From Candidatus Brocadia sp. WS118 (lineage in GTDB: Bacteria > Planctomycetota > Brocadiia > Brocadiales > Brocadiaceae): 64,000 bases of DNA. The first letter of the stretch is position 1, and every line of letters starts with the position of its first letter. The translations under genes were made by a program, and so were the position numbers. Under the pieces are notes generated by a model. That model had not been told where the DNA came from. It made no database searches and worked only from the letters and a program-made list of their open reading frames with translations. Positions 1 to 64,000 of this stretch are shown in pieces. The stretch covers positions 1 through 64,000 of the forward strand of contig PHFX01000150.1 in assembly GCA_007618135.1 (NCBI GenBank), in the 5' to 3' direction.

Positions 1-368
1 TCCCCATCAATATGCATAAATCCCTTTGTTTAAGCCATATTTTACCCTATCTCGCAAAAATACTCAACACGATTCATTAACTATTTCCACCTGCTCTGTC
101 TTGTTTTACCTGGCTATTTAGTGTTTCCGTTCAGACACTATTTATCGCACTTGTGGACTCTACAAAATATTGGAATAAAGGATTTGAATATCTTTTTTAT
201 CTCTTTTAACAAAGTGCTATTTTTATAAAATCCCCTCCTTTCTTAAATCCCAGCGTCAAGCAAGGCTTGAAATGCCTTACAAACAGCCATATTTAAGCCA
301 TTATTTTTCTCTTTCCTATGAGAATAATAAATCTTAAACTTTTGTTTGCGTAGAATTCCGGGAAAATA
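1..368. other. intergenic, no gene seen
   Basis: AT-rich stretch downstream of the leftmost minus-strand gene. I see no convincing reading frame, RNA gene or strong terminator. A short sequence resembling 'agccatattt' recurs near 32 and 283, too weak to call a repeat. Confidence 0.5.
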
Positions 369-3300
369 TTAATCCTTCAAAAACTGAGACAGTTGCTGAA
401 TCAATGAAATTGATCCCATACCCCCTAAAGGGGTTAAAATAGCCATTATAATCGGATTGTTGAAAGAAATAAGGGGAGAATAAGCCCCGCTTTTCAGTTT
501 CTGAATTTCATTCATAACATATTCTTTCGACCTTAGCTGCTGTTCTATAAGTTTTGATTTTTTGTCATCAAACGCATCGACATCTTCTGGCAAATGAGTA
601 TTTATCAATATCAGCTGTTCCTCACGTAACCGCGTTATCATTTGCAGACGGGCCATTTTTGCTTCATAAAAGAGGATAATCGTAAAAACCAGGGCAATCA
701 GTGTCGTCAATCCGATAACAATCGCTAAAGGAACAGTCCACGTCCAATTGTCAAAATATTTATGGCGAGAAACCAGGAGCAAAAATAAAATCAGAAATGG
801 ATATTTTATCATTTCCCCAACAACCTTAGTTTTTTCTCCAATAATTTTCATGGTAAACCAGTAGCCCGATGTATCATCAGTCATTTGTTTAGCATATTTA
901 TTCAGGCAATCGGCGTATTTATCTTGACACTCTTTACCTTCTTTCTCACATGCATCACCTTCTAAAGAGCACCGGGCGCTTAATAGCGTTGGCACATTTA
1001 CCGCTTTTTTTAGACCTGTTTCGGTAAATTCCTTGATAAACTTTATGCAAAGCCTTGTAGCATCTATTACAAACGCGATGAGGATTAGCATCAATAGAAG
1101 GCTTGAAATGAGAATGCATTTATCAACGTACAAACTGATTTCACCACGAAAAGGGATAAGTGGTTTACCGCATATCAGAATAAAGAAATAACCTGCGACT
1201 AAATAACCTACTGCTGCAATCCCGATAAAGCACCAGTTGTTCCTTGATTTCCTACTGGATTGATATTCCTTCCAGATATTAGCTATAACAAGAATCGAAT
1301 GGGATTTTACCTCTGACGGATTAGTATGAGTTTTTGATTCTGGGCAAAACTGATTTATTTTTTTATTGTTAAGCATAATGCCCTGAACAGAAAAAAGCAG
1401 CAAATACAGGGCTAGTAATCCGCTAAAAAGACGAAGCAGTTCCGTTGGCCACATACTAATACCGTCAAAAAATGTTATCGGCTCGCCATCTCCATTCCAC
1501 GATGATATGACTGCACAAACCGTTAGGGCTGCAAAAGATAATACACAGGCAATTAAAAAACCCACCCAATACTTCTTCCATGTGTGATACATTCCAGCCT
1601 TTTTAGTTTCTTGTCTATTGTAATAAAACAACCCACCAAAAACGCTTATTGGAAGGAAAAGCATGAAAACCAGATAAAACCACAAATCCTTCCTTGGAAT
1701 GTATTTCCAACAGTCATAGCGATCAGGATGTAACGATTTAGCTCCTGACAAGTCTGATTTGTCTGCAGAAACAGGAGTCAAGTCGTATGCCCCCCGATGT
1801 CCTATTTCGAAAATCCGGGGCTGATTCACATTGCCATTGAAATCGATTTCATCTTTAGGTATTATTCCCAATGCCTGGAGTGCAGCGGCAAACAAAGAGG
1901 TTTGATAGGTAGAACGGAATGGAGGGATTGCCACTTGACGGTCAGGATGCAACCGAAGTCCATAACTGGATGCCACAATAAGGTTTCGAGTCCAGGGAAG
2001 TTCTGTATGATGAAATAGTCGGGCATCCAAATCTGTAGTGAAAAAGATGGCGCTGGGAAACTGGCCACGCATCGCCCTTAATATAAGCAACTTGTCATAT
2101 ATATCGTTGCCAAGAACACCAATTGCACCAACTTTGTGCTTGGAATACTCTTGTTTTATCCTCTCGGTCAAACGGCGTATGTAATCAAACTGGTCCTGCC
2201 CCGAAGGTTGTTCAAATAATGGAGTAAAGTAGCCGGTGTCGGCATTATTCTTGTTATTTTGTGCAGTACCCGCAGGCTGCTTTATAGGTAAACGGGAACT
2301 ATCGTCTGCATTGGATATCATACCATCAATGCCCCGCATGTAACTAAATGTGTGTATCTTTTTTGTGAGCCAGGTAAGATTGACATCTGAGTTGGTTACT
2401 TGCCTGTTTTTTTCGCTATCTTCCTGATCTTTTAGTAAAGACATAGTAAAAGATATAGGTAAAGCCCGTCCGTAAAAAGTATCCCAATCGCTGATAAGGA
2501 TGATATCACCGGAACTCTCGCTTCTCATATTTATGCCACGACGTCTCAGCTCCTGTACCAATTCATCAGTCAATTGATGGTCAGTGTGAATTGATCTTTG
2601 TAAATAAACTCCCTTATGTCTCAAAATGAATTTAAAAATATCCTCTTCTTTAAAAATACCTTCAGATTGTACTTTCTTATACATTTTGACAAGCATAGGC
2701 CTCGTTATCTGCTTTTTTGACACCATCAAAAGCGGATCAGCCGTTGCCCAGGATGAGTATATCTCAAATTTCTTTTCACAGTCAGGCGCTGGTCCGATGA
2801 GTTCATTTTTTAATTTCCTTTTTGCTATTTCGAATTCATTTTGTGCCCGGGCTATTTGTTCCTCCTGAGGTATATCTTTTTTAATTCCACCTAAATCTTC
2901 TTGCACTCCAATATAGCTATACATCCTTTTAAGTAATTCTTTTATAGAACAATTACTTGGAAGAGCTTCTGAAATAATTTCTTGAAGGGTGGTAGAATTG
3001 GTTGGACCAAGCACCTTCATGGTTAGCGCCGGCTTACCTTTAAATCGTTCCTGAAAATATTCAAACAAAAGCCGTAAACCTTCAAGCCGTTTACCTGGAA
3101 AATATTCCTCTCCCAGCCAGAGAACAAGTATGGCGCCATATTTTACATTCATCTCCTGTGATGGAAACGGATCCAACAGAAACCATTCATAAGGTATGGC
3201 CCGTGTCTGGTTGTTGATCTCGCTCTCACTATTGAACTCGTTCTTATTATCGAACTGATACCCAAAATATCCGATATGTTCAGCATCTTTTGGCTTGTAA

Positions 3301-3698
3301 CCAGCGATATGAAGTGCGGAAAGTACGGCGTAACGGCTTCGTAACCGGTCTTCAAAGTTTTCTGGATAACGTTCTGCTGTTATCATGACAGGTAAGATTA
3401 ATATATCCTCAATATCTTTGACAAATTCTGATGGTTGGAACTCCTTAAAGATTACGGATTTCTTTTTGGTAGCTTCATAGTTTTTAATATGCTTTTCAAC
3501 CGCTTGAAAGGGATCCTGCCACATGCGCGCCAACACATCCTCTTCATCTGATGGCCATTCAAATTCTTTTTCATGAAGGGAAGGACGCATGGTATCTAAA
3601 GGGGCATAGAACCTGAAAATTCCGCCCGCAACAATAGCAGCAATTAACAAGAGGGCAGGAATTGGATACGAAAATTTATTTTCTTGTTGATCAGCCAT
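369..3698 (-). CDS. large multi-pass membrane protein of unknown function, 1109 aa
   Basis: I do not recognise a named family. One N-terminal membrane segment lies at about residues 11-32. A large soluble, probably extracytoplasmic region of about 630 residues follows. A C-terminal membrane block has segments near 670-692, 711-735, 753-775, 820-845, 860-884, 963-980 and 985-1014. A cysteine-rich patch (four Cys) lies at about 908-935, between two membrane segments. No transporter or enzyme motif is evident. The soluble part contains stretches such as GVLGNDIYDKLLILRAM that resemble an alpha/beta periplasmic fold, which is speculation. The gene stands alone. Its leader carries a hairpin with a U-tract and, before it, a putative c-di-GMP-I aptamer, so expression is probably set by c-di-GMP. 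No clear Shine-Dalgarno sequence precedes the ATG. The frame is certain from its length; the function is unknown. Confidence 0.9.
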   Translation of the reverse strand: MADQQENKFSYPIPALLLIAAIVAGGIFRFYAPLDTMRPSLHEKEFEWPSDEEDVLARMWQDPFQAVEKHIKNYEATKKKSVIFKEFQPSEFVKDIEDILILPVMITAERYPENFEDRLRSRYAVLSALHIAGYKPKDAEHIGYFGYQFDNKNEFNSESEINNQTRAIPYEWFLLDPFPSQEMNVKYGAILVLWLGEEYFPGKRLEGLRLLFEYFQERFKGKPALTMKVLGPTNSTTLQEIISEALPSNCSIKELLKRMYSYIGVQEDLGGIKKDIPQEEQIARAQNEFEIAKRKLKNELIGPAPDCEKKFEIYSSWATADPLLMVSKKQITRPMLVKMYKKVQSEGIFKEEDIFKFILRHKGVYLQRSIHTDHQLTDELVQELRRRGINMRSESSGDIILISDWDTFYGRALPISFTMSLLKDQEDSEKNRQVTNSDVNLTWLTKKIHTFSYMRGIDGMISNADDSSRLPIKQPAGTAQNNKNNADTGYFTPLFEQPSGQDQFDYIRRLTERIKQEYSKHKVGAIGVLGNDIYDKLLILRAMRGQFPSAIFFTTDLDARLFHHTELPWTRNLIVASSYGLRLHPDRQVAIPPFRSTYQTSLFAAALQALGIIPKDEIDFNGNVNQPRIFEIGHRGAYDLTPVSADKSDLSGAKSLHPDRYDCWKYIPRKDLWFYLVFMLFLPISVFGGLFYYNRQETKKAGMYHTWKKYWVGFLIACVLSFAALTVCAVISSWNGDGEPITFFDGISMWPTELLRLFSGLLALYLLLFSVQGIMLNNKKINQFCPESKTHTNPSEVKSHSILVIANIWKEYQSSRKSRNNWCFIGIAAVGYLVAGYFFILICGKPLIPFRGEISLYVDKCILISSLLLMLILIAFVIDATRLCIKFIKEFTETGLKKAVNVPTLLSARCSLEGDACEKEGKECQDKYADCLNKYAKQMTDDTSGYWFTMKIIGEKTKVVGEMIKYPFLILFLLLVSRHKYFDNWTWTVPLAIVIGLTTLIALVFTIILFYEAKMARLQMITRLREEQLILINTHLPEDVDAFDDKKSKLIEQQLRSKEYVMNEIQKLKSGAYSPLISFNNPIIMAILTPLGGMGSISLIQQLSQFLKD

Positions 3699-3740
3699 AA
3701 TGATTTTTTTCAGAACTATTTTTGCAAAAATAAATAAAAA

Positions 3741-3787
3741 AGCCTTACTGCAAAGATTTTTTCCAAAACATCTTTGGCAGTAAGGCT
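3741..3787 (-). terminator. intrinsic terminator hairpin in the leader of the 1109-aa gene
   Basis: On the minus strand AGCCTTACTGCCAAAGAT pairs across a short loop with ATCTTTGCAGTAAGGCT (one bulged base), followed directly by TTTTTTATTTATTTTT. This is the form of a Rho-independent terminator. It sits about 40 nt before the start codon of the membrane protein, hence inside its leader, which fits a riboswitch expression platform. It could also simply end transcripts from purM. Confidence 0.8.
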
Positions 3788-3799
3788 GTCTTTCTTATA

Positions 3800-3893
3800 T
3801 AAGGGCGTATTGCAATAAACCCTTACAAAGGACCCTATTACTTTGCGCCCCCTGATTACTCAGGGTTTACCTTTATCAAATGTCTTCTGATAT
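3800..3893 (-). promoter_or_regulatory. putative cyclic di-GMP-I (GEMM) riboswitch aptamer
   Basis: Read on the minus strand the region carries GGTAAACC, a short stem CTGA-GTAA-TCAG closed by a GNRA-type tetraloop, then GGGGCGCAAAG followed by a second arm beginning TAGGGTCC. The GEMM-I consensus has AAACC, a GNRA-capped stem, then CGCAAAGC and a second hairpin. The order and spacing match. The closing P1 stem and the tetraloop receptor are less clear to me. The terminator at 3741-3787 and the gene start at 3698 follow in the same direction. A covariance-model search (Rfam RF01051) would decide. Confidence 0.55.
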
Positions 3894-4036
3894 ACACCGT
3901 GAGCGAACGAGAAGCCATACCACAGTAAAACCAAATATTTTTGAATAACCATTACCTTAGTTATTTATTATAAACCAGTTATAGATAAAATAGCACAGAA
4001 ACAGAGGGCAACAGGTTCACGGAAAAATCCACAAAT

Positions 4037-4090
4037 AAGTGTGTCATGGCACATAAGTGCGACGTCACACTTATGTGCCATGACACACTT
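4037..4090. repeat. 54-bp near-perfect palindrome
   Basis: Two 23-nt arms (4037-4059 and 4068-4090) are exact reverse complements. The centre CGACGTCA is itself palindromic except for one base pair. It lies about 190 bp downstream of purM. As RNA it would be a very stable hairpin and could serve as a terminator or transcript-end structure. It may equally be a repeat-family member or protein-binding palindrome. Confidence 0.85.
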
Positions 4091-4281
4091 TTATATTATG
4101 ACAAACACGGGCAAAATAACTAACTCTTGTGATTTCCGCAAGAATAATCTCAAGGCGATAGAGGGGTATATTCCTGATGATCATTTTCAGCAGTACAAGT
4201 CAGGAGAATATCAAAAAAATAGAATCGATATCATTACACCAATTTTATCTACGATTTCCTTTGTCTTTTGTGCTTATTCCT

Positions 4282-5352
4282 TCAAACGATCTGAACCATC
4301 CTGTCTCCTCTTGTAACCTCACCAATAACTATTCCCGGTTCTTTTCCGTGTTTCAGGTCATTTAAGACGGTTTCCACATCAGATTTGGATACAACCAGCA
4401 CCATGCCAATACCCATATTAAACACATGGAACATTTCCTGGTCAGCAATTTCACCAACGTCTTGAATTATCTTAAAAATCTTCGGAACATCCCATCTTTT
4501 TCTTTCCAAGGCAACAGCATAACCTTCAGGCAAGATACGCGGTACATTATCCAGGAATCCACCGCCGGTAATGTGTGCCATTCCTTTTATGACATTTTTT
4601 GTTGTGTGTTTATTCAAGATCTTCAGGATCGATTTCACATAGATCTTCGTTGGTCGTATCAGTTCTTCTCCGAGGGTAGTATTCAGCCCGTATTTCTTAA
4701 GGCTTTGATTTGTTTTCATCTTTGCCCTGTCAAAGAAGACCTTTCGTACCAGGGAAAATCCATTGCTATGGATTCCGCTCGATTGTAAACCAATCACCCG
4801 ATCACCGGCTTTTATCGTTTTGCCCGTGATAATTTTGTCCTTTTCAACCACGCCAACTACAAAACCCGCGATGTCATATTCACCTTCGTGGTAAAACCCA
4901 GGCATCTCAGGCGTCTCACCGCCAATGAGCGCGCAATCTGCCTGATGACATCCCTCCACAATACCATCCAACACTTCATGAAGTACCCTTGGTACAATTT
5001 TACTGCTTGCCAAATAGTCCAGAAGAAACAAAGGTTCGGCCCCCAATACAACAATGTCATTAACGCACATGGCTACAAGATCGATTCCGATGGTATCGTG
5101 CTTATCCATCATAAAGGCGATTTTTAATTTAGTACCCACCCCATCGGTGGAAGAAACGAGTACCGGTTGGCGATATTTCTTAAAACGGGAGTTTAGTGCA
5201 AAGAGACCGCCGAATCCATCAGGATTTTCAATCACCCTTGGGCCAAACGTTGTTTGCATTTTTGAATAAATATCTGTCGTAAATTGACCCTTTGTGTCGA
5301 CATCAACGCCTGCGTCCCGGTACGACAGTCCCTTTTTTGTTTTTTTTGTCAT
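4282..5352 (-). CDS. purM: phosphoribosylformylglycinamidine cyclo-ligase (AIR synthetase)
   Basis: Fifth step of de novo purine synthesis: ATP-dependent closure of FGAM to aminoimidazole ribonucleotide in the cytoplasm. The 356 residues match the usual PurM length. The N-terminal signature SYRDAGVDVDTKG is present, as are VSSTDGVGTKLKIAF near residue 65, DLVAMCVNDIVVLGAEPL near 91 and GGETPEMPG near 143, the nucleotide-binding features of the PurM/ThiL/HypE fold. HITGGGFLDNVPRILP in the C-terminal half is also family-typical. It is a single gene with no purine neighbours. A modest GGA ribosome site lies before the ATG. Confidence 0.97.
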   Translation of the reverse strand: MTKKTKKGLSYRDAGVDVDTKGQFTTDIYSKMQTTFGPRVIENPDGFGGLFALNSRFKKYRQPVLVSSTDGVGTKLKIAFMMDKHDTIGIDLVAMCVNDIVVLGAEPLFLLDYLASSKIVPRVLHEVLDGIVEGCHQADCALIGGETPEMPGFYHEGEYDIAGFVVGVVEKDKIITGKTIKAGDRVIGLQSSGIHSNGFSLVRKVFFDRAKMKTNQSLKKYGLNTTLGEELIRPTKIYVKSILKILNKHTTKNVIKGMAHITGGGFLDNVPRILPEGYAVALERKRWDVPKIFKIIQDVGEIADQEMFHVFNMGIGMVLVVSKSDVETVLNDLKHGKEPGIVIGEVTRGDRMVQIV

Positions 5353-5412
5353 AAATTATTCCAAGTAAAATGAAGGTAAAACGGTCGTTCTCCCCTACAA
5401 TAACTAAACTAA

Positions 5413-6474
5413 TTACATGAACATCTTTTTCTCCGTGCCCTCTGTACCTCTGGGGTTTATTTTTTCCTTCCATGAAGGCTTTGTTAAACCCACCTTGCCT
5501 CTATAATAACCCAGCCACATACCATACACGTAGGCGAACTCACGTATGAGAGGTAAGACCGCAAGTACCAGTAATGTTTTTAACGACGTACCAGCACTGT
5601 CTCCACTTCTTGCCATAACGATCACACCTAAGGGAACGTATACGAGTGTCAATAAACTTAATAAAAGGATGAAGATCAAACCTGGCACAAAACACACACG
5701 TATCCCGTAAGGTATTGTCACCAGAAATGCCAAAAGACTTACAAAAAGTGCTATAAAGGTCAGGGGTCGTATCCATAACTTTACCTTGAAAGACATTTGT
5801 TCACGGAATTTCAAACCCATTGCATATCCCCAGTAAAATTTTCTTTTCCAAATACCTGACCAGGTGTCTGGATATTGGGTGCTCACCATATTGCTCGGGT
5901 CGTAAACAACCTTGCCCCTCCTGCTTAATTTCCAGCCCAATTCAGAATCCTCACTCCACCATGAATTTTCGTTAAAACCGCCCAAATCCAAGAGTACATC
6001 TCTTCGAATGGCTGAATTTACACCAGACAGCTTATTGGGAACTAGCGACTTCTTTAATATCCCATTCAATATGCGATCCAGAACACTCGTTGCATTAGCC
6101 AAAGGTTTATCCCTGTTACAGGCCTGATAAGCCCCCCCTACTGCAACAACGCCGTGTTGTTCAAAATGCGGTTTAAACCTTTGTAACCAATCATCGGGTA
6201 CAACCGTATCGGCATCCGTTGTGATAATAACATCACCCGTAGCCCTTTGCAACCCGGAGTTCAAGGCGGAAGCCCTTCCACCGTTCTTTTCACGCCTGAC
6301 CAGGACTACCCCCCTATTGAGAAAGCTCTCAACGATCTGTGAGGTGCAGTCGGCCGAGGCATCATCAACAACAAGGATCTCTTTATTGCCATACGTAAGC
6401 GAAGAGAGGGAATTGAGACAGGATGAGATGGATTGTTCCTCATTGTATGCGGGAACAAGGATGGAAAATCTCAT
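5413..6474 (-). CDS. family 2 glycosyltransferase, membrane-attached
   Basis: A processive-type GT-A glycosyltransferase that transfers sugars from nucleotide donors; the acceptor is unknown. The N-terminus FSILVPAYNEEQSI and LVVDDASADCTSQI is the GT2 nucleotide-sugar fold. TTDADTVVPDDW carries the metal-binding DxD-type motif near residue 91. WSEDSELGWKLSRRG near 167 matches the downstream ED motif of membrane GT2 enzymes. Three or four hydrophobic segments follow at about 235-325 and the tail is basic. The 353-aa length is normal. It lies 57 bp downstream of a B12-radical SAM gene on the same strand and may share its transcript. This suggests envelope polysaccharide or lipid glycosylation, but nothing in the window fixes the substrate. 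Confidence 0.9.
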   Translation of the reverse strand: MRFSILVPAYNEEQSISSCLNSLSSLTYGNKEILVVDDASADCTSQIVESFLNRGVVLVRREKNGGRASALNSGLQRATGDVIITTDADTVVPDDWLQRFKPHFEQHGVVAVGGAYQACNRDKPLANATSVLDRILNGILKKSLVPNKLSGVNSAIRRDVLLDLGGFNENSWWSEDSELGWKLSRRGKVVYDPSNMVSTQYPDTWSGIWKRKFYWGYAMGLKFREQMSFKVKLWIRPLTFIALFVSLLAFLVTIPYGIRVCFVPGLIFILLLSLLTLVYVPLGVIVMARSGDSAGTSLKTLLVLAVLPLIREFAYVYGMWLGYYRGKVGLTKPSWKEKINPRGTEGTEKKMFM

Positions 6475-6531
6475 AAAAACACCTTTGCCTCGGAAGTCAC
6501 AGAAAGCAGAGAGAAAAAGATATTTTAGTTT

Positions 6532-7953
6532 TTAAAATAGTTTCCTGAACATGGCCTTTAAGGAATCCAGAGAACCCAATCGTCGTAAGTTTTTCAGGAT
6601 AAAACGGGGTGTTAGAAAAAATGCAAAGTTGGCACGGCGTACGGCATTTTCCAAATCAGTCTTGCCAAGATGAGGATAGGCAATATTGGCCTCCTTTGCC
6701 ACATTAACGGGCTTATAGTCTCCATAAACAAAGAGTTCGTTCTCTTTGGCAATCTGATAAAATTCTGTACCTGGGAAAGGGTTGGCGATGTTATACATGA
6801 CCTGGTCTACCTTCAAACGCTTGACCTCGTCCATGTTCTTTTTTATGGTATCCATGGTTTCCAGTGGCGATGCACCAAACATGATATTGATCTTGGCCGA
6901 TATGCCGTATTTTTTTACCAGTTTAATGGCTTCTTCATTCTTCCTTACGTCAATGTCTTTTTTAACATAATCCAGTATCTCTTGATTAAATGATTCAACG
7001 CCAAGATCGATAAACTTGCAGTTTGCCGAAGCCATAGCCTTTACAATCGATTCAGTCAGATGATCTGACCTTGCTGAGCAACCCCACACAATACCCAGAT
7101 TTTTGATACCTTCGCATATTTTGACCGTCCGCTCTTCGCCCCAGACAAACTGGTCGTCCTGCACGTTCACAGCCTTGTAACCTTGTAATTTCAATAATTT
7201 AAATTCCTCAATGATATTTTCCGGCGACCTCTTTCTTACCGGTGGTTTCTTGCCAACATGGTGTTTGTATTCAAGTTCCCGTGAAAAACTTAGAGAAGAC
7301 GGGACGCAATATATACACCGGTATGAGCAACCCCGTGATGTACAAACGGCCGTAAAGGGGCGTTTCCCTAACTTGGGATTATAATAGATGTCCCTTTCTT
7401 CCAGGAGGTGCCTGGCTGGAAAAGGAAGTTCGTCCAGGTCTTCTATCGGTTCCCTATTCATTTCATGAACGATTTTGTCATTGTCTCTAAAAGATACGCT
7501 TTTTGTCCCCTTGATGTCCGATTCTGTTTCTAATGCCTTTACCAGCTCAAGCATGGTGTATTCAGGTTCACCCCTGACAACATAGGCATGCTCATCCACC
7601 ACAAACTCTGCAGGTCTATCGGACGGCGCTGGTCCAAAAAAGACAATTGGCACATTACCTCGTATATTACGAATCTCCATGAGCACTTTTATATCGGTTT
7701 TTTGAGAGAGATTAACAGAGTAAAATCCATAGACATCGCTTAAATCTTCCTTCAAAAATGACAGAAAATGTCCCCGATCCCATTTCTTAATCGTGGTTTC
7801 GATGTATTTGACTTCAAATCCTGCTTTCTCCAGCACTGCCGCAGCGCTCAGCAAAAAAATGTTGGGCACATAATAGAGCAGATAGGCGCATCCTGCAACC
7901 CGCTCAGGTATCTTTGCGTTAATGGGGGGTGGAACGAGAAAGGTAATTTTCAT
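6532..7953 (-). CDS. B12-binding-domain radical SAM protein
   Basis: A cobalamin-dependent radical SAM enzyme, by family a methylase or ring-forming enzyme acting on unactivated carbons. Residues 1-140 form the Rossmann-like B12-binding region with FFGPAPSDRPAEFVVDEH and VVRGEPEYTMLELV. The radical SAM core carries a canonical CX3CX2C cluster motif at Cys209, Cys213 and Cys216. Later motifs such as VQDDQFVWGEE and FIDLGVESFNQEIL are typical of the BchE-like subgroup. The 473-aa length is ordinary. It neighbours a GT2 gene downstream and a nucleotidyltransferase 6 bp upstream. The substrate cannot be read from the sequence. A lipid or secondary metabolite is an inference from the family. Confidence 0.92.
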   Translation of the reverse strand: MKITFLVPPPINAKIPERVAGCAYLLYYVPNIFLLSAAAVLEKAGFEVKYIETTIKKWDRGHFLSFLKEDLSDVYGFYSVNLSQKTDIKVLMEIRNIRGNVPIVFFGPAPSDRPAEFVVDEHAYVVRGEPEYTMLELVKALETESDIKGTKSVSFRDNDKIVHEMNREPIEDLDELPFPARHLLEERDIYYNPKLGKRPFTAVCTSRGCSYRCIYCVPSSLSFSRELEYKHHVGKKPPVRKRSPENIIEEFKLLKLQGYKAVNVQDDQFVWGEERTVKICEGIKNLGIVWGCSARSDHLTESIVKAMASANCKFIDLGVESFNQEILDYVKKDIDVRKNEEAIKLVKKYGISAKINIMFGASPLETMDTIKKNMDEVKRLKVDQVMYNIANPFPGTEFYQIAKENELFVYGDYKPVNVAKEANIAYPHLGKTDLENAVRRANFAFFLTPRFILKNLRRLGSLDSLKAMFRKLF

Positions 7954-7958
7954 AATAG

Positions 7959-8420
7959 TTATTTTTCTTTCTTTTTGACGCTCTTTAGTCTTCTCACATC
8001 TATCAAGTCTTGATCTCTTCCTGTTGCCATTTTATTTTTTATCAACTGCTTTTTCCCAATGAAATATACGGAAATATTAGCGCTTCCAAAAATACCCCTC
8101 GTTTTGTTTTCCCAGATTTCTGCCCAGCTTACTCCGGTAATGGAAGTTAATATGTCAATTCTATTGGGTTCATAACCAAGCTGAATTACAAATCCAGGTT
8201 TACAAAAATCATCAACACTTAAATCGAAAGAACCAAACCCAAACTCTTTCAATACGGTAATAATCTTCTCCGCATTATCCTTTGATATTTCTACTAAAAC
8301 ATCCAAATCTCCCGTTGCCCTCGGCCTTGAATGCGCAGCTACTGCATGGGCGCCGACAATCACATACTTAACTTTGTGACAGCTTAACAATGTTAAGAAC
8401 TCTCTGTAATCGCTGCTCAT
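7959..8420 (-). CDS. small nucleotidyltransferase (DUF6036/MNT-like)
   Basis: A 153-aa protein of the nucleotidyltransferase fold. The N-terminal block YVIVGAHAVAAHSRPRATGDL is the GGxAxxxHG-like helix and strand of minimal nucleotidyltransferases, followed by DLDVLVEIS with the metal-binding DxD pair near residue 40. RIDILTSITGVSWAEIW follows. Relatives occur as single enzymes or as antitoxin-like partners of small proteins. Its start lies inside the 3' end of the upstream 72-aa gene, a 53-nt overlap that implies translational coupling. The in vivo target is unknown. It is probably accessory in nature. Confidence 0.85.
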   Translation of the reverse strand: MSSDYREFLTLLSCHKVKYVIVGAHAVAAHSRPRATGDLDVLVEISKDNAEKIITVLKEFGFGSFDLSVDDFCKPGFVIQLGYEPNRIDILTSITGVSWAEIWENKTRGIFGSANISVYFIGKKQLIKNKMATGRDQDLIDVRRLKSVKKKEK

Positions 8421-8586
8421 GCAGATTCATTCCTTGCAACTCATAAAAGTTTTCGATGATCTGTTCCATCGCATCAATTTTTTTCTTTATAGATTTTGAT
8501 TCCCAATACTTCAAAGAATCTTCCTCTTGCTTTTTGTCGTCCGTTAGTTTGTATATTTTATATTGAGTCAATTTGTTTTTTGCCAT
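8368..8586 (-). CDS. 72-aa partner protein coupled to the nucleotidyltransferase
   Basis: A highly charged, probably helical small protein. The segment DAMEQIIENFYELQGMNLHE followed by QRLQRVLNIVK recalls short proteins found directly upstream of DUF6036-type nucleotidyltransferases. The stop of this gene lies 53 nt inside the next reading frame, so both are likely translated together and may form a complex. No catalytic motif is visible. Whether the pair is a toxin-antitoxin module, a housekeeping unit or a defence remnant is open. Confidence 0.75.
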   Translation of the reverse strand: MAKNKLTQYKIYKLTDDKKQEEDSLKYWESKSIKKKIDAMEQIIENFYELQGMNLHEQRLQRVLNIVKLSQS

Positions 8587-8733
8587 CTCTTAGCCCGAAA
8601 CAAATAGGCGAATTTGTATTGTATGAATTCTGTTTTTCCCAATCAATTTAACGAAAATGATTTTATGGTAGCTTCTCTTTAGTTGCCTTGATTGTGCCAA
8701 TATTTGACGATGTTATAGAGCCTGTAAATAAAT

Positions 8734-9094
8734 TTACGCTTTTCTAATCCTTACCTTACCCGGTTCTATTATAATCAAATTGCCCTTAAAATCATCCTCT
8801 GTAAATTCAGTAAGTCTTTCCACCAGTTAACGATTTATCTCATTAGGAGTCATTACGTTCGGAAAGTGTACAATAACGATACCAAAATGACATCCTATTG
8901 GAAAATACAGTATATTGCCAAAACCCATGTCACCGGTAATAAGCGCTGCCTGATCGTTCTGGGCAAATTGGTAAATCTCTTCATCTTCGGCACCGCGAAG
9001 TCCGTAATCTCTGATATCTTTGGCTTCGTAACCACAGCCTTTGAGAACTTCAACAGTAGCGCGTGGCTTCTTCATCGACTACAAACTTTGGCAT
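8734..9094 (-). pseudogene. decayed DUF5615 (PIN-like) toxin gene
   Basis: The original reading frame can be pieced together. It starts with ATG at 9094 encoding MPKFVVDE. A one-base frameshift near 9070 leads to PRATVEVLKGCGYEAKDIRD and the DUF5615 motif GLRGAEDEEIYQFA. ALITGDMGFGNI and VIVHFP follow, then an in-frame TAA at 8827-8829. The same frame continues past it with LVERLTEFTEDDFKG and IIIEPGKVRIRK, a normal DUF5615 C-terminus, to a stop at 8734-8736. With two lesions the protein should be inactive. It follows a DUF433 antitoxin remnant by one base, the standard order of this toxin-antitoxin type. Confidence 0.85.
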
Positions 9095-9095
9095 G

Positions 9096-9302
9096 TTAAC
9101 TTACTGCCCGTATTTCTTCACTTGACAAGGTCTTTGCTGCGTAATCGAGAACTGCTAATATATCTTCCCGGGTAATCTCATACTCAGCCATAACTTCTTC
9201 GTAAGTCATCCCCCCTGCCAGTTTACCAAGTATTAGATCTACAGGAACATGGGTGCCAGTAATGACTGGTTTGCCAAACCGTACCTTTACAAGGTAAAAG
9301 AG
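9096..9302 (-). pseudogene. DUF433 antitoxin remnant lacking its start
   Basis: The minus-strand frame encodes KVRFGKPVITGTHVPVDLIL, GKLAGGMTYEEVMAEYEITR and EDILAVLDYAAKTLSSEEIR, an almost complete DUF433 domain. An in-frame TAG at 9303-9305 lies upstream and no ATG, GTG or TTG opens the frame before the domain, so the usual 10-15 N-terminal residues and the initiator are missing. The stop codon is one base from the ATG of the decayed DUF5615 gene. Both partners of the pair are therefore broken. Confidence 0.8.
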
Positions 9303-9368
9303 CTATGAAGCCATAGAAGGCACACTTCGCGCAAAATACGAAATTTACAAGACTTCAAACAAATTTTC

Positions 9369-10082
9369 TCAAGACCCCTGCGTTCTTACAAGCATATCGA
9401 CAATGAGCCTGAATTCGTCAGTGCTGAACCAGTCTTTTTGAAATTTTTGTCTGGCCAGCACACGCATATCTGCGACACAATCTTCCCAGCCCTTTCGGGA
9501 TTTTCGTTCTAAAAGTACCCTGCCCGCGTCGTGACATGCAAGGCATTTTTCTACCATGATCAGAGCTGCAATATCTTCGCGCATCATTTTTCCCCTTTCG
9601 ACAAGATACTCCGTGAGGACAGGAAGATCTTCATCCAGAAATAATTCAGGTGCATTTTCTCGCATCCGCAGGATCGTTTCCTGCCACTCTTCTCTTGTCT
9701 TGTTCTGTCTCAGTATCCTGTTCATCGTATGACACCTGGTACACCGGTCAATAAAAAGTACATGGACATCATCATATTTTTTTATTTGAGATGCTGCAAC
9801 TATCGTATCCTTTCTCCCATGAACGATTTCATCAACTATCTGATCTCCCTCTTTCGTGGTAATCCATGACGGGCTTTTTGCCATCATCCGGGCAACACAG
9901 ATTCGCCATTCACCTTCAGTTTTAGGCTCTGCGAATATCCGCTCCAGGGTATGACATTTTGAACATTTTTCTTCATATAAATATGCCGGCGCTTTATATT
10001 GGAATTTTTCCTGTGCCTCTTGTGTCTGTCCGTAAGCATTTAAAGAAACGATAAATCCTAAATATAAAAACCACTGTGCCAT
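9369..10082 (-). CDS. secreted triheme c-type cytochrome
   Basis: An electron carrier or haem protein exported across the membrane. The chosen start gives MAQWFLYLGFIVSLNAYGQ, a plausible signal peptide, and is preceded by AGGAAAG six bases upstream. The longer frame to 10148 adds 22 residues without signal character. The mature protein has three CxxCH haem-c motifs at Cys40-His44, Cys114-His118 and Cys180-His184. Each opens a repeated module of about 70 residues of the form CxxCHxxxRI or RV, then a W-containing helix. No distal ligand assignment is possible. It is unlinked to obvious respiratory genes. Its partner is unknown, but such small multihaem cytochromes are abundant in anammox and metal-reducing bacteria. 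Confidence 0.9.
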   Translation of the reverse strand: MAQWFLYLGFIVSLNAYGQTQEAQEKFQYKAPAYLYEEKCSKCHTLERIFAEPKTEGEWRICVARMMAKSPSWITTKEGDQIVDEIVHGRKDTIVAASQIKKYDDVHVLFIDRCTRCHTMNRILRQNKTREEWQETILRMRENAPELFLDEDLPVLTEYLVERGKMMREDIAALIMVEKCLACHDAGRVLLERKSRKGWEDCVADMRVLARQKFQKDWFSTDEFRLIVDMLVRTQGS

Positions 10083-10311
10083 AAAACACTTTCCTGAACG
10101 TTGAGAATATTTTTGATTTATTATATACCTGATGCAGCAAATCCGCAACTATATTGACCTATTTCTGTTACTTTGTTTTCAATGATTACTCTTGTTGGGA
10201 ATAATTTCTTTGAAAGATTTTAATGCTTGTTATCTCTTTAAAGAATTATGAAGCAGGGGTAAAAAGATTAGAAAAGAGTTAAAAACGTTTGAACATACTT
10301 ATAGATTTTTG

Positions 10312-12282
10312 TTATTGTTTTTCTGCATGTCCTTTTTGTTTGCGGATTAAATTGATTATTTCATGTGCATCATGATGGTTTGGATCCATAAATAAAACTC
10401 TTTTCGACGCATCGAGTGCCTTGTCAAATTGTTTGCTGTTAAAGTAAGCAGCCGCCAGGTTATAATATGCGTCCTTATAGCGATTATTATATTTGATTGC
10501 CTCCAGGCATTCATCTGCCGCCTTTTCATACAAGCCTTTTTTGATATACGTAGCACCAAGGTTGTTATGAGCATCAAAATAATCAGGCTTATCAGTAATG
10601 GCCTTTGTAAATTCACCTATCGCCAAATCTAAGAAACCCGATTTCGCATACAATACACCAAGATTATTATGAGCATAGGGATAATGCGGATTCAACTGTA
10701 ATGCCCTCTGATATTCGGAAAGGGCTTCATTGATCATGCCCTTTTTCCGGTATGTAACTCCGAGATTATTATGCGCGTCGATATACTTGTCATACAGTTG
10801 TAATGCATGTTTTAACTCAACAATTGCTTCATCGAATCTCCCTGCATCCCGGAACAAATTTCCCAGGTTATTATGGGACTTGAAACTATCCGGAGATATT
10901 TTTGCCGTGTTTGTCCATAACACTGTTTGATCAATCCAGATATAGTTTCTTCTCACTACCGTGATTGAAAATATTATTCCTACAAGAGTTACCATGGCGA
11001 CAGCTACCGTATTCCTTAAAAAGGCACGCTCTTTTCCGGCAACAATATTAACAAAGCTTGATGAATCATAGTGAGAGACATGCCCCCCTACTTTTCCCCT
11101 ATACTCCTTGATTCCTGCCCTCTGATTATCCGCGTGGCCATGGTCCATGCGATACGGCGACCTAAGCGATTTTCCAAAAAATCCGGAACTTTTATCATAT
11201 CCAGAAAGGTTTCCTGCTAACATACAAAATCCCAAGGCCGGCAGATAAAGGTATCTCTCCGCCATAATATTTTCAATGGGCACAATATTAAGTACCGGCA
11301 AGAGGCTGATAATGAACCATAGGAAAGAGAAAAAAGCGGTTTTCGAACAAGAATACATTCTCATAACTATAATGATAACGGATGAAAGCAAAAGAAACGA
11401 CAAGACGAAGGACATGTCTAAGAACGAATAGGAATGGGGCATGACATAATCGGCACAAAGGCTGAAAGGGAAAAAAAGGAGTTTCATATATGAAGCGAGC
11501 ACCTTGGTCATCGTCATATAGTTTACCAGGACGCTATCGCCCGGGTATGAAACATGGGATTCCGCGGGGTTATGCAGGATTACAAATCGTATTGCAAGAT
11601 ACAATATCGTTATGCAAATATAGCCTGAATAGTTGCAAAGCAATCTGTAGATATGGTTCCTTTTTTTTGCAAGAAGGATGTCATAAATAAAGATAAGGAA
11701 CGGCAAGGTAATCGTTATCTCTTTGGAGAACAGGCCAAAGAGGTAACATACAACAGAACAGAAATACGAGCGCGAGAACGGCAGTTCTTTTTTAGACGCG
11801 CTAAGGTACAGGAAGAAAGCCACGATAATGAACGCAGTTCCAAGTAAATCTTCCCGATAACTAACGGCATTTACTGCTTCAGAGAGAACAGGGTGGCAGG
11901 CAAACAAGATTGCTGCCAGAAAAGCAATAACTCGACCGTTAAATAACTGCATGGACAGGAAAAAGAGAAAAACGGCGTTAAAAGTATGTAAAATTGAGTT
12001 GGTGAGATGGAATCCCAATGGGTTCAGTTGCCATAGTGCATAGTCGATGAAATAGGATAAGGTAACAACCGGCCGATAGCTCAATTCTCCGGAATATTTG
12101 AAATACGCCCTGCTGAAGAGTGATGGAAGATTGGTCCACGTTTTTATGAAATAATTATTGACGATGGTGAACTCATCGTCATAGGCAAAGTGATTGGATA
12201 AAGAATTTAAATACACAAGTTGTGACGTAGCGGCAATGATTACCATGGGAAGAAAAAGATTTAAGCTTTTTATTAGTTTCAT
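10312..12282 (-). CDS. multi-pass membrane protein with C-terminal TPRs, TMTC/PMT-like
   Basis: The first 430 residues are a GT-C-like membrane domain. NHFAYDDEFTIVNNYFIKTW carries the acidic pair of the first extracytoplasmic loop. SYRPVVTLSYFIDYALWQLN and GFHLTNSILHTFNAVFLFFL are typical of TMTC-type O-mannosyltransferase relatives. Ten or more hydrophobic segments follow. From about residue 455 five to six tetratricopeptide repeats run to the C-terminus, several containing AHNNLG. The family is thought to glycosylate proteins or lipids from polyprenyl donors outside the membrane. The acceptor here is unknown. The 656-aa length is usual. No signs of transfer. Confidence 0.85.
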   Translation of the reverse strand: MKLIKSLNLFLPMVIIAATSQLVYLNSLSNHFAYDDEFTIVNNYFIKTWTNLPSLFSRAYFKYSGELSYRPVVTLSYFIDYALWQLNPLGFHLTNSILHTFNAVFLFFLSMQLFNGRVIAFLAAILFACHPVLSEAVNAVSYREDLLGTAFIIVAFFLYLSASKKELPFSRSYFCSVVCYLFGLFSKEITITLPFLIFIYDILLAKKRNHIYRLLCNYSGYICITILYLAIRFVILHNPAESHVSYPGDSVLVNYMTMTKVLASYMKLLFFPFSLCADYVMPHSYSFLDMSFVLSFLLLSSVIIIVMRMYSCSKTAFFSFLWFIISLLPVLNIVPIENIMAERYLYLPALGFCMLAGNLSGYDKSSGFFGKSLRSPYRMDHGHADNQRAGIKEYRGKVGGHVSHYDSSSFVNIVAGKERAFLRNTVAVAMVTLVGIIFSITVVRRNYIWIDQTVLWTNTAKISPDSFKSHNNLGNLFRDAGRFDEAIVELKHALQLYDKYIDAHNNLGVTYRKKGMINEALSEYQRALQLNPHYPYAHNNLGVLYAKSGFLDLAIGEFTKAITDKPDYFDAHNNLGATYIKKGLYEKAADECLEAIKYNNRYKDAYYNLAAAYFNSKQFDKALDASKRVLFMDPNHHDAHEIINLIRKQKGHAEKQ

Positions 12283-12365
12283 ACCGTCTTTTGCTGTCTG
12301 ATTGCGTCCGATGCTAAATCTGCGGCGACTTCTGGATAAGTAAAAAGGCGGGGGGTGTTAAAAAA

Positions 12366-13568
12366 TCATAGACGACCCAATTCTTCTGAAATAATGCTAT
12401 AAACGTGCCTGAGAGGGATTCCTTTTTCCTCAGCAATTCGTTTGCAATCTTCATATTCGGGAGAAATCGTTTTCAGACCGCCGTTAAACGTTCCAATCTT
12501 CACTCTGATTTTCCCCAAGGTACTATCAAGTTCTTTTATTTCCCGAACCAGTATTTTTCGAAGCACTTTATATTTCCTGATACCGAATGTCGTAGTTTCA
12601 TTGAATAAAACTACTTCAACTGAAGAGAGCTTGACTTCAGAGACGATGGCGCTGATGATAGTTCCCGGCCGCCCCTTTTTCATCTGGATTGACGTAAAAT
12701 AGACGTCCACTGCACCTGCCTCAAACAATTTATCCATAACGTAGCCCAATACCTCACCCGGCATATTATCGATATTTGTTTCAACGATCCACATTTCATC
12801 AGTTCCCTGGTCCGTCGTCTCTCCAATGAAGATGCGTAATAAATTGGGGATCTTTGGATTATCGTTACTTCCGGCGCCATAACCGATGTTGGTAACCTTC
12901 ATTTCCGGATTCGTATGCAATCCTTCCCCAAGAGTAGTTATTATTGCAGCACCCGTAGGTGTGGTTAATTCCTTTTCAATATTGACAGATTTTAACATCT
13001 GGTTCTTCAGAAGTTCTGCTGTCGCAGGGGGAGGAACCGGAAATGAGCCATGCTCGCATGTTGTGTATCCAGAACCTGTAGGGACAGGTGAAAAATATAT
13101 CTTTTCAATTCCCAAATGCTTGATTGCAATCACGGAACCAACGATATCAATTATTGAGTCAATCGCTCCAACTTCGTGAAAATGGACTTCTTCGACCGTA
13201 GTATTATGGACTTTTGCTTCGACCGTTGCGAGCCTTTGAAAAATTTTCATGCTGTCTTCCTTTACGGCATGATGAAGGGTGCTTTTTTCTATGATTGCCT
13301 GAATGTCGGAAAGCCGTAAGTGGGTATGGTGCCGGTGGTCATGGTGAAGTGTGTTTGCGCGGGTATCCGGCGAAGATACTATTACATAAACTTTGGTGCC
13401 GCTTATCCCTGCGCGTTTTACCTTCTCTACTGATAATGTATAACCATGGAGGTGCAGTCGTGCAAGTTGCTCCTGTAAGAGGGTGAAATCAAGCCCGGCA
13501 TCAACAAAAGCCCCAAGCGTCATATCTCCGCTGATGCCGGAAAAACAATCAAAATAGGCAATTTTCAT
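12366..13568 (-). CDS. larC: nickel-pincer cofactor biosynthesis protein LarC
   Basis: The DUF111 family. LarC inserts nickel into the pyridinium bis-thiocarboxylate precursor in a CTP-dependent step, giving the nickel-pincer nucleotide used by lactate racemase and relatives. The N-terminus KIAYFDCFSGISGDMTLGAF is diagnostic. A histidine-rich stretch HHDHRHHTHLR lies near residue 74. EEVHFHEVGAIDSIIDIVG near 124 and VPVPPPATAELL are also family-typical. The C-terminal CTP-related domain is in the same frame (400 aa), unlike the lactobacilli where a frameshift joins two parts. larB, larE and larA are not in the window. A trailing T-rich segment separates it from the TPR gene. Confidence 0.93.
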   Translation of the reverse strand: MKIAYFDCFSGISGDMTLGAFVDAGLDFTLLQEQLARLHLHGYTLSVEKVKRAGISGTKVYVIVSSPDTRANTLHHDHRHHTHLRLSDIQAIIEKSTLHHAVKEDSMKIFQRLATVEAKVHNTTVEEVHFHEVGAIDSIIDIVGSVIAIKHLGIEKIYFSPVPTGSGYTTCEHGSFPVPPPATAELLKNQMLKSVNIEKELTTPTGAAIITTLGEGLHTNPEMKVTNIGYGAGSNDNPKIPNLLRIFIGETTDQGTDEMWIVETNIDNMPGEVLGYVMDKLFEAGAVDVYFTSIQMKKGRPGTIISAIVSEVKLSSVEVVLFNETTTFGIRKYKVLRKILVREIKELDSTLGKIRVKIGTFNGGLKTISPEYEDCKRIAEEKGIPLRHVYSIISEELGRL

Positions 13569-13672
13569 TCAAACTCTTTTCATTAGATAGAGGATGTTTA
13601 AAATCAACACGCTAGAATTTCAGATGCTAGCACACGTTTTATCGTGAGTCAATGAAAAACAGTCCATTTTCA

Positions 13673-13700
13673 TTGACTTATCCACATTCACCTATATAAT
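13673..13700 (+). promoter_or_regulatory. sigma-70-type promoter of nadD
   Basis: TTGACT at 13673-13678 and a perfect TATAAT at 13695-13700 are separated by 16 bp. The nadD ATG is 48 bp downstream. The divergent larC gene begins on the other side. Confidence 0.75.
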
Positions 13701-13748
13701 GCAATTTCAAGCGGTACTTTTTATTTTGTCTCATAACACGGGATTTTT

Positions 13749-14393
13749 ATGAATATTGGTGTATTCGGCGGATCGTTTAATCCGGTTCATATCGGGCATC
13801 TTATTGTTGCCGAAGAGGTTTATCAGCAACGGCGGTTATCGAAGGTTATATTTATTCCAACAGGAATATCCCCTCATAAGGAAGAAAGGGACTTGCTCGA
13901 TTCTTTTCACCGGTATCAGATGGTGAAGTATGCGATAAAAGACAACGAACATTTTGAGACATCTGATTTGGAAATTAAACGGACTGGGAAATCATACACC
14001 ATCGATACCATTCGTGCTTTAAAAGAGATGTATGGAAAAAATCACAATTTGTTTCTGATCATGGGCACAGATATGATCAGCGAAATAAGTACCTGGAAAG
14101 ACATTAACCTGCTTTCCGGGATGTGTCAATTTGCAGTTGTCAACCGGTTTCCGATTGCAACAAACGGGAGTCATTCCCAATTCTCTTTTACCAACGGGAA
14201 TCTCCGCGGAATTGAGGTACTTTCCCGTGAGAAAAAAGCAGAGATTGAGCAATTAAAAGTTACGATACCGCACATTGGTATTTCATCAACGGAAATCAGA
14301 GAAAGGCTGCAAAGCGGGCGTAGCATACGGTATTTAGTTCCACACTGTGTGGAAGAGTATATCAAGACGCACAAGGTATATGTGAAAACGTAA
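13749..14393 (+). CDS. nadD: nicotinate-nucleotide adenylyltransferase
   Basis: Transfers AMP from ATP to nicotinate mononucleotide to form deamido-NAD in NAD synthesis. The N-terminus NIGVFGGSFNPVHIGHLIVA holds the GSFxPxHxGH nucleotidyltransferase motif. IFIPTGISPHKEE near residue 36 and IGISSTEIRERLQSGRSIRY near the end (the ISSTxIR motif) complete the active site. 214 aa is normal. A strong promoter lies just upstream. The gene heads a short plus-strand run with a secreted protein 47 bp behind it. Confidence 0.97.
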   Translation: MNIGVFGGSFNPVHIGHLIVAEEVYQQRRLSKVIFIPTGISPHKEERDLLDSFHRYQMVKYAIKDNEHFETSDLEIKRTGKSYTIDTIRALKEMYGKNHNLFLIMGTDMISEISTWKDINLLSGMCQFAVVNRFPIATNGSHSQFSFTNGNLRGIEVLSREKKAEIEQLKVTIPHIGISSTEIRERLQSGRSIRYLVPHCVEEYIKTHKVYVKT

Positions 14394-14440
14394 CCGGGAA
14401 AGTCGAATACATCAGAGAGACCTTACGATGAGGGTATAAC

Positions 14441-14956
14441 ATGGCATATACTCAATATATCCTGGCGGTATATTTGCTTTTTTCAGTAAATACGGTGGTC
14501 CTTGCACAGGGCAACATTGTAGATTACTTTTTAAAAGACCCGACGGCCTGGGATGACACAAAAAAAATCATTCATAAAACTCCGACACGTGTCGTCATCA
14601 CCGATGGTTGTCAGGATCTGGGATTTAATCTTGCAGAATTAACGAAGGGCGATGAAGTCGCCTTGATTTTTATAGACACACAAAAGTCTGAAAAGTTAAA
14701 ACACATGGGATTCTGTAATGCAGGGGATAAGCTGCTGCCTGGCTTAAATAGGGTTGTATCGGTCTTAACCAGGAATTCTGGTGACCGTACCCAGTTTCAT
14801 TATAAATTTATACTCCAAAGGAATATCAATAACGTACCCATTTCAGTTTATCATAATGGCAATGCTGTTCTGGAAAGCAGGTATGATGGGAGTCAACCGG
14901 TAAAAGACATTTCCAATTTATCGGGAATTGAGCTTTGCGAGATTGAAATTCGTTAG
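14441..14956 (+). CDS. secreted protein of unknown function, 171 aa
   Basis: Residues 1-22 (AYTQYILAVYLLFSVNTVVLA) look like a cleavable signal peptide, with a likely cut after VLA. The mature part has about 149 residues and no motif I recognise. Two cysteines (in DGCQDLG and GFCNAGD) could form one disulphide; another Cys lies near the end. Predicted strands dominate. It follows nadD by 47 bp on the same strand and may be co-transcribed. Function unknown. Confidence 0.75.
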   Translation: MAYTQYILAVYLLFSVNTVVLAQGNIVDYFLKDPTAWDDTKKIIHKTPTRVVITDGCQDLGFNLAELTKGDEVALIFIDTQKSEKLKHMGFCNAGDKLLPGLNRVVSVLTRNSGDRTQFHYKFILQRNINNVPISVYHNGNAVLESRYDGSQPVKDISNLSGIELCEIEIR

Positions 14957-15066
14957 ATGACTTGTATCTGCTATAAGCCGTAATTATTTGTCATTGAACC
15001 TTAATCTACTTGCTGACTGTTTTTATGTGACTTCAAAGGTATTTCTATACTCAATGTCTTTAGATT

Positions 15067-15450
15067 ATGAGGAAACCGGAGGCTGTGGTGCTTATTTATG
15101 ACGACAAGTGCAGCTTATGCCGCGGATGCAGAAGATGGATTGAGTTGCACGCTATCCGAAGTGATGCCTTCGAGTTTATTCCCTGTCAGTCAGAAGAACG
15201 AAGGCGCAGATTCCCGGAAATGAGTGATGAGACTTGTGGACAATCCTTTCAATTAGTGCTTTCCTACAAACAGATTCTTGCCGGCGATAAAGCATTGCCG
15301 GAAATACTCATCCGGTTAAAAGGATTCCGGTGGTTAAACCCTTTATTCAAACTACCCATAAGTAAAAATTGTTTGTATGCAGCCTACCGATGGATTTCCA
15401 ATAACAGATACATTATCTCACAGACCATAAAACCTCTCATTCAGGAATAA
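15067..15450 (+). CDS. DCC-family (DUF393) thiol-disulphide oxidoreductase-like protein
   Basis: A small thioredoxin-related family. The defining block is LIYDDKCSLCRGCRRWIELH at residues 9-28, with the D-x-x-C-x-x-C motif at Cys15 and Cys18. A third Cys follows at 21. Downstream come DKALPEILIRL and LPISKNCLYAAYRWISNNRY, typical of the C-terminal part. 127 aa is a normal length. The redox partner is unknown. The gene stands alone between a secreted protein and a small membrane protein. Confidence 0.85.
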   Translation: MRKPEAVVLIYDDKCSLCRGCRRWIELHAIRSDAFEFIPCQSEERRRRFPEMSDETCGQSFQLVLSYKQILAGDKALPEILIRLKGFRWLNPLFKLPISKNCLYAAYRWISNNRYIISQTIKPLIQE

Positions 15451-15734
15451 CGCCACTAACCTTGGGTACGTGTCAAATCATCCATGATAAGATTTAGCCC
15501 CTAATTGATCGGTATCAGCAACATCTCCCCGGAATATTTATCCAAAAGCATTTCGCAACATCCTCTTTTATACGGGAAAAGTAACTGCTACTTTAATCGT
15601 ATAATATTGTATTAAAAAATGCCGATATATATACAATCGTTTTTCCATCCTTAGTCCTTGCAGACCGCCAAGATTGAGGATATGATTTCCTCCCACGTCT
15701 TGGAAGTCAAAAACTAAATAAAGGGGGTTATACC

Positions 15735-15926
15735 ATGAGAATCGCTTTGTACATAATAGATACCCTGGTGCTCTTACTGGGTGCCGGAAGAAAAAGGGCT
15801 AAAAGTTCATTCCATGAAATTGACGCATTTACCTTCTTCTTAATAACCATAATCCTTATGTGCAGCATAATGATTGGTGAATCTATAAATTCCATAAAAC
15901 GGGAATTTAGAATTAAGCCAAAATAA
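15735..15926 (+). CDS. 63-aa small membrane protein
   Basis: A short frame with a very good ribosome site (AAAGGGGG eight bases before the ATG), which is why I prefer it over the overlapping minus-strand frame. It has two hydrophobic segments, at about residues 3-17 and 29-46, separated by a basic loop, and a basic tail. No family recognised. It lies about 100 bp before the HDOD-GGDEF gene on the same strand and could share its transcript. Confidence 0.55.
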   Translation: MRIALYIIDTLVLLLGAGRKRAKSSFHEIDAFTFFLITIILMCSIMIGESINSIKREFRIKPK

Positions 15927-16029
15927 CTATGGATTGATACCTGTAGACTAAACAATACAAACCTCATGTTATTCAGGAAGATAGTAAACAAAATAGCCCT
16001 ATATTCAGTTTGAAAAAAGCATCATAACT

Positions 16030-17571
16030 ATGAAAAAAGAAGCTCTAAAGGTTGTTGTTGAATCAGAATCGCTGCCTACCCTACCAACCGTTGCATGCAA
16101 ACTCATCTCAATCTCTTCTCAGGAAGAAATAGGAATGAAGGAAATTGCAACCCTTGTCTCGAAAGATGCATCCCTGTCTGCAAAGGTATTGAAAATAGCC
16201 AATTCAGCCCTTTATAATTTCCCTGTAAAAATAAGCAATGTACATCAAGCTGCTTCAAGAATAGGATTAAATGCGATCCGGAGCCTAGTACTTTCATTTT
16301 CATTTTTGTCAATTAAGTCAAAAAACAACGAGAATGTTTTCGATTATGAGAAGTTTTGGGAAAAATCCCTTTCAAACGCAGTTGCAGCAAGGCTTGTCAT
16401 GAATGAGGTTAGCAAATCTAACGGGGAAGAGATTTTCATTGCCGGGCTCTTGCAGGACATAGGAGAACTAATTATGGCCGGATGCTTCCCACAGCAGTAT
16501 GCACAACTATTGCTGGAAACGTCCGGTGGCGAAAAAGACACTATTGAAATGGAAGAACAAATTCTTGGGGCAGACCATACGTCCATTGGATACGAAGTTG
16601 CTAAAAAGTGGGGATTTCCTCAGGAGTTACTAATTCCTATTCTCTATCATCATTGTCCGCAAAACTATAAGGATGCCGGCAGCAAGCTCAAGCTCTCTGT
16701 CAACGTCGTTTATTTATCAGGAATCGTTACGAATATTCTTTACTCAAATAAACCTCAGAAATATCATCAAAAATTCCTCGATGAATCTCGGTCGATGTTC
16801 GGCTTTGATGACAAAATCTATAGCAGGATACTGGATCATGTTGTTGAAGAAATAAACCAGACTGCAGGGCTCTTTGACCTTCATGTCAAAAATCACAAGC
16901 CAATTGAGGATATCCTGCAAGAGGCCAATGCGTCTCTCAGCAGTATAAACTTAACATACGATCAAATGAACCGGGAACTTAAAGACGCCAAGGTCCAATT
17001 GCAAAAGATTACCAAAGAACTTGAAGAAAAAAATAAGCATCTCGAAAGACTTGCACAACTGGATAGCTTAACGGAAGTATATAATCATGGTTTTTTTCAA
17101 AAAATGCTTCAAAATCAAGCTAGCTTAGCAACCCGTAAAATATCACCTCTTAGTTTAATTATGATAGATGTTGATCATTTCAAAAATTTCAACGATAATT
17201 ACGGGCATCAGGTTGGTGATGCGATTTTAAAGGAATTATGCACGTTAATGAAAAAATCGCTCAGAGAATATGATATGATTTTCCGGTACGGCGGTGAAGA
17301 ATTTGCTATTATGCTTGTTGATACGGATGACCGCGATGCCCGAATTGTTGCTGAACGATTACGAGAATCTATTGCCATGCATACCTTTATCGTTCAGAGC
17401 AAAAACCATAACGTAACCGCAAGTCTTGGCGTGGCAGAAATAATGCCAGCGCTCGATGATTTTACCAATAAAGATCTTATTGTCTTTGCGGATGCAGCCC
17501 TTTTGGAATCCAAGAAGAAAGGCCGTAACAGAGTTACGGTGTACGAACAGAAAAAATGTTTTCTAACTTAG
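16030..17571 (+). CDS. HDOD-domain diguanylate cyclase
   Basis: A signalling protein that joins an N-terminal HDOD domain (residues 10-215; SLPTLPTVACKLISISSQEE and IFIAGLLQDIGELIMAGCFP) to a coiled coil at about 300-345 and a C-terminal GGDEF domain. The active loop reads RYGGEEF, a functional GGEEF variant. An RxxD inhibition site (REYD) sits five residues before it, so c-di-GMP product inhibition is likely. HDOD domains usually act as protein-interaction modules. With the HD-GYP regulator at 22.0 kb and the putative c-di-GMP riboswitch at 3.8 kb, the window holds makers, breakers and readers of this messenger. Confidence 0.93.
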   Translation: MKKEALKVVVESESLPTLPTVACKLISISSQEEIGMKEIATLVSKDASLSAKVLKIANSALYNFPVKISNVHQAASRIGLNAIRSLVLSFSFLSIKSKNNENVFDYEKFWEKSLSNAVAARLVMNEVSKSNGEEIFIAGLLQDIGELIMAGCFPQQYAQLLLETSGGEKDTIEMEEQILGADHTSIGYEVAKKWGFPQELLIPILYHHCPQNYKDAGSKLKLSVNVVYLSGIVTNILYSNKPQKYHQKFLDESRSMFGFDDKIYSRILDHVVEEINQTAGLFDLHVKNHKPIEDILQEANASLSSINLTYDQMNRELKDAKVQLQKITKELEEKNKHLERLAQLDSLTEVYNHGFFQKMLQNQASLATRKISPLSLIMIDVDHFKNFNDNYGHQVGDAILKELCTLMKKSLREYDMIFRYGGEEFAIMLVDTDDRDARIVAERLRESIAMHTFIVQSKNHNVTASLGVAEIMPALDDFTNKDLIVFADAALLESKKKGRNRVTVYEQKKCFLT

Positions 17572-17635
17572 CCTCTTTGACAGAGCGGGATAAATTCCTT
17601 TGCTTGAGATCATTTAGAAATTCTGCCACGCATAT

Positions 17636-18565
17636 CTATTCCAATACTTTCCTTACAAATCCCCCCTGCGCATCGAGTCTTTTTTTTGCCTCCGGGTAAT
17701 CAATACCAAGTTTCTGCATGACTATGGCAACCTTTGCATTGCCGAATGCGGCTTCTAGCAATTTTTTTGCATCTTCACGGTTGACGCCGGTTACCGTCAT
17801 AATGATGCGCTCTGCGCGGTCTGTAAGCTTTGCATTTGTTGCTCTGAGATCTACCATAAGGTTCTCGTAGACCTTGCCGATCTTAATCATCGTAGCGGTG
17901 GTCAGCATGTTTAATATGAGCTTAGTAGCTGTGCCAGCCTTCATACGGGTAGATCCTGTTATGACTTCAGGACCGGTGATTGGCCTGATGATAATGTCAA
18001 CGTCAAAATGAGGTGTGGTTTCTTTATTGCAGCAAAGGAAAATTGTTTTCGCATTGCGCTTTTTCGCCTCAAAAAGGGCTCCCATAACATAGGGAGTTGT
18101 GCCTCCCGTGGTTATGCCCACAACGACGTCCCTGTGGTTCACCTCTTTTTGCTGGATGTCCTTTGCACCATTCTCCGGGAAATCTTCTGCTCCTTCTATG
18201 GATTGAAATACTGCCCTCTCACCGCCGGCGATGATTCCCATAATGATACCGGGATCGGAACCATACGTAGGGGGGCATTCTGATGCATCGAGAATGCCCA
18301 ATCTTCCACTGGTTCCAGCGCCAACATACATAAGCCGACCACCATCTTTAAAGGCAGTCACAATAAGATCGACTGCCTTAGCAATATGTTCTCGTTCTTT
18401 ATGAACAGCGGTAAAGACTCTCGCATCTTCAGCGTTAATGGCATCAATAATCTCCAGGGTGGTTTTACAGTCGATATTGAGGGTGCGCGGATTGCGCTGT
18501 TCGGTAAGTAATTGAGAACGGTCTTTCATCTCCATAATAAGCGTGAATGTTATCATTGTCTCCAA
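17636..18565 (-). CDS. murQ: N-acetylmuramic acid 6-phosphate etherase
   Basis: Cleaves the lactyl ether of MurNAc-6-P to give GlcNAc-6-P in peptidoglycan recycling. The SIS sugar-binding domain shows LMYVGAGTSGRLGILDASEC and TGGTTPYVMGA. The family signature ITGPEVITGSTRMKAGTATK lies near residue 200. The C-terminal helical part ends with NAKVAIVMQKLG. 309 aa is usual. The start could be Met11 or Met13; the annotated one has GGAG a few bases before Met4. In a planctomycete this gene, with murD at the right edge, argues for a peptidoglycan wall that is made and recycled. Confidence 0.95.
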   Translation of the reverse strand: METMITFTLIMEMKDRSQLLTEQRNPRTLNIDCKTTLEIIDAINAEDARVFTAVHKEREHIAKAVDLIVTAFKDGGRLMYVGAGTSGRLGILDASECPPTYGSDPGIIMGIIAGGERAVFQSIEGAEDFPENGAKDIQQKEVNHRDVVVGITTGGTTPYVMGALFEAKKRNAKTIFLCCNKETTPHFDVDIIIRPITGPEVITGSTRMKAGTATKLILNMLTTATMIKIGKVYENLMVDLRATNAKLTDRAERIIMTVTGVNREDAKKLLEAAFGNAKVAIVMQKLGIDYPEAKKRLDAQGGFVRKVLE

Positions 18566-18609
18566 AAGTTGTCAAAGAATATTTGCTCTGAATATTTACA
18601 AAGAAATGG

Positions 18610-20490
18610 TTGCATGGTATAAATTATCATATGAAATTAACCAATAAATTGAAAAATCTTCCAACCTCTCCGGGCGTCTATCTTATGAAAAACATTAAGC
18701 ATAAGGTAATCTACGTAGGTAAGGCCAAGAATCTCAAAAATCGTGTAAAAACCTATTTTCAGCGGGAAAAGGATGACAGAGCCTATACGGAATATCTCAT
18801 ACGGCATGTTGCAGACATCGATTTTGTACTCACGGAAACTGAGAAAGAGGCGCTCATTCTTGAAAACAACCTTATCAAGCAATTCAAACCAAAATTTAAC
18901 ATTAATCTCCGTGATGATAAGACTTTTATAAGCATAAAACTGGATGTCAACGCAAAATTTCCTTGTCCAAAAGTAGTGCGACAGATTGAGAATGACGGTG
19001 CAATCTATTTCGGCCCATACGCCTCTGCCAGGGCTGTGAGAGAGACGTTACGGTACATTCACGACATCATTCCTATCCGGAAATGTTCCGACAGGGTATT
19101 CAAAAACAGGGTAAAACCCTGTCTTTATTATCAGATCCATAAATGTCTGGGACCGTGTTGCGATCTTGTGGATGAGGTCACGTATCGGGGGCTGATAGAT
19201 CAAGTAGTACTCATTCTCAAAGGCAAACAGGAAGACCTTGTCACAGTATTGCAACAGCAGATGTTTGAAGAATCAAAGGCAATGCGGTATGAAAAGGCGG
19301 CAAAGATTCGCGATCGTATTCGAGCTATTGAAGAAACTGTGGAAAAGCAGAAAATCCATTCCATGACCTTTGTGGATCGCGATGTCTTTGGCTATTACGT
19401 GGCAGGAAATGAAGTGTGGATTGAGGTTATGTTTGTCCGGTCTGGAAATATGGAAGACGTAGCTTCTTATCATTTTTCCACAAACCATAATGCCATTGAG
19501 GAGGTGTTTCGGTCTTTCCTGAACCAATTTTACAGTCAGACGAGATTTATCCCTGCAGAGGTAATTATTCCCGTAGAATCGGCAGATTCAAGGTTGCTTG
19601 AAGAATGGCTTACGGAAAAGAAGGGGAAAAAGGTGGTGGTGATAAGCCCGAAACGTGGAGATAAGGTGCGGCTTATTGAAATGGCTCAAAAGAACGCTGA
19701 GAATGCCTACCGGGTGTCCCAAACTCATGACAGAGACTTTGCAAGAACTCTCATGACGCTGAAAGAAACCTTGCATCTCAAGCAAATACCGGAACGTATT
19801 GAGTGTTTTGATATCTCAAATATCTTTGGCAAACACGCTGTGGGATCAATGGTTACGTTTGAACAAGGGAAGTCTAATAAATCGAGGTATAAAAGATTCA
19901 AGATTAAAACAATAGGACAAATCGATGATTATGCTATGATGCACGAAGTGCTAACCCGCAGATACAAAAGGGCAGTGGAAGAAGATGATTTGCCAAACTT
20001 GATCATGGTTGATGGTGGTAAGGGCCACATGGGAGTGGCTTTAAAAGTATTTGATGAGCTGGCGATCGGTAATGTTGACCTGATTGCATTGGCCAAAGGC
20101 AAAAAGGATCTCTCCGTATTGGGCGGAAAGGTTAGCGAACAGATCTTTGTGCCTTATTCGCCAAATCCTATCGCACTGACGCCGTCTTCGCCTGAACTAT
20201 TATTTCTTGATAAGATACGGGATGAGGCACATCGATTTGCTATTGCGTATCACAGAAAGCTTCGTCACAGGGAGTATTATCAATCGCCTCTTGATGAAAT
20301 TTCCGGAATGGGACCCGCACGTAAAAAGAAACTTATCAAATGTTTCGGCAGTATTGAAGGGATACGGAGCGCCACAATAGAACAACTGACCGAAATCGGG
20401 AAGCTACCGGTAAAGTTTGCAACGGAGATATTTCATTACTTTCACAAGCAAGAGGCGCTAATTGCCAAGACCCCAAATCAAGGTGAATGA
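18610..20490 (+). CDS. uvrC: excinuclease ABC subunit C
   Basis: The nuclease of nucleotide excision repair; cuts on both sides of a lesion in the UvrB-DNA complex. The GIY-YIG domain is at the N-terminus (SPGVYLMKNIKHKVIYVGKA then KNLKNRVKTYF). A zinc-type Cys group IRKCSDRVF..KPCLYYQIHKCLGPC follows. The UVR motif is near 205-240, the RNase H-like domain near 390-540 (IECFDISNIFGKHAVGSMV; MVDGGKGH), and a helix-hairpin-helix at the end (GMGPARKKKLIKCFGS). 626 aa is normal. The true start may be the Met at 18631. It is followed 50 bp later by cinA. Confidence 0.97.
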   Translation: MHGINYHMKLTNKLKNLPTSPGVYLMKNIKHKVIYVGKAKNLKNRVKTYFQREKDDRAYTEYLIRHVADIDFVLTETEKEALILENNLIKQFKPKFNINLRDDKTFISIKLDVNAKFPCPKVVRQIENDGAIYFGPYASARAVRETLRYIHDIIPIRKCSDRVFKNRVKPCLYYQIHKCLGPCCDLVDEVTYRGLIDQVVLILKGKQEDLVTVLQQQMFEESKAMRYEKAAKIRDRIRAIEETVEKQKIHSMTFVDRDVFGYYVAGNEVWIEVMFVRSGNMEDVASYHFSTNHNAIEEVFRSFLNQFYSQTRFIPAEVIIPVESADSRLLEEWLTEKKGKKVVVISPKRGDKVRLIEMAQKNAENAYRVSQTHDRDFARTLMTLKETLHLKQIPERIECFDISNIFGKHAVGSMVTFEQGKSNKSRYKRFKIKTIGQIDDYAMMHEVLTRRYKRAVEEDDLPNLIMVDGGKGHMGVALKVFDELAIGNVDLIALAKGKKDLSVLGGKVSEQIFVPYSPNPIALTPSSPELLFLDKIRDEAHRFAIAYHRKLRHREYYQSPLDEISGMGPARKKKLIKCFGSIEGIRSATIEQLTEIGKLPVKFATEIFHYFHKQEALIAKTPNQGE

Positions 20491-20540
20491 AAATGCGCGA
20501 AGGGTATTTATTTGTAGTTACGTAAAGCATCCGGTATTTT

Positions 20541-21788
20541 ATGACAACAGCAGAAATTATAACCATAGGTACAGAAATTATGGCAGGGCAGATTGTTGAT
20601 TCAAATGCTCAGCATATTTCAAAAATGTTAACCGAACATGGGATACATGTGCTATTCCAGACTTCCGTTGGTGATGATGAAAAATTATTAAAATCAGCCC
20701 TGAGAATTGCAAGTGACCGGGTGAAACTAATTATTACAACGGGAGGACTCGGCCCCACCGTTAATGACATTACCCGGGAAGCGGTGTCGGATTTTTTCTG
20801 TATTCCTTTGAGATCTGATAAAGAATCACAACTTCGCCTCCAACGATATTTTGCGAACCGGCATACAAACCGAAAGAATGAATATAGGAGACAGTGTCTT
20901 ATTCCCGAAGGTACAGTTGTGCTTCATAATGATAACGGAACTGCGACTGGATTTGCCGTTCTTCATGGAGAAAAAGAAATTGTCTGTTTACCTGGAGTGC
21001 CTGGAGAAATGCACTCTATGTTGAATAAGTATTTGGAAATCTATGCGCAACAAAACAAGGCGGAGAAAAGATGTTCGTTTACCAGAAATCTGCATACCTT
21101 CGGTATTTCAGAGCGAACTGTTGAAGATGCCGTTAAAGATTGTCGGGGATACACAGGACAAATGAAGACCATAACTTTGGTACACAATGGAATTGTAACG
21201 ATCAATATGTATGCAACTGCTCCAGAAGGGAAAAAAGCTGTAAAGATATTAGATAGGACTGAACAGGCACTTCGAAAGAAATTGGGTCATACAATATTTG
21301 GATCAGGTGATGATACGCTTGAATATGCGGTTTCTGTTCTTTTGAATAAGAACAATAAAACGATTGCTGTCGCTGAGTCATGTACCGGCGGATTGGTTTC
21401 GGATAAACTCACCAACATTTCGGGTATCTCTAAGTTTTTTTTGGAGGGTGTGGTTGCCTATAGTAATAAAGCGAAGGTAGACGTGCTTGGTGTTCCTGAA
21501 AAGCTTATACTGAAGTATGGCGCTGTGAGTTCCCCCGTGGTAAAAGCGATGGCCGAGGGAATAAAAAAGAAGGCTTTAGCAGATATAGGCGTCGGCATCA
21601 CGGGAATTGCCGGTCCTACAGGCGCAACGACGGGAAAACCCGTAGGGTTGGTCTATATTGCTGTGGTCAATACCGGTCGTGTCCGGGTAAAGAAATGCCG
21701 GTTTAGGGGTTCCAGGATCGATGTCAAAAATTTTTCCGCGAATACCGCATTAAATATGATACGCCTCACATTACTTAACGTCATATAA
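20541..21788 (+). CDS. cinA: CinA family nicotinamide-nucleotide amidohydrolase
   Basis: A two-domain protein. Residues 1-170 are a MoaB/MogA-like domain (EIITIGTEIMAGQIVDSNAQ; ITTGGLGPTVNDITREAV), which in CinA hydrolyses ADP-ribose or related pyrophosphates. Residues 255-415 are the PncC amidase domain that converts NMN to nicotinate mononucleotide (IAVAESCTGGLVSDKLTNIS; GITGIAGPTGAT). With nadD at 13.7 kb the window has two pyridine-nucleotide enzymes. 415 aa is standard for the fused form. It lies 50 bp after uvrC on the same strand. Confidence 0.96.
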   Translation: MTTAEIITIGTEIMAGQIVDSNAQHISKMLTEHGIHVLFQTSVGDDEKLLKSALRIASDRVKLIITTGGLGPTVNDITREAVSDFFCIPLRSDKESQLRLQRYFANRHTNRKNEYRRQCLIPEGTVVLHNDNGTATGFAVLHGEKEIVCLPGVPGEMHSMLNKYLEIYAQQNKAEKRCSFTRNLHTFGISERTVEDAVKDCRGYTGQMKTITLVHNGIVTINMYATAPEGKKAVKILDRTEQALRKKLGHTIFGSGDDTLEYAVSVLLNKNNKTIAVAESCTGGLVSDKLTNISGISKFFLEGVVAYSNKAKVDVLGVPEKLILKYGAVSSPVVKAMAEGIKKKALADIGVGITGIAGPTGATTGKPVGLVYIAVVNTGRVRVKKCRFRGSRIDVKNFSANTALNMIRLTLLNVI

Positions 21789-22043
21789 AAGAGGTAGAAA
21801 TAGTAATTTTTTTTATGGAAATGTTTCCTAAAACCGGTAAATGAAATTCATGAGTGATTAGGCCAAAATAGCCGTCTGTGGACGAGTCAAAGGCATCGTC
21901 ATCCATTTCAAGACCCCGGAACTCTTCAGGAAATTCTCATAAGGGGAGTGCAGAGGAGAATAACAAAACAACCTGCAGCAGATCGTTTCATAGCATCGTC
22001 CTCCGAACAGGATAACAACCGGGTAAAACTATTTGTCAGAGTG

Positions 22044-23069
22044 TTACGGATTTTTTGTCCGTTTATGCTGTATGCATGCGTCATGATATCGATCGATAAT
22101 GGCAAGTACCTTTTCTGTCAGGGTAGGGACAAATTGAGTATTTATTCCCTGCATAATGATTTCGCATGCTTTCTGGTGGGAGTATTTTTTATGATAATGC
22201 CTGTCAGAAGTAAGTGCATCATATGCATCTATTATTGAAAGAATACTGGCTTCAAATGGAATTTCAGACCCCTGCAAGCAATCAGGATAGCCTTTGCCAT
22301 TATACCATTCATGGTGGTGACGCACAATTGGTAAACATTTTTCCATAAATTTTATTGGTGCAATAATTTTATAACCTATCTCAGAATGACGTTTCATTAG
22401 TTGAAATTCCTCCTGAGTAAGGTAACTTGGTTTTGTTAGCACAAGATCACCCACCCCAATTTTCCCAATATCATGAAGATAGGCGCTATATCGCAAGACT
22501 TCGACTTCTGACTCATTTTTGCCTAATTCTTTTGCAACAAAGGCTGATAGTTCCGACACCCGTTTAGAGTGACCAGCGGTATAAGAGTCTTTTGCATCTA
22601 TGGCGTGCAAAAGCGCTTCTGTAGTTGAAAAGAAATTCTGTTGCGCTGCTTTCCTTAGATTATTCACCAGCAGGTCTTTTTCCCACAGTTCGATACTGTA
22701 GTGCAATGCTTTTTCTGCCACATTAAGGATTTCTGCCGGTTGAAAAGGTTTCACGATAAAATCGAATGCGCCATTTCGTAAAGAGGTAATTGTGGTTTCA
22801 ATTGAAGGGTGAGCCGTAATCATGATGATGGGGATAGTAGAATTCGCAGAACTCATCTGCCTGAGAAAATCCAGACCGTTTACCTTGGGCATCTTTATGT
22901 CAAGAAAGATCATCTCCGGCCTTATAACATTCATACTAACAAGGGCCTCGTCTACATTTGATGTTGTGGAAACACAATATTTGTCCCTTAGTATTATTTT
23001 TAATGATTCCCTTACACCAAAGTCGTCATCAATTACCAGGATGTTTGCTGATTTTGTCATTTGTTCCAT
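22044..23069 (-). CDS. response regulator with HD-GYP phosphodiesterase domain
   Basis: An RpfG-type protein. The receiver (residues 8-125) has ILVIDDDFGVRESL, the phosphoacceptor aspartate in MIFLDIKMPKVNG near 56, and IVKPF. The HD-GYP domain (150-325) shows GHSKRVSELS, the metal-binding HDIGKIGVGD and HHHEWYNGKGYPD, all residues needed for c-di-GMP hydrolysis. 341 aa is usual. It is transcribed divergently from the receiver-GAF-PAS gene at 23682 across 612 bp. It probably lowers c-di-GMP when phosphorylated by an unlinked or nearby kinase. Confidence 0.94.
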   Translation of the reverse strand: MEQMTKSANILVIDDDFGVRESLKIILRDKYCVSTTSNVDEALVSMNVIRPEMIFLDIKMPKVNGLDFLRQMSSANSTIPIIMITAHPSIETTITSLRNGAFDFIVKPFQPAEILNVAEKALHYSIELWEKDLLVNNLRKAAQQNFFSTTEALLHAIDAKDSYTAGHSKRVSELSAFVAKELGKNESEVEVLRYSAYLHDIGKIGVGDLVLTKPSYLTQEEFQLMKRHSEIGYKIIAPIKFMEKCLPIVRHHHEWYNGKGYPDCLQGSEIPFEASILSIIDAYDALTSDRHYHKKYSHQKACEIIMQGINTQFVPTLTEKVLAIIDRYHDACIQHKRTKNP

Positions 23070-23681
23070 ACCGTATCCTCGAAGGCGTGTTTACAGGACA
23101 TTTCTTGTGCCAAATCAAAAAGAAAAATTCAATGAAGAATCGTAACTTATTTAAATCCTTTAGGTAATGACCATATTCACAAAATTAGGAAAAAAAGTTG
23201 TCCGATTTATAATTAATTCAGATTATTGGTTAATCTTCGCGGCTACTGAACAGATATGATTATTTAGTGTTCACAATTGTTCATTTATTAAAAAATTTAA
23301 GCTCAATGTGTTTTTTATATTTACAAAAATGACCATTTCCATCTTATTTTTCGGTATCTCACAACTATTAATTACGTTGACTATTTTTGTAATCTTATAC
23401 CTGAAAAAGAAAAATATTGCAACAGAATATGCCGAAAAAATAAACATATTTCCTTTAGTACCTTTGATTTAGAGTTTGTAATCTATAGGAAAATAGTCTT
23501 AAGTACATGAAAACACATACTTTCTACATTCAAACAATTTATAATGAGTATTTGGCATATAAATTGCGTACCGGTCATAATTGTTCAGATAACTCGAATC
23601 ATATTTTTCCAAAGCTTATAAATACATTTACTGAATCATATTTTTTTCGTAACCAAGAGATTTTTTAGAAAGGAGATCGTT
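23070..23681. other. 612-bp divergent intergenic region
   Basis: AT-rich control region between two divergent signalling genes. It holds a sigma-54 promoter (23552-23568), a direct pair TGTTCA-N4-TGTTCA at 23268-23283, and two copies of GAATCATATTTTT at about 23596 and 23635, downstream of the sigma-54 element. These pairs could bind activators. No reading frame is supported here. Confidence 0.5.
23552..23568 (+). promoter_or_regulatory. sigma-54 promoter (-24/-12)
   Basis: TTGGCATATAAATTGCG has GG and GC exactly 10 bp apart, flanked by TTGGCA and TTGC as in the RpoN consensus TGGCAC-N5-TTGC. It lies about 115 bp before the receiver-GAF-PAS gene. That gene stands next to an NtrC-family activator with the GAFTGA-like loop required for sigma-54 interaction. 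Confidence 0.75.
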
Positions 23682-25136
23682 ATGTACTCTATTTTGATAG
23701 TCTCGGACGATAAGTCTGTTAATAACCTTTTTAAAAAATCTTTAAATGGAGATTATGTAATTCACTATGCAAAGACTCCTGACGATGCACTACAAATATT
23801 GTTTAATAAAGACATCGATATAACTTTTTTAGATGTGCTCTTGAATAACGAAGGAGCAACCAAACTCTTAGAGAAATTCAAGCAAATTAATATTGACCCA
23901 ACGATTGTTTTAGTAATCCCGGAGTCTCAGCCAATACTGTCCGAAGATGCTTTAAGGATCGGTGCGCATGAACTGCTTGAAAAACCATTAACTCACGAAG
24001 CAATACAGCATGCGTCAAAGAGGGCTTTGGAAAAGCAATCGCTTAAAAAAGAATTGGGGTTTATTCAATCTCACATAAAAAATTTACAGCCGGTAAATAA
24101 AGATATTGGCCTATCAGAACCAATAATTAACAGACAGCCGGGTACGGGCGAAATAAACCTTAAATACAAAGAGGTCTTCCAAAAATTTTCAAAAGTGTTA
24201 GCGCGAGTGCAAGATCTTGGAAAACTCGCAGACCTGACTGTTGAGGCAATGTCCGAAATATTTGGTGTGGGTAAGGTGGTTTTTATGCTGGTGTACAAAA
24301 AGGAAGGTCTCAGCCGGCCTTATCGGTATTTGGGTCTAGATGAGGCTGTTGCTAAAAACATTTGCTTTAATAATAATCAGAGCATTATGCTCTGGTTAAC
24401 TAAAAATCATCAAATATTAACGAAAGATGTTATTGAAAGGGAAGTTGCAAGTAATAAATTAAGCATCCGCGAAGCGATAAACATTCAGAGGGAAATAAAT
24501 CTTTTGCAAGCGCACTTATGCATCCCCGTCTTAGCATATGGGAGTCTCAGCAGCGTAATTACCTTGGGGAACAAAATTACGGGAAAGGTCTTCTTTGATG
24601 AGGATATTGAGTTGCTATCCATGCTGGCTGGGTATATAGGTATGGCAGTCGAGAATGCATTTCTGTACCGGGAGGCAAATCTCAGGAAGATTCTCAATGA
24701 GAACATTTTGGAAAATATTCCGTGTGGAGTAATCGCCATAAACAGCAATGGCAGGATTAATGCCTTTAACAAAAATGCTGCAAGGATGTTAGATGTTTCT
24801 TCTCACGATATCCTTGGAAAGGATGTAAAGCATATTGGTTCTCTGTTTACTGATATCATTTTGAGAACGTTAAAAGACAAAAAAACGTATGAGATGTGTG
24901 AAATTGTTCATCCAACTACTCATTTGGTATATTCGGTAAGTACCTCTTTATTAGATGCCGGAGGTGAATTTGGCGCAATTATGATATTTACTGATATAAG
25001 CGAGATCAGGAAATTACAATCGAGTTTAAGCGCCGTTACAGAATTTGAGAACAAGTTAAAGAATATAGAAAACCGAACGGTTTCATCTGGCATCTCTCCT
25101 GAGTTGGGTAATATGCTTGTTACTCAGTCAGGTTGA
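23682..25136 (+). CDS. receiver-GAF-PAS signalling protein without output kinase
   Basis: Domains in order: a receiver-like domain at residues 1-120 (SILIVSDDKSVNNLF, DITFLDVLLNNEG, LLEKPLT), a GAF domain at about 165-330, and a PAS domain at 340-450 with GVIAINSNGRINAFNKNAAR. There is no HisKA, HATPase, GGDEF or HTH output. The GAF-PAS part resembles the sensor half of the kinase at 29935, so it could act as an adaptor or phosphate sink. A strong ribosome site (AAAGGAGAT) precedes the ATG. It is driven by a sigma-54 promoter and lies 275 bp before the NtrC-type gene. Function inferred only. Confidence 0.85.
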   Translation: MYSILIVSDDKSVNNLFKKSLNGDYVIHYAKTPDDALQILFNKDIDITFLDVLLNNEGATKLLEKFKQINIDPTIVLVIPESQPILSEDALRIGAHELLEKPLTHEAIQHASKRALEKQSLKKELGFIQSHIKNLQPVNKDIGLSEPIINRQPGTGEINLKYKEVFQKFSKVLARVQDLGKLADLTVEAMSEIFGVGKVVFMLVYKKEGLSRPYRYLGLDEAVAKNICFNNNQSIMLWLTKNHQILTKDVIEREVASNKLSIREAINIQREINLLQAHLCIPVLAYGSLSSVITLGNKITGKVFFDEDIELLSMLAGYIGMAVENAFLYREANLRKILNENILENIPCGVIAINSNGRINAFNKNAARMLDVSSHDILGKDVKHIGSLFTDIILRTLKDKKTYEMCEIVHPTTHLVYSVSTSLLDAGGEFGAIMIFTDISEIRKLQSSLSAVTEFENKLKNIENRTVSSGISPELGNMLVTQSG

Positions 25137-25411
25137 CTATCAATACAACTTCCATCAAAACTTTTCTCTCCCTCTCCCGGAAAACATTTACGGCAGAAAT
25201 TCTTAAAGAACCGTCCATAGATTCTCGTCAAAATTTAATACAGACGGCGGCTATTTTTGTAAAGACAGTGGAATGACGTTTATTCTATACCTATACTAAT
25301 ACTATAATATTAATAATAGCACTAACGGGTCACATTACAAAAGTATGTGCATGTATTTTTTAGCGAAGAGAACAGCAATGTTTTATCCTTCTGGTTTATT
25401 TCTAATTCTCT

Positions 25412-26791
25412 ATGAAAACAATATTACTGGTAGATGATGAGCCCAGCGTCATTGAATCCCTCAGACTTATCTTAAAGGATAGTTATAAGGTACTCAGCAC
25501 TCTCAGTGGAAAAGAAGCCTTAAAGATACTGGAAAAAGAACATGTGGATCTTATCCTTCTTGATTTAAAAATGCACGAATTGGATGGTTTGGAATTACTG
25601 AGGAAGTTACAACCCTCCGATCAAGAGGTTGGCGTCGTAGTATTAACCGCGGTAAATGACGTTAAGGCCGTTGTCGAGGCGGTTAAATTGGGTGCGTTAG
25701 ATTATATTGTCAAACCTTTCGGAGTCGAGGAAATCAAGATAACCATTGAAAAGGCACTGCAATTTAGAAGCCTGAGCCGGGAAGTTCGTTATCTTCGTTC
25801 CGAATATAAATACCAATCAATTGACAAACTCATCCAGGGACGTAGCCGGATAATGGAGAAAATACTTGATATCGTCTCCAGGGTTTCTCGAGTTGATTCA
25901 ACCGTTCTTTTACGGGGTGAAAGTGGAACCGGCAAGGAATTAGTTGCGCGTGCAATTCATTTTCATAGTACCCGGCGGGCGGACCCTTTTATTGTTGTAA
26001 GTTGTCCAAATCTGGCAGGTGACCTGCTCGAGGCAGAACTTTTTGGTCACGAGAAGGGATCATTTACCGGTGCCTATGAAAGGCGACTAGGGAAATTTGA
26101 GATCGCCGAAGGTGGCACCATATTTCTCGATGAAATTAGTGAGATAAACCTCCCGCTTCAGGCAAAACTCCTACGTATCCTGCAGGAGAAAGAGTTCTCA
26201 CGGTTAGGCAGTCATTCTGTTATAAAGACGGATGTGCGTATTATTGCTGCAACAAATAAGAATTTAGAATCCATGATCAAAGATGGCCGATTCCGTGAAG
26301 ATTTGTACTATCGAATCAATGTTGTTCCTATTTATCTTCCGCCTCTCCGTGAGAGGCAAGAGGATATTCCCCAATTAGTAGAACACTTCTTTGCTGTTTT
26401 TCAAAAAGAGTGTCATGCAAAAATGGAATTCATTTCAAAAGAAGCTATGGACGCATTATTAAAGTATCACTGGCCCGGAAATGTAAGAGAACTGAAGAAT
26501 ATTTTGGAGAGAACCGTTGCGCTCTATGGCAACGAGGCTACCCTTTTCCCTGAACATCTGCCAATTGAGATCACCGGCATTCCTTCCCGGAATCTGCAAC
26601 AGATGAAATCGGACAAAAACTGGCAGACCTCTTTAGAAGATGAAGTGGCACGGGTTGAAAAACAACTCATTGAACAGGCCATGCAGCAATCCGGCGGTGT
26701 GAAATCAAAGGCAGCAAAGCTCCTTGGAACTACTCGCCGGATTATCAACTACAAGATGCAAAAATACGGAATCACTGACACCGGAAACTAA
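25412..26791 (+). CDS. sigma-54-dependent response regulator, NtrC family
   Basis: Three domains: a receiver (residues 1-120; TILLVDDEPSVIESL, phospho-Asp in LILLDLKMHELDG, IVKPFG), a sigma-54 AAA+ activator domain (140-370) with Walker A GESGTGKE, the sigma-contact loop GSFTGAYERR and GGTIFLDEISEI, and a C-terminal Fis-type helix-turn-helix (SGGVKSKAAKLLGTTRRIIN). 459 aa is standard. The architecture also fits the PrsR regulator that pairs with membrane PrsK kinases. It starts a run radical SAM - ketosynthase - histidine kinase with gaps of 58, -7 and 11 bp, so it probably controls this unit or the sigma-54 promoter at 23.55 kb. Confidence 0.95.
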   Translation: MKTILLVDDEPSVIESLRLILKDSYKVLSTLSGKEALKILEKEHVDLILLDLKMHELDGLELLRKLQPSDQEVGVVVLTAVNDVKAVVEAVKLGALDYIVKPFGVEEIKITIEKALQFRSLSREVRYLRSEYKYQSIDKLIQGRSRIMEKILDIVSRVSRVDSTVLLRGESGTGKELVARAIHFHSTRRADPFIVVSCPNLAGDLLEAELFGHEKGSFTGAYERRLGKFEIAEGGTIFLDEISEINLPLQAKLLRILQEKEFSRLGSHSVIKTDVRIIAATNKNLESMIKDGRFREDLYYRINVVPIYLPPLRERQEDIPQLVEHFFAVFQKECHAKMEFISKEAMDALLKYHWPGNVRELKNILERTVALYGNEATLFPEHLPIEITGIPSRNLQQMKSDKNWQTSLEDEVARVEKQLIEQAMQQSGGVKSKAAKLLGTTRRIINYKMQKYGITDTGN

Positions 26792-26849
26792 ATCATCGCG
26801 GATGATACCTTTTCTACCCCAGCGACGTTAGTCGTCAAATTTCTGTAGG

Positions 26850-28685
26850 ATGACAGATATGCGGATAACAGAAGGAACAGACCTTATGCTATGGAATTCA
26901 TTTATGGGAAAGGCTTATTCCGTTAGTGATTGTTTCAGGGAAAACGGCATCGGAATCCTCTTCAGGGCATGCCGGGATGCTGGTTTTTCTGTTGTTATTG
27001 AAGACCCGGCTGAAATTGAATTCTATTCCGTCTTTACAAAAAACGACCTTACCTCAAAACTGTCAGAACTCTCTCTCCGTGTTTTTGGTGTTAAACCAGG
27101 AGAAGATGCGGTGTCATCAAGGAAGGAGTGGAACCTTCTCCAAGACACCCTTGATGGAATTATCCAGGAAAAAATGGAGAGATACCTTATCTCTCTGGTC
27201 CAAAAGGTGCGGAACAATCAAGTTAAAGTGCTCGGAATTAAGACCTGGCTTGGCAACAGATTTACCTATTCCGAAAAGCTTGCGCACATGGTGAAGGAAC
27301 AAAGTCCAGAGACTTTGGTAATTGCCGGTGGACCACAGGTCAATCAATTTAAGACACACGCATTGGAAAGAAGCCCTTTTGATTTTTGCATTGACGTTGA
27401 GGGAGAAGTAACCCTGGTGCAGATTCTTTCCGTCGTGAGGGACACCTATGCTTTGGGCGGTAAAAAATCCGAGATAATAAAGAGAATTACTGAACTTGCT
27501 GAAATGGGCAAGATCGGTAACTTGTTATATAGGGATGCCAACGGTATCATAAAAAACACACCGGTCAAAAGACTTCCTTTAAACTCAAAACCTTTTCCCC
27601 TGTATGAAAAAGAGAATGGAAAGGTAAACATAGCAGTCATAAATGAATCTTCCGGCTGCTATTACGGAAAATGTAATTTTTGCACCCATCCAAACATTAC
27701 CGGCAGATATCAAGCCAGAGACGTTGCCCTGACGATGCAAGAAATAAAAAATACGATAACGGAAACGGGCATTGGACTCTTTCGTTTTGCAGGCTCCACA
27801 ACGCCCGTCTCATTGAGCAGCCGAATCGCTGATGCCCTTTTAACTGACGGCTTGCATATTGAGTATTCAATGTTCATCCGGGCAGAGGCCAGGGCAAAGG
27901 AGAAAGCCGGGGATTTGGTGGCAGCTTATGAAAAAATAATCCGTTCCGGACTGAGGGCGGTTTTTCTCGGTGTTGAGGTTGCAAACAACGATATCCTTTC
28001 AAATATTATGCAGAAAGGAAATTCCCTGGAAGATTTTTATTTTACGATTAAGGCCATAAAACAGGCCTCCTATAACGAACGGAAACATCTGGATGTAGGC
28101 ATAAGTATGATTTATCCTTGCCCAATACCTCCGGGAAGTGGTATAAAACACGAACAGGTTCTGGAAGATGACCTGCATTTACTCCGGAAGTTAAAGAATG
28201 AGCATTGCAAACCGGATTCGGTTCTTATAACTCCAGCCGCACCCTTACCCGGTACCGCATGGCAAACAGAACCGGAAAAATTCGGGTTTGATCTGCCCGA
28301 GAATTATTTCCAGACTGTCTTGCGCTATGAATATGAACTAACAAAGGACCCAAGTACGTGGCCTGCGCTGGACATCTCCTTACATGGAATAAACTTCCTG
28401 GATATGCTTAAAATGTCCGGCATCATGGAAAAAAAGGTCAGAGAATTGGGTTATACGGTAAACGTCTCTGATGAACATTGCCTTGCAGCCAGGAGTGCAG
28501 GCTTTATAGGCCAGGGAGGATTGGAAGAATTTAAGAAGAGAAGTGATTTGGCTTTATTGACCACAGATTACTCCTTCTTAAGAAATGTTTACCAGAAAAT
28601 AAATGCATACAGCCGTATACTGGCAGAGAAAAATTTCTCTTCAGCGAATAGAGATGTTTCTTGGGGAGGAAAAGTTCTATGCTAA
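26850..28685 (+). CDS. B12-binding-type radical SAM enzyme coupled to a ketosynthase
   Basis: A 611-aa radical SAM protein. The N-terminal half (to about 215) resembles a cobalamin-binding Rossmann region (VLGIKTWLGNRFTYSEKLAH; LVIAGGPQVNQF; DVEGEVTLVQIL). The cluster motif GCYYGKCNFC has cysteines at 270, 275 and 278, spacing CX4CX2C rather than CX3CX2C. LFRFAGSTTPVS, AVFLGVEVANNDIL and a long C-terminal region follow. The start is uncertain: Met13 at 26886 has the better ribosome site (AGAAGGA). Its stop overlaps the start of the ketosynthase by 7 bp, which indicates coupled translation and a joint role. A carbon-skeleton change on an acyl-ACP or lipid is an attractive inference, given ladderane biology in anammox bacteria, but the substrate is unknown. 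Confidence 0.88.
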   Translation: MTDMRITEGTDLMLWNSFMGKAYSVSDCFRENGIGILFRACRDAGFSVVIEDPAEIEFYSVFTKNDLTSKLSELSLRVFGVKPGEDAVSSRKEWNLLQDTLDGIIQEKMERYLISLVQKVRNNQVKVLGIKTWLGNRFTYSEKLAHMVKEQSPETLVIAGGPQVNQFKTHALERSPFDFCIDVEGEVTLVQILSVVRDTYALGGKKSEIIKRITELAEMGKIGNLLYRDANGIIKNTPVKRLPLNSKPFPLYEKENGKVNIAVINESSGCYYGKCNFCTHPNITGRYQARDVALTMQEIKNTITETGIGLFRFAGSTTPVSLSSRIADALLTDGLHIEYSMFIRAEARAKEKAGDLVAAYEKIIRSGLRAVFLGVEVANNDILSNIMQKGNSLEDFYFTIKAIKQASYNERKHLDVGISMIYPCPIPPGSGIKHEQVLEDDLHLLRKLKNEHCKPDSVLITPAAPLPGTAWQTEPEKFGFDLPENYFQTVLRYEYELTKDPSTWPALDISLHGINFLDMLKMSGIMEKKVRELGYTVNVSDEHCLAARSAGFIGQGGLEEFKKRSDLALLTTDYSFLRNVYQKINAYSRILAEKNFSSANRDVSWGGKVLC

Positions 28686-29923
28686 CAAGAAGGGCCGTTA
28701 TTACCGGTCTTGGGATATTAGCTCCTAATGGCAATGGAAAAGATGCCTATTGGAATGCACTTATCAATGGTCAATCGGGTATCAAGAGAATTGCCTCCTT
28801 TGATCCGTCCCCTTTCAGCACCCAGATTGCAGGCGAGGTAAAAGACTTCAATCCTTACGATTACTTTGACCCAAAATTGGTCAAAAGAAGCGGAAGGTTC
28901 ACCCACTTTGGTGTTGCAACATCAAAGATGGCGGTTGCAGACTCCGGCATTGATCTTAAAAGTGAGAACCGATTCAGATGTGGTGTATGTTTTGGGACAA
29001 CGATAGGGGCTGAAAATGATATTTATGAAGGCCAGCACAGAAAATTCTTAGAGTTTGGCCCAAAGGCGGTTAATCGTTTTACCGCCCCCGAGTTTACGCC
29101 TCATGTAGCAACGGGTTACATATGTTCAGAACTAAGAATTACCGGGCCCAATTCAACCCTGACATCCGGCTGTTCAACGGGACTCGATGTGGTGAACTGG
29201 GGTTTTAAGATGATAAAACGTGGAGAAGTAGATGTGGCGGTAGTTGGGAGTTCTGATGCTCCAATCTTTCCGTTTGCCATGTCTGCTTTCTGCGCCCTGG
29301 GAGTCCTCTCGAAAAGAAATGAAGAACCTGAGAAGGCATCAAGGCCATATGATAAGGATCGTGACGGTATGGTAATTAGTGAAGGTGGCGCTGCTGTGGT
29401 GATCGAGGAACTGAATCACGCGTTAGGAAGAGGGGCAACCATCTATGCAGAGATTGTATCTTATGCGTCTACCTGTGATGCACAGGACGTTGTTCGGGTT
29501 GACATCAGTGGGGAAGCGCTGGTTTCTGCATTAGAACAGGCACTGATTTCAGGTAAAACCAAAAGGGAAGAGGTTGACTATGTCTGTGCCCACGGAAATG
29601 CTATTCCCAGTTATGACATATCGGAAACAAACGCATTTAAAACATTTTTTGGTACTCATGCGTATAAAATCCCAATAAGTTCAATTAAGTCTATGACAGG
29701 CCAGGCTTACGCAGCTGGCGGAGGTTTTCAGGTAGTTGCAACAAGTCTTTGTCTAAAGAATGGGTTTGTTACACCTACTATTAACCTTGAAATGCCTGAT
29801 CCTCTTTGTGACCTTGACTATGTTCCATTCCATGCCAGGCGTTTCTCCATGGACACAGCACTGATAAACAGCCATAGTGTTGGTGGAACACACGCTGTTC
29901 TGGTGCTCAGGAAATATCCTTAA
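28679..29923 (+). CDS. beta-ketoacyl-ACP synthase II-like protein with Cys-His-Gln active site
   Basis: A FabF-type condensing enzyme. The start at 28679 is chosen for GGGGAGG nine bases upstream; the frame opens at 28661. TRRAVITGLGILAPNGNGKD opens the thiolase fold. The nucleophile is Cys165 in TSGCSTGLDV. The first active-site His is 305 in CAHGNAIPS, where Asn replaces the usual Thr. The position of the second His of the KAS triad (FabF His340) is Gln342 in SMTGQAYAAGG. Normal KAS II enzymes need both histidines for decarboxylation, so this enzyme may condense without normal malonyl decarboxylation or use another substrate. 414 aa is normal. Coupled to the radical SAM gene upstream and 11 bp before a histidine kinase. 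Confidence 0.92.
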   Translation: MLTRRAVITGLGILAPNGNGKDAYWNALINGQSGIKRIASFDPSPFSTQIAGEVKDFNPYDYFDPKLVKRSGRFTHFGVATSKMAVADSGIDLKSENRFRCGVCFGTTIGAENDIYEGQHRKFLEFGPKAVNRFTAPEFTPHVATGYICSELRITGPNSTLTSGCSTGLDVVNWGFKMIKRGEVDVAVVGSSDAPIFPFAMSAFCALGVLSKRNEEPEKASRPYDKDRDGMVISEGGAAVVIEELNHALGRGATIYAEIVSYASTCDAQDVVRVDISGEALVSALEQALISGKTKREEVDYVCAHGNAIPSYDISETNAFKTFFGTHAYKIPISSIKSMTGQAYAAGGGFQVVATSLCLKNGFVTPTINLEMPDPLCDLDYVPFHARRFSMDTALINSHSVGGTHAVLVLRKYP

Positions 29924-29934
29924 GAATGTAGCTT

Positions 29935-32475
29935 ATGCTTGCAAACCAGTTCGTATTCATTTTTATATTTCTGCTGGTTGCTGGACTTGGAGTCCTCGTG
30001 CTCTTTAAAAATCCAGCAAACGTCATCAACAAGAGATTTTGTCTCTTTGCACAAGTTATAGCTGTTTGGATATTCTTCATTTTTTTTTTACTCCGGACAA
30101 CAGACCCTGCCTTAGCTACTTTCAGACTTAGGCTAGTATTTTGTGCCGCTGCCTTCATTCCACCTGCCTTTTTCTCTTTTTCCTCTGTTTTCCCATCCCA
30201 AGCGGAAAGAACTATTGACCGGTATTTGAGTATATCCTTTTTTGCCATAAGCGTTCTTCTCGTGTTTTTTTCTTCCCATATTGTCAAGTCTGTGCATTTT
30301 GTGGAACAATTTCCGCAAGCTAAGTATAATCCATTATTTCACATATTTTGGTTTTACTTTATAGCCTGCATGACATACTCCTTATATTCTCTTTACCGAA
30401 AAAGTACGCATTTTTATGGCATAAAGAGGTTGCAAGTTCAATATTTATATTTTGGGGTAGCGGTATCTGTATCTCTAGGTATTATCACAAATTTTCTCTT
30501 GCCAATGTTTGGTGTATGGCAAGTTGAAGTATTTGTTCCCCTAGTAGCCGTTCCCATTCCAATTGCTGTCGCTTATGCTATTGTAAAATACCATCTCATG
30601 GACATCAGCGTAGTAATCAAGCGGAGCACCGTTTACGCTGCTCTATCCGTTACTCTCAGTATCATTTACTTTACAGTTGGACTCATCATGAGCAGGACAC
30701 TTCCTGTATCAGAATATAAAGAGACCATCACTAACGTAATCTCTATCATAGTAATGGTCTTAACCTTTGTGCCTGTTAGAGAATCAATTCAACATTTTAT
30801 TGAGAATAGTTTATTCCGTACCAAATATAGCTATCCAAAGATACTTAGCGGCTCTACGATAATGTTTTCTTCTATCCATGATTTAAATAGACTTCTCAGT
30901 TTTGCCATCCAATATTTATACGATTCTGTAGGCATCGAAAAGATAGGAATCTTGATAAGGGATGATAAAACCAAACAGTACACCATGCAAGCATCCCTCA
31001 ATATTCCATCACATGACAACATATTCCTTACCAACCAGAACGCAGTAGTCACCTGGCTTTGTAACAATAGAACCGTTCTTTCCAAAGAGCAATTAAACCG
31101 TTTTGCGCACAGCAAGTTTGACCGCTTGCTGGAAGAAACCTTAACATCTTTGGATGTCGATAGCTGCCTGCCAGTCTTTCAGGAAAAAGACCTCTTTGGT
31201 ATAATTCTTCTGGGAAGAAAAGTTAATAAAAAAGTATTTACCCAGGAGGATATTCAGATGTTTCTCGCGTTTTCCGGTCAATTGGCTATGGCCGCTCATA
31301 ATGCCCGCCTCTATTCAGGATTGGAAGAAGCCAAGACCTATCGGGATAATATCCTCCAGAGTTTAAAATCCGGGGTAATCGCGGTGGATATTCACGAGGA
31401 GGTCACGCTGATCAATCATGAGGCAAGAATGCTCCTTGGTCTGGAAAATACCGGTTTTAACGGAACAGTACTGAACGCACTTAATAAAGACACGCACAAA
31501 TTACTGAGATATACCCTTAAGAATAATATAGACTATCGTGACAATGAAACATTCATCGAGCGAGATAATAAAAAAATCCCGTGCGGCGTGACCATAACTC
31601 AACTGAAAACCGGAGCAGGAGAAAAACTTGGTGCACTCATGATTCTGACTGACCTGACAGAACTCAAATTGCTTCAGGCAGAAAAGCAACATGCCGACCG
31701 GCTTGCATACCTTGGCGCTCTTGCCTCTAATATTGCCCATGAAATAAAAAATCCACTCGTTGCTATAAACACCTATTTCCAACTCCTTCCTTACAAAAAA
31801 GACGATGTGGAGTTCCACACCAACTTCCGCGAGATTGCTTTAAAGGAAATCGGAAGGATCAACAGAATTATTGAAGATATGCTTAATCTGGCAAAACCTT
31901 CTCAACCGGTCATACGATATATCGATCCCCATTGCTGTGTCATGGACACCATAAACCTGCTCAAGCACACGGCAGCAGATAAAGGTGTTGAGATAACTGC
32001 GTCGCTGGAAGAGAAACGATGCCAGATCATTGCGGATGAGGACAAGATAAAGCAAGTGCTCCTTAACATTATGCAGAATAGCCTGGATGCATTGCCAAAA
32101 AACGGCTGTATTCAGGTGAGTACCCGTATCATTGATACGATTTCTGAATTCAGAACTATGGCAAAAGAGCATCCTGGTAGTATCTTCTTTTCCTTTGTTT
32201 CTCATCAGTTAGATCAGTTCAATAAACAGCATTTTATGGTAAAGATCTCTGATAACGGCACGGGGATCCCTGAAGAAAAAATTGCACACATCTTTGAACC
32301 GTTCTTTACAAATAAGGATAAGGGCACAGGGCTTGGCCTTGCTATCGTGTATCGCATCATAAAAGATCACGAGGGATGTATCTATGTAAAGAGTAAAGAA
32401 GGGGCAGGAACCGATTTTTATATCAGTCTGCCGTTATATAGCCTGAATCCTCTGGATGGTATGCATCATAGATAG
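29935..32475 (+). CDS. membrane sensor histidine kinase with GAF and PAS, PrsK-like
   Basis: 846 aa. Residues 1-260 hold about seven to eight membrane segments. A GAF domain follows (about 295-460), then PAS (465-575; [20 protein letters not shown]), HisKA with the phosphoacceptor in [18 protein letters not shown] (about 600-615), and HATPase with [20 protein letters not shown] and GTGLGLAIV at 770-835. This arrangement resembles PrsK kinases of PEP-CTERM/exopolysaccharide systems. It is the last gene of the run that begins with an NtrC-type regulator, its likely partner. The GAF-PAS half resembles the stand-alone protein at 23682. Confidence 0.93.
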
Positions 32476-32639
32476 AAAGCTCAGAACTTTCGTTGTTATA
32501 ACTCCGGGATTACTGGGGTTTTCCCCCTCCCCCCCTGCACCAGAAAGAAATTGCAGACGATGCTCTGTCTGGTTAAATAATTATTACAACACGTAGTGCA
32601 GATTAAGCTGCATGCCTTGCAACACTGAGTCGTTCGTCT

Positions 32640-32676
32640 GAGCGTTCGTCTGAGTGCACGACGAAGTCAACCAATA
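32640..32676. repeat. dispersed repeat, copy 1 (TCTGAG...GACGAAGT)
   Basis: The sequence with GTTCGTCTGAG twice and then CACGACGAAGTCAACC resembles the segment at about 37010-37040 (TCATCTGAGCTCATGACGAAGT). Both lie between genes. They are probably members of one dispersed repeat family. Confidence 0.5.
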
Positions 32677-32739
32677 TTACTCCAGTTGAAGGTGGACTCG
32701 CCTTCACCCTTCCCATATTCAGAATAGATTTACTCCGTC

Positions 32740-33130
32740 CACCTCAACGACGAATACTTAATATTTAAGATGTGATAATGATAAAGTCCTTCCCGGAGAC
32801 AGACATGGTTGTGGGCAAATTGGGCAGGGTTGAAACGTCTACCGACCCTGCCCCTGTCGAGATGTTTGAGACCGTTGTCGTCTTGAAACCAAAGAAATGA
32901 AACAAAGGAAGGACGGCGAAAGAAAGATGAAGAGCATACAGGATATTCGGATTGCCATCCTGATGGCAGGTACATGGAGAATACGGCCTTGCATGAGACA
33001 TTGGTAACTACGCTTATAGAACTCCTCCCTCTCCTCTGAGCAATAGGTGTCGGTGCCGAGGGTTGCCAAACCCATGGCAATCTCATCCATCGGCGGAATG
33101 ATAAGAATGTTGGTATGCATAAAATCCGGC
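32740..33130 (+). pseudogene. remnant of a CusA/CzcA-type heavy-metal RND efflux pump
   Basis: Translated pieces align in order with CusA. RILNI, an in-frame TAA, then [17 protein letters not shown] and [19 protein letters not shown] up to LKPKK and a stop at 32898-32900. After an internal deletion of some hundreds of residues come DIRIAILMAGTWRIRP (about 32936-32985), a frameshift to TLVTTLIELLPLL, a stop, AIGVGAE, and another frameshift to VAKPMAISSIGGMIR near 33065-33110. CusA has FGKAGRAETATDPAPLEM..ETTIQLKP and later RIRPK..TV..GLLP..WG.G.G..V...A..MIGGM. Several stops and frameshifts make it clearly dead. The minus-strand frames here are shadows. Confidence 0.82.
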
Positions 33131-33147
33131 TTGTCACAAATAAATTA

Positions 33148-33176
33148 TTGACATAATATACTGATATGGCTATTGT
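33148..33176 (+). promoter_or_regulatory. sigma-70-type promoter before vapB
   Basis: TTGACA at 33148-33153 and TATTGT at 33171-33176 with 17-bp spacing, about 30 bp before the vapB ATG. An AT-rich run between it and the gene could hold the operator for the autoregulating antitoxin. Confidence 0.5.
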
Positions 33177-33208
33177 GTATATATATAATTTTCAAATGAA
33201 GATATCTT

Positions 33209-33403
33209 ATGAAAACAATATTGGATATACCTGAAGAATTGCTGAATGAGGCAATGAAATTGTCTCAGAGCAAGACTAAAAAGGAGGGCGTGATTATTAC
33301 CCTTGAAGAATTCGTAAAGAAAAAGAGGGTCGCGGAAGCGTTCAAGATGGAGGGTAAATTAAAATTTAAAAAAGACTGGGAGAGGCTCAGGCATGAAAGA
33401 TAA
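33209..33403 (+). CDS. vapB: VapB-type antitoxin (DUF2191-like), 64 aa
   Basis: The N-terminus KTILDIPEELLNEAMKLSQS is the ribbon-helix-helix strand and first helix of VapB antitoxins, and VIITLEEFVKKKRVAEAF the second. The C-terminal tail KFKKDWERLRHER should wrap the toxin. The stop overlaps the vapC start by 11 bp, the usual arrangement. Its toxin is truncated, so the antitoxin now has no complete local partner. It might still regulate or neutralise an unlinked VapC. Confidence 0.8.
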   Translation: MKTILDIPEELLNEAMKLSQSKTKKEGVIITLEEFVKKKRVAEAFKMEGKLKFKKDWERLRHER

Positions 33404-33494
33404 AGTCCTGATAGATACATCTGTCTGGATAGACATTTTAAAGATATTGCCATGCTTTTCCCGCTTTTTTTATATACCTGAAAACGATTTTTGA
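33393..33494 (+). pseudogene. truncated VapC toxin (33 residues left)
   Basis: The frame opens with KDKVLIDTSVWIDILK, the beginning of a VapC PIN domain including the first catalytic aspartate (LIDTS). After about 17 residues it runs into unrelated sequence and a TGA at 33492-33494. A complete VapC has about 130 residues and three more acidic catalytic positions, all missing here. The truncation point is 27 bp before the FNT gene, so a deletion probably fused the two. Confidence 0.85.
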
Positions 33495-33520
33495 ATACAT
33501 AATTTTTCATAGTTATAAAA

Positions 33521-34447
33521 ATGGCGGAAAATGAGGTTACAAAACTTCCTGAGATAGGTGTTATGGATGCCTATTCACCCCCACAAATCGCTTCCCGAAT
33601 TGATCATGTGGCATTAGTAAAGGCGAGATTGAGTCTTTCCCAGACCTTTATGCTTAGCATTCTGGCTGGAGCCTATCTTGGCCTTGGAGCACAATTTTCC
33701 ACTTTCGTGATAAGTGATTCTACCTTGCACATTGGACTTACCTCTCTTATTGAAGGTGTCGTATATTCACTGGGATTCATTTTGGCTGTCGTCGGTGGCG
33801 CTGAAGTATTTACGGGTAACTGCTTAATAATCATGGGGTATGTGAGTAAAAGAATCACGACGCGCGAATTGCTCAATAACTGGATCCTCACATATACTGG
33901 CAATTTCATAGGTAGCCTCACAATGGTTTACTGGATTTACCAGTCGCACCAGTGGGAATTTTCCCACCACATGGTTGGAGCAAAGGCCTTGCTTATTGCC
34001 CATAAAAAGGTAAACATGCCTTTTATGGATGCCTTTGCAAGAGGGGTTCTTTGCAATGCGTTAATATGCCTCGCAGTCTGGTTATGCTTTAGCGGCAGGA
34101 GCGTGACAGATAAGATTATTTCTATTATATTTCCCATAGGCGGTTTTGTTGCCAGCGGGTTTGAACAATGTGTTTCTAACATGTATTTCATTCCAATAGG
34201 AATCGTATTACGGAAAAATGAAGGAATAATCGTAGCATCAGAAAAGATGGCCGGAAAACCATTGGACATCTCTCAGCTTACCTGGAAGGGATTTTTTATA
34301 AACAATCTTATACCTGTTACCTTAGGAAATATTGTGGGCGGAGTTATTCTGGTTGGTATAATTTTCTGGTTTGTTTACCTACGTGGCAACGTTCAGAACA
34401 CCTTTCACAAAAATAACGGCCACGACATCGTTCAGAAAAAACGTTAA
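33521..34447 (+). CDS. formate/nitrite transporter (FNT) family channel
   Basis: A pentameric channel-like transporter for formate, nitrite or similar monovalent anions in the inner membrane. 308 aa with six membrane segments. VVGGAEVFTGNCLIIMGY near residue 91, NALICLAVWLCFSGRS near 179 and NNLIPVTLGNIVGG near 265 are close to FocA. The central pore histidine of FocA (His209 in ASGFEHSIANMF) is Gln216 here (ASGFEQCVSNMYF). That histidine is held to protonate the substrate, so selectivity or coupling may differ. In an anammox bacterium nitrite import is a plausible role. No reductase neighbours fix it. Confidence 0.93.
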   Translation: MAENEVTKLPEIGVMDAYSPPQIASRIDHVALVKARLSLSQTFMLSILAGAYLGLGAQFSTFVISDSTLHIGLTSLIEGVVYSLGFILAVVGGAEVFTGNCLIIMGYVSKRITTRELLNNWILTYTGNFIGSLTMVYWIYQSHQWEFSHHMVGAKALLIAHKKVNMPFMDAFARGVLCNALICLAVWLCFSGRSVTDKIISIIFPIGGFVASGFEQCVSNMYFIPIGIVLRKNEGIIVASEKMAGKPLDISQLTWKGFFINNLIPVTLGNIVGGVILVGIIFWFVYLRGNVQNTFHKNNGHDIVQKKR

Positions 34448-34488
34448 AACCCAGGAATATCTGGATGCCGTGACCAAAAGACAGTGGT

Positions 34489-34641
34489 TCATCGTAATGA
34501 GTAATTACATTCTTTTCGCTGTGTTTTGCCCAAGAACAATTTTACCTTTTGTTCCTTGACATCGATAGTAGCCGCAATGTACTCATACTTAGCTTCAGGT
34601 GGGACTGGAAACACCTCGCCGAAGATATTCAGCTTGAGCAT
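34489..34641 (-). pseudogene. 50-residue frame, possible transposase C-terminal scrap
   Basis: A short minus-strand frame encodes LKLNIFGEVFPVPPEAKYEY and IAATIDVKEQKVKLFLGKTQ, reminiscent of the beta-rich C-terminal domain of Mu/IS-type transposases. It has no ribosome site and an in-frame stop directly upstream. A hairpin at about 34659-34686 lies next to it. The identity is weak; it may be unrelated. Confidence 0.3.
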
Positions 34642-34820
34642 ACTTTGTTAAAATGATTAAACGGCGCCTTTTTTCTTAAGGCGTTTCGATTTAATTTTGA
34701 AATAGCCATCGGCAAGTTTTTCTTTATCTTTTTATTAGATCTTTCAGCATGAAAAACCCTTAACTTTTAAATGCGACCACTTCTCTTTATCCACACTCGC
34801 GTGAAGACCATTATTGCTTT

Positions 34821-36881
34821 TTATACGTGTTTCCTTAAGGCAGCGATATCGTTCAGGAACCGTTCGTTGGAATACATTCCTTTTTTTACCACCAATGAAA
34901 CACAGTGGTTTAACTTTTCCTTATCTGCCTGTGTCAAATCCTTTGAAGTAATCACGATAATGGGGATTGAGTTAGTCTCTGGCGAAGTTTTTAATTTATC
35001 CACAACATCAAACCCGCTTACCTCCGGCATCATCAAGTCTGAAAGAATCAGATCCGGTTTATGAAGAAAAGCCTTATCGATCCCCTCTTTTCCACCGGAA
35101 GCCTTTAAAACTTCGTATCCTTCCGAGCTTAGGAGGGTGTTAAGCAGGTCAAGCGATTTCTGATCATCGTCAATAATCAACACCTTGGTATGTGAGTTGT
35201 TGATTTTGGGAAGAAACCCATATGAGGATAGTTTTGACAAGAGATCGGCCCTGCTTACCGGTTTGCTGAGATAATCTGTTGCACCCAACCCAAAGCCAAT
35301 ATCTTTATTGTCGACCAGGGAAATCACCAATACCGGAATATCTTTGACGTCGGGATCCTCCTTCAGTTCCTTTAATACCTCCCAGCCGTCCTTTTTGGGA
35401 AGCATGATGTCAAGGGTAATGGCAAATGGTTTGAATTCCCTTGCCTTTAGCAGGGCGTCTTCACCATCAAAGGCAGTAATTGTCTGATACCCTGACTTAT
35501 TCAAATAGACACACAACAATTCGCTCGTCTTAGGGTCGTCTTCCACCACCAGAATAGTCCCGCGACTTGCCTGCCCTTCCGATAAACGCGCACTTTCTTT
35601 CCGTGGTTGGGTGCATTTATTTACGGGCAAGGTAAAGTGAAAAATACTGCCGGTCCCTACCGTACTCTCAAAGCCTATAGCGCCGCCATGCATCTCAACT
35701 AATTTCTTTGTGAGGGCAAGGCCCAGCCCTGTTCCTTCATATGTGCGCGAGAAAGAGCTATCAACCTGTGAAAACTCCACAAATATTTTCGGATAATGTT
35801 CGGGAGCTATCCCGATGCCAGTATCGGTAACTTTGATTTCAAAAAAATCGTCTTCTTTTTTCAGCAAAGTGGTGTGGAGCGTAATTTTTCCATTCTCCGG
35901 GGTAAATTTGATGGCATTGGAAAGCAAATTATACAATATTTGTTTGAATTTGGTAGGGTCTGCATTAAGCCGGTCACCGGCATTGTGAATCGTGGTTTCA
36001 ATGGTTAGTGACTTTTTATGTGCAAGACCTTTCAGGGTTATTAAGACGGCATCTATCGCCTTGCCAAGCTCAAACGTTTCGTATTTTAATTCCAGTTTAC
36101 CCGATTCCACCTTTGAGAGATCCAGGATATCATTAATCATCTGCAACAGATGCTGGCCACTGCTATGAATGTCTGTAACGAACTCCATCTGCTCTTCATT
36201 TAAATCGCCGCACAGTTTATCCCGGAGTACTTCAGAAAAACCAATAATTGCATTTAATGGTGTGCGCAGTTCGTGTGACATATTGGCAAGAAACTCACTT
36301 TTGGCCTTGTTGGCTGCCTCGATCTTCTTGTTTTGTATCTCGGTCAATCTGACCTTTTCCTCAAGTGCGGCGTGGTAACTATGGATATAGGCATCCATAG
36401 CCAGTTGCATATCCAGGTTCATAATCTTATCCATGACCAGGATATAGTCCGTCATCTTATCAGGTTGGTCTTTGTAAGTTTCGATGATAAGAGGAAAGAT
36501 CAGGCGATGATACAGGCAGTATCCACCAATATACCAAGTAGGGTGCAAGTCTATGCGATCATGAGTTTTTCCCACATTTAACCGATGATCAAAGTATTTT
36601 TCGTCATAATTTCCCCCGGTAAGCATCAGGAGATATTCCTTTTGCGTGCGTTTCACCTTTTTAATCGTATCTTCATCAGATAGAAAAACCCTGGTTTTTT
36701 CGAATCGGAGGAGATGGCTGTAAAACTTGTTTATAATCGTGTCGGCATGTTGATGGATAAGGCCGTTTAATTCTTTCAACAAGATCACATCTCTCACAGT
36801 AAAATCTAAATATTCCTTGCGAATTTGGCGTTCCTGTTCACTAAGGGTTAATTCATTCAGTGGCATGATATGCTCTTCCAT
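34821..36881 (-). CDS. globin-coupled hybrid histidine kinase with two receivers
   Basis: 686 aa from the Met at 36881 (the frame opens at 36971, but AAGGAAG precedes 36881). Residues 15-175 are a protoglobin/sensor-globin domain. [20 protein letters not shown] carries the proximal haem ligand His107. A short linker leads to HisKA with His203 in [15 protein letters not shown], HATPase (about 310-430; [29 protein letters not shown]), and receivers at about 455-575 ([11 protein letters not shown]) and 588-685 ([11 protein letters not shown]). It probably reports oxygen, NO or another haem ligand through a phosphorelay. No DNA-binding partner is adjacent. The final receiver ends about 10 residues after it is complete. 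Confidence 0.92.
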
Positions 36882-37009
36882 CGCAACTATCTTCCTTATG
36901 AGTTTAGATTTTCTTTTAGGGTAACAGTTCAGTTCATCAATAAACCATACATTTGAATTCAAACCACACAAAACAGTATACGTGGCGCGGGTTGTTTATT
37001 GTTCGACTA

Positions 37010-37042
37010 AGCTCTCATCTGAGCTCATGACGAAGTTCCCCG
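37010..37042. repeat. dispersed repeat, copy 2 (TCTGAG...GACGAAGT)
   Basis: Segment between the globin kinase and proA with CATCTGAGCTCATGACGAAGT, similar to 32640-32676. The CTGAGCTCA core is partly palindromic. Confidence 0.45.
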
Positions 37043-38388
37043 CACAAACCAACGAAAAGGAATCAGCGCTACCTTCTTCAATATTTAAATATATTGTACC
37101 TCATGATTCGCCGGCAATTGCACGGTTTCAATGAGGTGGTAGTACTTTGGGATGGCTTTGACAACATCACTTTCTCAACTGCCCATTCCCAAATACTACA
37201 AATTTATACGTGGTGAGTTCCTGAAGGCCCATAGGCCCCCTGGCATGGAGTTTATCAGTGCTAATGCCAATCTCTGCGCCCATGCCAAATTCATAGCCGT
37301 CGGTGAAACGGGTGGAGGCATTGATATACACAGATGCAGAATCAACCTCTCTGATAAATTTCATGGCAGAATTAATATTGTCGGTGACAATGGCATCAGA
37401 ATGATGTGATCCATAAGTGGAAATATGGTTAACGGCGTCATCCAGAGTTTTTACCACCTTCACATTTAAGATTAGGTCAAGATATTCGTGATAATAATCA
37501 TCGTCCACGGCGTGCTTAATATTGTCTAAAATTTTGCCTGTCTTGCCACAACCTCGTATTTCTACTCCGGAATCACACATTTTTTTTGCTACGCTTGGCA
37601 AAAATATTGGCGCAACCTTTTCGTGTACAAGCATGGTTTCCATGGCATTACATGTAGCTGGGCGCTGTACCTTCGCATTATAGCAAATCTCCCCGGCCAT
37701 GGTGAGATTGGCAAATTCATCTACATAGGTATGACACACCCCTTTGTAATGCTTAATGACGGGTATGGTAGATTTTTCTACTACCGTACGAATAAGCGCC
37801 TCACCACCACGGGGAATAACGACATCTATGTATTGATCTGCCGTCAGTAAATAGTCGATGGCTTCGCGATCAATAACCTCTACAAGCTGGATGCACCGTG
37901 TGTCCAGTCCCGCTTTCTCCAAAGCAGACGTGAGAATCTTGTAAAGAGCAATATTTGAATGGATTGATTCCTTCCCGCCGCGCAGAATAACTGCATTTCC
38001 CGCTTTCAAACACAACGATGCCGCATCAGCGGTAACATTGGGCCGGGATTCGTAAATAATGGCAATGACCCCAATGGGTACCCGTACTTTCTGAATTTGT
38101 AAGCCATTTGGACGGGTTTGTCCCCATAAGAGCTCACCGACAGGGTCAGCAAGATGAATGATTTGCCGGACGCATTCAGCCATACCCTTAATACGGCTGT
38201 CGGTAAGACGGAGACGGTCGATCATGGCCTCAGACAGGCCGGCTTTTTGTGCCGCTATAACATCTTTGTCATTTTCTGATTTAAGTGCATCTGTTGAGGA
38301 AATGATCCCTTCGGTAATATAGTGGAGTGCGTTGTTTTTTACGGCTGTATTTGCTGAGGCGATGGATCGTGATGCGGTTTTTGCATTT

Positions 38389-40683
<2,295 letters not shown>

Positions 40684-41190
40684 TTAACTAATACGTTCAT
40701 AGATCGATAACGTATATGGAAGGATATCTTCGTGATATTCCGATCTTATCCTTTGGAATTCCGTTAAGGGAACCTCCGGGAAAAATACATCTCCCGCGAT
40801 CTCTCTATGGATAACTGATAAATAAATCCGATCCGCTATCAGAAGCGCCTCCTTATAGAGTTGCTCCCCTCCACAGACAAACAGCTCATTTTCAACTTCA
40901 GGGCAAACTTCAATTGCAGACGGCAAATCTCTTGCAAGAATACATCCAGGTGCACGATAACGCTCATTGCTGGTAAGAACAATATTGGTCCTATTGGGAA
41001 GGGCATAGCCAATTGATTCATAGGTCTTCCTGCCCATAACCACCGTATGCCCCATGGTGATGCTTCTAAACAGGCGAAGTTCACTGGGGATCTTCCATGG
41101 TATCTCTCCCCGATTCCCAATAACACGGTTTGATGCCATCGCGACGATCAGTGATATCACCATACCAGGTCTTTTTTTACCGGCTACCAT
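40684..41190 (-). CDS. folA: dihydrofolate reductase
   Basis: Reduces dihydrofolate to tetrahydrofolate with NADPH. ISLIVAMASNRVIGNRGEIP then WKIPSELRLFRSITMGHTVV is the DHFR N-terminal half with the active-site Trp and the adjacent proline loop. MGRKTYESIG and LFVCGGEQLYKEAL are cofactor-binding signatures. 168 aa (159 if the Met at 41163 is used) is normal. The carboxylate usually found as Asp27 or Glu appears as Glu in PSELRLF. A promoter about 165 bp upstream on the same strand implies a leader. Confidence 0.96.
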   Translation of the reverse strand: MVAGKKRPGMVISLIVAMASNRVIGNRGEIPWKIPSELRLFRSITMGHTVVMGRKTYESIGYALPNRTNIVLTSNERYRAPGCILARDLPSAIEVCPEVENELFVCGGEQLYKEALLIADRIYLSVIHREIAGDVFFPEVPLTEFQRIRSEYHEDILPYTLSIYERIS

Positions 41191-41549
41191 AATACCTTAT
41201 CCTGATTGAAGAAAGGAAGGCGACATTCTCCGTATCGAGTACGGGGCAAGTAAGCTCGGAGAGAGCAGGAATTCTGCATTCCCCTTTTGTCCCCCGAATT
41301 TCAACGTGCATGGGTCGTGGCTGTGTTGCGTTATGCAATCCTATTATTACACATATATAAAAAATAATCTGTATTGTCAATAAAGATATACATTTTCATA
41401 TATTTAAATGTCGTTAGTAACAAATTTTAACCGGAAATTGCATAGGAAAAACTGAGGATTATTTTCAGGTAAATTATTTTTTTGTTATTCCGATAATGCA
41501 AGGTAACAAATTCAACAGAAAGACACAGAATGCAAAGAGGTAAACATCT
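41191..41549. other. divergent region between folA and the chemotaxis cluster
   Basis: AT-rich 359 bp. It contains the folA promoter at 41352-41380 and an AGACACAGAATGCAAAGAGG purine-rich stretch just before the first chemotaxis gene, faintly like the ACAAAG arms near the GxxExxY genes. I see no clear plus-strand promoter of sigma-70 or sigma-54 type. Confidence 0.4.
41352..41380 (-). promoter_or_regulatory. sigma-70-type promoter of folA
   Basis: On the minus strand TTGACA (41380-41375) and TATATG (41357-41352) are separated by 17 bp. The folA start lies about 160 bp downstream. Confidence 0.6.
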
Positions 41550-41780
41550 ATGCAAAATCCTAATATCATGACAATAAAGCAAGTTGCAGAATATCTTAAG
41601 GTTAGTCCTCGTACGATTTATAAGTTAGTAAAAACAGGAGGAATTCCTACCTTTAGAATAATGAACATGTGGCGTTTTGAACAATCCAAGATTGACCAGT
41701 GGATACAAGAAAAAAGTGAAACTAATAATTTTAATGGAACTGGAGGTAAAGAACATGCCAAAAGTATTGATCATCGATGA
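41550..41780 (+). CDS. excisionase-family helix-turn-helix protein
   Basis: 76 aa. The block TIKQVAEYLKVSPRTIYKLV followed by GGIPTFRIMNMWRFEQSKID is the MerR-like HTH_17/excisionase DNA-binding domain (residues 8-52), typical of small regulators with 'yLkvs..tiykl'. The C-terminal tail is polar. It is the first gene of the chemotaxis cluster and overlaps the ribosome site and start of cheY by 26 bp, so it is translated together with it. It could regulate the cluster. It is not part of a recognisable phage or element. Confidence 0.85.
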   Translation: MQNPNIMTIKQVAEYLKVSPRTIYKLVKTGGIPTFRIMNMWRFEQSKIDQWIQEKSETNNFNGTGGKEHAKSIDHR

Positions 41781-42132
41781 TTCAGCAGTTATGCGTAAGA
41801 TTATTCAAAGGAATATTCAACAATCGGGCCTTTTAGTGGACGAGTTTGTTGAAGCCGGAGACGGAAGGGAGGGTCTTGAAAAGGCAACTTCCAATAATAT
41901 TGATTTAATCCTCTGCGACTGGAACATGCCCAACATGTCAGGAATAGATTTTGTTAAGGCCCTTAGGTGTTCTGGACAAAAAAATAATATTCCTATCGTA
42001 ATGGTAACTACAGAAGGCGGCGAGACAAAGATTGAAGAGGCTAAAGGCAGTGGAGCAAACGGTTACCTGACAAAACCATTCACACCGGAGCAGTTAAGGT
42101 CAAAATTAGGAAATTTTTTGCTCGTAAAATGA
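41755..42132 (+). CDS. cheY: CheY-like response regulator 1
   Basis: A single-domain receiver of 125 aa. The start at 41755 is preceded by GGAGG eight bases upstream; the frame opens earlier at 41677. PKVLIIDDSAVMRKIIQRNI has the acidic pair, LILCDWNMPNMSG the phospho-Asp (about 57), MVTTEGG the switch Thr and YLTKPF the Lys. It resembles CheY that controls flagellar or pilus motors. One of two CheYs in the cluster. Confidence 0.93.
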   Translation: MPKVLIIDDSAVMRKIIQRNIQQSGLLVDEFVEAGDGREGLEKATSNNIDLILCDWNMPNMSGIDFVKALRCSGQKNNIPIVMVTTEGGETKIEEAKGSGANGYLTKPFTPEQLRSKLGNFLLVK

Positions 42133-42201
42133 TGGTCACATCATTTTTATGCGTACTTCAAAAATTCAAATACTTAACTAGAAAAAAGGGGAATACGGAT
42201 C

Positions 42202-42729
42202 GTGGCGATAGAAAGTATGATGGAAACCTTCGCTTTAGATATTACCGAATCTACAAAGACATTGTTTGAAACGATGATCATGATGGATTTGAATCATGAT
42301 GTGGCATCAATGGCAGACAACACGCAAATAAAAACGGATGTTATCGGTATGGTGAGTTTTACCGGTAAATGCCCTGGAGTGATTGCCCTTTTTTGTTCAA
42401 AAACGTTTTCAATAAAAGTTGCATCGAAAATACTGATGTCAGAACTAAACGATTTTACGAGTGATGTAAAAGATGCGATAGGCGAGATAGCGAACATGAT
42501 CGCAGGAAACGTGAAGACAAAACTTATTGCTAAATACGGTGATATGCATCTCTCCATCCCAATTGTAATTACCGGGGAGGGTCTATCGATTACCGCCGTG
42601 AATAATCACCCAATGGTAGCGGAAACCACACTTTCCTGTTTTAGTAAAGAACCCTGGCTCATGATGCCTTTTGTCTCTAATAATGAAAAATTTAGCGTAG
42701 GCTTGTTGTTGAGAGAATCAAATAAATAG
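42202..42729 (+). CDS. cheX: CheX-like chemotaxis phosphatase
   Basis: 175 aa from a GTG start with AAAAAGGGG about ten bases before it. The central helix SDVKDAIGEIANMIAGNVKT has the E-x2-N pair used by CheX/CheC phosphatases to dephosphorylate CheY-P. GMVSFTGKCPGVIALFCSKT and LSIPIVITGEGLSI are the flanking strands of the fold. It lies between cheY and a second CheX-like protein fused to a receiver. Role inferred from family. Confidence 0.85.
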   Translation: MAIESMMETFALDITESTKTLFETMIMMDLNHDVASMADNTQIKTDVIGMVSFTGKCPGVIALFCSKTFSIKVASKILMSELNDFTSDVKDAIGEIANMIAGNVKTKLIAKYGDMHLSIPIVITGEGLSITAVNNHPMVAETTLSCFSKEPWLMMPFVSNNEKFSVGLLLRESNK

Positions 42730-42752
42730 CTATTCATTCGGTAGTAATAAAA

Positions 42753-43760
42753 ATGGAAAACCCTATAATCAAAAAGTCATCTCCGTCCAAACTGGAGGAA
42801 ACTCTGGTAAGTACATTTCCGCGGATTTGCACCGATTGTGGCAAGATAACAAACAAAGAATTCTTTCTGACAAATCCTGTGCTACAAAACACAACATTGA
42901 ACGACTTTCTTAAGAATGCCAATACAAGCTATATCCTGGTAAAATTGGCGATTGAAGAGTTTTACGAGGGAGAACTGTATTTAATCTTTGCCGTAAAAGA
43001 GGCTATTACGATAGGAAGTCTCATGCTAACTCTTGATGATGCCATAATAAAGGAAAATGCAGGCAAGGGTATCTTTGAAGGTGATTGTACAGATGCATTT
43101 AAGGAATTTACGAATCAGGTCTGTGGTATGTTAGACAACGAACTACGACCGAAGTTACCCAAGCCCATCCACCTGAAATTAACAAGCACGGTTCTCATGA
43201 ACAAAGAGAATGCAAACACCGTGTTTAGTGAAGAAGCCTTGAACGAAGAATGCCTTATTCTGACGGCTGCCATGCGAATCCTTGGTTTTGATGACGGCAA
43301 ATTCATATTAAGTATTTCCAAACTGCTTGGTGAAGAGTTCTTTTGTGAGGTCATCGAAGAGAATACTAAAAAGTTCAGGGGTACGATACTCGTTGTAGAT
43401 GATTCAAATACAGATTTACGAATTATTCGTAAACTTTTGGGTAATGAATATAAAGTATTGGTCACAGACAATCCAAACAGTGCGCTCTCAATACTTCAAA
43501 AAAACCATCTCGACCTTGTTTTAATTGATGCTCATATACCCGGCGTTAATGGGATAACGCTATGTGAACGATTTAGAAGGAATGCTATGTCTCATACAAT
43601 ACCGATTATCATATGCTCCTCATCTCCGACACAGGAAACCGTGATACAAGCGATTCGGGCAGGGGCAAAAGACTTTTTAGTTAAACCATTTACCAGACAA
43701 ATATTAATTGAAAAGATCAATAAGCAATTAATTAACAATAACGTACTCATACATTCATAG
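42753..43760 (+). CDS. CheX-like domain fused to a receiver domain
   Basis: 335 aa. Residues 20-200 resemble the CheX/CheC fold, with the phosphatase motif in DAFKEFTNQVCGMLDNELRP (E-x2-N). Residues 210-330 are a receiver: TILVVDDSNTDLRIIRKLLG, LVLIDAHIPGVNG and DFLVKPF. A phosphatase tethered to a receiver could act on its own receiver or serve as a feedback element for CheA output. The N-terminal ICTDCG pair is unexplained. It follows the single-domain CheX by 23 bp. Confidence 0.85.
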   Translation: MENPIIKKSSPSKLEETLVSTFPRICTDCGKITNKEFFLTNPVLQNTTLNDFLKNANTSYILVKLAIEEFYEGELYLIFAVKEAITIGSLMLTLDDAIIKENAGKGIFEGDCTDAFKEFTNQVCGMLDNELRPKLPKPIHLKLTSTVLMNKENANTVFSEEALNEECLILTAAMRILGFDDGKFILSISKLLGEEFFCEVIEENTKKFRGTILVVDDSNTDLRIIRKLLGNEYKVLVTDNPNSALSILQKNHLDLVLIDAHIPGVNGITLCERFRRNAMSHTIPIIICSSSPTQETVIQAIRAGAKDFLVKPFTRQILIEKINKQLINNNVLIHS

Positions 43761-44129
43761 TAACGTATGCTTTCATCTGATGAAGATATGGAAACCACGG
43801 AGTGCACAATTTTATGCCATTTCATGATGCAAAATGAAAGGTGCAAATTGATAAATGCAAAAAATCTTTTGGAACGATTGTTGGATTTTGACGCAAATAT
43901 CATCAAATTGGATTTTAGATATTTTCACCTGAAAATAACAAAGCACTGCCATTCTGAGCGAAGCGAAGAATCTGGTCTTAACGCGGGACCCTTCGCCTTC
44001 GGATCAGAGTGACATTTTTATTATCTCTTGTGAGCCAAAGGCTCATGGATGTTTCATTTTTGTTTACGACCACCCTAGTTTTTGAAATCTGTGGTTTCCC
44101 TTCATAACCCGATTCTTGAGGATATCCTT
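43761..44129. other. intergenic region with a dispersed repeat
   Basis: Between cheX-REC and cheA. Contains CATTCTGAGCGAAGCGAAGAATCTG at about 43949-43975 followed by GATCAGAGTGACATT, one member of the repeat also seen at 55461-55528, 60815-60850 and 63450-63475. A small plus-strand frame at 43767 is only the translation of this repeat (HSERSEES). Confidence 0.6.
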
Positions 44130-45929
44130 ATGGAAGACAACATGAATTTTATGGATGACGCTGAAATCGTAAAGGAATTTCTTGTCGAATCTAATGATCA
44201 TCTGGATGACGTTGAATCCAAGATATTGGAGTTGGAAAATAATCCAAAAGATGTAGACCTTATCAACAGCATATTCCGCCCCATTCACAGCATGAAGGGC
44301 AGCGCAGGATTCCTTGGCCTGCAGGACATTGGCAAGGTAAGTCACGAATTGGAAACCCTCCTGGACGAGGCAAGAAAGGTTAAAATAATAATCACACCAA
44401 AAATTATTGAGGTACTGTATGAAGGTGTCGATGTACTAAAAAAACTAAGAGAAATGGTGGCAAATAAAGTAAATAGCAAAGGCGCAACAGTTGATGTAAT
44501 TGATTATCACCCACTTTTATCAAGGATAACTGGCATTTTAGGACACAATCAAGACACTGTTCAAAAAGAAAAAGCCTCCGGTAATCCCCAAAAAGAAAAA
44601 CATCTTGGCGAAATATTAGTGGAGACTGGCGCTATTAGCAAAGATCAGCTGGAAATAGCGTTACAAGAACAAGAACGCGGGATTCGACTGGGTGAAATAT
44701 TGGTCGGGAAAAGGATGACGACACCAGAGAAGATTAACGAAGCGCTCATAATTCAATCTACTGTAGGAAAACCGTCTCCTGAAACGGTTAAGGTTGACAC
44801 CCAAAAGCTGGATAACCTGGTTAACCTTGTGGGCGAATTGGTAATTGCCAGCGCCCTCATCAGTGAAACATTAGGAAACACCAATAATGGCGCAAATAAA
44901 AATCTCTCCCACCTTAACAAGATAGTTAAAGATATACAGGACCAGGTCATGTGCATGAGGATGGTGCCTCTAAAATCAACCTTTCAAAAAATGGCCAGAC
45001 TCGTGCGGGACGTTTCCTCAAAGATTGGGAAAAAGGTACGTCTGGATATTTCTGGAGAAGACACAGAACTCGACAAGACGGTGATAGAAGAAATCGGCGA
45101 TCCACTGGTGCATATCATTAGAAACTCGATCGATCATGGAATTGAGCCTCAAGAGGAGCGGGTAGCCAAAGGTAAACCGATAGAAGGGCATGTGCGATTA
45201 AATGCCTTCCATAGAGGTGGCAGTATCGTTATCGAAATCGAAGATGATGGCAGAGGCCTTTGGAAAGAAATAATTTTGAATAAGGCCATTGAAAAAGGAT
45301 TGGTTGAGAAAAATGCCTCACTCTCCGATCAACAGATCTACAATCTCATCTTTGCCGCCGGATTCTCTACGGCAGGAAAGGTAACTGACGTTTCAGGACG
45401 TGGCGTGGGCATGGATGTTGTAAAAAAGAACGTCGAGCGCTTGCGGGGAAAGGTAGAGCTTTCTACGGTCGAGGGAAAAGGAACAAAGATTTCCATCAAA
45501 CTGCCGCTTACCCTTGCGATTATCGATGGTATGATTGTGCAGGTTGGTTCGGAAAAATATATCGTCCCCATGCTTTCCATCGAGGAATCCATTAGACCAA
45601 AGAAAGAAGATATTTCTACCGTGCAGCAACGTGGGGAATTAATTAACGTGCGGGGCGATTTGCTGCCCATGGTGCGTCTCCATAATTTGTATAACGTTCA
45701 ACCGAAAAAAATGAATCCGTGGGAAGCGCTCATCCTGGTCGTAGAAGGTGAAGGAAAAAGATGCGGGATTCTTGTCGATGACCTCCTCGGTCAACATCAG
45801 ATCGTCATTAGGAGTTTGGGGGATCAGTTCCGTAATATTCGGGGAATATCAGGCAGCGCCATACTAGGAGATGGACACGTTGGCCTTATCCTGGATGTGG
45901 GTGGAATTATGAGCATGGCGTTGAATTAA
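44130..45929 (+). CDS. cheA: chemotaxis histidine kinase CheA
   Basis: 599 aa from the start at 44130 (GAGG nine bases before). P1: phosphoacceptor His53 in RPIHSMKGSAGFLGLQDIGK. No P2 (CheY/CheB-binding) domain is seen. In its place residues 158-210 (HLGEILVETGAISKDQLEIA; RLGEILVGKRMTTPEKINEA) resemble an MshEN/GspE N-terminal domain, a fold that in MshE binds c-di-GMP. P3 dimerisation (LDNLVNLVGELVIASALI), P4 kinase (IIRNSIDHGIEPQEER, RGVGMDVVKKNVERLRG) and P5 CheW-like C-terminus follow. It phosphorylates CheY and CheB in response to MCPs. Confidence 0.95.
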   Translation: MEDNMNFMDDAEIVKEFLVESNDHLDDVESKILELENNPKDVDLINSIFRPIHSMKGSAGFLGLQDIGKVSHELETLLDEARKVKIIITPKIIEVLYEGVDVLKKLREMVANKVNSKGATVDVIDYHPLLSRITGILGHNQDTVQKEKASGNPQKEKHLGEILVETGAISKDQLEIALQEQERGIRLGEILVGKRMTTPEKINEALIIQSTVGKPSPETVKVDTQKLDNLVNLVGELVIASALISETLGNTNNGANKNLSHLNKIVKDIQDQVMCMRMVPLKSTFQKMARLVRDVSSKIGKKVRLDISGEDTELDKTVIEEIGDPLVHIIRNSIDHGIEPQEERVAKGKPIEGHVRLNAFHRGGSIVIEIEDDGRGLWKEIILNKAIEKGLVEKNASLSDQQIYNLIFAAGFSTAGKVTDVSGRGVGMDVVKKNVERLRGKVELSTVEGKGTKISIKLPLTLAIIDGMIVQVGSEKYIVPMLSIEESIRPKKEDISTVQQRGELINVRGDLLPMVRLHNLYNVQPKKMNPWEALILVVEGEGKRCGILVDDLLGQHQIVIRSLGDQFRNIRGISGSAILGDGHVGLILDVGGIMSMALN

Positions 45930-46011
45930 CAGGGACAGTAATGACACGATACTCTGTGACTGACGATTTATGAGGATTTCAAAATATCGAATATCGAACA
46001 AGGAATAATGA

Positions 46012-46290
46012 ATGCCGAAGGAAAAGAGAATATGTGATCTTGAAGAACGCTTAATAGATTTTGCCGTCAGAGTTATTCGTACAGCAGAATCTTTGCTAAA
46101 GTCCCGGGCGGGGAATCACATTGCCGGTCAACTCATTCGCTGCGGCACATCACCCGCTCCCAATTATAATGAGGCTCAAAACGCAGAATCTCGTTCTGAT
46201 TTTATACATAAATTGAAAATTCTCCCTTAAGGAGTTACGTGAAACACTGAGTTCGGGAACAGGTTGAAAAATTCATTAGAATGAAATGAA
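46012..46290 (+). pseudogene. frameshifted four-helix-bundle (S23/IVP-type) gene
   Basis: The frame encodes RICDLEERLIDFAVRVIRTA and SPAPNYNEAQNAESRSDFIH, the four helix bundle family often found inside rRNA genes or near accessory loci. It ends after FIHKLKILP. Inserting one base shift restores LKELRETL, the expected continuation, after which degenerate sequence follows. The full family length is about 120 residues. It sits between cheA and cheW without function for chemotaxis. Confidence 0.8.
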
Positions 46291-46338
46291 AATTCTAAAC
46301 ATGAAATTATTGCATATAACGAAAGAAAGGAGTATCGC

Positions 46339-46851
46339 ATGCAGGCAGAAATGAAGCAAGGGAAAAAAACGGATGCCGTTGTGTCACCGTCGCGTGAAGG
46401 CAAATATCTGACCTTTGTGCTGTGTGATGAGGAGTATGGCATTGAGATACTTAAGGTAAGGGAAATTATAGGCATTATGAATATAACACCCGTGCCTCAG
46501 ACTCCTTGTTACATAAAGGGCGTAATCAATCTCCGGGGAAAGGTGATCCCCGTAATCGATTTAAGATCAAAATTTAGGCTTCAAGAGATGAAACACACAA
46601 AAGAGTCGTGCATTATCGTGGTGGAAGTCCGGAACAAACTCACGGGAATCATTGTAGATACGGTTTCGGAAGTACTCGATGTTAGAGGCGAGGACATGGA
46701 ACCTGCCCCTCATCTTGGAAACAGCATCAATACAGAAATCTTCATCGGTATGGCGAAGATAAAGAACAAGGTGAAAATTCTTCTTGATATTGATAGGGTT
46801 TTAGGCACTGAGGAGATCAATGTCGTTGAGAGTTTGACGAATGTAAGTTAA
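46339..46851 (+). CDS. cheW: chemotaxis coupling protein CheW
   Basis: 170 aa with the CheW fold. YLTFVLCDEEYGIEILKVRE is the first barrel; ITPVPQTPCYIKGVINLRGK and VIPVIDLRSKF form the receptor/kinase contact strands. The start is preceded by AAAGGAG. It links the receptor tip of the adjacent MCP to CheA P5. About 25 N-terminal residues precede the domain. Confidence 0.95.
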   Translation: MQAEMKQGKKTDAVVSPSREGKYLTFVLCDEEYGIEILKVREIIGIMNITPVPQTPCYIKGVINLRGKVIPVIDLRSKFRLQEMKHTKESCIIVVEVRNKLTGIIVDTVSEVLDVRGEDMEPAPHLGNSINTEIFIGMAKIKNKVKILLDIDRVLGTEEINVVESLTNVS

Positions 46852-46991
46852 TTTTGGATCCTTTCGTAAGAAAGAGAAGAGATAATCATTGCAGTATGAT
46901 ATGCACTTTTAATATTTACCCTGGATTTTTGATATTTATAGTTTTCAGATTCTGATTATTTACCACGTAACCATAAAAGGAGGGAATATAA

Positions 46992-48734
46992 ATGATTGTT
47001 AAAATGAACATGATGACAAAGCTCATTATCACGATTGTGGCAGTTGTTGTCATATCCATCAGTATCTTGGCGTATATAAATACAAAGAGGCAAAAGTCCC
47101 AGATGTTGGCAGAGGTGCGCACACAGGCAAGGATGGCAGCAGATCAGCTCATTTCTGTAAGAATGGTCATTGCGGAAAAGCAAAAAGCCATAAACAACGA
47201 CTCAAAAGGTAATTTTGAATTTAAGGGAGTGATCCCTGCAATTGTGGGACGGGAGATTGCTGAACATTTCAGTCAAGCAACCATCTTTAAGATGAAGCAA
47301 ACAAGTATCAAGTACCGAAACCCAGCAAATAAGCCAGATGCGTGGGAGATTAAGCAGTTAGAAAAGTTTGAGAGAGACCCAGATTTAAAAGATGCTTCAG
47401 AAATAGCAAAATTAGAAGATGGTACAGAAGCTTTTCGATTAATGGTGCCCTTGAAAATCGAGGAGCCATGTCTGAAGTGCCATGGCGACCCGGCGACAAG
47501 TCCAACGAAAGATGGTAAAGATATTGCAGGGAGGCAAATGGAGAATTACAAGCTGGGCGATGTTCGGGGCGGCATAAGCGTAATGGCGCCGATGTCATCC
47601 GTAAATGCAGCAATCGCCGCAAACAGGAATTTTAACCTCATTGGGAATGGGATTTACGTGTTCCTGGTTGGAACCGTTGTCTTTTTCATTGCCAGACGAA
47701 TTACCTCTTTACTGAAGAGGCTGGTACATAATTTAAAGAATGGGGCTGAAGAGGTTGCATCAGCCGCATACCAGATTTCTTCATCCAGTCAGTCGCTTGC
47801 GGACGGGGCATCACAACAGGCATCTTCGATAGAAGAAACCTCTGCCTCGATTGAAGAAATGGCCTCTATGACCATGAAAAACACTGATAATGCCAGAGAA
47901 GCCAACCAACTTGCAATTAAGACAAAAACATCGGCAGAAAGTGGGAATGAGGGGCTGAACACCTTGCAGACAACGATGCGAGACCTGAATTCAGGCAATG
48001 ACAAGGTCATTTCAATAATTAAATCAATTGATGAAATAGCATTTCAAACGAATCTTCTGGCTCTCAATGCGGCTGTTGAGGCAGCGCGAGCGGGAGAGCA
48101 TGGGAAAGGATTTGCCGTCGTTGCGGAGGAGGTGCGCAACCTTGCGCAACGGTGCTCCGTCGCGTCTAAGGAGACCACAGATTTAATCAATTCGAGAGTA
48201 GCAAGCACCGAGAATGCGGCAAAGATTGCAGATCAATTTGCTGCAAGTCTCAAGGAAATTGTAACCGAGGCAAAGAAAGTAACAGACCTCGCCGGTGAAA
48301 TTGCAGCAGCCTCGCAGGAACAATCTGACAATATTAGTCATATATCAAAGGCAGTTACGACTGTGGACACGGTTACTCAGCAGAATGCGGCAAATGCAGA
48401 AGAGCTGGCGTCATCGAGTGAGGAATTATCAGCACAGGCAGAAAATCTAAAGGCTATCATACATGAGCTGTCTGTGGAAATAGGAAATATTGATAATGAT
48501 TTGAAACCCACTGAGCAACAGCAATTTCATGAGCATCCTGAAAAGAAATTTCAAATGCCAGGAAAAGGCGCCACTGGTTGGAGAAACGAGCAAAAGATTC
48601 AGTTCAAAATAAACGACAATATTTCAAAGCCCGGTGATAAAGTAAATGGAAATGGCTTTAAAAAAAGCGATAGAATTCTTGCCAGGACGTCAGAAGAATT
48701 CATACCTCTGCGTGATGATTTCAAAGATTTTTAA
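46992..48734 (+). CDS. methyl-accepting chemotaxis protein with c-type haem sensor (DUF3365)
   Basis: 580 aa. A membrane segment at residues 10-30, then a periplasmic domain of about 175 residues of the Tll0287/DUF3365 type, containing [10 protein letters not shown] with a haem-c motif Cys160-Cys163-His164. A second membrane segment is at 210-232 and a short HAMP-like linker follows. The cytoplasmic signalling part has the hairpin tip [20 protein letters not shown] near 350 and Gln/Glu-rich methylation helices. It should sense redox state, NO or a diffusible ligand. AAAAGGAGGG precedes the ATG. Only receptor in the cluster, next to cheW and cheD. Confidence 0.92.
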
Positions 48735-49073
48735 TGCCTTGAACAATGTTGATTTATGGGTGCGAATCGGAGCTGATTCGCACTCAAGAAACGGGATGAA
48801 ATTGTCTTGCATGCCGGTGAGAATAATGAAACAGCGTTTACCCTGAAGAAAAGGACTGATGAATATGGTAACGTTTCTACAGGGGAAATATTTGGCAAGC
48901 TGAGGAACGGGAAATTCATTCCTTTTGACGGTGTTAATAATTTTAAAATCACATCCTTTGACGACATGGTTCACCATGCTGTTGAATTGAAATACCAGGG
49001 GAATATTATTACTGCGTGGAGATATTTGCGTTAAAGATTCGAATGGAAGGCATAGGGGGGAATTTCCATAATT
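48735..49073 (+). other. possible degraded gene between MCP and cheD
   Basis: 339 bp. The frame from 48777 to 49034 encodes LKKRDEIVLHAGENNETAFT and ITSFDDMVHHAVELKYQGNI. It has no ATG in a good place (TTG at 48807 is the only plausible start), no ribosome site and an in-frame TGA before it. It could be a remnant whose start was lost. I do not recognise the product. Confidence 0.3.
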
Positions 49074-49553
49074 ATGAATAACACTCAGAATGCAATTACG
49101 GTTGGCGTGGGCGATCTAAAGATTACACAAGCTCCGAACGTATTAAAGACATTGTTAGGTTCCTGTATTGGAATTGTGCTACATGATCCCGTAAACAAGA
49201 TTGGTGGACTTCTCCACATCATGTTGCCGAAAAAAAGCGGTAATGACTTGAAGATCACCAAGTACGCCGATACAGGACTCCCCTATTTTATTTATCACAT
49301 GGTCACCCATGCAGGCGCATCCAGAAGAGCTCTGTATGCCAAACTCTTTGGCGGTGCGAAGATGTTCGAGGCCAACAGCCTGATTAATATTGGCGAAACA
49401 AATGAAATAGAGGCGAGACGGATATTGAAAGAAGAAGGGATCAGGATAGTAGCGTCGAAAACCGGTGGTACGAAAGGATACAATATTCTGTTCGATACGG
49501 ACACAGGTGAGGTAACATGCCACATATTTGGCGAGGCAATCGTAATTTACTAG
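49074..49553 (+). CDS. cheD: chemoreceptor glutamine deamidase CheD
   Basis: Deamidates glutamines in MCPs and interacts with CheC. 159 aa. ITVGVGDLKITQAPNVLKTL leads to the catalytic Cys in LLGSCIGIVLHD near residue 35. The catalytic His is in GGLLHIMLPKK near 52 and the Thr in GASRRALYAKLFGG context further on. CheC lies 480 bp downstream, separated by the first GxxExxY cassette, which suggests the two were once adjacent. Confidence 0.95.
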   Translation: MNNTQNAITVGVGDLKITQAPNVLKTLLGSCIGIVLHDPVNKIGGLLHIMLPKKSGNDLKITKYADTGLPYFIYHMVTHAGASRRALYAKLFGGAKMFEANSLINIGETNEIEARRILKEEGIRIVASKTGGTKGYNILFDTDTGEVTCHIFGEAIVIY

Positions 49554-49565
49554 AATAATTGCAGT

Positions 49566-49967
49566 ATGACAAACCACAAAGACACAAAGGACACAAAGAG
49601 AAGTGATGAATTGTCAAAAAAGATAATTGGTGCGGCGATTGAGGTTCATCGATACTTAGGACCGGGTTTACTCGAATCTGCTTATGAGGAATGCCTTTGT
49701 TACGAATTAGCATCAAAAAGGATTTCTTTCGAAAGGCAGATAAATTTGTCAATTACCTATAAAAGTGTCCGTCTTGATTGCGGGTATAGAATAGATATTT
49801 TAGTTGAAAAGTTAGTAATTATAGAATTGAAAACTGTTGAACATATTGAACCGATACATGAGGCTCAACTTCTGACATATCTGAAACTTTCTGATTTATG
49901 GCTTGGACTTCTTATAAATTTTAATGTTCCGGTCTTAAAAGATGGTATCTGCCGGATTGTAAATTAA
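49566..49967 (+). CDS. GxxExxY family protein, copy 1
   Basis: 133 aa. The family motif lies in LGPGLLESAYEECLCYEL near residue 35. A PD-(D/E)xK-like core follows (YRIDILVEKLVIIELKTVEH: D, then E-x-K). Function is not established; a nuclease-like fold is suggested. The first 12 residues are read from the left inverted-repeat arm (49572-49598). The matching arm (49971-49997) begins just after the stop, so the gene and its arms form a compact cassette inside the che cluster, in the same direction as the cluster. Confidence 0.85.
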   Translation: MTNHKDTKDTKRSDELSKKIIGAAIEVHRYLGPGLLESAYEECLCYELASKRISFERQINLSITYKSVRLDCGYRIDILVEKLVIIELKTVEHIEPIHEAQLLTYLKLSDLWLGLLINFNVPVLKDGICRIVN

Positions 49968-49997
49968 TTTCTTTGTGCTCTTTGTGCCTTTGTGGTT
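49572..49997. repeat. inverted-repeat pair bounding GxxExxY copy 1
   Basis: Left arm 49572-49598 and right arm 49971-49997 are 27-nt inverted copies matching at about 24 positions. The arms are ACAAAG-type purine-rich on the left and CTTTGTG on the right. A third relative of the right arm, TGTCCTTTGTGTCTTTGTGG, stands alone at about 52494-52518. Confidence 0.75.
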
Positions 49998-50029
49998 ATG
50001 AAGGTTTAATGATAATTGAAAGGTAAAAT

Positions 50030-50631
50030 ATGCATATTACTCAAGATCGTATGAAAGTAATTGAAATAATGTCGCGGCTTAGTATCGACAGGGCTTCCAG
50101 AGCTCTCTCTAAGATACTCAGAACCGGCGCAAAGATTACGCTTTCAAATGTGTACTTAGCGGATTTAAGCGAAACTACTGAAAAAATGAATAATGATCTC
50201 CGGGAAATGACTGGCGTTATGGTTGATTTCAAAGGAAACATAGGCTGCAAGCTTTTATTCATGCTGCCGGTGAACGGTGCATTCATTCTCACCGATCTCT
50301 TTCTCAGGCAACCTGCCGGCACGACGAAAGAAAATAACGAATTTACTGAAAGTGTAATTCAGGAATTAGGAAACATTCTTGCAAGTCATATCAGCAATGC
50401 ACTGGTATCTGATTTTGACGCCACCTTAGTGCCAGAACCCCCACATGTGCATAATGATTATGCAGGAGTTATGTTTTCAAACCTAGTCATGGAACAAGGC
50501 ATGATGAACGACAAGCTATTACTGATGGAGACAAAATTCGAAATTAGTAAAAATGAACTTGAATGTTACCTTTTTTTAGTGCCGGAGATGACGTCATTGA
50601 TAAAGTTGTTAGATAATATAGGAGTAAACAA

Positions 50632-50635
<4 letters not shown>
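50030..50635 (+). CDS. cheC: CheC-like chemotaxis phosphatase
   Basis: 201 aa. One clear phosphatase helix ESVIQELGNILASHISNALV (E-x2-N) lies near residue 110. The second expected site near 145 (DYAGVMFSNLVMEQGM) lacks the acidic residue, so only one site may work. ALSKILRTGAKITLSNVYLA and CKLLFMLPVNGAFILTDLFL are typical CheC strands. It overlaps the start of the second cheY by 4 bp (ATGA). Third CheC/CheX-family protein of the cluster. Confidence 0.88.
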
Positions 50636-51059
<424 letters not shown>

Positions 51060-51091
51060 CCTCTACTAATTGAACATTTTTAGCAAATAAT

Positions 51092-51523
51092 ATCTAAGGA
51101 ATACAGGAAAGCAGGAAAGATGGAGCTTGAATTTGAACAATTGACAGAAAACATCATTGCAGCATCCATTGAAGTTCATAAAACTCTTGGACCAGGTTTT
51201 CTGGAATCTGTTTATGAAAATGCACTTTCATTGGAATTCGAAACCCGTGACATTCCTTATAAGCGACAATGGGAAATATCTATATTTTACAACGGAAATG
51301 AAATAGGCAAGCACAGACTGGATATGTATGTTTTTAATAAATTTGTAGTTGAATTAAAGGCGATAAAGGAAATCACAAATGAACATTTTGCAATTGATCG
51401 TTCCTATTTGAAAGCAGCAAGACAAAGACACGGCTTGATCTTAAACTTTGCAAAACCAATTTTGGAAATAAAAAGAGTAATTTTTACAGAATAATATTCC
51501 TGATCTTCCTGCTTTCCTTAGAT
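51092..51523. repeat. imperfect inverted-repeat pair bounding GxxExxY copy 2
   Basis: Left arm 51092-51119 (ATCTAAGGAATACAGG and on) and right arm 51496-51523 (ending GCTTTCCTTAGAT) are inverted relatives: ATCTAAGGAA is exact at the outer edge and CAGGAA blocks recur inside. The sequence differs from the arms of copy 1 but the layout is the same. Confidence 0.65.
51120..51494 (+). CDS. GxxExxY family protein, copy 2
   Basis: 124 aa. Motif in LGPGFLESVYENALSLEF near residue 24; the PD-(D/E)xK-like part is HRLDMYVFNKFVVELKAIKE (D, E-x-K). Clearly homologous to, but divergent from, the copy at 49566. The left arm carries AGGAAAG that can serve as ribosome site. It separates cheY2 from cheR. No role in chemotaxis is known for the family; I read it as a mobile or parasitic cassette. 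Confidence 0.85.
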   Translation: MELEFEQLTENIIAASIEVHKTLGPGFLESVYENALSLEFETRDIPYKRQWEISIFYNGNEIGKHRLDMYVFNKFVVELKAIKEITNEHFAIDRSYLKAARQRHGLILNFAKPILEIKRVIFTE

Positions 51524-51552
51524 GTCATTTAAGATTTTTAAAGGAAATACCT

Positions 51553-52386
51553 GTGGACATCGATATCAACGATAAAGAATTTGGCCTTTTTCAGCGGTTA
51601 ATTTACAACGAAAGCGGAATAAATCTTACCTCCGCGAAAAAAGAATTATTGAAATCTCGCTTAACGAAGCGCTTACGAGAAAGATCGTTGATCTCATTTA
51701 AAGAATATTATCAATACATTACTGAAAAAGACACCACGGGTGAAGAACTGGTCAGTCTGCTGGATTGTATCTCCACAAACCTTACAGAATTTTTTAGAGA
51801 ATCGGTACATTTTGATTTCTTATCAGAAAAAGTACTTCCTGACTTATTTGAGAATAAAAGAAAAATACGGGAGAAAAAGATCAGAATATGGTGTGCAGGA
51901 TGTTCAACCGGTGAAGAGCCGTACAGTATTTCCATGATGCTGTCAGAATGCCCAGTACATCTTTCTGAATGGGATATAAAAATATTAGCTACCGATTTGT
52001 CAACCCGGGTATTAAAAAAGGCCACACAGGGAATATACGCAAAAGACCGATTAAAGGGCATTCCCCTTCAAATGCTCAACACGTATTTTAAAAAGGGAGT
52101 GCATAATCTCAAGGACTGTTATCAAATAAAGGATTCCTTGAAAAACATGATTGTATTTAGAAGGCTTAATCTGACCGATGAAATCTTTCCCTTTAAAGGA
52201 CAATTTGATTTTATATTTTGCAGGAATGTGATGATTTATTTTGACAAACAAACCCAGACTAAATTGGTATCAAAATTTTATAAACATCTTGCCCTTGATG
52301 GATATCTTTTTATAGGTCACTCTGAGAGCCTTGCTGGTACCGAAACCAGATTCCGGTATGTGCGCCCGACGATTTATCAGAAGTAA
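51553..52386 (+). CDS. cheR: chemotaxis protein methyltransferase CheR
   Basis: Methylates glutamates of MCPs with S-adenosylmethionine. 277 aa from a GTG start with AAGGAAA before it. The N-terminal helical part has SRLTKRLRERSLISFKEYYQ and CISTNLTEFFRES, where the usual T-x-FFR motif reads L-T-E-FFR. The SAM site is IRIWCAGCSTGEEPYSISMM. FDFIFCRNVMIYFDKQTQ follows. Counterpart of cheB 180 bp downstream. Confidence 0.96.
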   Translation: MDIDINDKEFGLFQRLIYNESGINLTSAKKELLKSRLTKRLRERSLISFKEYYQYITEKDTTGEELVSLLDCISTNLTEFFRESVHFDFLSEKVLPDLFENKRKIREKKIRIWCAGCSTGEEPYSISMMLSECPVHLSEWDIKILATDLSTRVLKKATQGIYAKDRLKGIPLQMLNTYFKKGVHNLKDCYQIKDSLKNMIVFRRLNLTDEIFPFKGQFDFIFCRNVMIYFDKQTQTKLVSKFYKHLALDGYLFIGHSESLAGTETRFRYVRPTIYQK

Positions 52387-52565
52387 CGATCGAGCAAATT
52401 TTTGCAGGGTTGGCCAGTGCCAGCCATGTTTAATCTCCTGTCTGCTTGCATACGTCGCGGCAGGAGGCAATTCTGGCAGGCGACATGACTTCGTGTCCTT
52501 TGTGTCTTTGTGGTTCAAACACATACATAAGTTAAAGACCAATGTAGTGGAAAAGGAGCTTTAAC
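52387..52565. other. cheR-cheB spacer with a solo CTTTGTG arm
   Basis: Contains TGTCCTTTGTGTCTTTGTGG at about 52494-52518, like the right arm of GxxExxY cassette 1, plus a degenerate palindrome around GCCAGTGCCAGCC and GCAGGAGGC. No gene. Possibly the footprint of a lost cassette. Confidence 0.5.
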
Positions 52566-53624
52566 ATGGCAAATAAAGTAAAGGTATTGATTGTAGATGA
52601 TTCTGCCGTAGTCAGAAAAATATTATCCACCGGCTTGAGCAAGGATCAAGGAATTGAAGTGGTAGGAACGGCTGCGGATCCGTTTATTGCCAGGGACAAA
52701 ATCATAAATTTAATGCCCGATGTAATCACCCTGGACGTAGAAATGCCCAGGATGGACGGCATCTCCTTTCTGCAAAGATTAATGACCTATCATCCTTTAC
52801 CGGTCATTATGGTCAGTTCCCTGACACAGGCAGGCTGTGAAACCACGTTGAAGGCTTTAGAAGTGGGTGCACTGGATTTTGTTGCTAAACCATCACTGGA
52901 TGTGTCTCAGACACTGAATGAGATAGTAACCGAATTGGCGGAAAAGATAAAAGAATCGGCAAGTGTTAAAGTCAAAAAGAAAGAATACGCTAAAAATACT
53001 AACCGTAAAGATGTAAACATCAGACGGACTCAGTCAAGTCATGCACTCATCAACAGCACGCACAAGATCGTTGCAATTGGGGCATCAACAGGAGGAACGG
53101 AGGCGCTCAAAGAAGTATTGGTGCAGATGCCTCCTGATGCCCCGGGAATATTGATCGTGCAGCATATGCCCCAGTTGTTTACAAAATCATTTGCTGACCG
53201 ATTGAATTCTCTTTGTTCTATCGAGGTGAGAGAGGCAAAGGATGGCGATAGCATTATTCCGGGTCTGGCGCTGATTGCGCCGGGAAATTACCACATGGAG
53301 TTACGAAGAAATGGCTCCCGATATTACATAACAACAAACCAGGCTCCACCGATTCGTCGCCATAGACCGTCTGTCGAGGTATTATTTGAATCGGTTGCCA
53401 AATACGCTGGTGCGAATGCCGTGGGCGTGATTATGACGGGTATGGGCGACGATGGTGCAAAAGGACTGTTAAAAATGAAAGAATCAGGCGCTAAAACAAT
53501 AGCCCAGGACGAAGATAGCTGCGTAGTATTTGGCATGCCCAAGGAAGCAATCAAATTAGGCGCGGCAGATACCGTCGTTCCGCTCAATAAAATTACCCCT
53601 TCTGTTTTATCGTTATTGAGTTAA
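52566..53624 (+). CDS. cheB: chemotaxis methylesterase CheB
   Basis: 352 aa. Receiver at 1-120 (KVLIVDDSAVVRKILSTGLS, phospho-Asp in VITLDVEMPRMDG, FVAKPS), linker, and esterase domain with the catalytic triad: Ser in IGASTGGTEALKEVLVQMP, His in IVQHMPQLFTKSFADRLN and Asp in IMTGMGDDGAKGLL. Removes methyl groups from MCPs and deamidates them. AAAGGAG precedes the ATG. Last gene of the chemotaxis cluster. Confidence 0.97.
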   Translation: MANKVKVLIVDDSAVVRKILSTGLSKDQGIEVVGTAADPFIARDKIINLMPDVITLDVEMPRMDGISFLQRLMTYHPLPVIMVSSLTQAGCETTLKALEVGALDFVAKPSLDVSQTLNEIVTELAEKIKESASVKVKKKEYAKNTNRKDVNIRRTQSSHALINSTHKIVAIGASTGGTEALKEVLVQMPPDAPGILIVQHMPQLFTKSFADRLNSLCSIEVREAKDGDSIIPGLALIAPGNYHMELRRNGSRYYITTNQAPPIRRHRPSVEVLFESVAKYAGANAVGVIMTGMGDDGAKGLLKMKESGAKTIAQDEDSCVVFGMPKEAIKLGAADTVVPLNKITPSVLSLLS

Positions 53625-53669
53625 GCCGCAGATGTTCACGGGAATGCTATTTTGTTTAGAAAAGAACCT

Positions 53670-53750
53670 GATAGGGGTAGGGAAGGCTTCACCTCTCCTC
53701 CCTCCGAACCATACAGGCAGTTCTCCCGCATACAGCTCTCCGGTCGGTGA
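53670..53750 (-). mobile_element. group II intron fragment
   Basis: On the minus strand AGCTGTATGCGGGAGAACTG and CCTGTATGGTTCGGAGGGAG form the hairpin and conserved GGTTCGGAGGG tract seen in bacterial group II introns close to the maturase gene, and CCTTCCCTACCCCTATC resembles intron 3' terminal sequence. No reverse transcriptase is present, so only about 80 bp remain between cheB and phoU. Confidence 0.55.
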
Positions 53751-53772
53751 TTATCCCGCCAGGATTGACAGA

Positions 53773-54438
53773 TTAATACTTCGACACGTTTATTTCTTCC
53801 ATTCTTCCCGTGACCATAAAGACAATCCTTTCGGCGATGTTGGTAACCCTGTCCGCAATGCGTTCCAGATTGTGAGACACCCAGGTGAGATAGGTGGCCA
53901 TGTGAATTATCCTCGGGTTTTCCATCATCATGACCAGGAGTTCCCGGTAAATCTGGTCATGAAGGGCATCTACCTGATCATCTTCATTGCAGATACGTCT
54001 TGCCGTTTCTGTATCCCTGTTAACAAACGCCTTGAGGCATTTGTCAAGCATAGACAGCCCTATGTCTGCCATCCTGGGGATATCGATCAGAGGCTTCACC
54101 AGTGGTCCTTCGCCAAGTAAAATATTTATCTTTGCAATTCCCTCTGCATGATCACCCATGCGTTCGAGATCCGTTACGATGCTCAGGATAGAAGTCAACT
54201 CCCTCAAGTCAACCGCCATCGGTTGTTGTGTGGCGATAAGAGAAATACACTTTTCTTCAATATCAAAACGCTTTTTATTTATGAGAAGATCGTTCTTTAC
54301 AATTTCCTTGGATGCAGCTATATCTCTTTTTTGTAACGATTCCACAGATTTTCGTATAGCGTTTGACACCATTTCTCCCATAAACAACACTTCGTCCTCA
54401 AGCGTTTTTAATGCTTTATGATAAGCCTCTCGTGTCAT
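53773..54438 (-). CDS. phoU: phosphate transport regulator PhoU
   Basis: 221 aa, two PhoU helical repeats: EDEVLFMGEMVSNAIRKSVE near residue 13 and DKCLKAFVNRDTETARRICN near 130, with the metal-binding helices SIVTDLERMGDHAEGIAKIN and VSHNLERIADRVTNIAERIV. It couples the Pst transporter to the phosphate two-component sensor and keeps the regulon off when phosphate is high. Last gene of the leftward porin-pstSCAB-phoU order, 109 bp behind pstB. Confidence 0.96.
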   Translation of the reverse strand: MTREAYHKALKTLEDEVLFMGEMVSNAIRKSVESLQKRDIAASKEIVKNDLLINKKRFDIEEKCISLIATQQPMAVDLRELTSILSIVTDLERMGDHAEGIAKINILLGEGPLVKPLIDIPRMADIGLSMLDKCLKAFVNRDTETARRICNEDDQVDALHDQIYRELLVMMMENPRIIHMATYLTWVSHNLERIADRVTNIAERIVFMVTGRMEEINVSKY

Positions 54439-54547
54439 CGTTTCTCCTCATATTTATTTTAAAATCAGGTTACTTATTTTCACAGAACCACACTGACACG
54501 ATAACCTGTGTTCCACCGTGTCCAACCGGATACTTTCTGCAACAAAT

Positions 54548-55327
54548 TTACCCAAATCTTCCTGTTATGTAATCTTCCGTCTGTTTTTCCAGTGGGTTGG
54601 TAAATATCTCTGTGGTAATATTAAATTCAACCAGTTTGCCAAGCATAAAAAAACCCGTATAGTCTGATATCCTGGCCGCCTGCTGCATGTTGTGGGTGAC
54701 AATGATAACCGTATAATCCTTTTTCAAATCACAGAGCATGTCTTCTATCTTGGCAGTGGCAATGGGGTCTAGGGCTGAACAAGGCTCGTCCAGTAAGATA
54801 ATCTCTGGTTCCATGGCGATTGCCCGTGCAATACAAATTCGCTGTTGCTGTCCTCCGGAAAGATCAAGGGCGTTGGTATGAAGTCTGTCTTTTACTTCGT
54901 CCCAGAGTGCGCCCTTTTTAAGAGCTTTTTCGCAAATGTCATCAAGGGCACCCCTTTTTCTGATACCCATAAGCCGCGGACCGTAAATAACGTTTTCATA
55001 AATGGTTTTGGGAAAGGGATTGGGCTTTTGAAAAACCATACCGACTCTTCTTCTGAGTTCTGTTACATCAATCGCAGGACTATAGATGTCCTGGTCATCG
55101 ATTTTAATGCACCCTTCGATCGTTACACTTTCTATAAGGTCATTCATGCGGTTTAAACATCTGATTAAAGTGGATTTCCCGCACCCGGAAGGTCCGATAA
55201 AAGAGGTAATTTTTTTCTTCGAAATATCAAGGGCTATGCTCTTGAGTGCCTTGACTTTACCATAATAAAGAGACAGGTCTATGATATTTACAATCGGTTC
55301 GGGAACGTTTATGCGCTCTTTTGCCAT
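54548..55327 (-). CDS. pstB: phosphate ABC transporter ATP-binding protein
   Basis: 259 aa. Walker [21 protein letters not shown], signature [18 protein letters not shown], Walker [18 protein letters not shown] and switch His in [15 protein letters not shown]. Powers Pst[19 protein letters not shown] is PstB-typical. It is separated from pstA by 447 bp filled with hairpin repeats, unlike the tight spacing of the other pst genes. Confidence 0.97.
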
Positions 55328-55774
55328 AATAATTTACTACGAATAATTACAAATTCACCTCACGGTGAAATGAATAATCTTCCATCGTCTTCACACTATT
55401 TTCCCATCCATCAGTCTTCGTTTTCAATTCCCCCGATATTACACAAGGAATTTCAAACCAAGATTCTTCGGTCTCTTCACTCCCTCAGAATGACACCATT
55501 TGTCATTCTGAGCGAAGCGAAGAATCTATGTATAGGAATTTCAATGTGAAATTGTAGCGCTGGGGTTTATCCCCGGCAATTGGCCGACCACAAGGGATCG
55601 GCGCTACGTCTCAAAAGATGCATTCAAAGAAAAAAGTCGTTGGGGTTTCGTCTTTTAAAACCCAACCTAATTCAATGTTTAGGAATTTCAATTACCCCAC
55701 ATAATCCCCCGTTTACGGGGGGAAACAGGGGGGAAAGTCGCTGAAGGCCTAATTTATGCAGTAAATCGTTATTT
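55328..55774. repeat. hairpin-repeat block between pstA and pstB
   Basis: Modules in order: AAGGAATTTCAAACC (55445-55459); a palindromic element 55461-55528 with arms AGATTCTTCG/CGAAGAATCT and CAGAATGACA/TGTCATTCTG; AGGAATTTCAATG (55534-55546); a GTAGCGC...GCGCTAC hairpin (55553-55607) with ATCCCC/GGGGAT-like and CCGACC/GGATCGG parts; AATGTTTAGGAATTTCAATT (55675-55694); and a CCCCCGTTTACGGGGGG hairpin (55706-55722). The block recurs near 62.9-63.4 kb. Confidence 0.85.
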
Positions 55775-57373
55775 TTACATTGCCCCGGTATTGTACCATT
55801 TTTTCAGTTTATTTCTTACCACAATGGCTGTAAGGTTAAGGGTAAGCACCGTAAAGAGCAACACGAGGGTTGTGGTATAGACCATAGGAATAGCAGCCTC
55901 TACATTGGGTGATTGAAATCCTACGTCATAAATATGAAACCCCAGGTGCATAAATTTTCTCTCCAGATGGATATAGGGAAAGTGACTGTCAATTGGCAAA
56001 GAGGGCGCTAGTTTCACGACGCCGGTAATCATCAGGGGCGCAACTTCTCCGGCTGCCCTTGCCATAGCCAGAATAGTGCCCGTAAGTATGCCTGGGGTAG
56101 CCTGCGGTATCACCACTTTCCACAGTGTTTCAATCTTTGTAGCGCCAAGCGCATAAGAAGCTTCCCGTAAAGCCTTGGGGACAGAAGAGAGCCCCTCCTC
56201 CGTTGCCACCACAACTACCGGCACCGTCAGGAGCGACAGGGTGAGCGCTGCCCATAAGATACCACCGGTTCCATACGTAGGGGCTGGCAGTGATTCAGAA
56301 AAGAAGAGTTTATCAATACCTCCGCCAAAAAAATAGATAAAAAAACCAAGACCGAAGACACCAAAGACAATGGACGGCACACCCGCCAGATTGCTCACTG
56401 ATATTCTCACCAACCTGGAAATAAAACTGTCGCCTGCATATTCTTTAAGGTATACCGCCGTCAAAACTCCCAGGGGGACAACGGCAATGCTCATGATCAG
56501 CACCATCATAACCGTCCCGAAAATAGCGGGAAACACGCCGCCCTCGGTATTCGCCTCACGCGGTTCGCCCCAGATAAACTCCCAGAATTTTGAGATATAA
56601 AATCTCATTTTAGCAAAGACTCCCATCTCATTCGGCATAGAGATACGGACGATCTGAAATACGGGCACCATCTTTTCCCTGCCATCCGCAAGAAGCACAA
56701 CGACCTCTTTTTCCCTCGCCTTCACGTAAAACCCGGCAAGAGTATCTTCTTTTTCCCGGTATATTTTTTCCAGGTGTTCTATCTTAGTATTTAGCGCAGC
56801 GGCTCTTTTCTGAATCTTTTCAGAGGGCTGTAGTAACGTCAGACGTTTTAATTCAAGACGGATTTTTTCCATCCGGTAATTTATATTACCAATTTCCTTT
56901 TTCTCTATGTACCGTATCTTTTTATAAAGGGCGTGGCTCTCTCCGAGCAAAGAAGCCATGCTTTCTGTTTCCAGGGGTTTAACGCCGCCATCCAGTCGTA
57001 AACCATGTAAAAAGCCATACAGGTTGCCCCATTCGCGTCTTTCAAAAGTCAGTGCATGAACCGGGTAAGTCTGAGATACAATTTCTGCGTTGTCTATCCA
57101 CCGGAAGTCCATTCCATAGACGTCCCTGTTGCCAACTTTAACTTTTGTCCGGTAAGCATCTTTTTGATGGGGAACAGACTCCCTCTTAGCAACTTCTCCC
57201 AAAATCACTGTACCGTCCTGAAGTGTAAACTGAACGATCTTGCGAGGCCAGAAGATGCCAAATCCGTTGATCATAATTAGCACAACCAAACCGGAAATCA
57301 TCAGGAGACAGGCCGTCAGTGTTCCGCCCGTCAGCCATATATAAGGGTTGCCTGATCTCAGAAAATTTTTCAT
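55775..57373 (-). CDS. pstA: phosphate ABC transporter permease PstA with long N-terminal extension
   Basis: 532 aa, against about 290 for E. coli PstA. One membrane segment at residues 13-36, then about 220 extra residues with an SH3-like start (IVQFTLQDGTVILGEVAKRE), a coiled coil (about 140-205) and VVLLADGREKMVPVFQIVRI. The permease part (about 285-530) has VPLGVLTAVYLKEYAGD, and the EAA loop in ALREASYALGATKIETLWKV followed by VIPQATPGILTGTILAMARA. Long PstA forms occur in other bacteria. The start overlaps the pstC stop by 4 bp. Confidence 0.94.
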   Translation of the reverse strand: MKNFLRSGNPYIWLTGGTLTACLLMISGLVVLIMINGFGIFWPRKIVQFTLQDGTVILGEVAKRESVPHQKDAYRTKVKVGNRDVYGMDFRWIDNAEIVSQTYPVHALTFERREWGNLYGFLHGLRLDGGVKPLETESMASLLGESHALYKKIRYIEKKEIGNINYRMEKIRLELKRLTLLQPSEKIQKRAAALNTKIEHLEKIYREKEDTLAGFYVKAREKEVVVLLADGREKMVPVFQIVRISMPNEMGVFAKMRFYISKFWEFIWGEPREANTEGGVFPAIFGTVMMVLIMSIAVVPLGVLTAVYLKEYAGDSFISRLVRISVSNLAGVPSIVFGVFGLGFFIYFFGGGIDKLFFSESLPAPTYGTGGILWAALTLSLLTVPVVVVATEEGLSSVPKALREASYALGATKIETLWKVVIPQATPGILTGTILAMARAAGEVAPLMITGVVKLAPSLPIDSHFPYIHLERKFMHLGFHIYDVGFQSPNVEAAIPMVYTTTLVLLFTVLTLNLTAIVVRNKLKKWYNTGAM

Positions 57374-59697
57374 AATTTACTATACCTGAGCTTCATTCTT
57401 TGTCTGACCGTTTCCGCAACGGTATTGACAACAAAGGTGGTCACAAAGAGGAGTAACGAAGCGAGAAAAAGCACCCGGTAGAGTGTCCCCCCATGCGGCG
57501 CCTCAGGAATCTCAACCGCAATATTCGCAGAAAGCGCCCGGAATCCGTTGAATAAATTCCAGTCCATAATGGGGGTGTTACCCGTCGCCATGAGCACAAT
57601 CATAGTTTCACCCACGGCCCTGCCAAACCCGATCATGACGGCCGAAAAGATTCCGGGACTTGCCGTGGGCAATACCACCCTGACTGCGGTCTGCCATGGA
57701 GTGGCGCCCAAGGCAAGGGAGGCCGATCTGAGGCTGTTGGGAACATTGCTCATGGCGTCTTCCGATATAGTAAAGATAAGGGGAATCACGGCAAATCCCA
57801 TAGCAATACCCACCAGAAGGGCATTTCTCTGGTCATATGGTAATCCAAGGATATGGGAAAGCCATTCCCGGTAATCGCCTTCAAGAAAGAGGGCCTCGTA
57901 CCCGCCACCAAGCCGAATCGATATATATACAGCGCCAATAATGAACGGTATTAAGAAGATCGCCTCTATTCCGTAACGGTACCAGCCCTTTCCGAATACC
58001 GGCAGGATCTTCCAGCAAAAAATGGCTACAACAATGGAAAGAGTAATAAAAAATGGCATGATAATAATCGCAGGAAATATTCTCTCCATGAATGGCGCAA
58101 GCCAGAGTCCAGCAAGAAAACCAAGGATTACGCTGGGAAGCGCCGCCATGATTTCAATAACCGGCTTTATTATTTTCAGGGAATTGTGGAGAAACTGGGA
58201 GGTATACAACGCCGCAAAGATGCCGATAGGCACTGCAATGATCAGGGCATAAATAGTGCCTTTGATCGTGCCGAAGATAAGCGGTGTCAGGCTTAGCTTT
58301 GGTTCAAAATCATCCGTGCCACCGGTAGACTGCCAGACAAACTCCGGTTTTTCATAACCCTCATACCATACCCTGCCAAAGAGGGTTTTTAAGGTTGTTT
58401 CCGGGTGTGGGTTTGTAATGTGCCATTGCAAGAGACGTCCCTTTGCATCGGCAATCATTATACCGTTTGCCCTTGGCGAAAAGGACAGCGTGGACGCCTG
58501 TGCGTCTGTCGCGAATTTTAACAGTGTCTGCTCAGAGGTTGCATGGTTGAGGTGGATTGTTCCATCCGCTGCCGCTGTAACGAAACCCTTATCCCTCTGT
58601 GAAGCATCAATTCCCATGACCGGGGCGCCGTGAGAGGCAAGGGTATGCACCTTTTTCAGTGCCCATCCTGAAGATGACAGCTCATCTCTTACCTGCATCC
58701 AAACATGCACTCCGCCACTGGCATCGCCGACGACAAGGGAAACATCTCCTAATAAAAACCCCAACGCAGTTACTGCACTTTCTGATACTTTTACCGTTTC
58801 AACAAGAAAGGGGTTTTCTCTGTCCCTTATGTTTATGTGAAATAACTCGCCTGAAGGCGTCCCCGCATAAAGATTTTCCATAAAGAGGTCAAGCGCCAGG
58901 GAAGTTATTTCAGTTTTGCTCCTCTGTTCTGTCAAAGTTCCTAACGGATTATCTGCTGGCTGTACTACCTCGGGTTCTCCCTTAGCCAGCCCGCCCGTAT
59001 GCTCCTTTTGCGAAAGATGAAAAACAGGAAGGGAAGGTTGATTTAGGCCCTGTTTTATGAAAAGACCGGTAATATCTTTCTGAATTTCCTTTTTTTCTCC
59101 GTTACCAACAAGTGTTTTTTCGGCTTCAGAAGCTATAAGGACGGCGTGGTTATCAGTGGTATAAACGGCAGTAACGGTTGTACTGTCGTCTCCCCGGGAA
59201 GTAACACAGTGGATTCCTCCTTTCTGATTGTCTAACGGAATCCAGCATTCTTCAGATACTTCAGGGATAACGGCACGTCTGTCGCCTTCAAATGATTCAG
59301 AAAAAGTGATAGAGACCGTGAAGATTTTTCCATCACTGGTTCCCAGGATAAGACGATTGCGGTCTTTATCAGCCGACGTTATGACAGAGCCATTCGGGAT
59401 GGCAACATGGTATCTTTTCAGGATTACACCATCGTGCAGAGAAATAAATTCCACCGTACCGTTGTTGTACATAACATAGGCAACCTCCTGGTGATCGTCT
59501 ACCCCCACGGACATTACCGTACCATGCACGGAGTAAGCATCCTCCTTTGTTACCATGGCGCCTTGTAAAAGCGGATATACCTCCAGGAAGATAAAAACAA
59601 ATAAGGCCAGGATAACTAAAACAGTAACCGCTCCGCCGAACCTGATAGCCCAACGGGCGGCTGTGTCGGCAATTTTTCTTCGCTTCAGACTTTTCAT
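57370..59697 (-). CDS. pstC: phosphate ABC transporter permease PstC with inserted beta-propeller-like domain
   Basis: 775 aa, against about 320 for E. coli PstC. A membrane segment at residues 18-40 is followed by some 400 residues outside the membrane with WD40/propeller-like repeats (for example TVMSVGVDDHQEVAYVMYNN, NRLILGTSDGKIFTVSITFS, GFVTAAADGTIHLNHATSEQ). The permease domain occupies about 460-770 and includes PIGIFAALYTSQFL, EIMAALPSVILGFLAGLWLA and the EAA loop SLRSASLALGATPWQTAVRV. Enlarged PstC proteins are known elsewhere, e.g. pseudomonads. Three bp behind pstS and overlapping pstA. Confidence 0.94.
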   Translation of the reverse strand: MKSLKRRKIADTAARWAIRFGGAVTVLVILALFVFIFLEVYPLLQGAMVTKEDAYSVHGTVMSVGVDDHQEVAYVMYNNGTVEFISLHDGVILKRYHVAIPNGSVITSADKDRNRLILGTSDGKIFTVSITFSESFEGDRRAVIPEVSEECWIPLDNQKGGIHCVTSRGDDSTTVTAVYTTDNHAVLIASEAEKTLVGNGEKKEIQKDITGLFIKQGLNQPSLPVFHLSQKEHTGGLAKGEPEVVQPADNPLGTLTEQRSKTEITSLALDLFMENLYAGTPSGELFHINIRDRENPFLVETVKVSESAVTALGFLLGDVSLVVGDASGGVHVWMQVRDELSSSGWALKKVHTLASHGAPVMGIDASQRDKGFVTAAADGTIHLNHATSEQTLLKFATDAQASTLSFSPRANGIMIADAKGRLLQWHITNPHPETTLKTLFGRVWYEGYEKPEFVWQSTGGTDDFEPKLSLTPLIFGTIKGTIYALIIAVPIGIFAALYTSQFLHNSLKIIKPVIEIMAALPSVILGFLAGLWLAPFMERIFPAIIIMPFFITLSIVVAIFCWKILPVFGKGWYRYGIEAIFLIPFIIGAVYISIRLGGGYEALFLEGDYREWLSHILGLPYDQRNALLVGIAMGFAVIPLIFTISEDAMSNVPNSLRSASLALGATPWQTAVRVVLPTASPGIFSAVMIGFGRAVGETMIVLMATGNTPIMDWNLFNGFRALSANIAVEIPEAPHGGTLYRVLFLASLLLFVTTFVVNTVAETVRQRMKLRYSKL

Positions 59698-59700
59698 GAA

Positions 59701-60675
59701 TTATTCTGTTTTTTTCACTTCCTCTTCAACAACGGATGCCGGTAAAGGTAAGTAACCGTCTTTTACAACCACTTCCTGTCCCTCTTTGCTCAGGATAAAT
59801 TTTACAAATTCCTTAACCAGAGGATCAAGCGGCTGCCCCGGCTTCTTATTAATATAGACATAGAGAAACCTTGCCAGTGGATAAGAACCATTCATAACAT
59901 TTTTCATGTCAGCTTCTTTATAGGGTTCTCCTTCCTTAAACGAAAGGGGTATAGCACGCACGCCGGATGTCTGATAGCCAATGCCACTGTAACCCACGGC
60001 GTACCGGTCTTCGGTTGCACCCTGTACAACGGAAGCGGAACCTGGTTGTTCCTTTACGGTACTCTTGAAATCGCCCTTATAGAGGGCACGTTCCTTAAAA
60101 TAACCATAGGTGCCTGAGGCAGAATTACGCCCGTACAGACTTATTGGTTTGGCTGCCCAATCCCCGGTTAAGCCGAGCTGTCCCCATGTGGTAATATCTG
60201 ACTTGTATCCACCCTTACGGGTCTTTGAAAAGATGGCATCGACCTGTGGCATACTTAAACCCTTCAGAGGATTATCCATGTTTACATACACGGCAAGTGC
60301 ATCCAGGGATGTCCTGATGGCTGTGGGTCTATAGCCATATTTATTTTCAAAGGCATCAATTTCCGTCGGCTTCATAGCCCTGCTCATGGGCCCCATCTGT
60401 GCTGTGCCTGAAATTAAGGCAGGCGGCGCAGTGGTAGAACCCTTGCCTTCTATCTGAACCTTTATATTCGGGTACACCCTGTTAAATCCCTCTGCCCAGT
60501 AAGTCATGAGGTTGTTCATGGTATCAGAACCAATGCTGTTCAGGTTTCCCGAAACGCCGCCCACCTTGACATACGGTTTCAAAGGGTCATTAGCCACAAC
60601 GATTCTGCTTGCTATAGCCAATCCCACCAGACTAAAACAAAAAATCGTTATTGAAAGCCATGTTTTTCTTACCAT
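59701..60675 (-). CDS. pstS: periplasmic phosphate-binding protein
   Basis: Captures phosphate for PstCAB. The start at 60675 gives a signal peptide (VRKTWLSITIFCFSLVGLAI) and has AAAGGAG ten bases before it; the frame opens 19 codons earlier. SIGSDTMNNLMTYWAEGFNR is the phosphate-binding loop, IEGKGSTTAPPALISGTAQM a further ligand region, and LYGRNSASGTYGYFKERALY the SGT motif. About 324 aa precursor. It follows the porin gene by 192 bp. Confidence 0.95.
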   Translation of the reverse strand: MVRKTWLSITIFCFSLVGLAIASRIVVANDPLKPYVKVGGVSGNLNSIGSDTMNNLMTYWAEGFNRVYPNIKVQIEGKGSTTAPPALISGTAQMGPMSRAMKPTEIDAFENKYGYRPTAIRTSLDALAVYVNMDNPLKGLSMPQVDAIFSKTRKGGYKSDITTWGQLGLTGDWAAKPISLYGRNSASGTYGYFKERALYKGDFKSTVKEQPGSASVVQGATEDRYAVGYSGIGYQTSGVRAIPLSFKEGEPYKEADMKNVMNGSYPLARFLYVYINKKPGQPLDPLVKEFVKFILSKEGQEVVVKDGYLPLPASVVEEEVKKTE

Positions 60676-60699
60676 AGACTTTTTTCTCCTTTCGGTGTC

Positions 60700-60719
60700 T
60701 CCTGTCACGTTTGAGGACA
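60700..60719. repeat. inverted repeat before pstS
   Basis: CTGTCACGTTTGAGGACAG at about 60701-60719: CTGTC and GACAG arms around nine bases, placed 25-45 bp upstream of the pstS start. It is part of a hairpin rather than the 11-bp direct-repeat Pho box seen at 62.8 kb, though CTGTC also occurs in enteric Pho boxes. Confidence 0.4.
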
Positions 60720-60814
60720 GTATCTTACTCAAATTAATTAAGGAAGTCGACTTATTTTTTTGAATGACGGTTGTCGTATTGTTTCAGCGCAGAGTGACAT
60801 TTCGTGTTATTCTG

Positions 60815-60869
60815 TCATTCAGAGGGAGTGAATCGATCGAAGAATCTCATCTTTGAAATTCTAAATATT
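60815..60869. repeat. half copy of the GAAGAATCT repeat at the porin 3' end
   Basis: CTGTCATTCAGAGGGAGTGA and GAAGAATCTC resemble one side of the palindromic element at 55461-55528. It is followed by TTTGAAATTCTAAATATT, the reverse complement of the AATRTTTAGGAATTTCAA motif found at module borders. The porin stop codon lies directly at this edge (60868). Confidence 0.6.
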
Positions 60870-62406
60870 AAAATACGATCTGATATTGCAATCTAACCTG
60901 GTTTTCGCTTCCACTCTGTTCTCTGCCCCGTTCGTCCGAGTTCTCATAGTGTCCAACATCTGCCTGGAGTTTGGAGCGATGAACTCCGGGGCGGAAGTAA
61001 TAGTTTATACCCCCTGAGTATTCCCTTCCGATGTCATCAGAGACATCTTTATTCCGATCAAGGTAAGAATAACGGGCTGCAACCTCCAGCCTTTTGGGTA
61101 TTACAAAATAGCCTGCCTGGCTGAAAAATCCGTTGGAATCGACTGAGTCACCACCGTGCTCCGGATCCGCACTCCTCATAAAATACTCATTGTGCCATGA
61201 GAAGCCACGGTATTTCATACTCAGTTCAAGAACTCCCTGGAGACCATCGGTATCCTCAAGCTTTTCATCCCTTTCCTTTGGGTTCACCACAACGGATGCT
61301 GCAACGGATGCCTTGAATTTTTCTGTAAATTTCAAATCCGATTCATCAATGGTGTCATATTTTCCAAATGGGTTATATCTCACGTTAAACACGTACATGA
61401 GTTCATTATCCAGATTGTCTTCCGTGCCTCTATCCTCGTCATCTTCACCTGCCCCCTGAAACATTGCTGCATGATATTCAAGGTGTCCGTCAAAGGGTTT
61501 GCCATAAATATCAAATCCATAATCACGGTCCTGGTCAAATTCTTCACTGGCAATGGCCCTGTCCTGGAAGAGGAGTTTCGCAGAGGTCGACATCCTTTGC
61601 TGGTTAAATGGCACTTTAAAATACCCAAGCTTTGCATTTAATTCAGGCAATGGAGTCCAGTATACATAAAAATCCCTCACACCCAAGTCAAAGCTATCCC
61701 CATCGAGTTCAACATAATAGTGTGTCATTTTGCTGTAGATGTTTCCTCCAAAGCAAAGCCTTGCCCGGCGGACATCCATATTCAGGGTATCATTTTCCCC
61801 AATATCCTCATTCCTGTCTTTATAGGAAGCACGGAATTGCATTCTGAAGCCTATTCCCAGGGAATAGGTATTATCGGCCGATTCAAAACCGATAGAAAAC
61901 TTGTCCTCATCAGGGGTATATATGGTCGTCATTGCAGGCATGCCGAGCCCCATTTTCTTTCGTGCCTCATCTGTGGCAAGATAGTCTTCTACAACTTTTT
62001 TAACCTCTTCCTTTGTAACGGGCGCAGCCGCTTCACGGTTATTTGTGGCAAGATCGTCTTTAACAATTTGTTTAATATCTTCTTTACCGGCTGGCGGAGT
62101 TTTGATCTCCTCTGTTTGCGTCGTTGTGGTCTGAGGGACCATGGTATCTATACGGTTTTTTAAAACTTGTATTTGTTCTTGCTGTCTTGTTGCTAATTCA
62201 ACCAACTGCTTCATTTGTTCTTGCTGTTTTGCAAACGATTCCTCCATCCGCTTCAATTGCCATGTTAAATCTTCTGCCTCACCTCTGTATACTGCTTGAG
62301 GTTGTTCTGGCTGTTGGGCAAATACATCTTGCAAAACGCCACCGGTATATACACCGCCTAATACTATTGCAGACGATAAAATATACTTGCGCCATTTACT
62401 CCGCAT
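60868..62406 (-). CDS. phosphate-selective porin O/P-like outer-membrane protein
   Basis: 512 aa from the Met at 62406 (AGGAGGT eight bases before). Signal peptide RSKWRKYILSSAIVLGGVYT and on, cleaved near FAQQ. Residues 50-100 form a coiled coil (QLKRMEESFAKQQEQMKQLV), then two similar segments KEDIKQIVKDDLATNN and KEEVKKVVEDYLATDE. The barrel begins near 175 with KFSIGFESADNTYSLGIGFR and ends in VRLQYQIVF with a terminal Phe, the outer-membrane assembly signal. LDGDSFDLGVRDFYVYWTPL and GYFKVPFNQQRMSTS match the OprO/P family. The link to pst genes supports phosphate or anion uptake. Confidence 0.92.
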   Translation of the reverse strand: MRSKWRKYILSSAIVLGGVYTGGVLQDVFAQQPEQPQAVYRGEAEDLTWQLKRMEESFAKQQEQMKQLVELATRQQEQIQVLKNRIDTMVPQTTTTQTEEIKTPPAGKEDIKQIVKDDLATNNREAAAPVTKEEVKKVVEDYLATDEARKKMGLGMPAMTTIYTPDEDKFSIGFESADNTYSLGIGFRMQFRASYKDRNEDIGENDTLNMDVRRARLCFGGNIYSKMTHYYVELDGDSFDLGVRDFYVYWTPLPELNAKLGYFKVPFNQQRMSTSAKLLFQDRAIASEEFDQDRDYGFDIYGKPFDGHLEYHAAMFQGAGEDDEDRGTEDNLDNELMYVFNVRYNPFGKYDTIDESDLKFTEKFKASVAASVVVNPKERDEKLEDTDGLQGVLELSMKYRGFSWHNEYFMRSADPEHGGDSVDSNGFFSQAGYFVIPKRLEVAARYSYLDRNKDVSDDIGREYSGGINYYFRPGVHRSKLQADVGHYENSDERGREQSGSENQVRLQYQIVF

Positions 62407-62515
62407 ATCAAAAACCTCCTTTTTTGAAATATCTCTATAAATGCTCAATAGTCTTGACTGCTTCTTTTTTTAGCTTTACTTTACTTTTTTCGTAACAATT
62501 TAGTATTTTGAAAAA

Positions 62516-62590
62516 TGTAGCGCCGATCCCTTGTGGTCGGCTCCATTCGTTAGCAATATTGGCGGGGGATAAACCACCCGCGCTACGTAT
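62516..62590. repeat. GTAGCGC hairpin, inverted copy in the porin leader
   Basis: GTAGCGCCGATCCCTTGTGG and GGGGGATAAACCACC..GCGCTACG correspond to the reverse complement of the hairpin at 55553-55607 with a divergent loop. It lies between the Pho box promoter and the porin ATG, so it will be transcribed in the leader. Confidence 0.75.
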
Positions 62591-62799
62591 TCCGTTTCTT
62601 GTGGATCACCTATAAATGGAAGGATTTTTCAAAAAGCTAAATCGATACTTTTTCCATATAACGCAAACTTAATGCCCATCCTTTCACCCGTTATTGTCTG
62701 AAAATACAGGAGAGACGAGGAAGTTTCTCTCTCGCACAGGGTTCGGTTGTCCTCACCGGAGATTCCTATGAAAGGTTACATCATACAAATCTTTGAGAA
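62591..62799. other. porin leader, no gene
   Basis: About 210 bp transcribed from the Pho box promoter if the start near 62793 is right. No reading frame with a ribosome site. No recognisable riboswitch. Confidence 0.45.
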
Positions 62800-62853
62800 A
62801 GTATAAATAGGTAGTGTTAAGGAATTATTAAGGAATTATTAATTTTGTGTTAA
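62800..62853 (-). promoter_or_regulatory. Pho box promoter with four 11-bp-spaced repeats
   Basis: On the minus strand TTAACA, TTAATA, TTAATA, TTAACA end at 62848, 62837, 62826 and 62815, exactly 11 bp apart, followed nine bases later by a -10 hexamer TATACT (62805-62800). This is the layout of PhoP-bound Pho boxes in Bacillus (TTAACA-like direct repeats, 11-bp period) and close to the cyanobacterial version. The genes downstream on this strand are the porin and pst genes. Confidence 0.85.
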
Positions 62854-62855
62854 TA

Positions 62856-63385
62856 TATATTAGGAATTTTCAAACCAACGGTAGCGGTAAGACGCACCTT
62901 GCCACTACTCTGTTATAAAAGTCGCCGAAGGCCCAATTAAATGTAAAGGAATTTCAATGTAAAATTGTAGCGCTGGGTTTATCCCTGGCAATTGGCCGAC
63001 CACAAGGGATCGGCGCTACGTCTCAAAAGATGCATTCAAAGAAAGAAGTCGTTGGGTTTTTGTCTTTTAAACCCCAACCTAATTTAATGTTTAAAAATAT
63101 CAATCATTTGTAATTCCCTCTATCGGTAGGACAAGCGTCCCCGCTTGTCATTATGATGTCAACCGAGGACGGTTGACCTACCTTATGGGATTAAGGGGTG
63201 TGTACATAATGCCGTAACACACCCGTGCCCATGTAGCGCGACCAGTCTGGTCGCCTTACAATGAGGGGAGTTTAAAATCGCTGCCGAAGGCAGCCTATTC
63301 AATGTTTAGGAATTTCAATTACCCCCCATAATCCCCCCGTTTACGGGGGGAAACAGGTGGGAAAGTAGCCGAAGGCCTAATTTAA
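62856..63385. repeat. modular hairpin-repeat array, second locus
   Basis: The order of 55534-55755 recurs here: border motif (62947-62959), GTAGCGC hairpin (62968-63020), flank with TCTCAAAAGATGCATTCAAAG, border motif AATGTTTAAAAATATCAATC (63086-63105), then about 190 bp absent from the other copy with hairpins ACAAGCG/CGCTTGT (63130-63150), TCAACCG/CGGTTGA (63159-63178) and GCGACC/GGTCGC (63238-63253). Border motif AATGTTTAGGAATTTCAATT follows (63300-63319), then CCCCCGTTTACGGGGGG and GAAGGCCTAATTTA. A further border motif stands at 62862-62874. Confidence 0.85.
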
Positions 63386-63409
63386 TATAGTAACCACTTA
63401 AAGAAAGTT

Positions 63410-63535
63410 GCCATTGCGAGGGCGTTAGCCCGAAGCAATCTTCCTATGAATGTCATTCCGAGCAAAGCGAGGAATCTCGTGGGTTCGCTTCGCTCGGGCT
63501 CGCAACTTCGGCTTCGCCGTCGCTCGCAATGACCA
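63410..63535. repeat. palindromic CATTGCGAG repeat
   Basis: CATTGCGAGGGCG and CGTCGCTCGCAATG are inverted outer arms around GAAGCAATCTTCC, CATTCCGAGCAAAGCGAGGAA and GCTTCGCTCGGGC. The GCAAAGCGAGGAATCT part is a variant of the GCGAAGAATCT repeat elsewhere. No gene. Confidence 0.75.
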
Positions 63536-63672
63536 GTGCATGTCAACTTATTTAATTCGTTTACTGTATATTCATTTAGGCATTTAAAAGCTTTTTTAAG
63601 ACAAAAGGTATTGCTATAAACATCAAAGATAGTATAATTTGAAAAATTTTACATGGGTTAACGATACGAATT

Positions 63673-64000
63673 ATGCAGTACGATTTTAAAAACAAAAAGA
63701 TTACGGTTATGGGGTTAGGCCTGTTTGGCGGCGGGGTGGGTGTTGCTCAGTTTCTTGCGAGACACGGCGCCCGTGTTACGGTAACTGATTTGAGGAACGC
63801 TACAGAATTATCACCTTCCATAAAACAGCTTGAAGGCCTTCCCATTTCCTATAAGCTTGGAGGACATTGCGACGAAGACTTTGCCAACGCAGATATGGTT
63901 ATCGTTAACCCTGCTGTACCCAGAGATTCGAGGTTCATGCGCCTGGCAAGAAATAACCAGGTGCCCATGGATTCCGAAATAAACATCTTCTTTCAATTAT
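63673..64000 (+). CDS. murD: UDP-N-acetylmuramoylalanine-D-glutamate ligase, 5' part
   Basis: The frame from ATG 63673 runs off the window. KNKKITVMGLGLFGGGVGVA is the nucleotide-binding start of MurD, and RVTVTDLRNATELSPSIKQL and DMVIVNPAVPRDS its UDP-MurNAc-binding domain; relatives read VVVSPGIP at the last site. 109 residues are visible of about 450. It adds D-Glu to the muropeptide precursor. The repeat block upstream contains no clear promoter. Confidence 0.88.
   Translation, partial: MQYDFKNKKITVMGLGLFGGGVGVAQFLARHGARVTVTDLRNATELSPSIKQLEGLPISYKLGGHCDEDFANADMVIVNPAVPRDSRFMRLARNNQVPMDSEINIFFQL

Follow-up and report, generated by a model that had tools for sequence, protein, structure and literature searches.

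The window analysed here, a stretch of 64,000 nt from contig PHFX01000150.1 of Candidatus Brocadia sp. WS118, carries on its minus strand an ORF for a 1109-aa protein, the ATG of which (3698) lies approximately 75 nt downstream of a c-di-GMP-I riboswitch (Table 1). An intrinsic terminator hairpin of 17 pairs with 1 bulged base (-23.0 kcal/mol) is formed between the 3' strand of the aptamer, which serves as its 5' arm, and a 3' arm at 3757-3741. The original prediction had an aptamer, then a terminator hairpin with U-tract, and then the gene; all of these are real, but the hairpin overlaps the aptamer instead of standing apart behind it, as the two share AGCCUUACUGCC.

Table 1. Features of the riboswitch and its downstream gene, in window positions
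Feature	Position	Strand	Basis
c-di-GMP-I (GEMM-I) riboswitch aptamer	3773..3881	minus	RF01051, 54.8 bits vs gathering score 35
G20 equivalent (ligand contact)	3871	minus	G in 77/77 related aptamers
Aptamer stem P2, CCCUGA-GUAA-UCAGGG, GNRA tetraloop	3850..3865	minus	Sequence and pairing in relatives
A47 equivalent (stacks between ligand bases)	3844	minus	A in 77/77 related aptamers
P3 apical part, contains diverged palindromic repeat copy (GTAGGGGCGTATTGCAATACGCCCCTAC)	3791..3830	minus	Sequence, aptamer comparison
C92 equivalent (pairs with ligand)	3777	minus	C in 77/77 related aptamers
Intrinsic terminator	3741..3787	minus	5' arm 3787-3770 = aptamer P3/P1 3' strand; U-tract from 3740
ORF of 1109-aa protein	369..3698	minus	ORF; AlphaFold2, hydropathy, Foldseek

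The landmarks from which a c-di-GMP-I riboswitch had been proposed, namely AAACC, a GTAA-capped stem (P2, at 3850-3865) and CGCAAAG, are all present and in the GEMM order. The covariance search against RF01051 that had been suggested as a check agrees with this assignment, the score being well over the cut-off, with an E-value of 5.9e-8 when the whole 64 kb was scanned against all families with cmscan and of 2.3e-10 for a short stretch. Furthermore, the three contact bases are the canonical G20, A47 and C92, in the numbering of Vc2. A set of 77 aptamers (70 distinct) from the WS118 genome, the orthologous leaders and other Brocadiaceae was parsed, and these three bases proved invariant in all of them. 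Pairing was intact in 97.7% of stem cells, whereas shuffles averaged 83.9% and never exceeded 86.0%, and for P2 the figures were 98.3% and 71.9% over the 70 distinct relatives; the significance derived from shuffling is overstated because the sequences are related, yet P2 nonetheless offers many kinds of pair, with compensatory changes and several types per position. P2 with its GNRA tetraloop and P3, by which the c-di-GMP-I class is recognised, are therefore both present with support from covariation, and the element is, judged by its sequence, an additional member of this known class.

Like other RF01051 members, the aptamer combines a good score, the P2 tetraloop, P3 and the three contact bases with a position upstream of envelope or exported-protein genes. 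It differs from them in carrying U22 and G43, a combination found less often next to the binding pocket than C22 and A43, and in a P3 apex that is enlarged by a palindromic repeat. Within the parsed set U22 is accompanied by G43 in 7/7 aptamers, and C22 in only 13/70 (Fisher p 9e-5 on distinct sequences, with relatedness ignored). Among the switches compared at this point (window, 3791-3830; L012, L019, L026, L029; L033), several hold copies of the palindrome GTAGGGGCGTATTGCAATACGCCCCTAC at the P3 apex, whereas in the orthologous leaders of genomes G004, G006 and G010 that position is taken by another repeat. It looks as if repeats can land in the P3 loop and are tolerated there.

So which cyclic dinucleotide does this aptamer sense? 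On the window, the family RF03167 (c-di-GMP-I-GGC) reaches 57.8, slightly more than RF01051, and its cut-off is passed by the orthologous leaders of G004 and G005, so that a variant with altered ligand, or else an aptamer for 3',3'-cGAMP, has to be considered. However, the window score is below the family's own gathering score of 59, and position 47, a G in the RF03167 consensus, is A in the window as well as in every parsed relative. Because the leaders of G004 and G005 carry A47 as well and still pass, we regard the match as a peripheral similarity. Switches for cGAMP (GEMM-Ib), for their part, have A at position 20, whereas G is found at 3871 in the window and at the equivalent position of all 77 aptamers. 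The enzymes point in the same direction. The WS118 genome encodes 20 GGDEF and 6 EAL domains for synthesis and breakdown of c-di-GMP, and the specificity site of GGDEF is the canonical Asp in 16/16 readable domains. None of these 16 is of the Hypr type, the signature of cGAMP synthases, which is a Ser at this residue (PMC6456294). On the basis of contact bases and GGDEF residues, both the GGC-variant and the cGAMP reading were rejected, and a ligand other than c-di-GMP is very unlikely. Given the mismatch between A47 and RF03167, together with the Asp residues, c-di-GMP itself is the likely ligand. A candidate diguanylate cyclase is encoded in the same window, with a GGDEF domain (GGEEF, 17053-17532, plus strand) at the end of a 513-aa ORF (16030-17571).

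Four other Brocadia genomes, G003 (where the gene is frameshifted), G004, G005 and G007, have the same leader in front of the orthologous gene, and in G006 and G010 it stands before the remains of the gene. The comparison of leaders that the original prediction had called for thus finds the leader conserved before the gene in the former four and before gene remnants in the latter two. The outcome named as a refutation, an insignificant covariance score with an aptamer core not kept in relatives, is therefore not what was seen. Since the genes flanking the orthologue in G004, G005 and G007 differ from those of the window, leader and gene have been kept together across contexts. Relatives of the protein, at 78% identity in B. 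pituitae and 65% in B. sapporoensis, assign the window to Candidatus Brocadia. A distant homologue in G019 proved to have no such switch nearby, and none was found beside the nine non-Brocadia homologues checked (from Nitrospira, Nitrosospira, Scalindua, Anammoxibacter and others). Among the homologues examined, predicted control by the switch is a trait of Brocadia and not of the protein family.

One could also imagine that the leader is a decayed copy of a dispersed repeat cassette, which has lost control over the 1109-aa gene and was retained by chance. Many copies of the cassette occur in the genome, P3 carries repeat inserts, and the switch persists before the pseudogene remnants of G006 and G010. 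Against this stands the fact that the window, like G003, G004, G005 and G007, retains all of the pairing, core and terminator features, whereas it is in G006 and G010, where the gene is broken, that a mismatch (GCAGUACGGC) interrupts the terminator arm. Together with the conservation of the leader-gene pair in differing genomic contexts, this makes chance retention very unlikely.

Computed folding gives the full leader -50.0 kcal/mol as terminator and -35.6 kcal/mol when P2 and P3 are forced, which makes the terminator the default in the absence of ligand. An advantage of approximately 14 kcal/mol implies that switching must be kinetic, a property to which folding energies are blind. The strand that the aptamer requires is also required by the terminator, which makes the two mutually exclusive, and it is this shared 3' strand that couples the expression platform to the aptamer. 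From this anatomy we infer that binding must prevent termination, and thus that the element is an ON switch. During transcription of the leader, c-di-GMP would bind the aptamer and lock AGCCUUACUGCC into P3, no terminator would form, and RNA polymerase would continue into the 1109-aa gene. Without c-di-GMP, AGCCUUACUGCC would pair with GCAGUAAGGCU instead, and transcription would halt at the U-tract. An OFF switch comparable to the Cd1 riboswitch, in which binding causes termination, is very unlikely at this locus: both polarities do occur in the c-di-GMP-I class (PMC9262584), but such a switch needs an antiterminator that frees the terminator upon binding, whereas here the terminator consumes the aptamer 3' strand and the two cannot coexist, and it is on account of this common strand that we rejected it. 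A parallel for the ON switch is the experimentally studied pilM riboswitch of Geobacter metallireducens, an ON switch with a T+A+H terminator that senses cGAMP (PMC9262584). The leader described here has the same architecture, with a T+A+H terminator that takes the aptamer 3' strand and folds that exclude each other, but unlike pilM its aptamer carries the signature for c-di-GMP. Altogether, the element very probably acts as a transcriptional ON switch of the c-di-GMP-I class, placed before the gene for a probable sensor or ligand-gated membrane protein.

The switch is far from alone. The WS118 genome contains 37 near-identical RF01051 matches, 36 of which exceed the cut-off, and 33/37 share the same competing terminator design. 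Downstream of them are genes for a pseudopilin, three subtilases, Lcl_C, NHL, RCC1, beta-helix and DUF11 proteins and OmpH, as well as a caspase-PEGA protein, polysaccharide synthesis, a sigma-54 regulator and an amidase; for the most part these are exported, surface or envelope functions. At high c-di-GMP the 1109-aa protein would accordingly be made alongside many exported and surface proteins that are under copies of the same switch, and the link to a surface or aggregate lifestyle that had been suggested for it is consistent with these other controlled genes. Geobacter sulfurreducens has a comparable GEMM-I regulon of 17 switches (PMC6456294), where again a single genome holds many copies, some in tandem, ahead of genes for exported, pilus and envelope proteins. 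In contrast, WS118 has 37 and the number reaches 56 in the genome of one Brocadia relative, the terminator design in WS118 is nearly uniform (33/37), and no Hypr GGDEF is seen among the 16 readable domains. Counts per genome range from 20 to 56 in Brocadia, from 1 to 28 in other Brocadiaceae and from 0 to 5 in other sampled planctomycetes, where the Brocadia counts that come from the wider planctomycete survey are to be read as "at least". A second GEMM-I subtype (GCCAUGGGUC...CCAGGUUGCC) without terminator, sometimes in tandem, is also present in Brocadiaceae (L003, L011, L150, L152-L157, L159, L162 and others), and possibly acts through translational control.

Two things stand out here, the expansion at genus level with one uniform expression platform and the attachment to an unnamed receptor-like family; in the literature searched, which was short of most subscription journals, we found no paper on either. 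Pure cultures are lacking for the anammox bacteria of Brocadia, which grow in granules (PMC11224092); these organisms appear to operate a c-di-GMP regulon mostly at the level of RNA. Moreover, one branch of a widespread but unnamed receptor-like family is hereby placed under predicted c-di-GMP control, which provides a testable handle on it.

The 1109-aa protein itself had been described as having no known function. This holds as far as Pfam is concerned, where it has no family, and it has no sequence match in the PDB; AlphaFold2 and Foldseek nevertheless make it recognisable as a sensor-type membrane protein. The model (mean pLDDT 79, pTM 0.79) predicts one N-terminal membrane helix, a periplasmic-binding-protein-I-like domain at residues ~52-650 and a membrane domain of 7-8 helices at ~669-1108. 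Relatives occur at 180 loci or more in many phyla and strongly conserve the motifs ARLWQDPF, SEWDTxYGR, SDVYDKLLILQALR and FFTTDLDAR. For the alpha/beta domain, Foldseek returns leucine-type binding proteins and ectodomains of metabotropic glutamate receptors (E 2e-4 to 3e-4), with the leucine-binding protein 4q6b at E 2.9e-4 and TM 0.55 on target and 4mlc at 0.56 (probability 1.00), both above the value of 0.5 on target used for the type I periplasmic-binding protein fold; the Venus-flytrap assignment is that of a predicted model with inserts, at an rmsd near 11 A. The likeness to type I periplasmic-binding proteins and the Venus-flytraps of class C receptors (4q6b, mGluR5 6n50) is thus one of predicted fold, whereas a sequence-level match to these is lacking, the inserts are large and the domain is joined to a membrane domain. 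As modelled, the combination of a membrane helix, a Venus-flytrap and a 7-8-helix domain suggests a sensor or channel, and the protein is most likely a ligand sensor in the periplasm or a membrane protein gated by a ligand.

When the membrane domain was folded alone, its top eight PDB matches were insect gustatory and odorant receptors (Gr/Or), which are seven-transmembrane ion channels. The E-value was 0.013 at best and the TM at most 0.44, short of 0.5 to any member of 7TMIC, and for that reason we take the resemblance as a lead that is too weak to claim. The 7TMIC superfamily is marked by seven membrane helices with a split last one; hydropathy of the domain gives seven strong hydrophobic peaks and a broken C-terminal helix, and the count is eight peaks, not seven, with the C-terminal one included. 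Members of the superfamily have also been described from prokaryotes (Himmel et al. 2023, as cited in PMC11526382). It is unlikely that the protein is a bacterial receptor that couples a Venus-flytrap to a channel domain distantly kin to insect Gr/Or and that was drawn, in Brocadia, into an unusually large c-di-GMP regulon by the spread of a terminator-coupled cassette.

Homologues often adjoin caspase, alpha/beta-hydrolase, patatin, metallophosphatase and protease genes (L064, 2047-5973; L061, 750-3351; L071, 5913-9214). The recurring hydrolases are caspase with DUF7379, DUF900, patatin, metallophosphatase, trypsin and subtilase, in neighbourhoods that are mosaic, and sensor-effector modules are possible. 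We make no claim of a conflict system because no partner is fixed, and assigning a function from gene neighbours was likewise rejected for want of a constant one.

Two other features of the window deserve mention. Between the riboswitch and a purM-like gene (4282-5352, minus) lies a nearly perfect 52-nt palindrome (4038-4089, AGTGTGTCATGGCACATAAGTG...), the arm of which has two diverged copies elsewhere in the genome. It may serve as a terminator in both directions or represent a small mobile repeat. Matches to microRNA families at 4016-4106 were dismissed as chance matches to this palindrome, being far under their cut-offs. Finally, a group II intron match (RF00029, 45 bits) is located at 53671-53740 on the minus strand.
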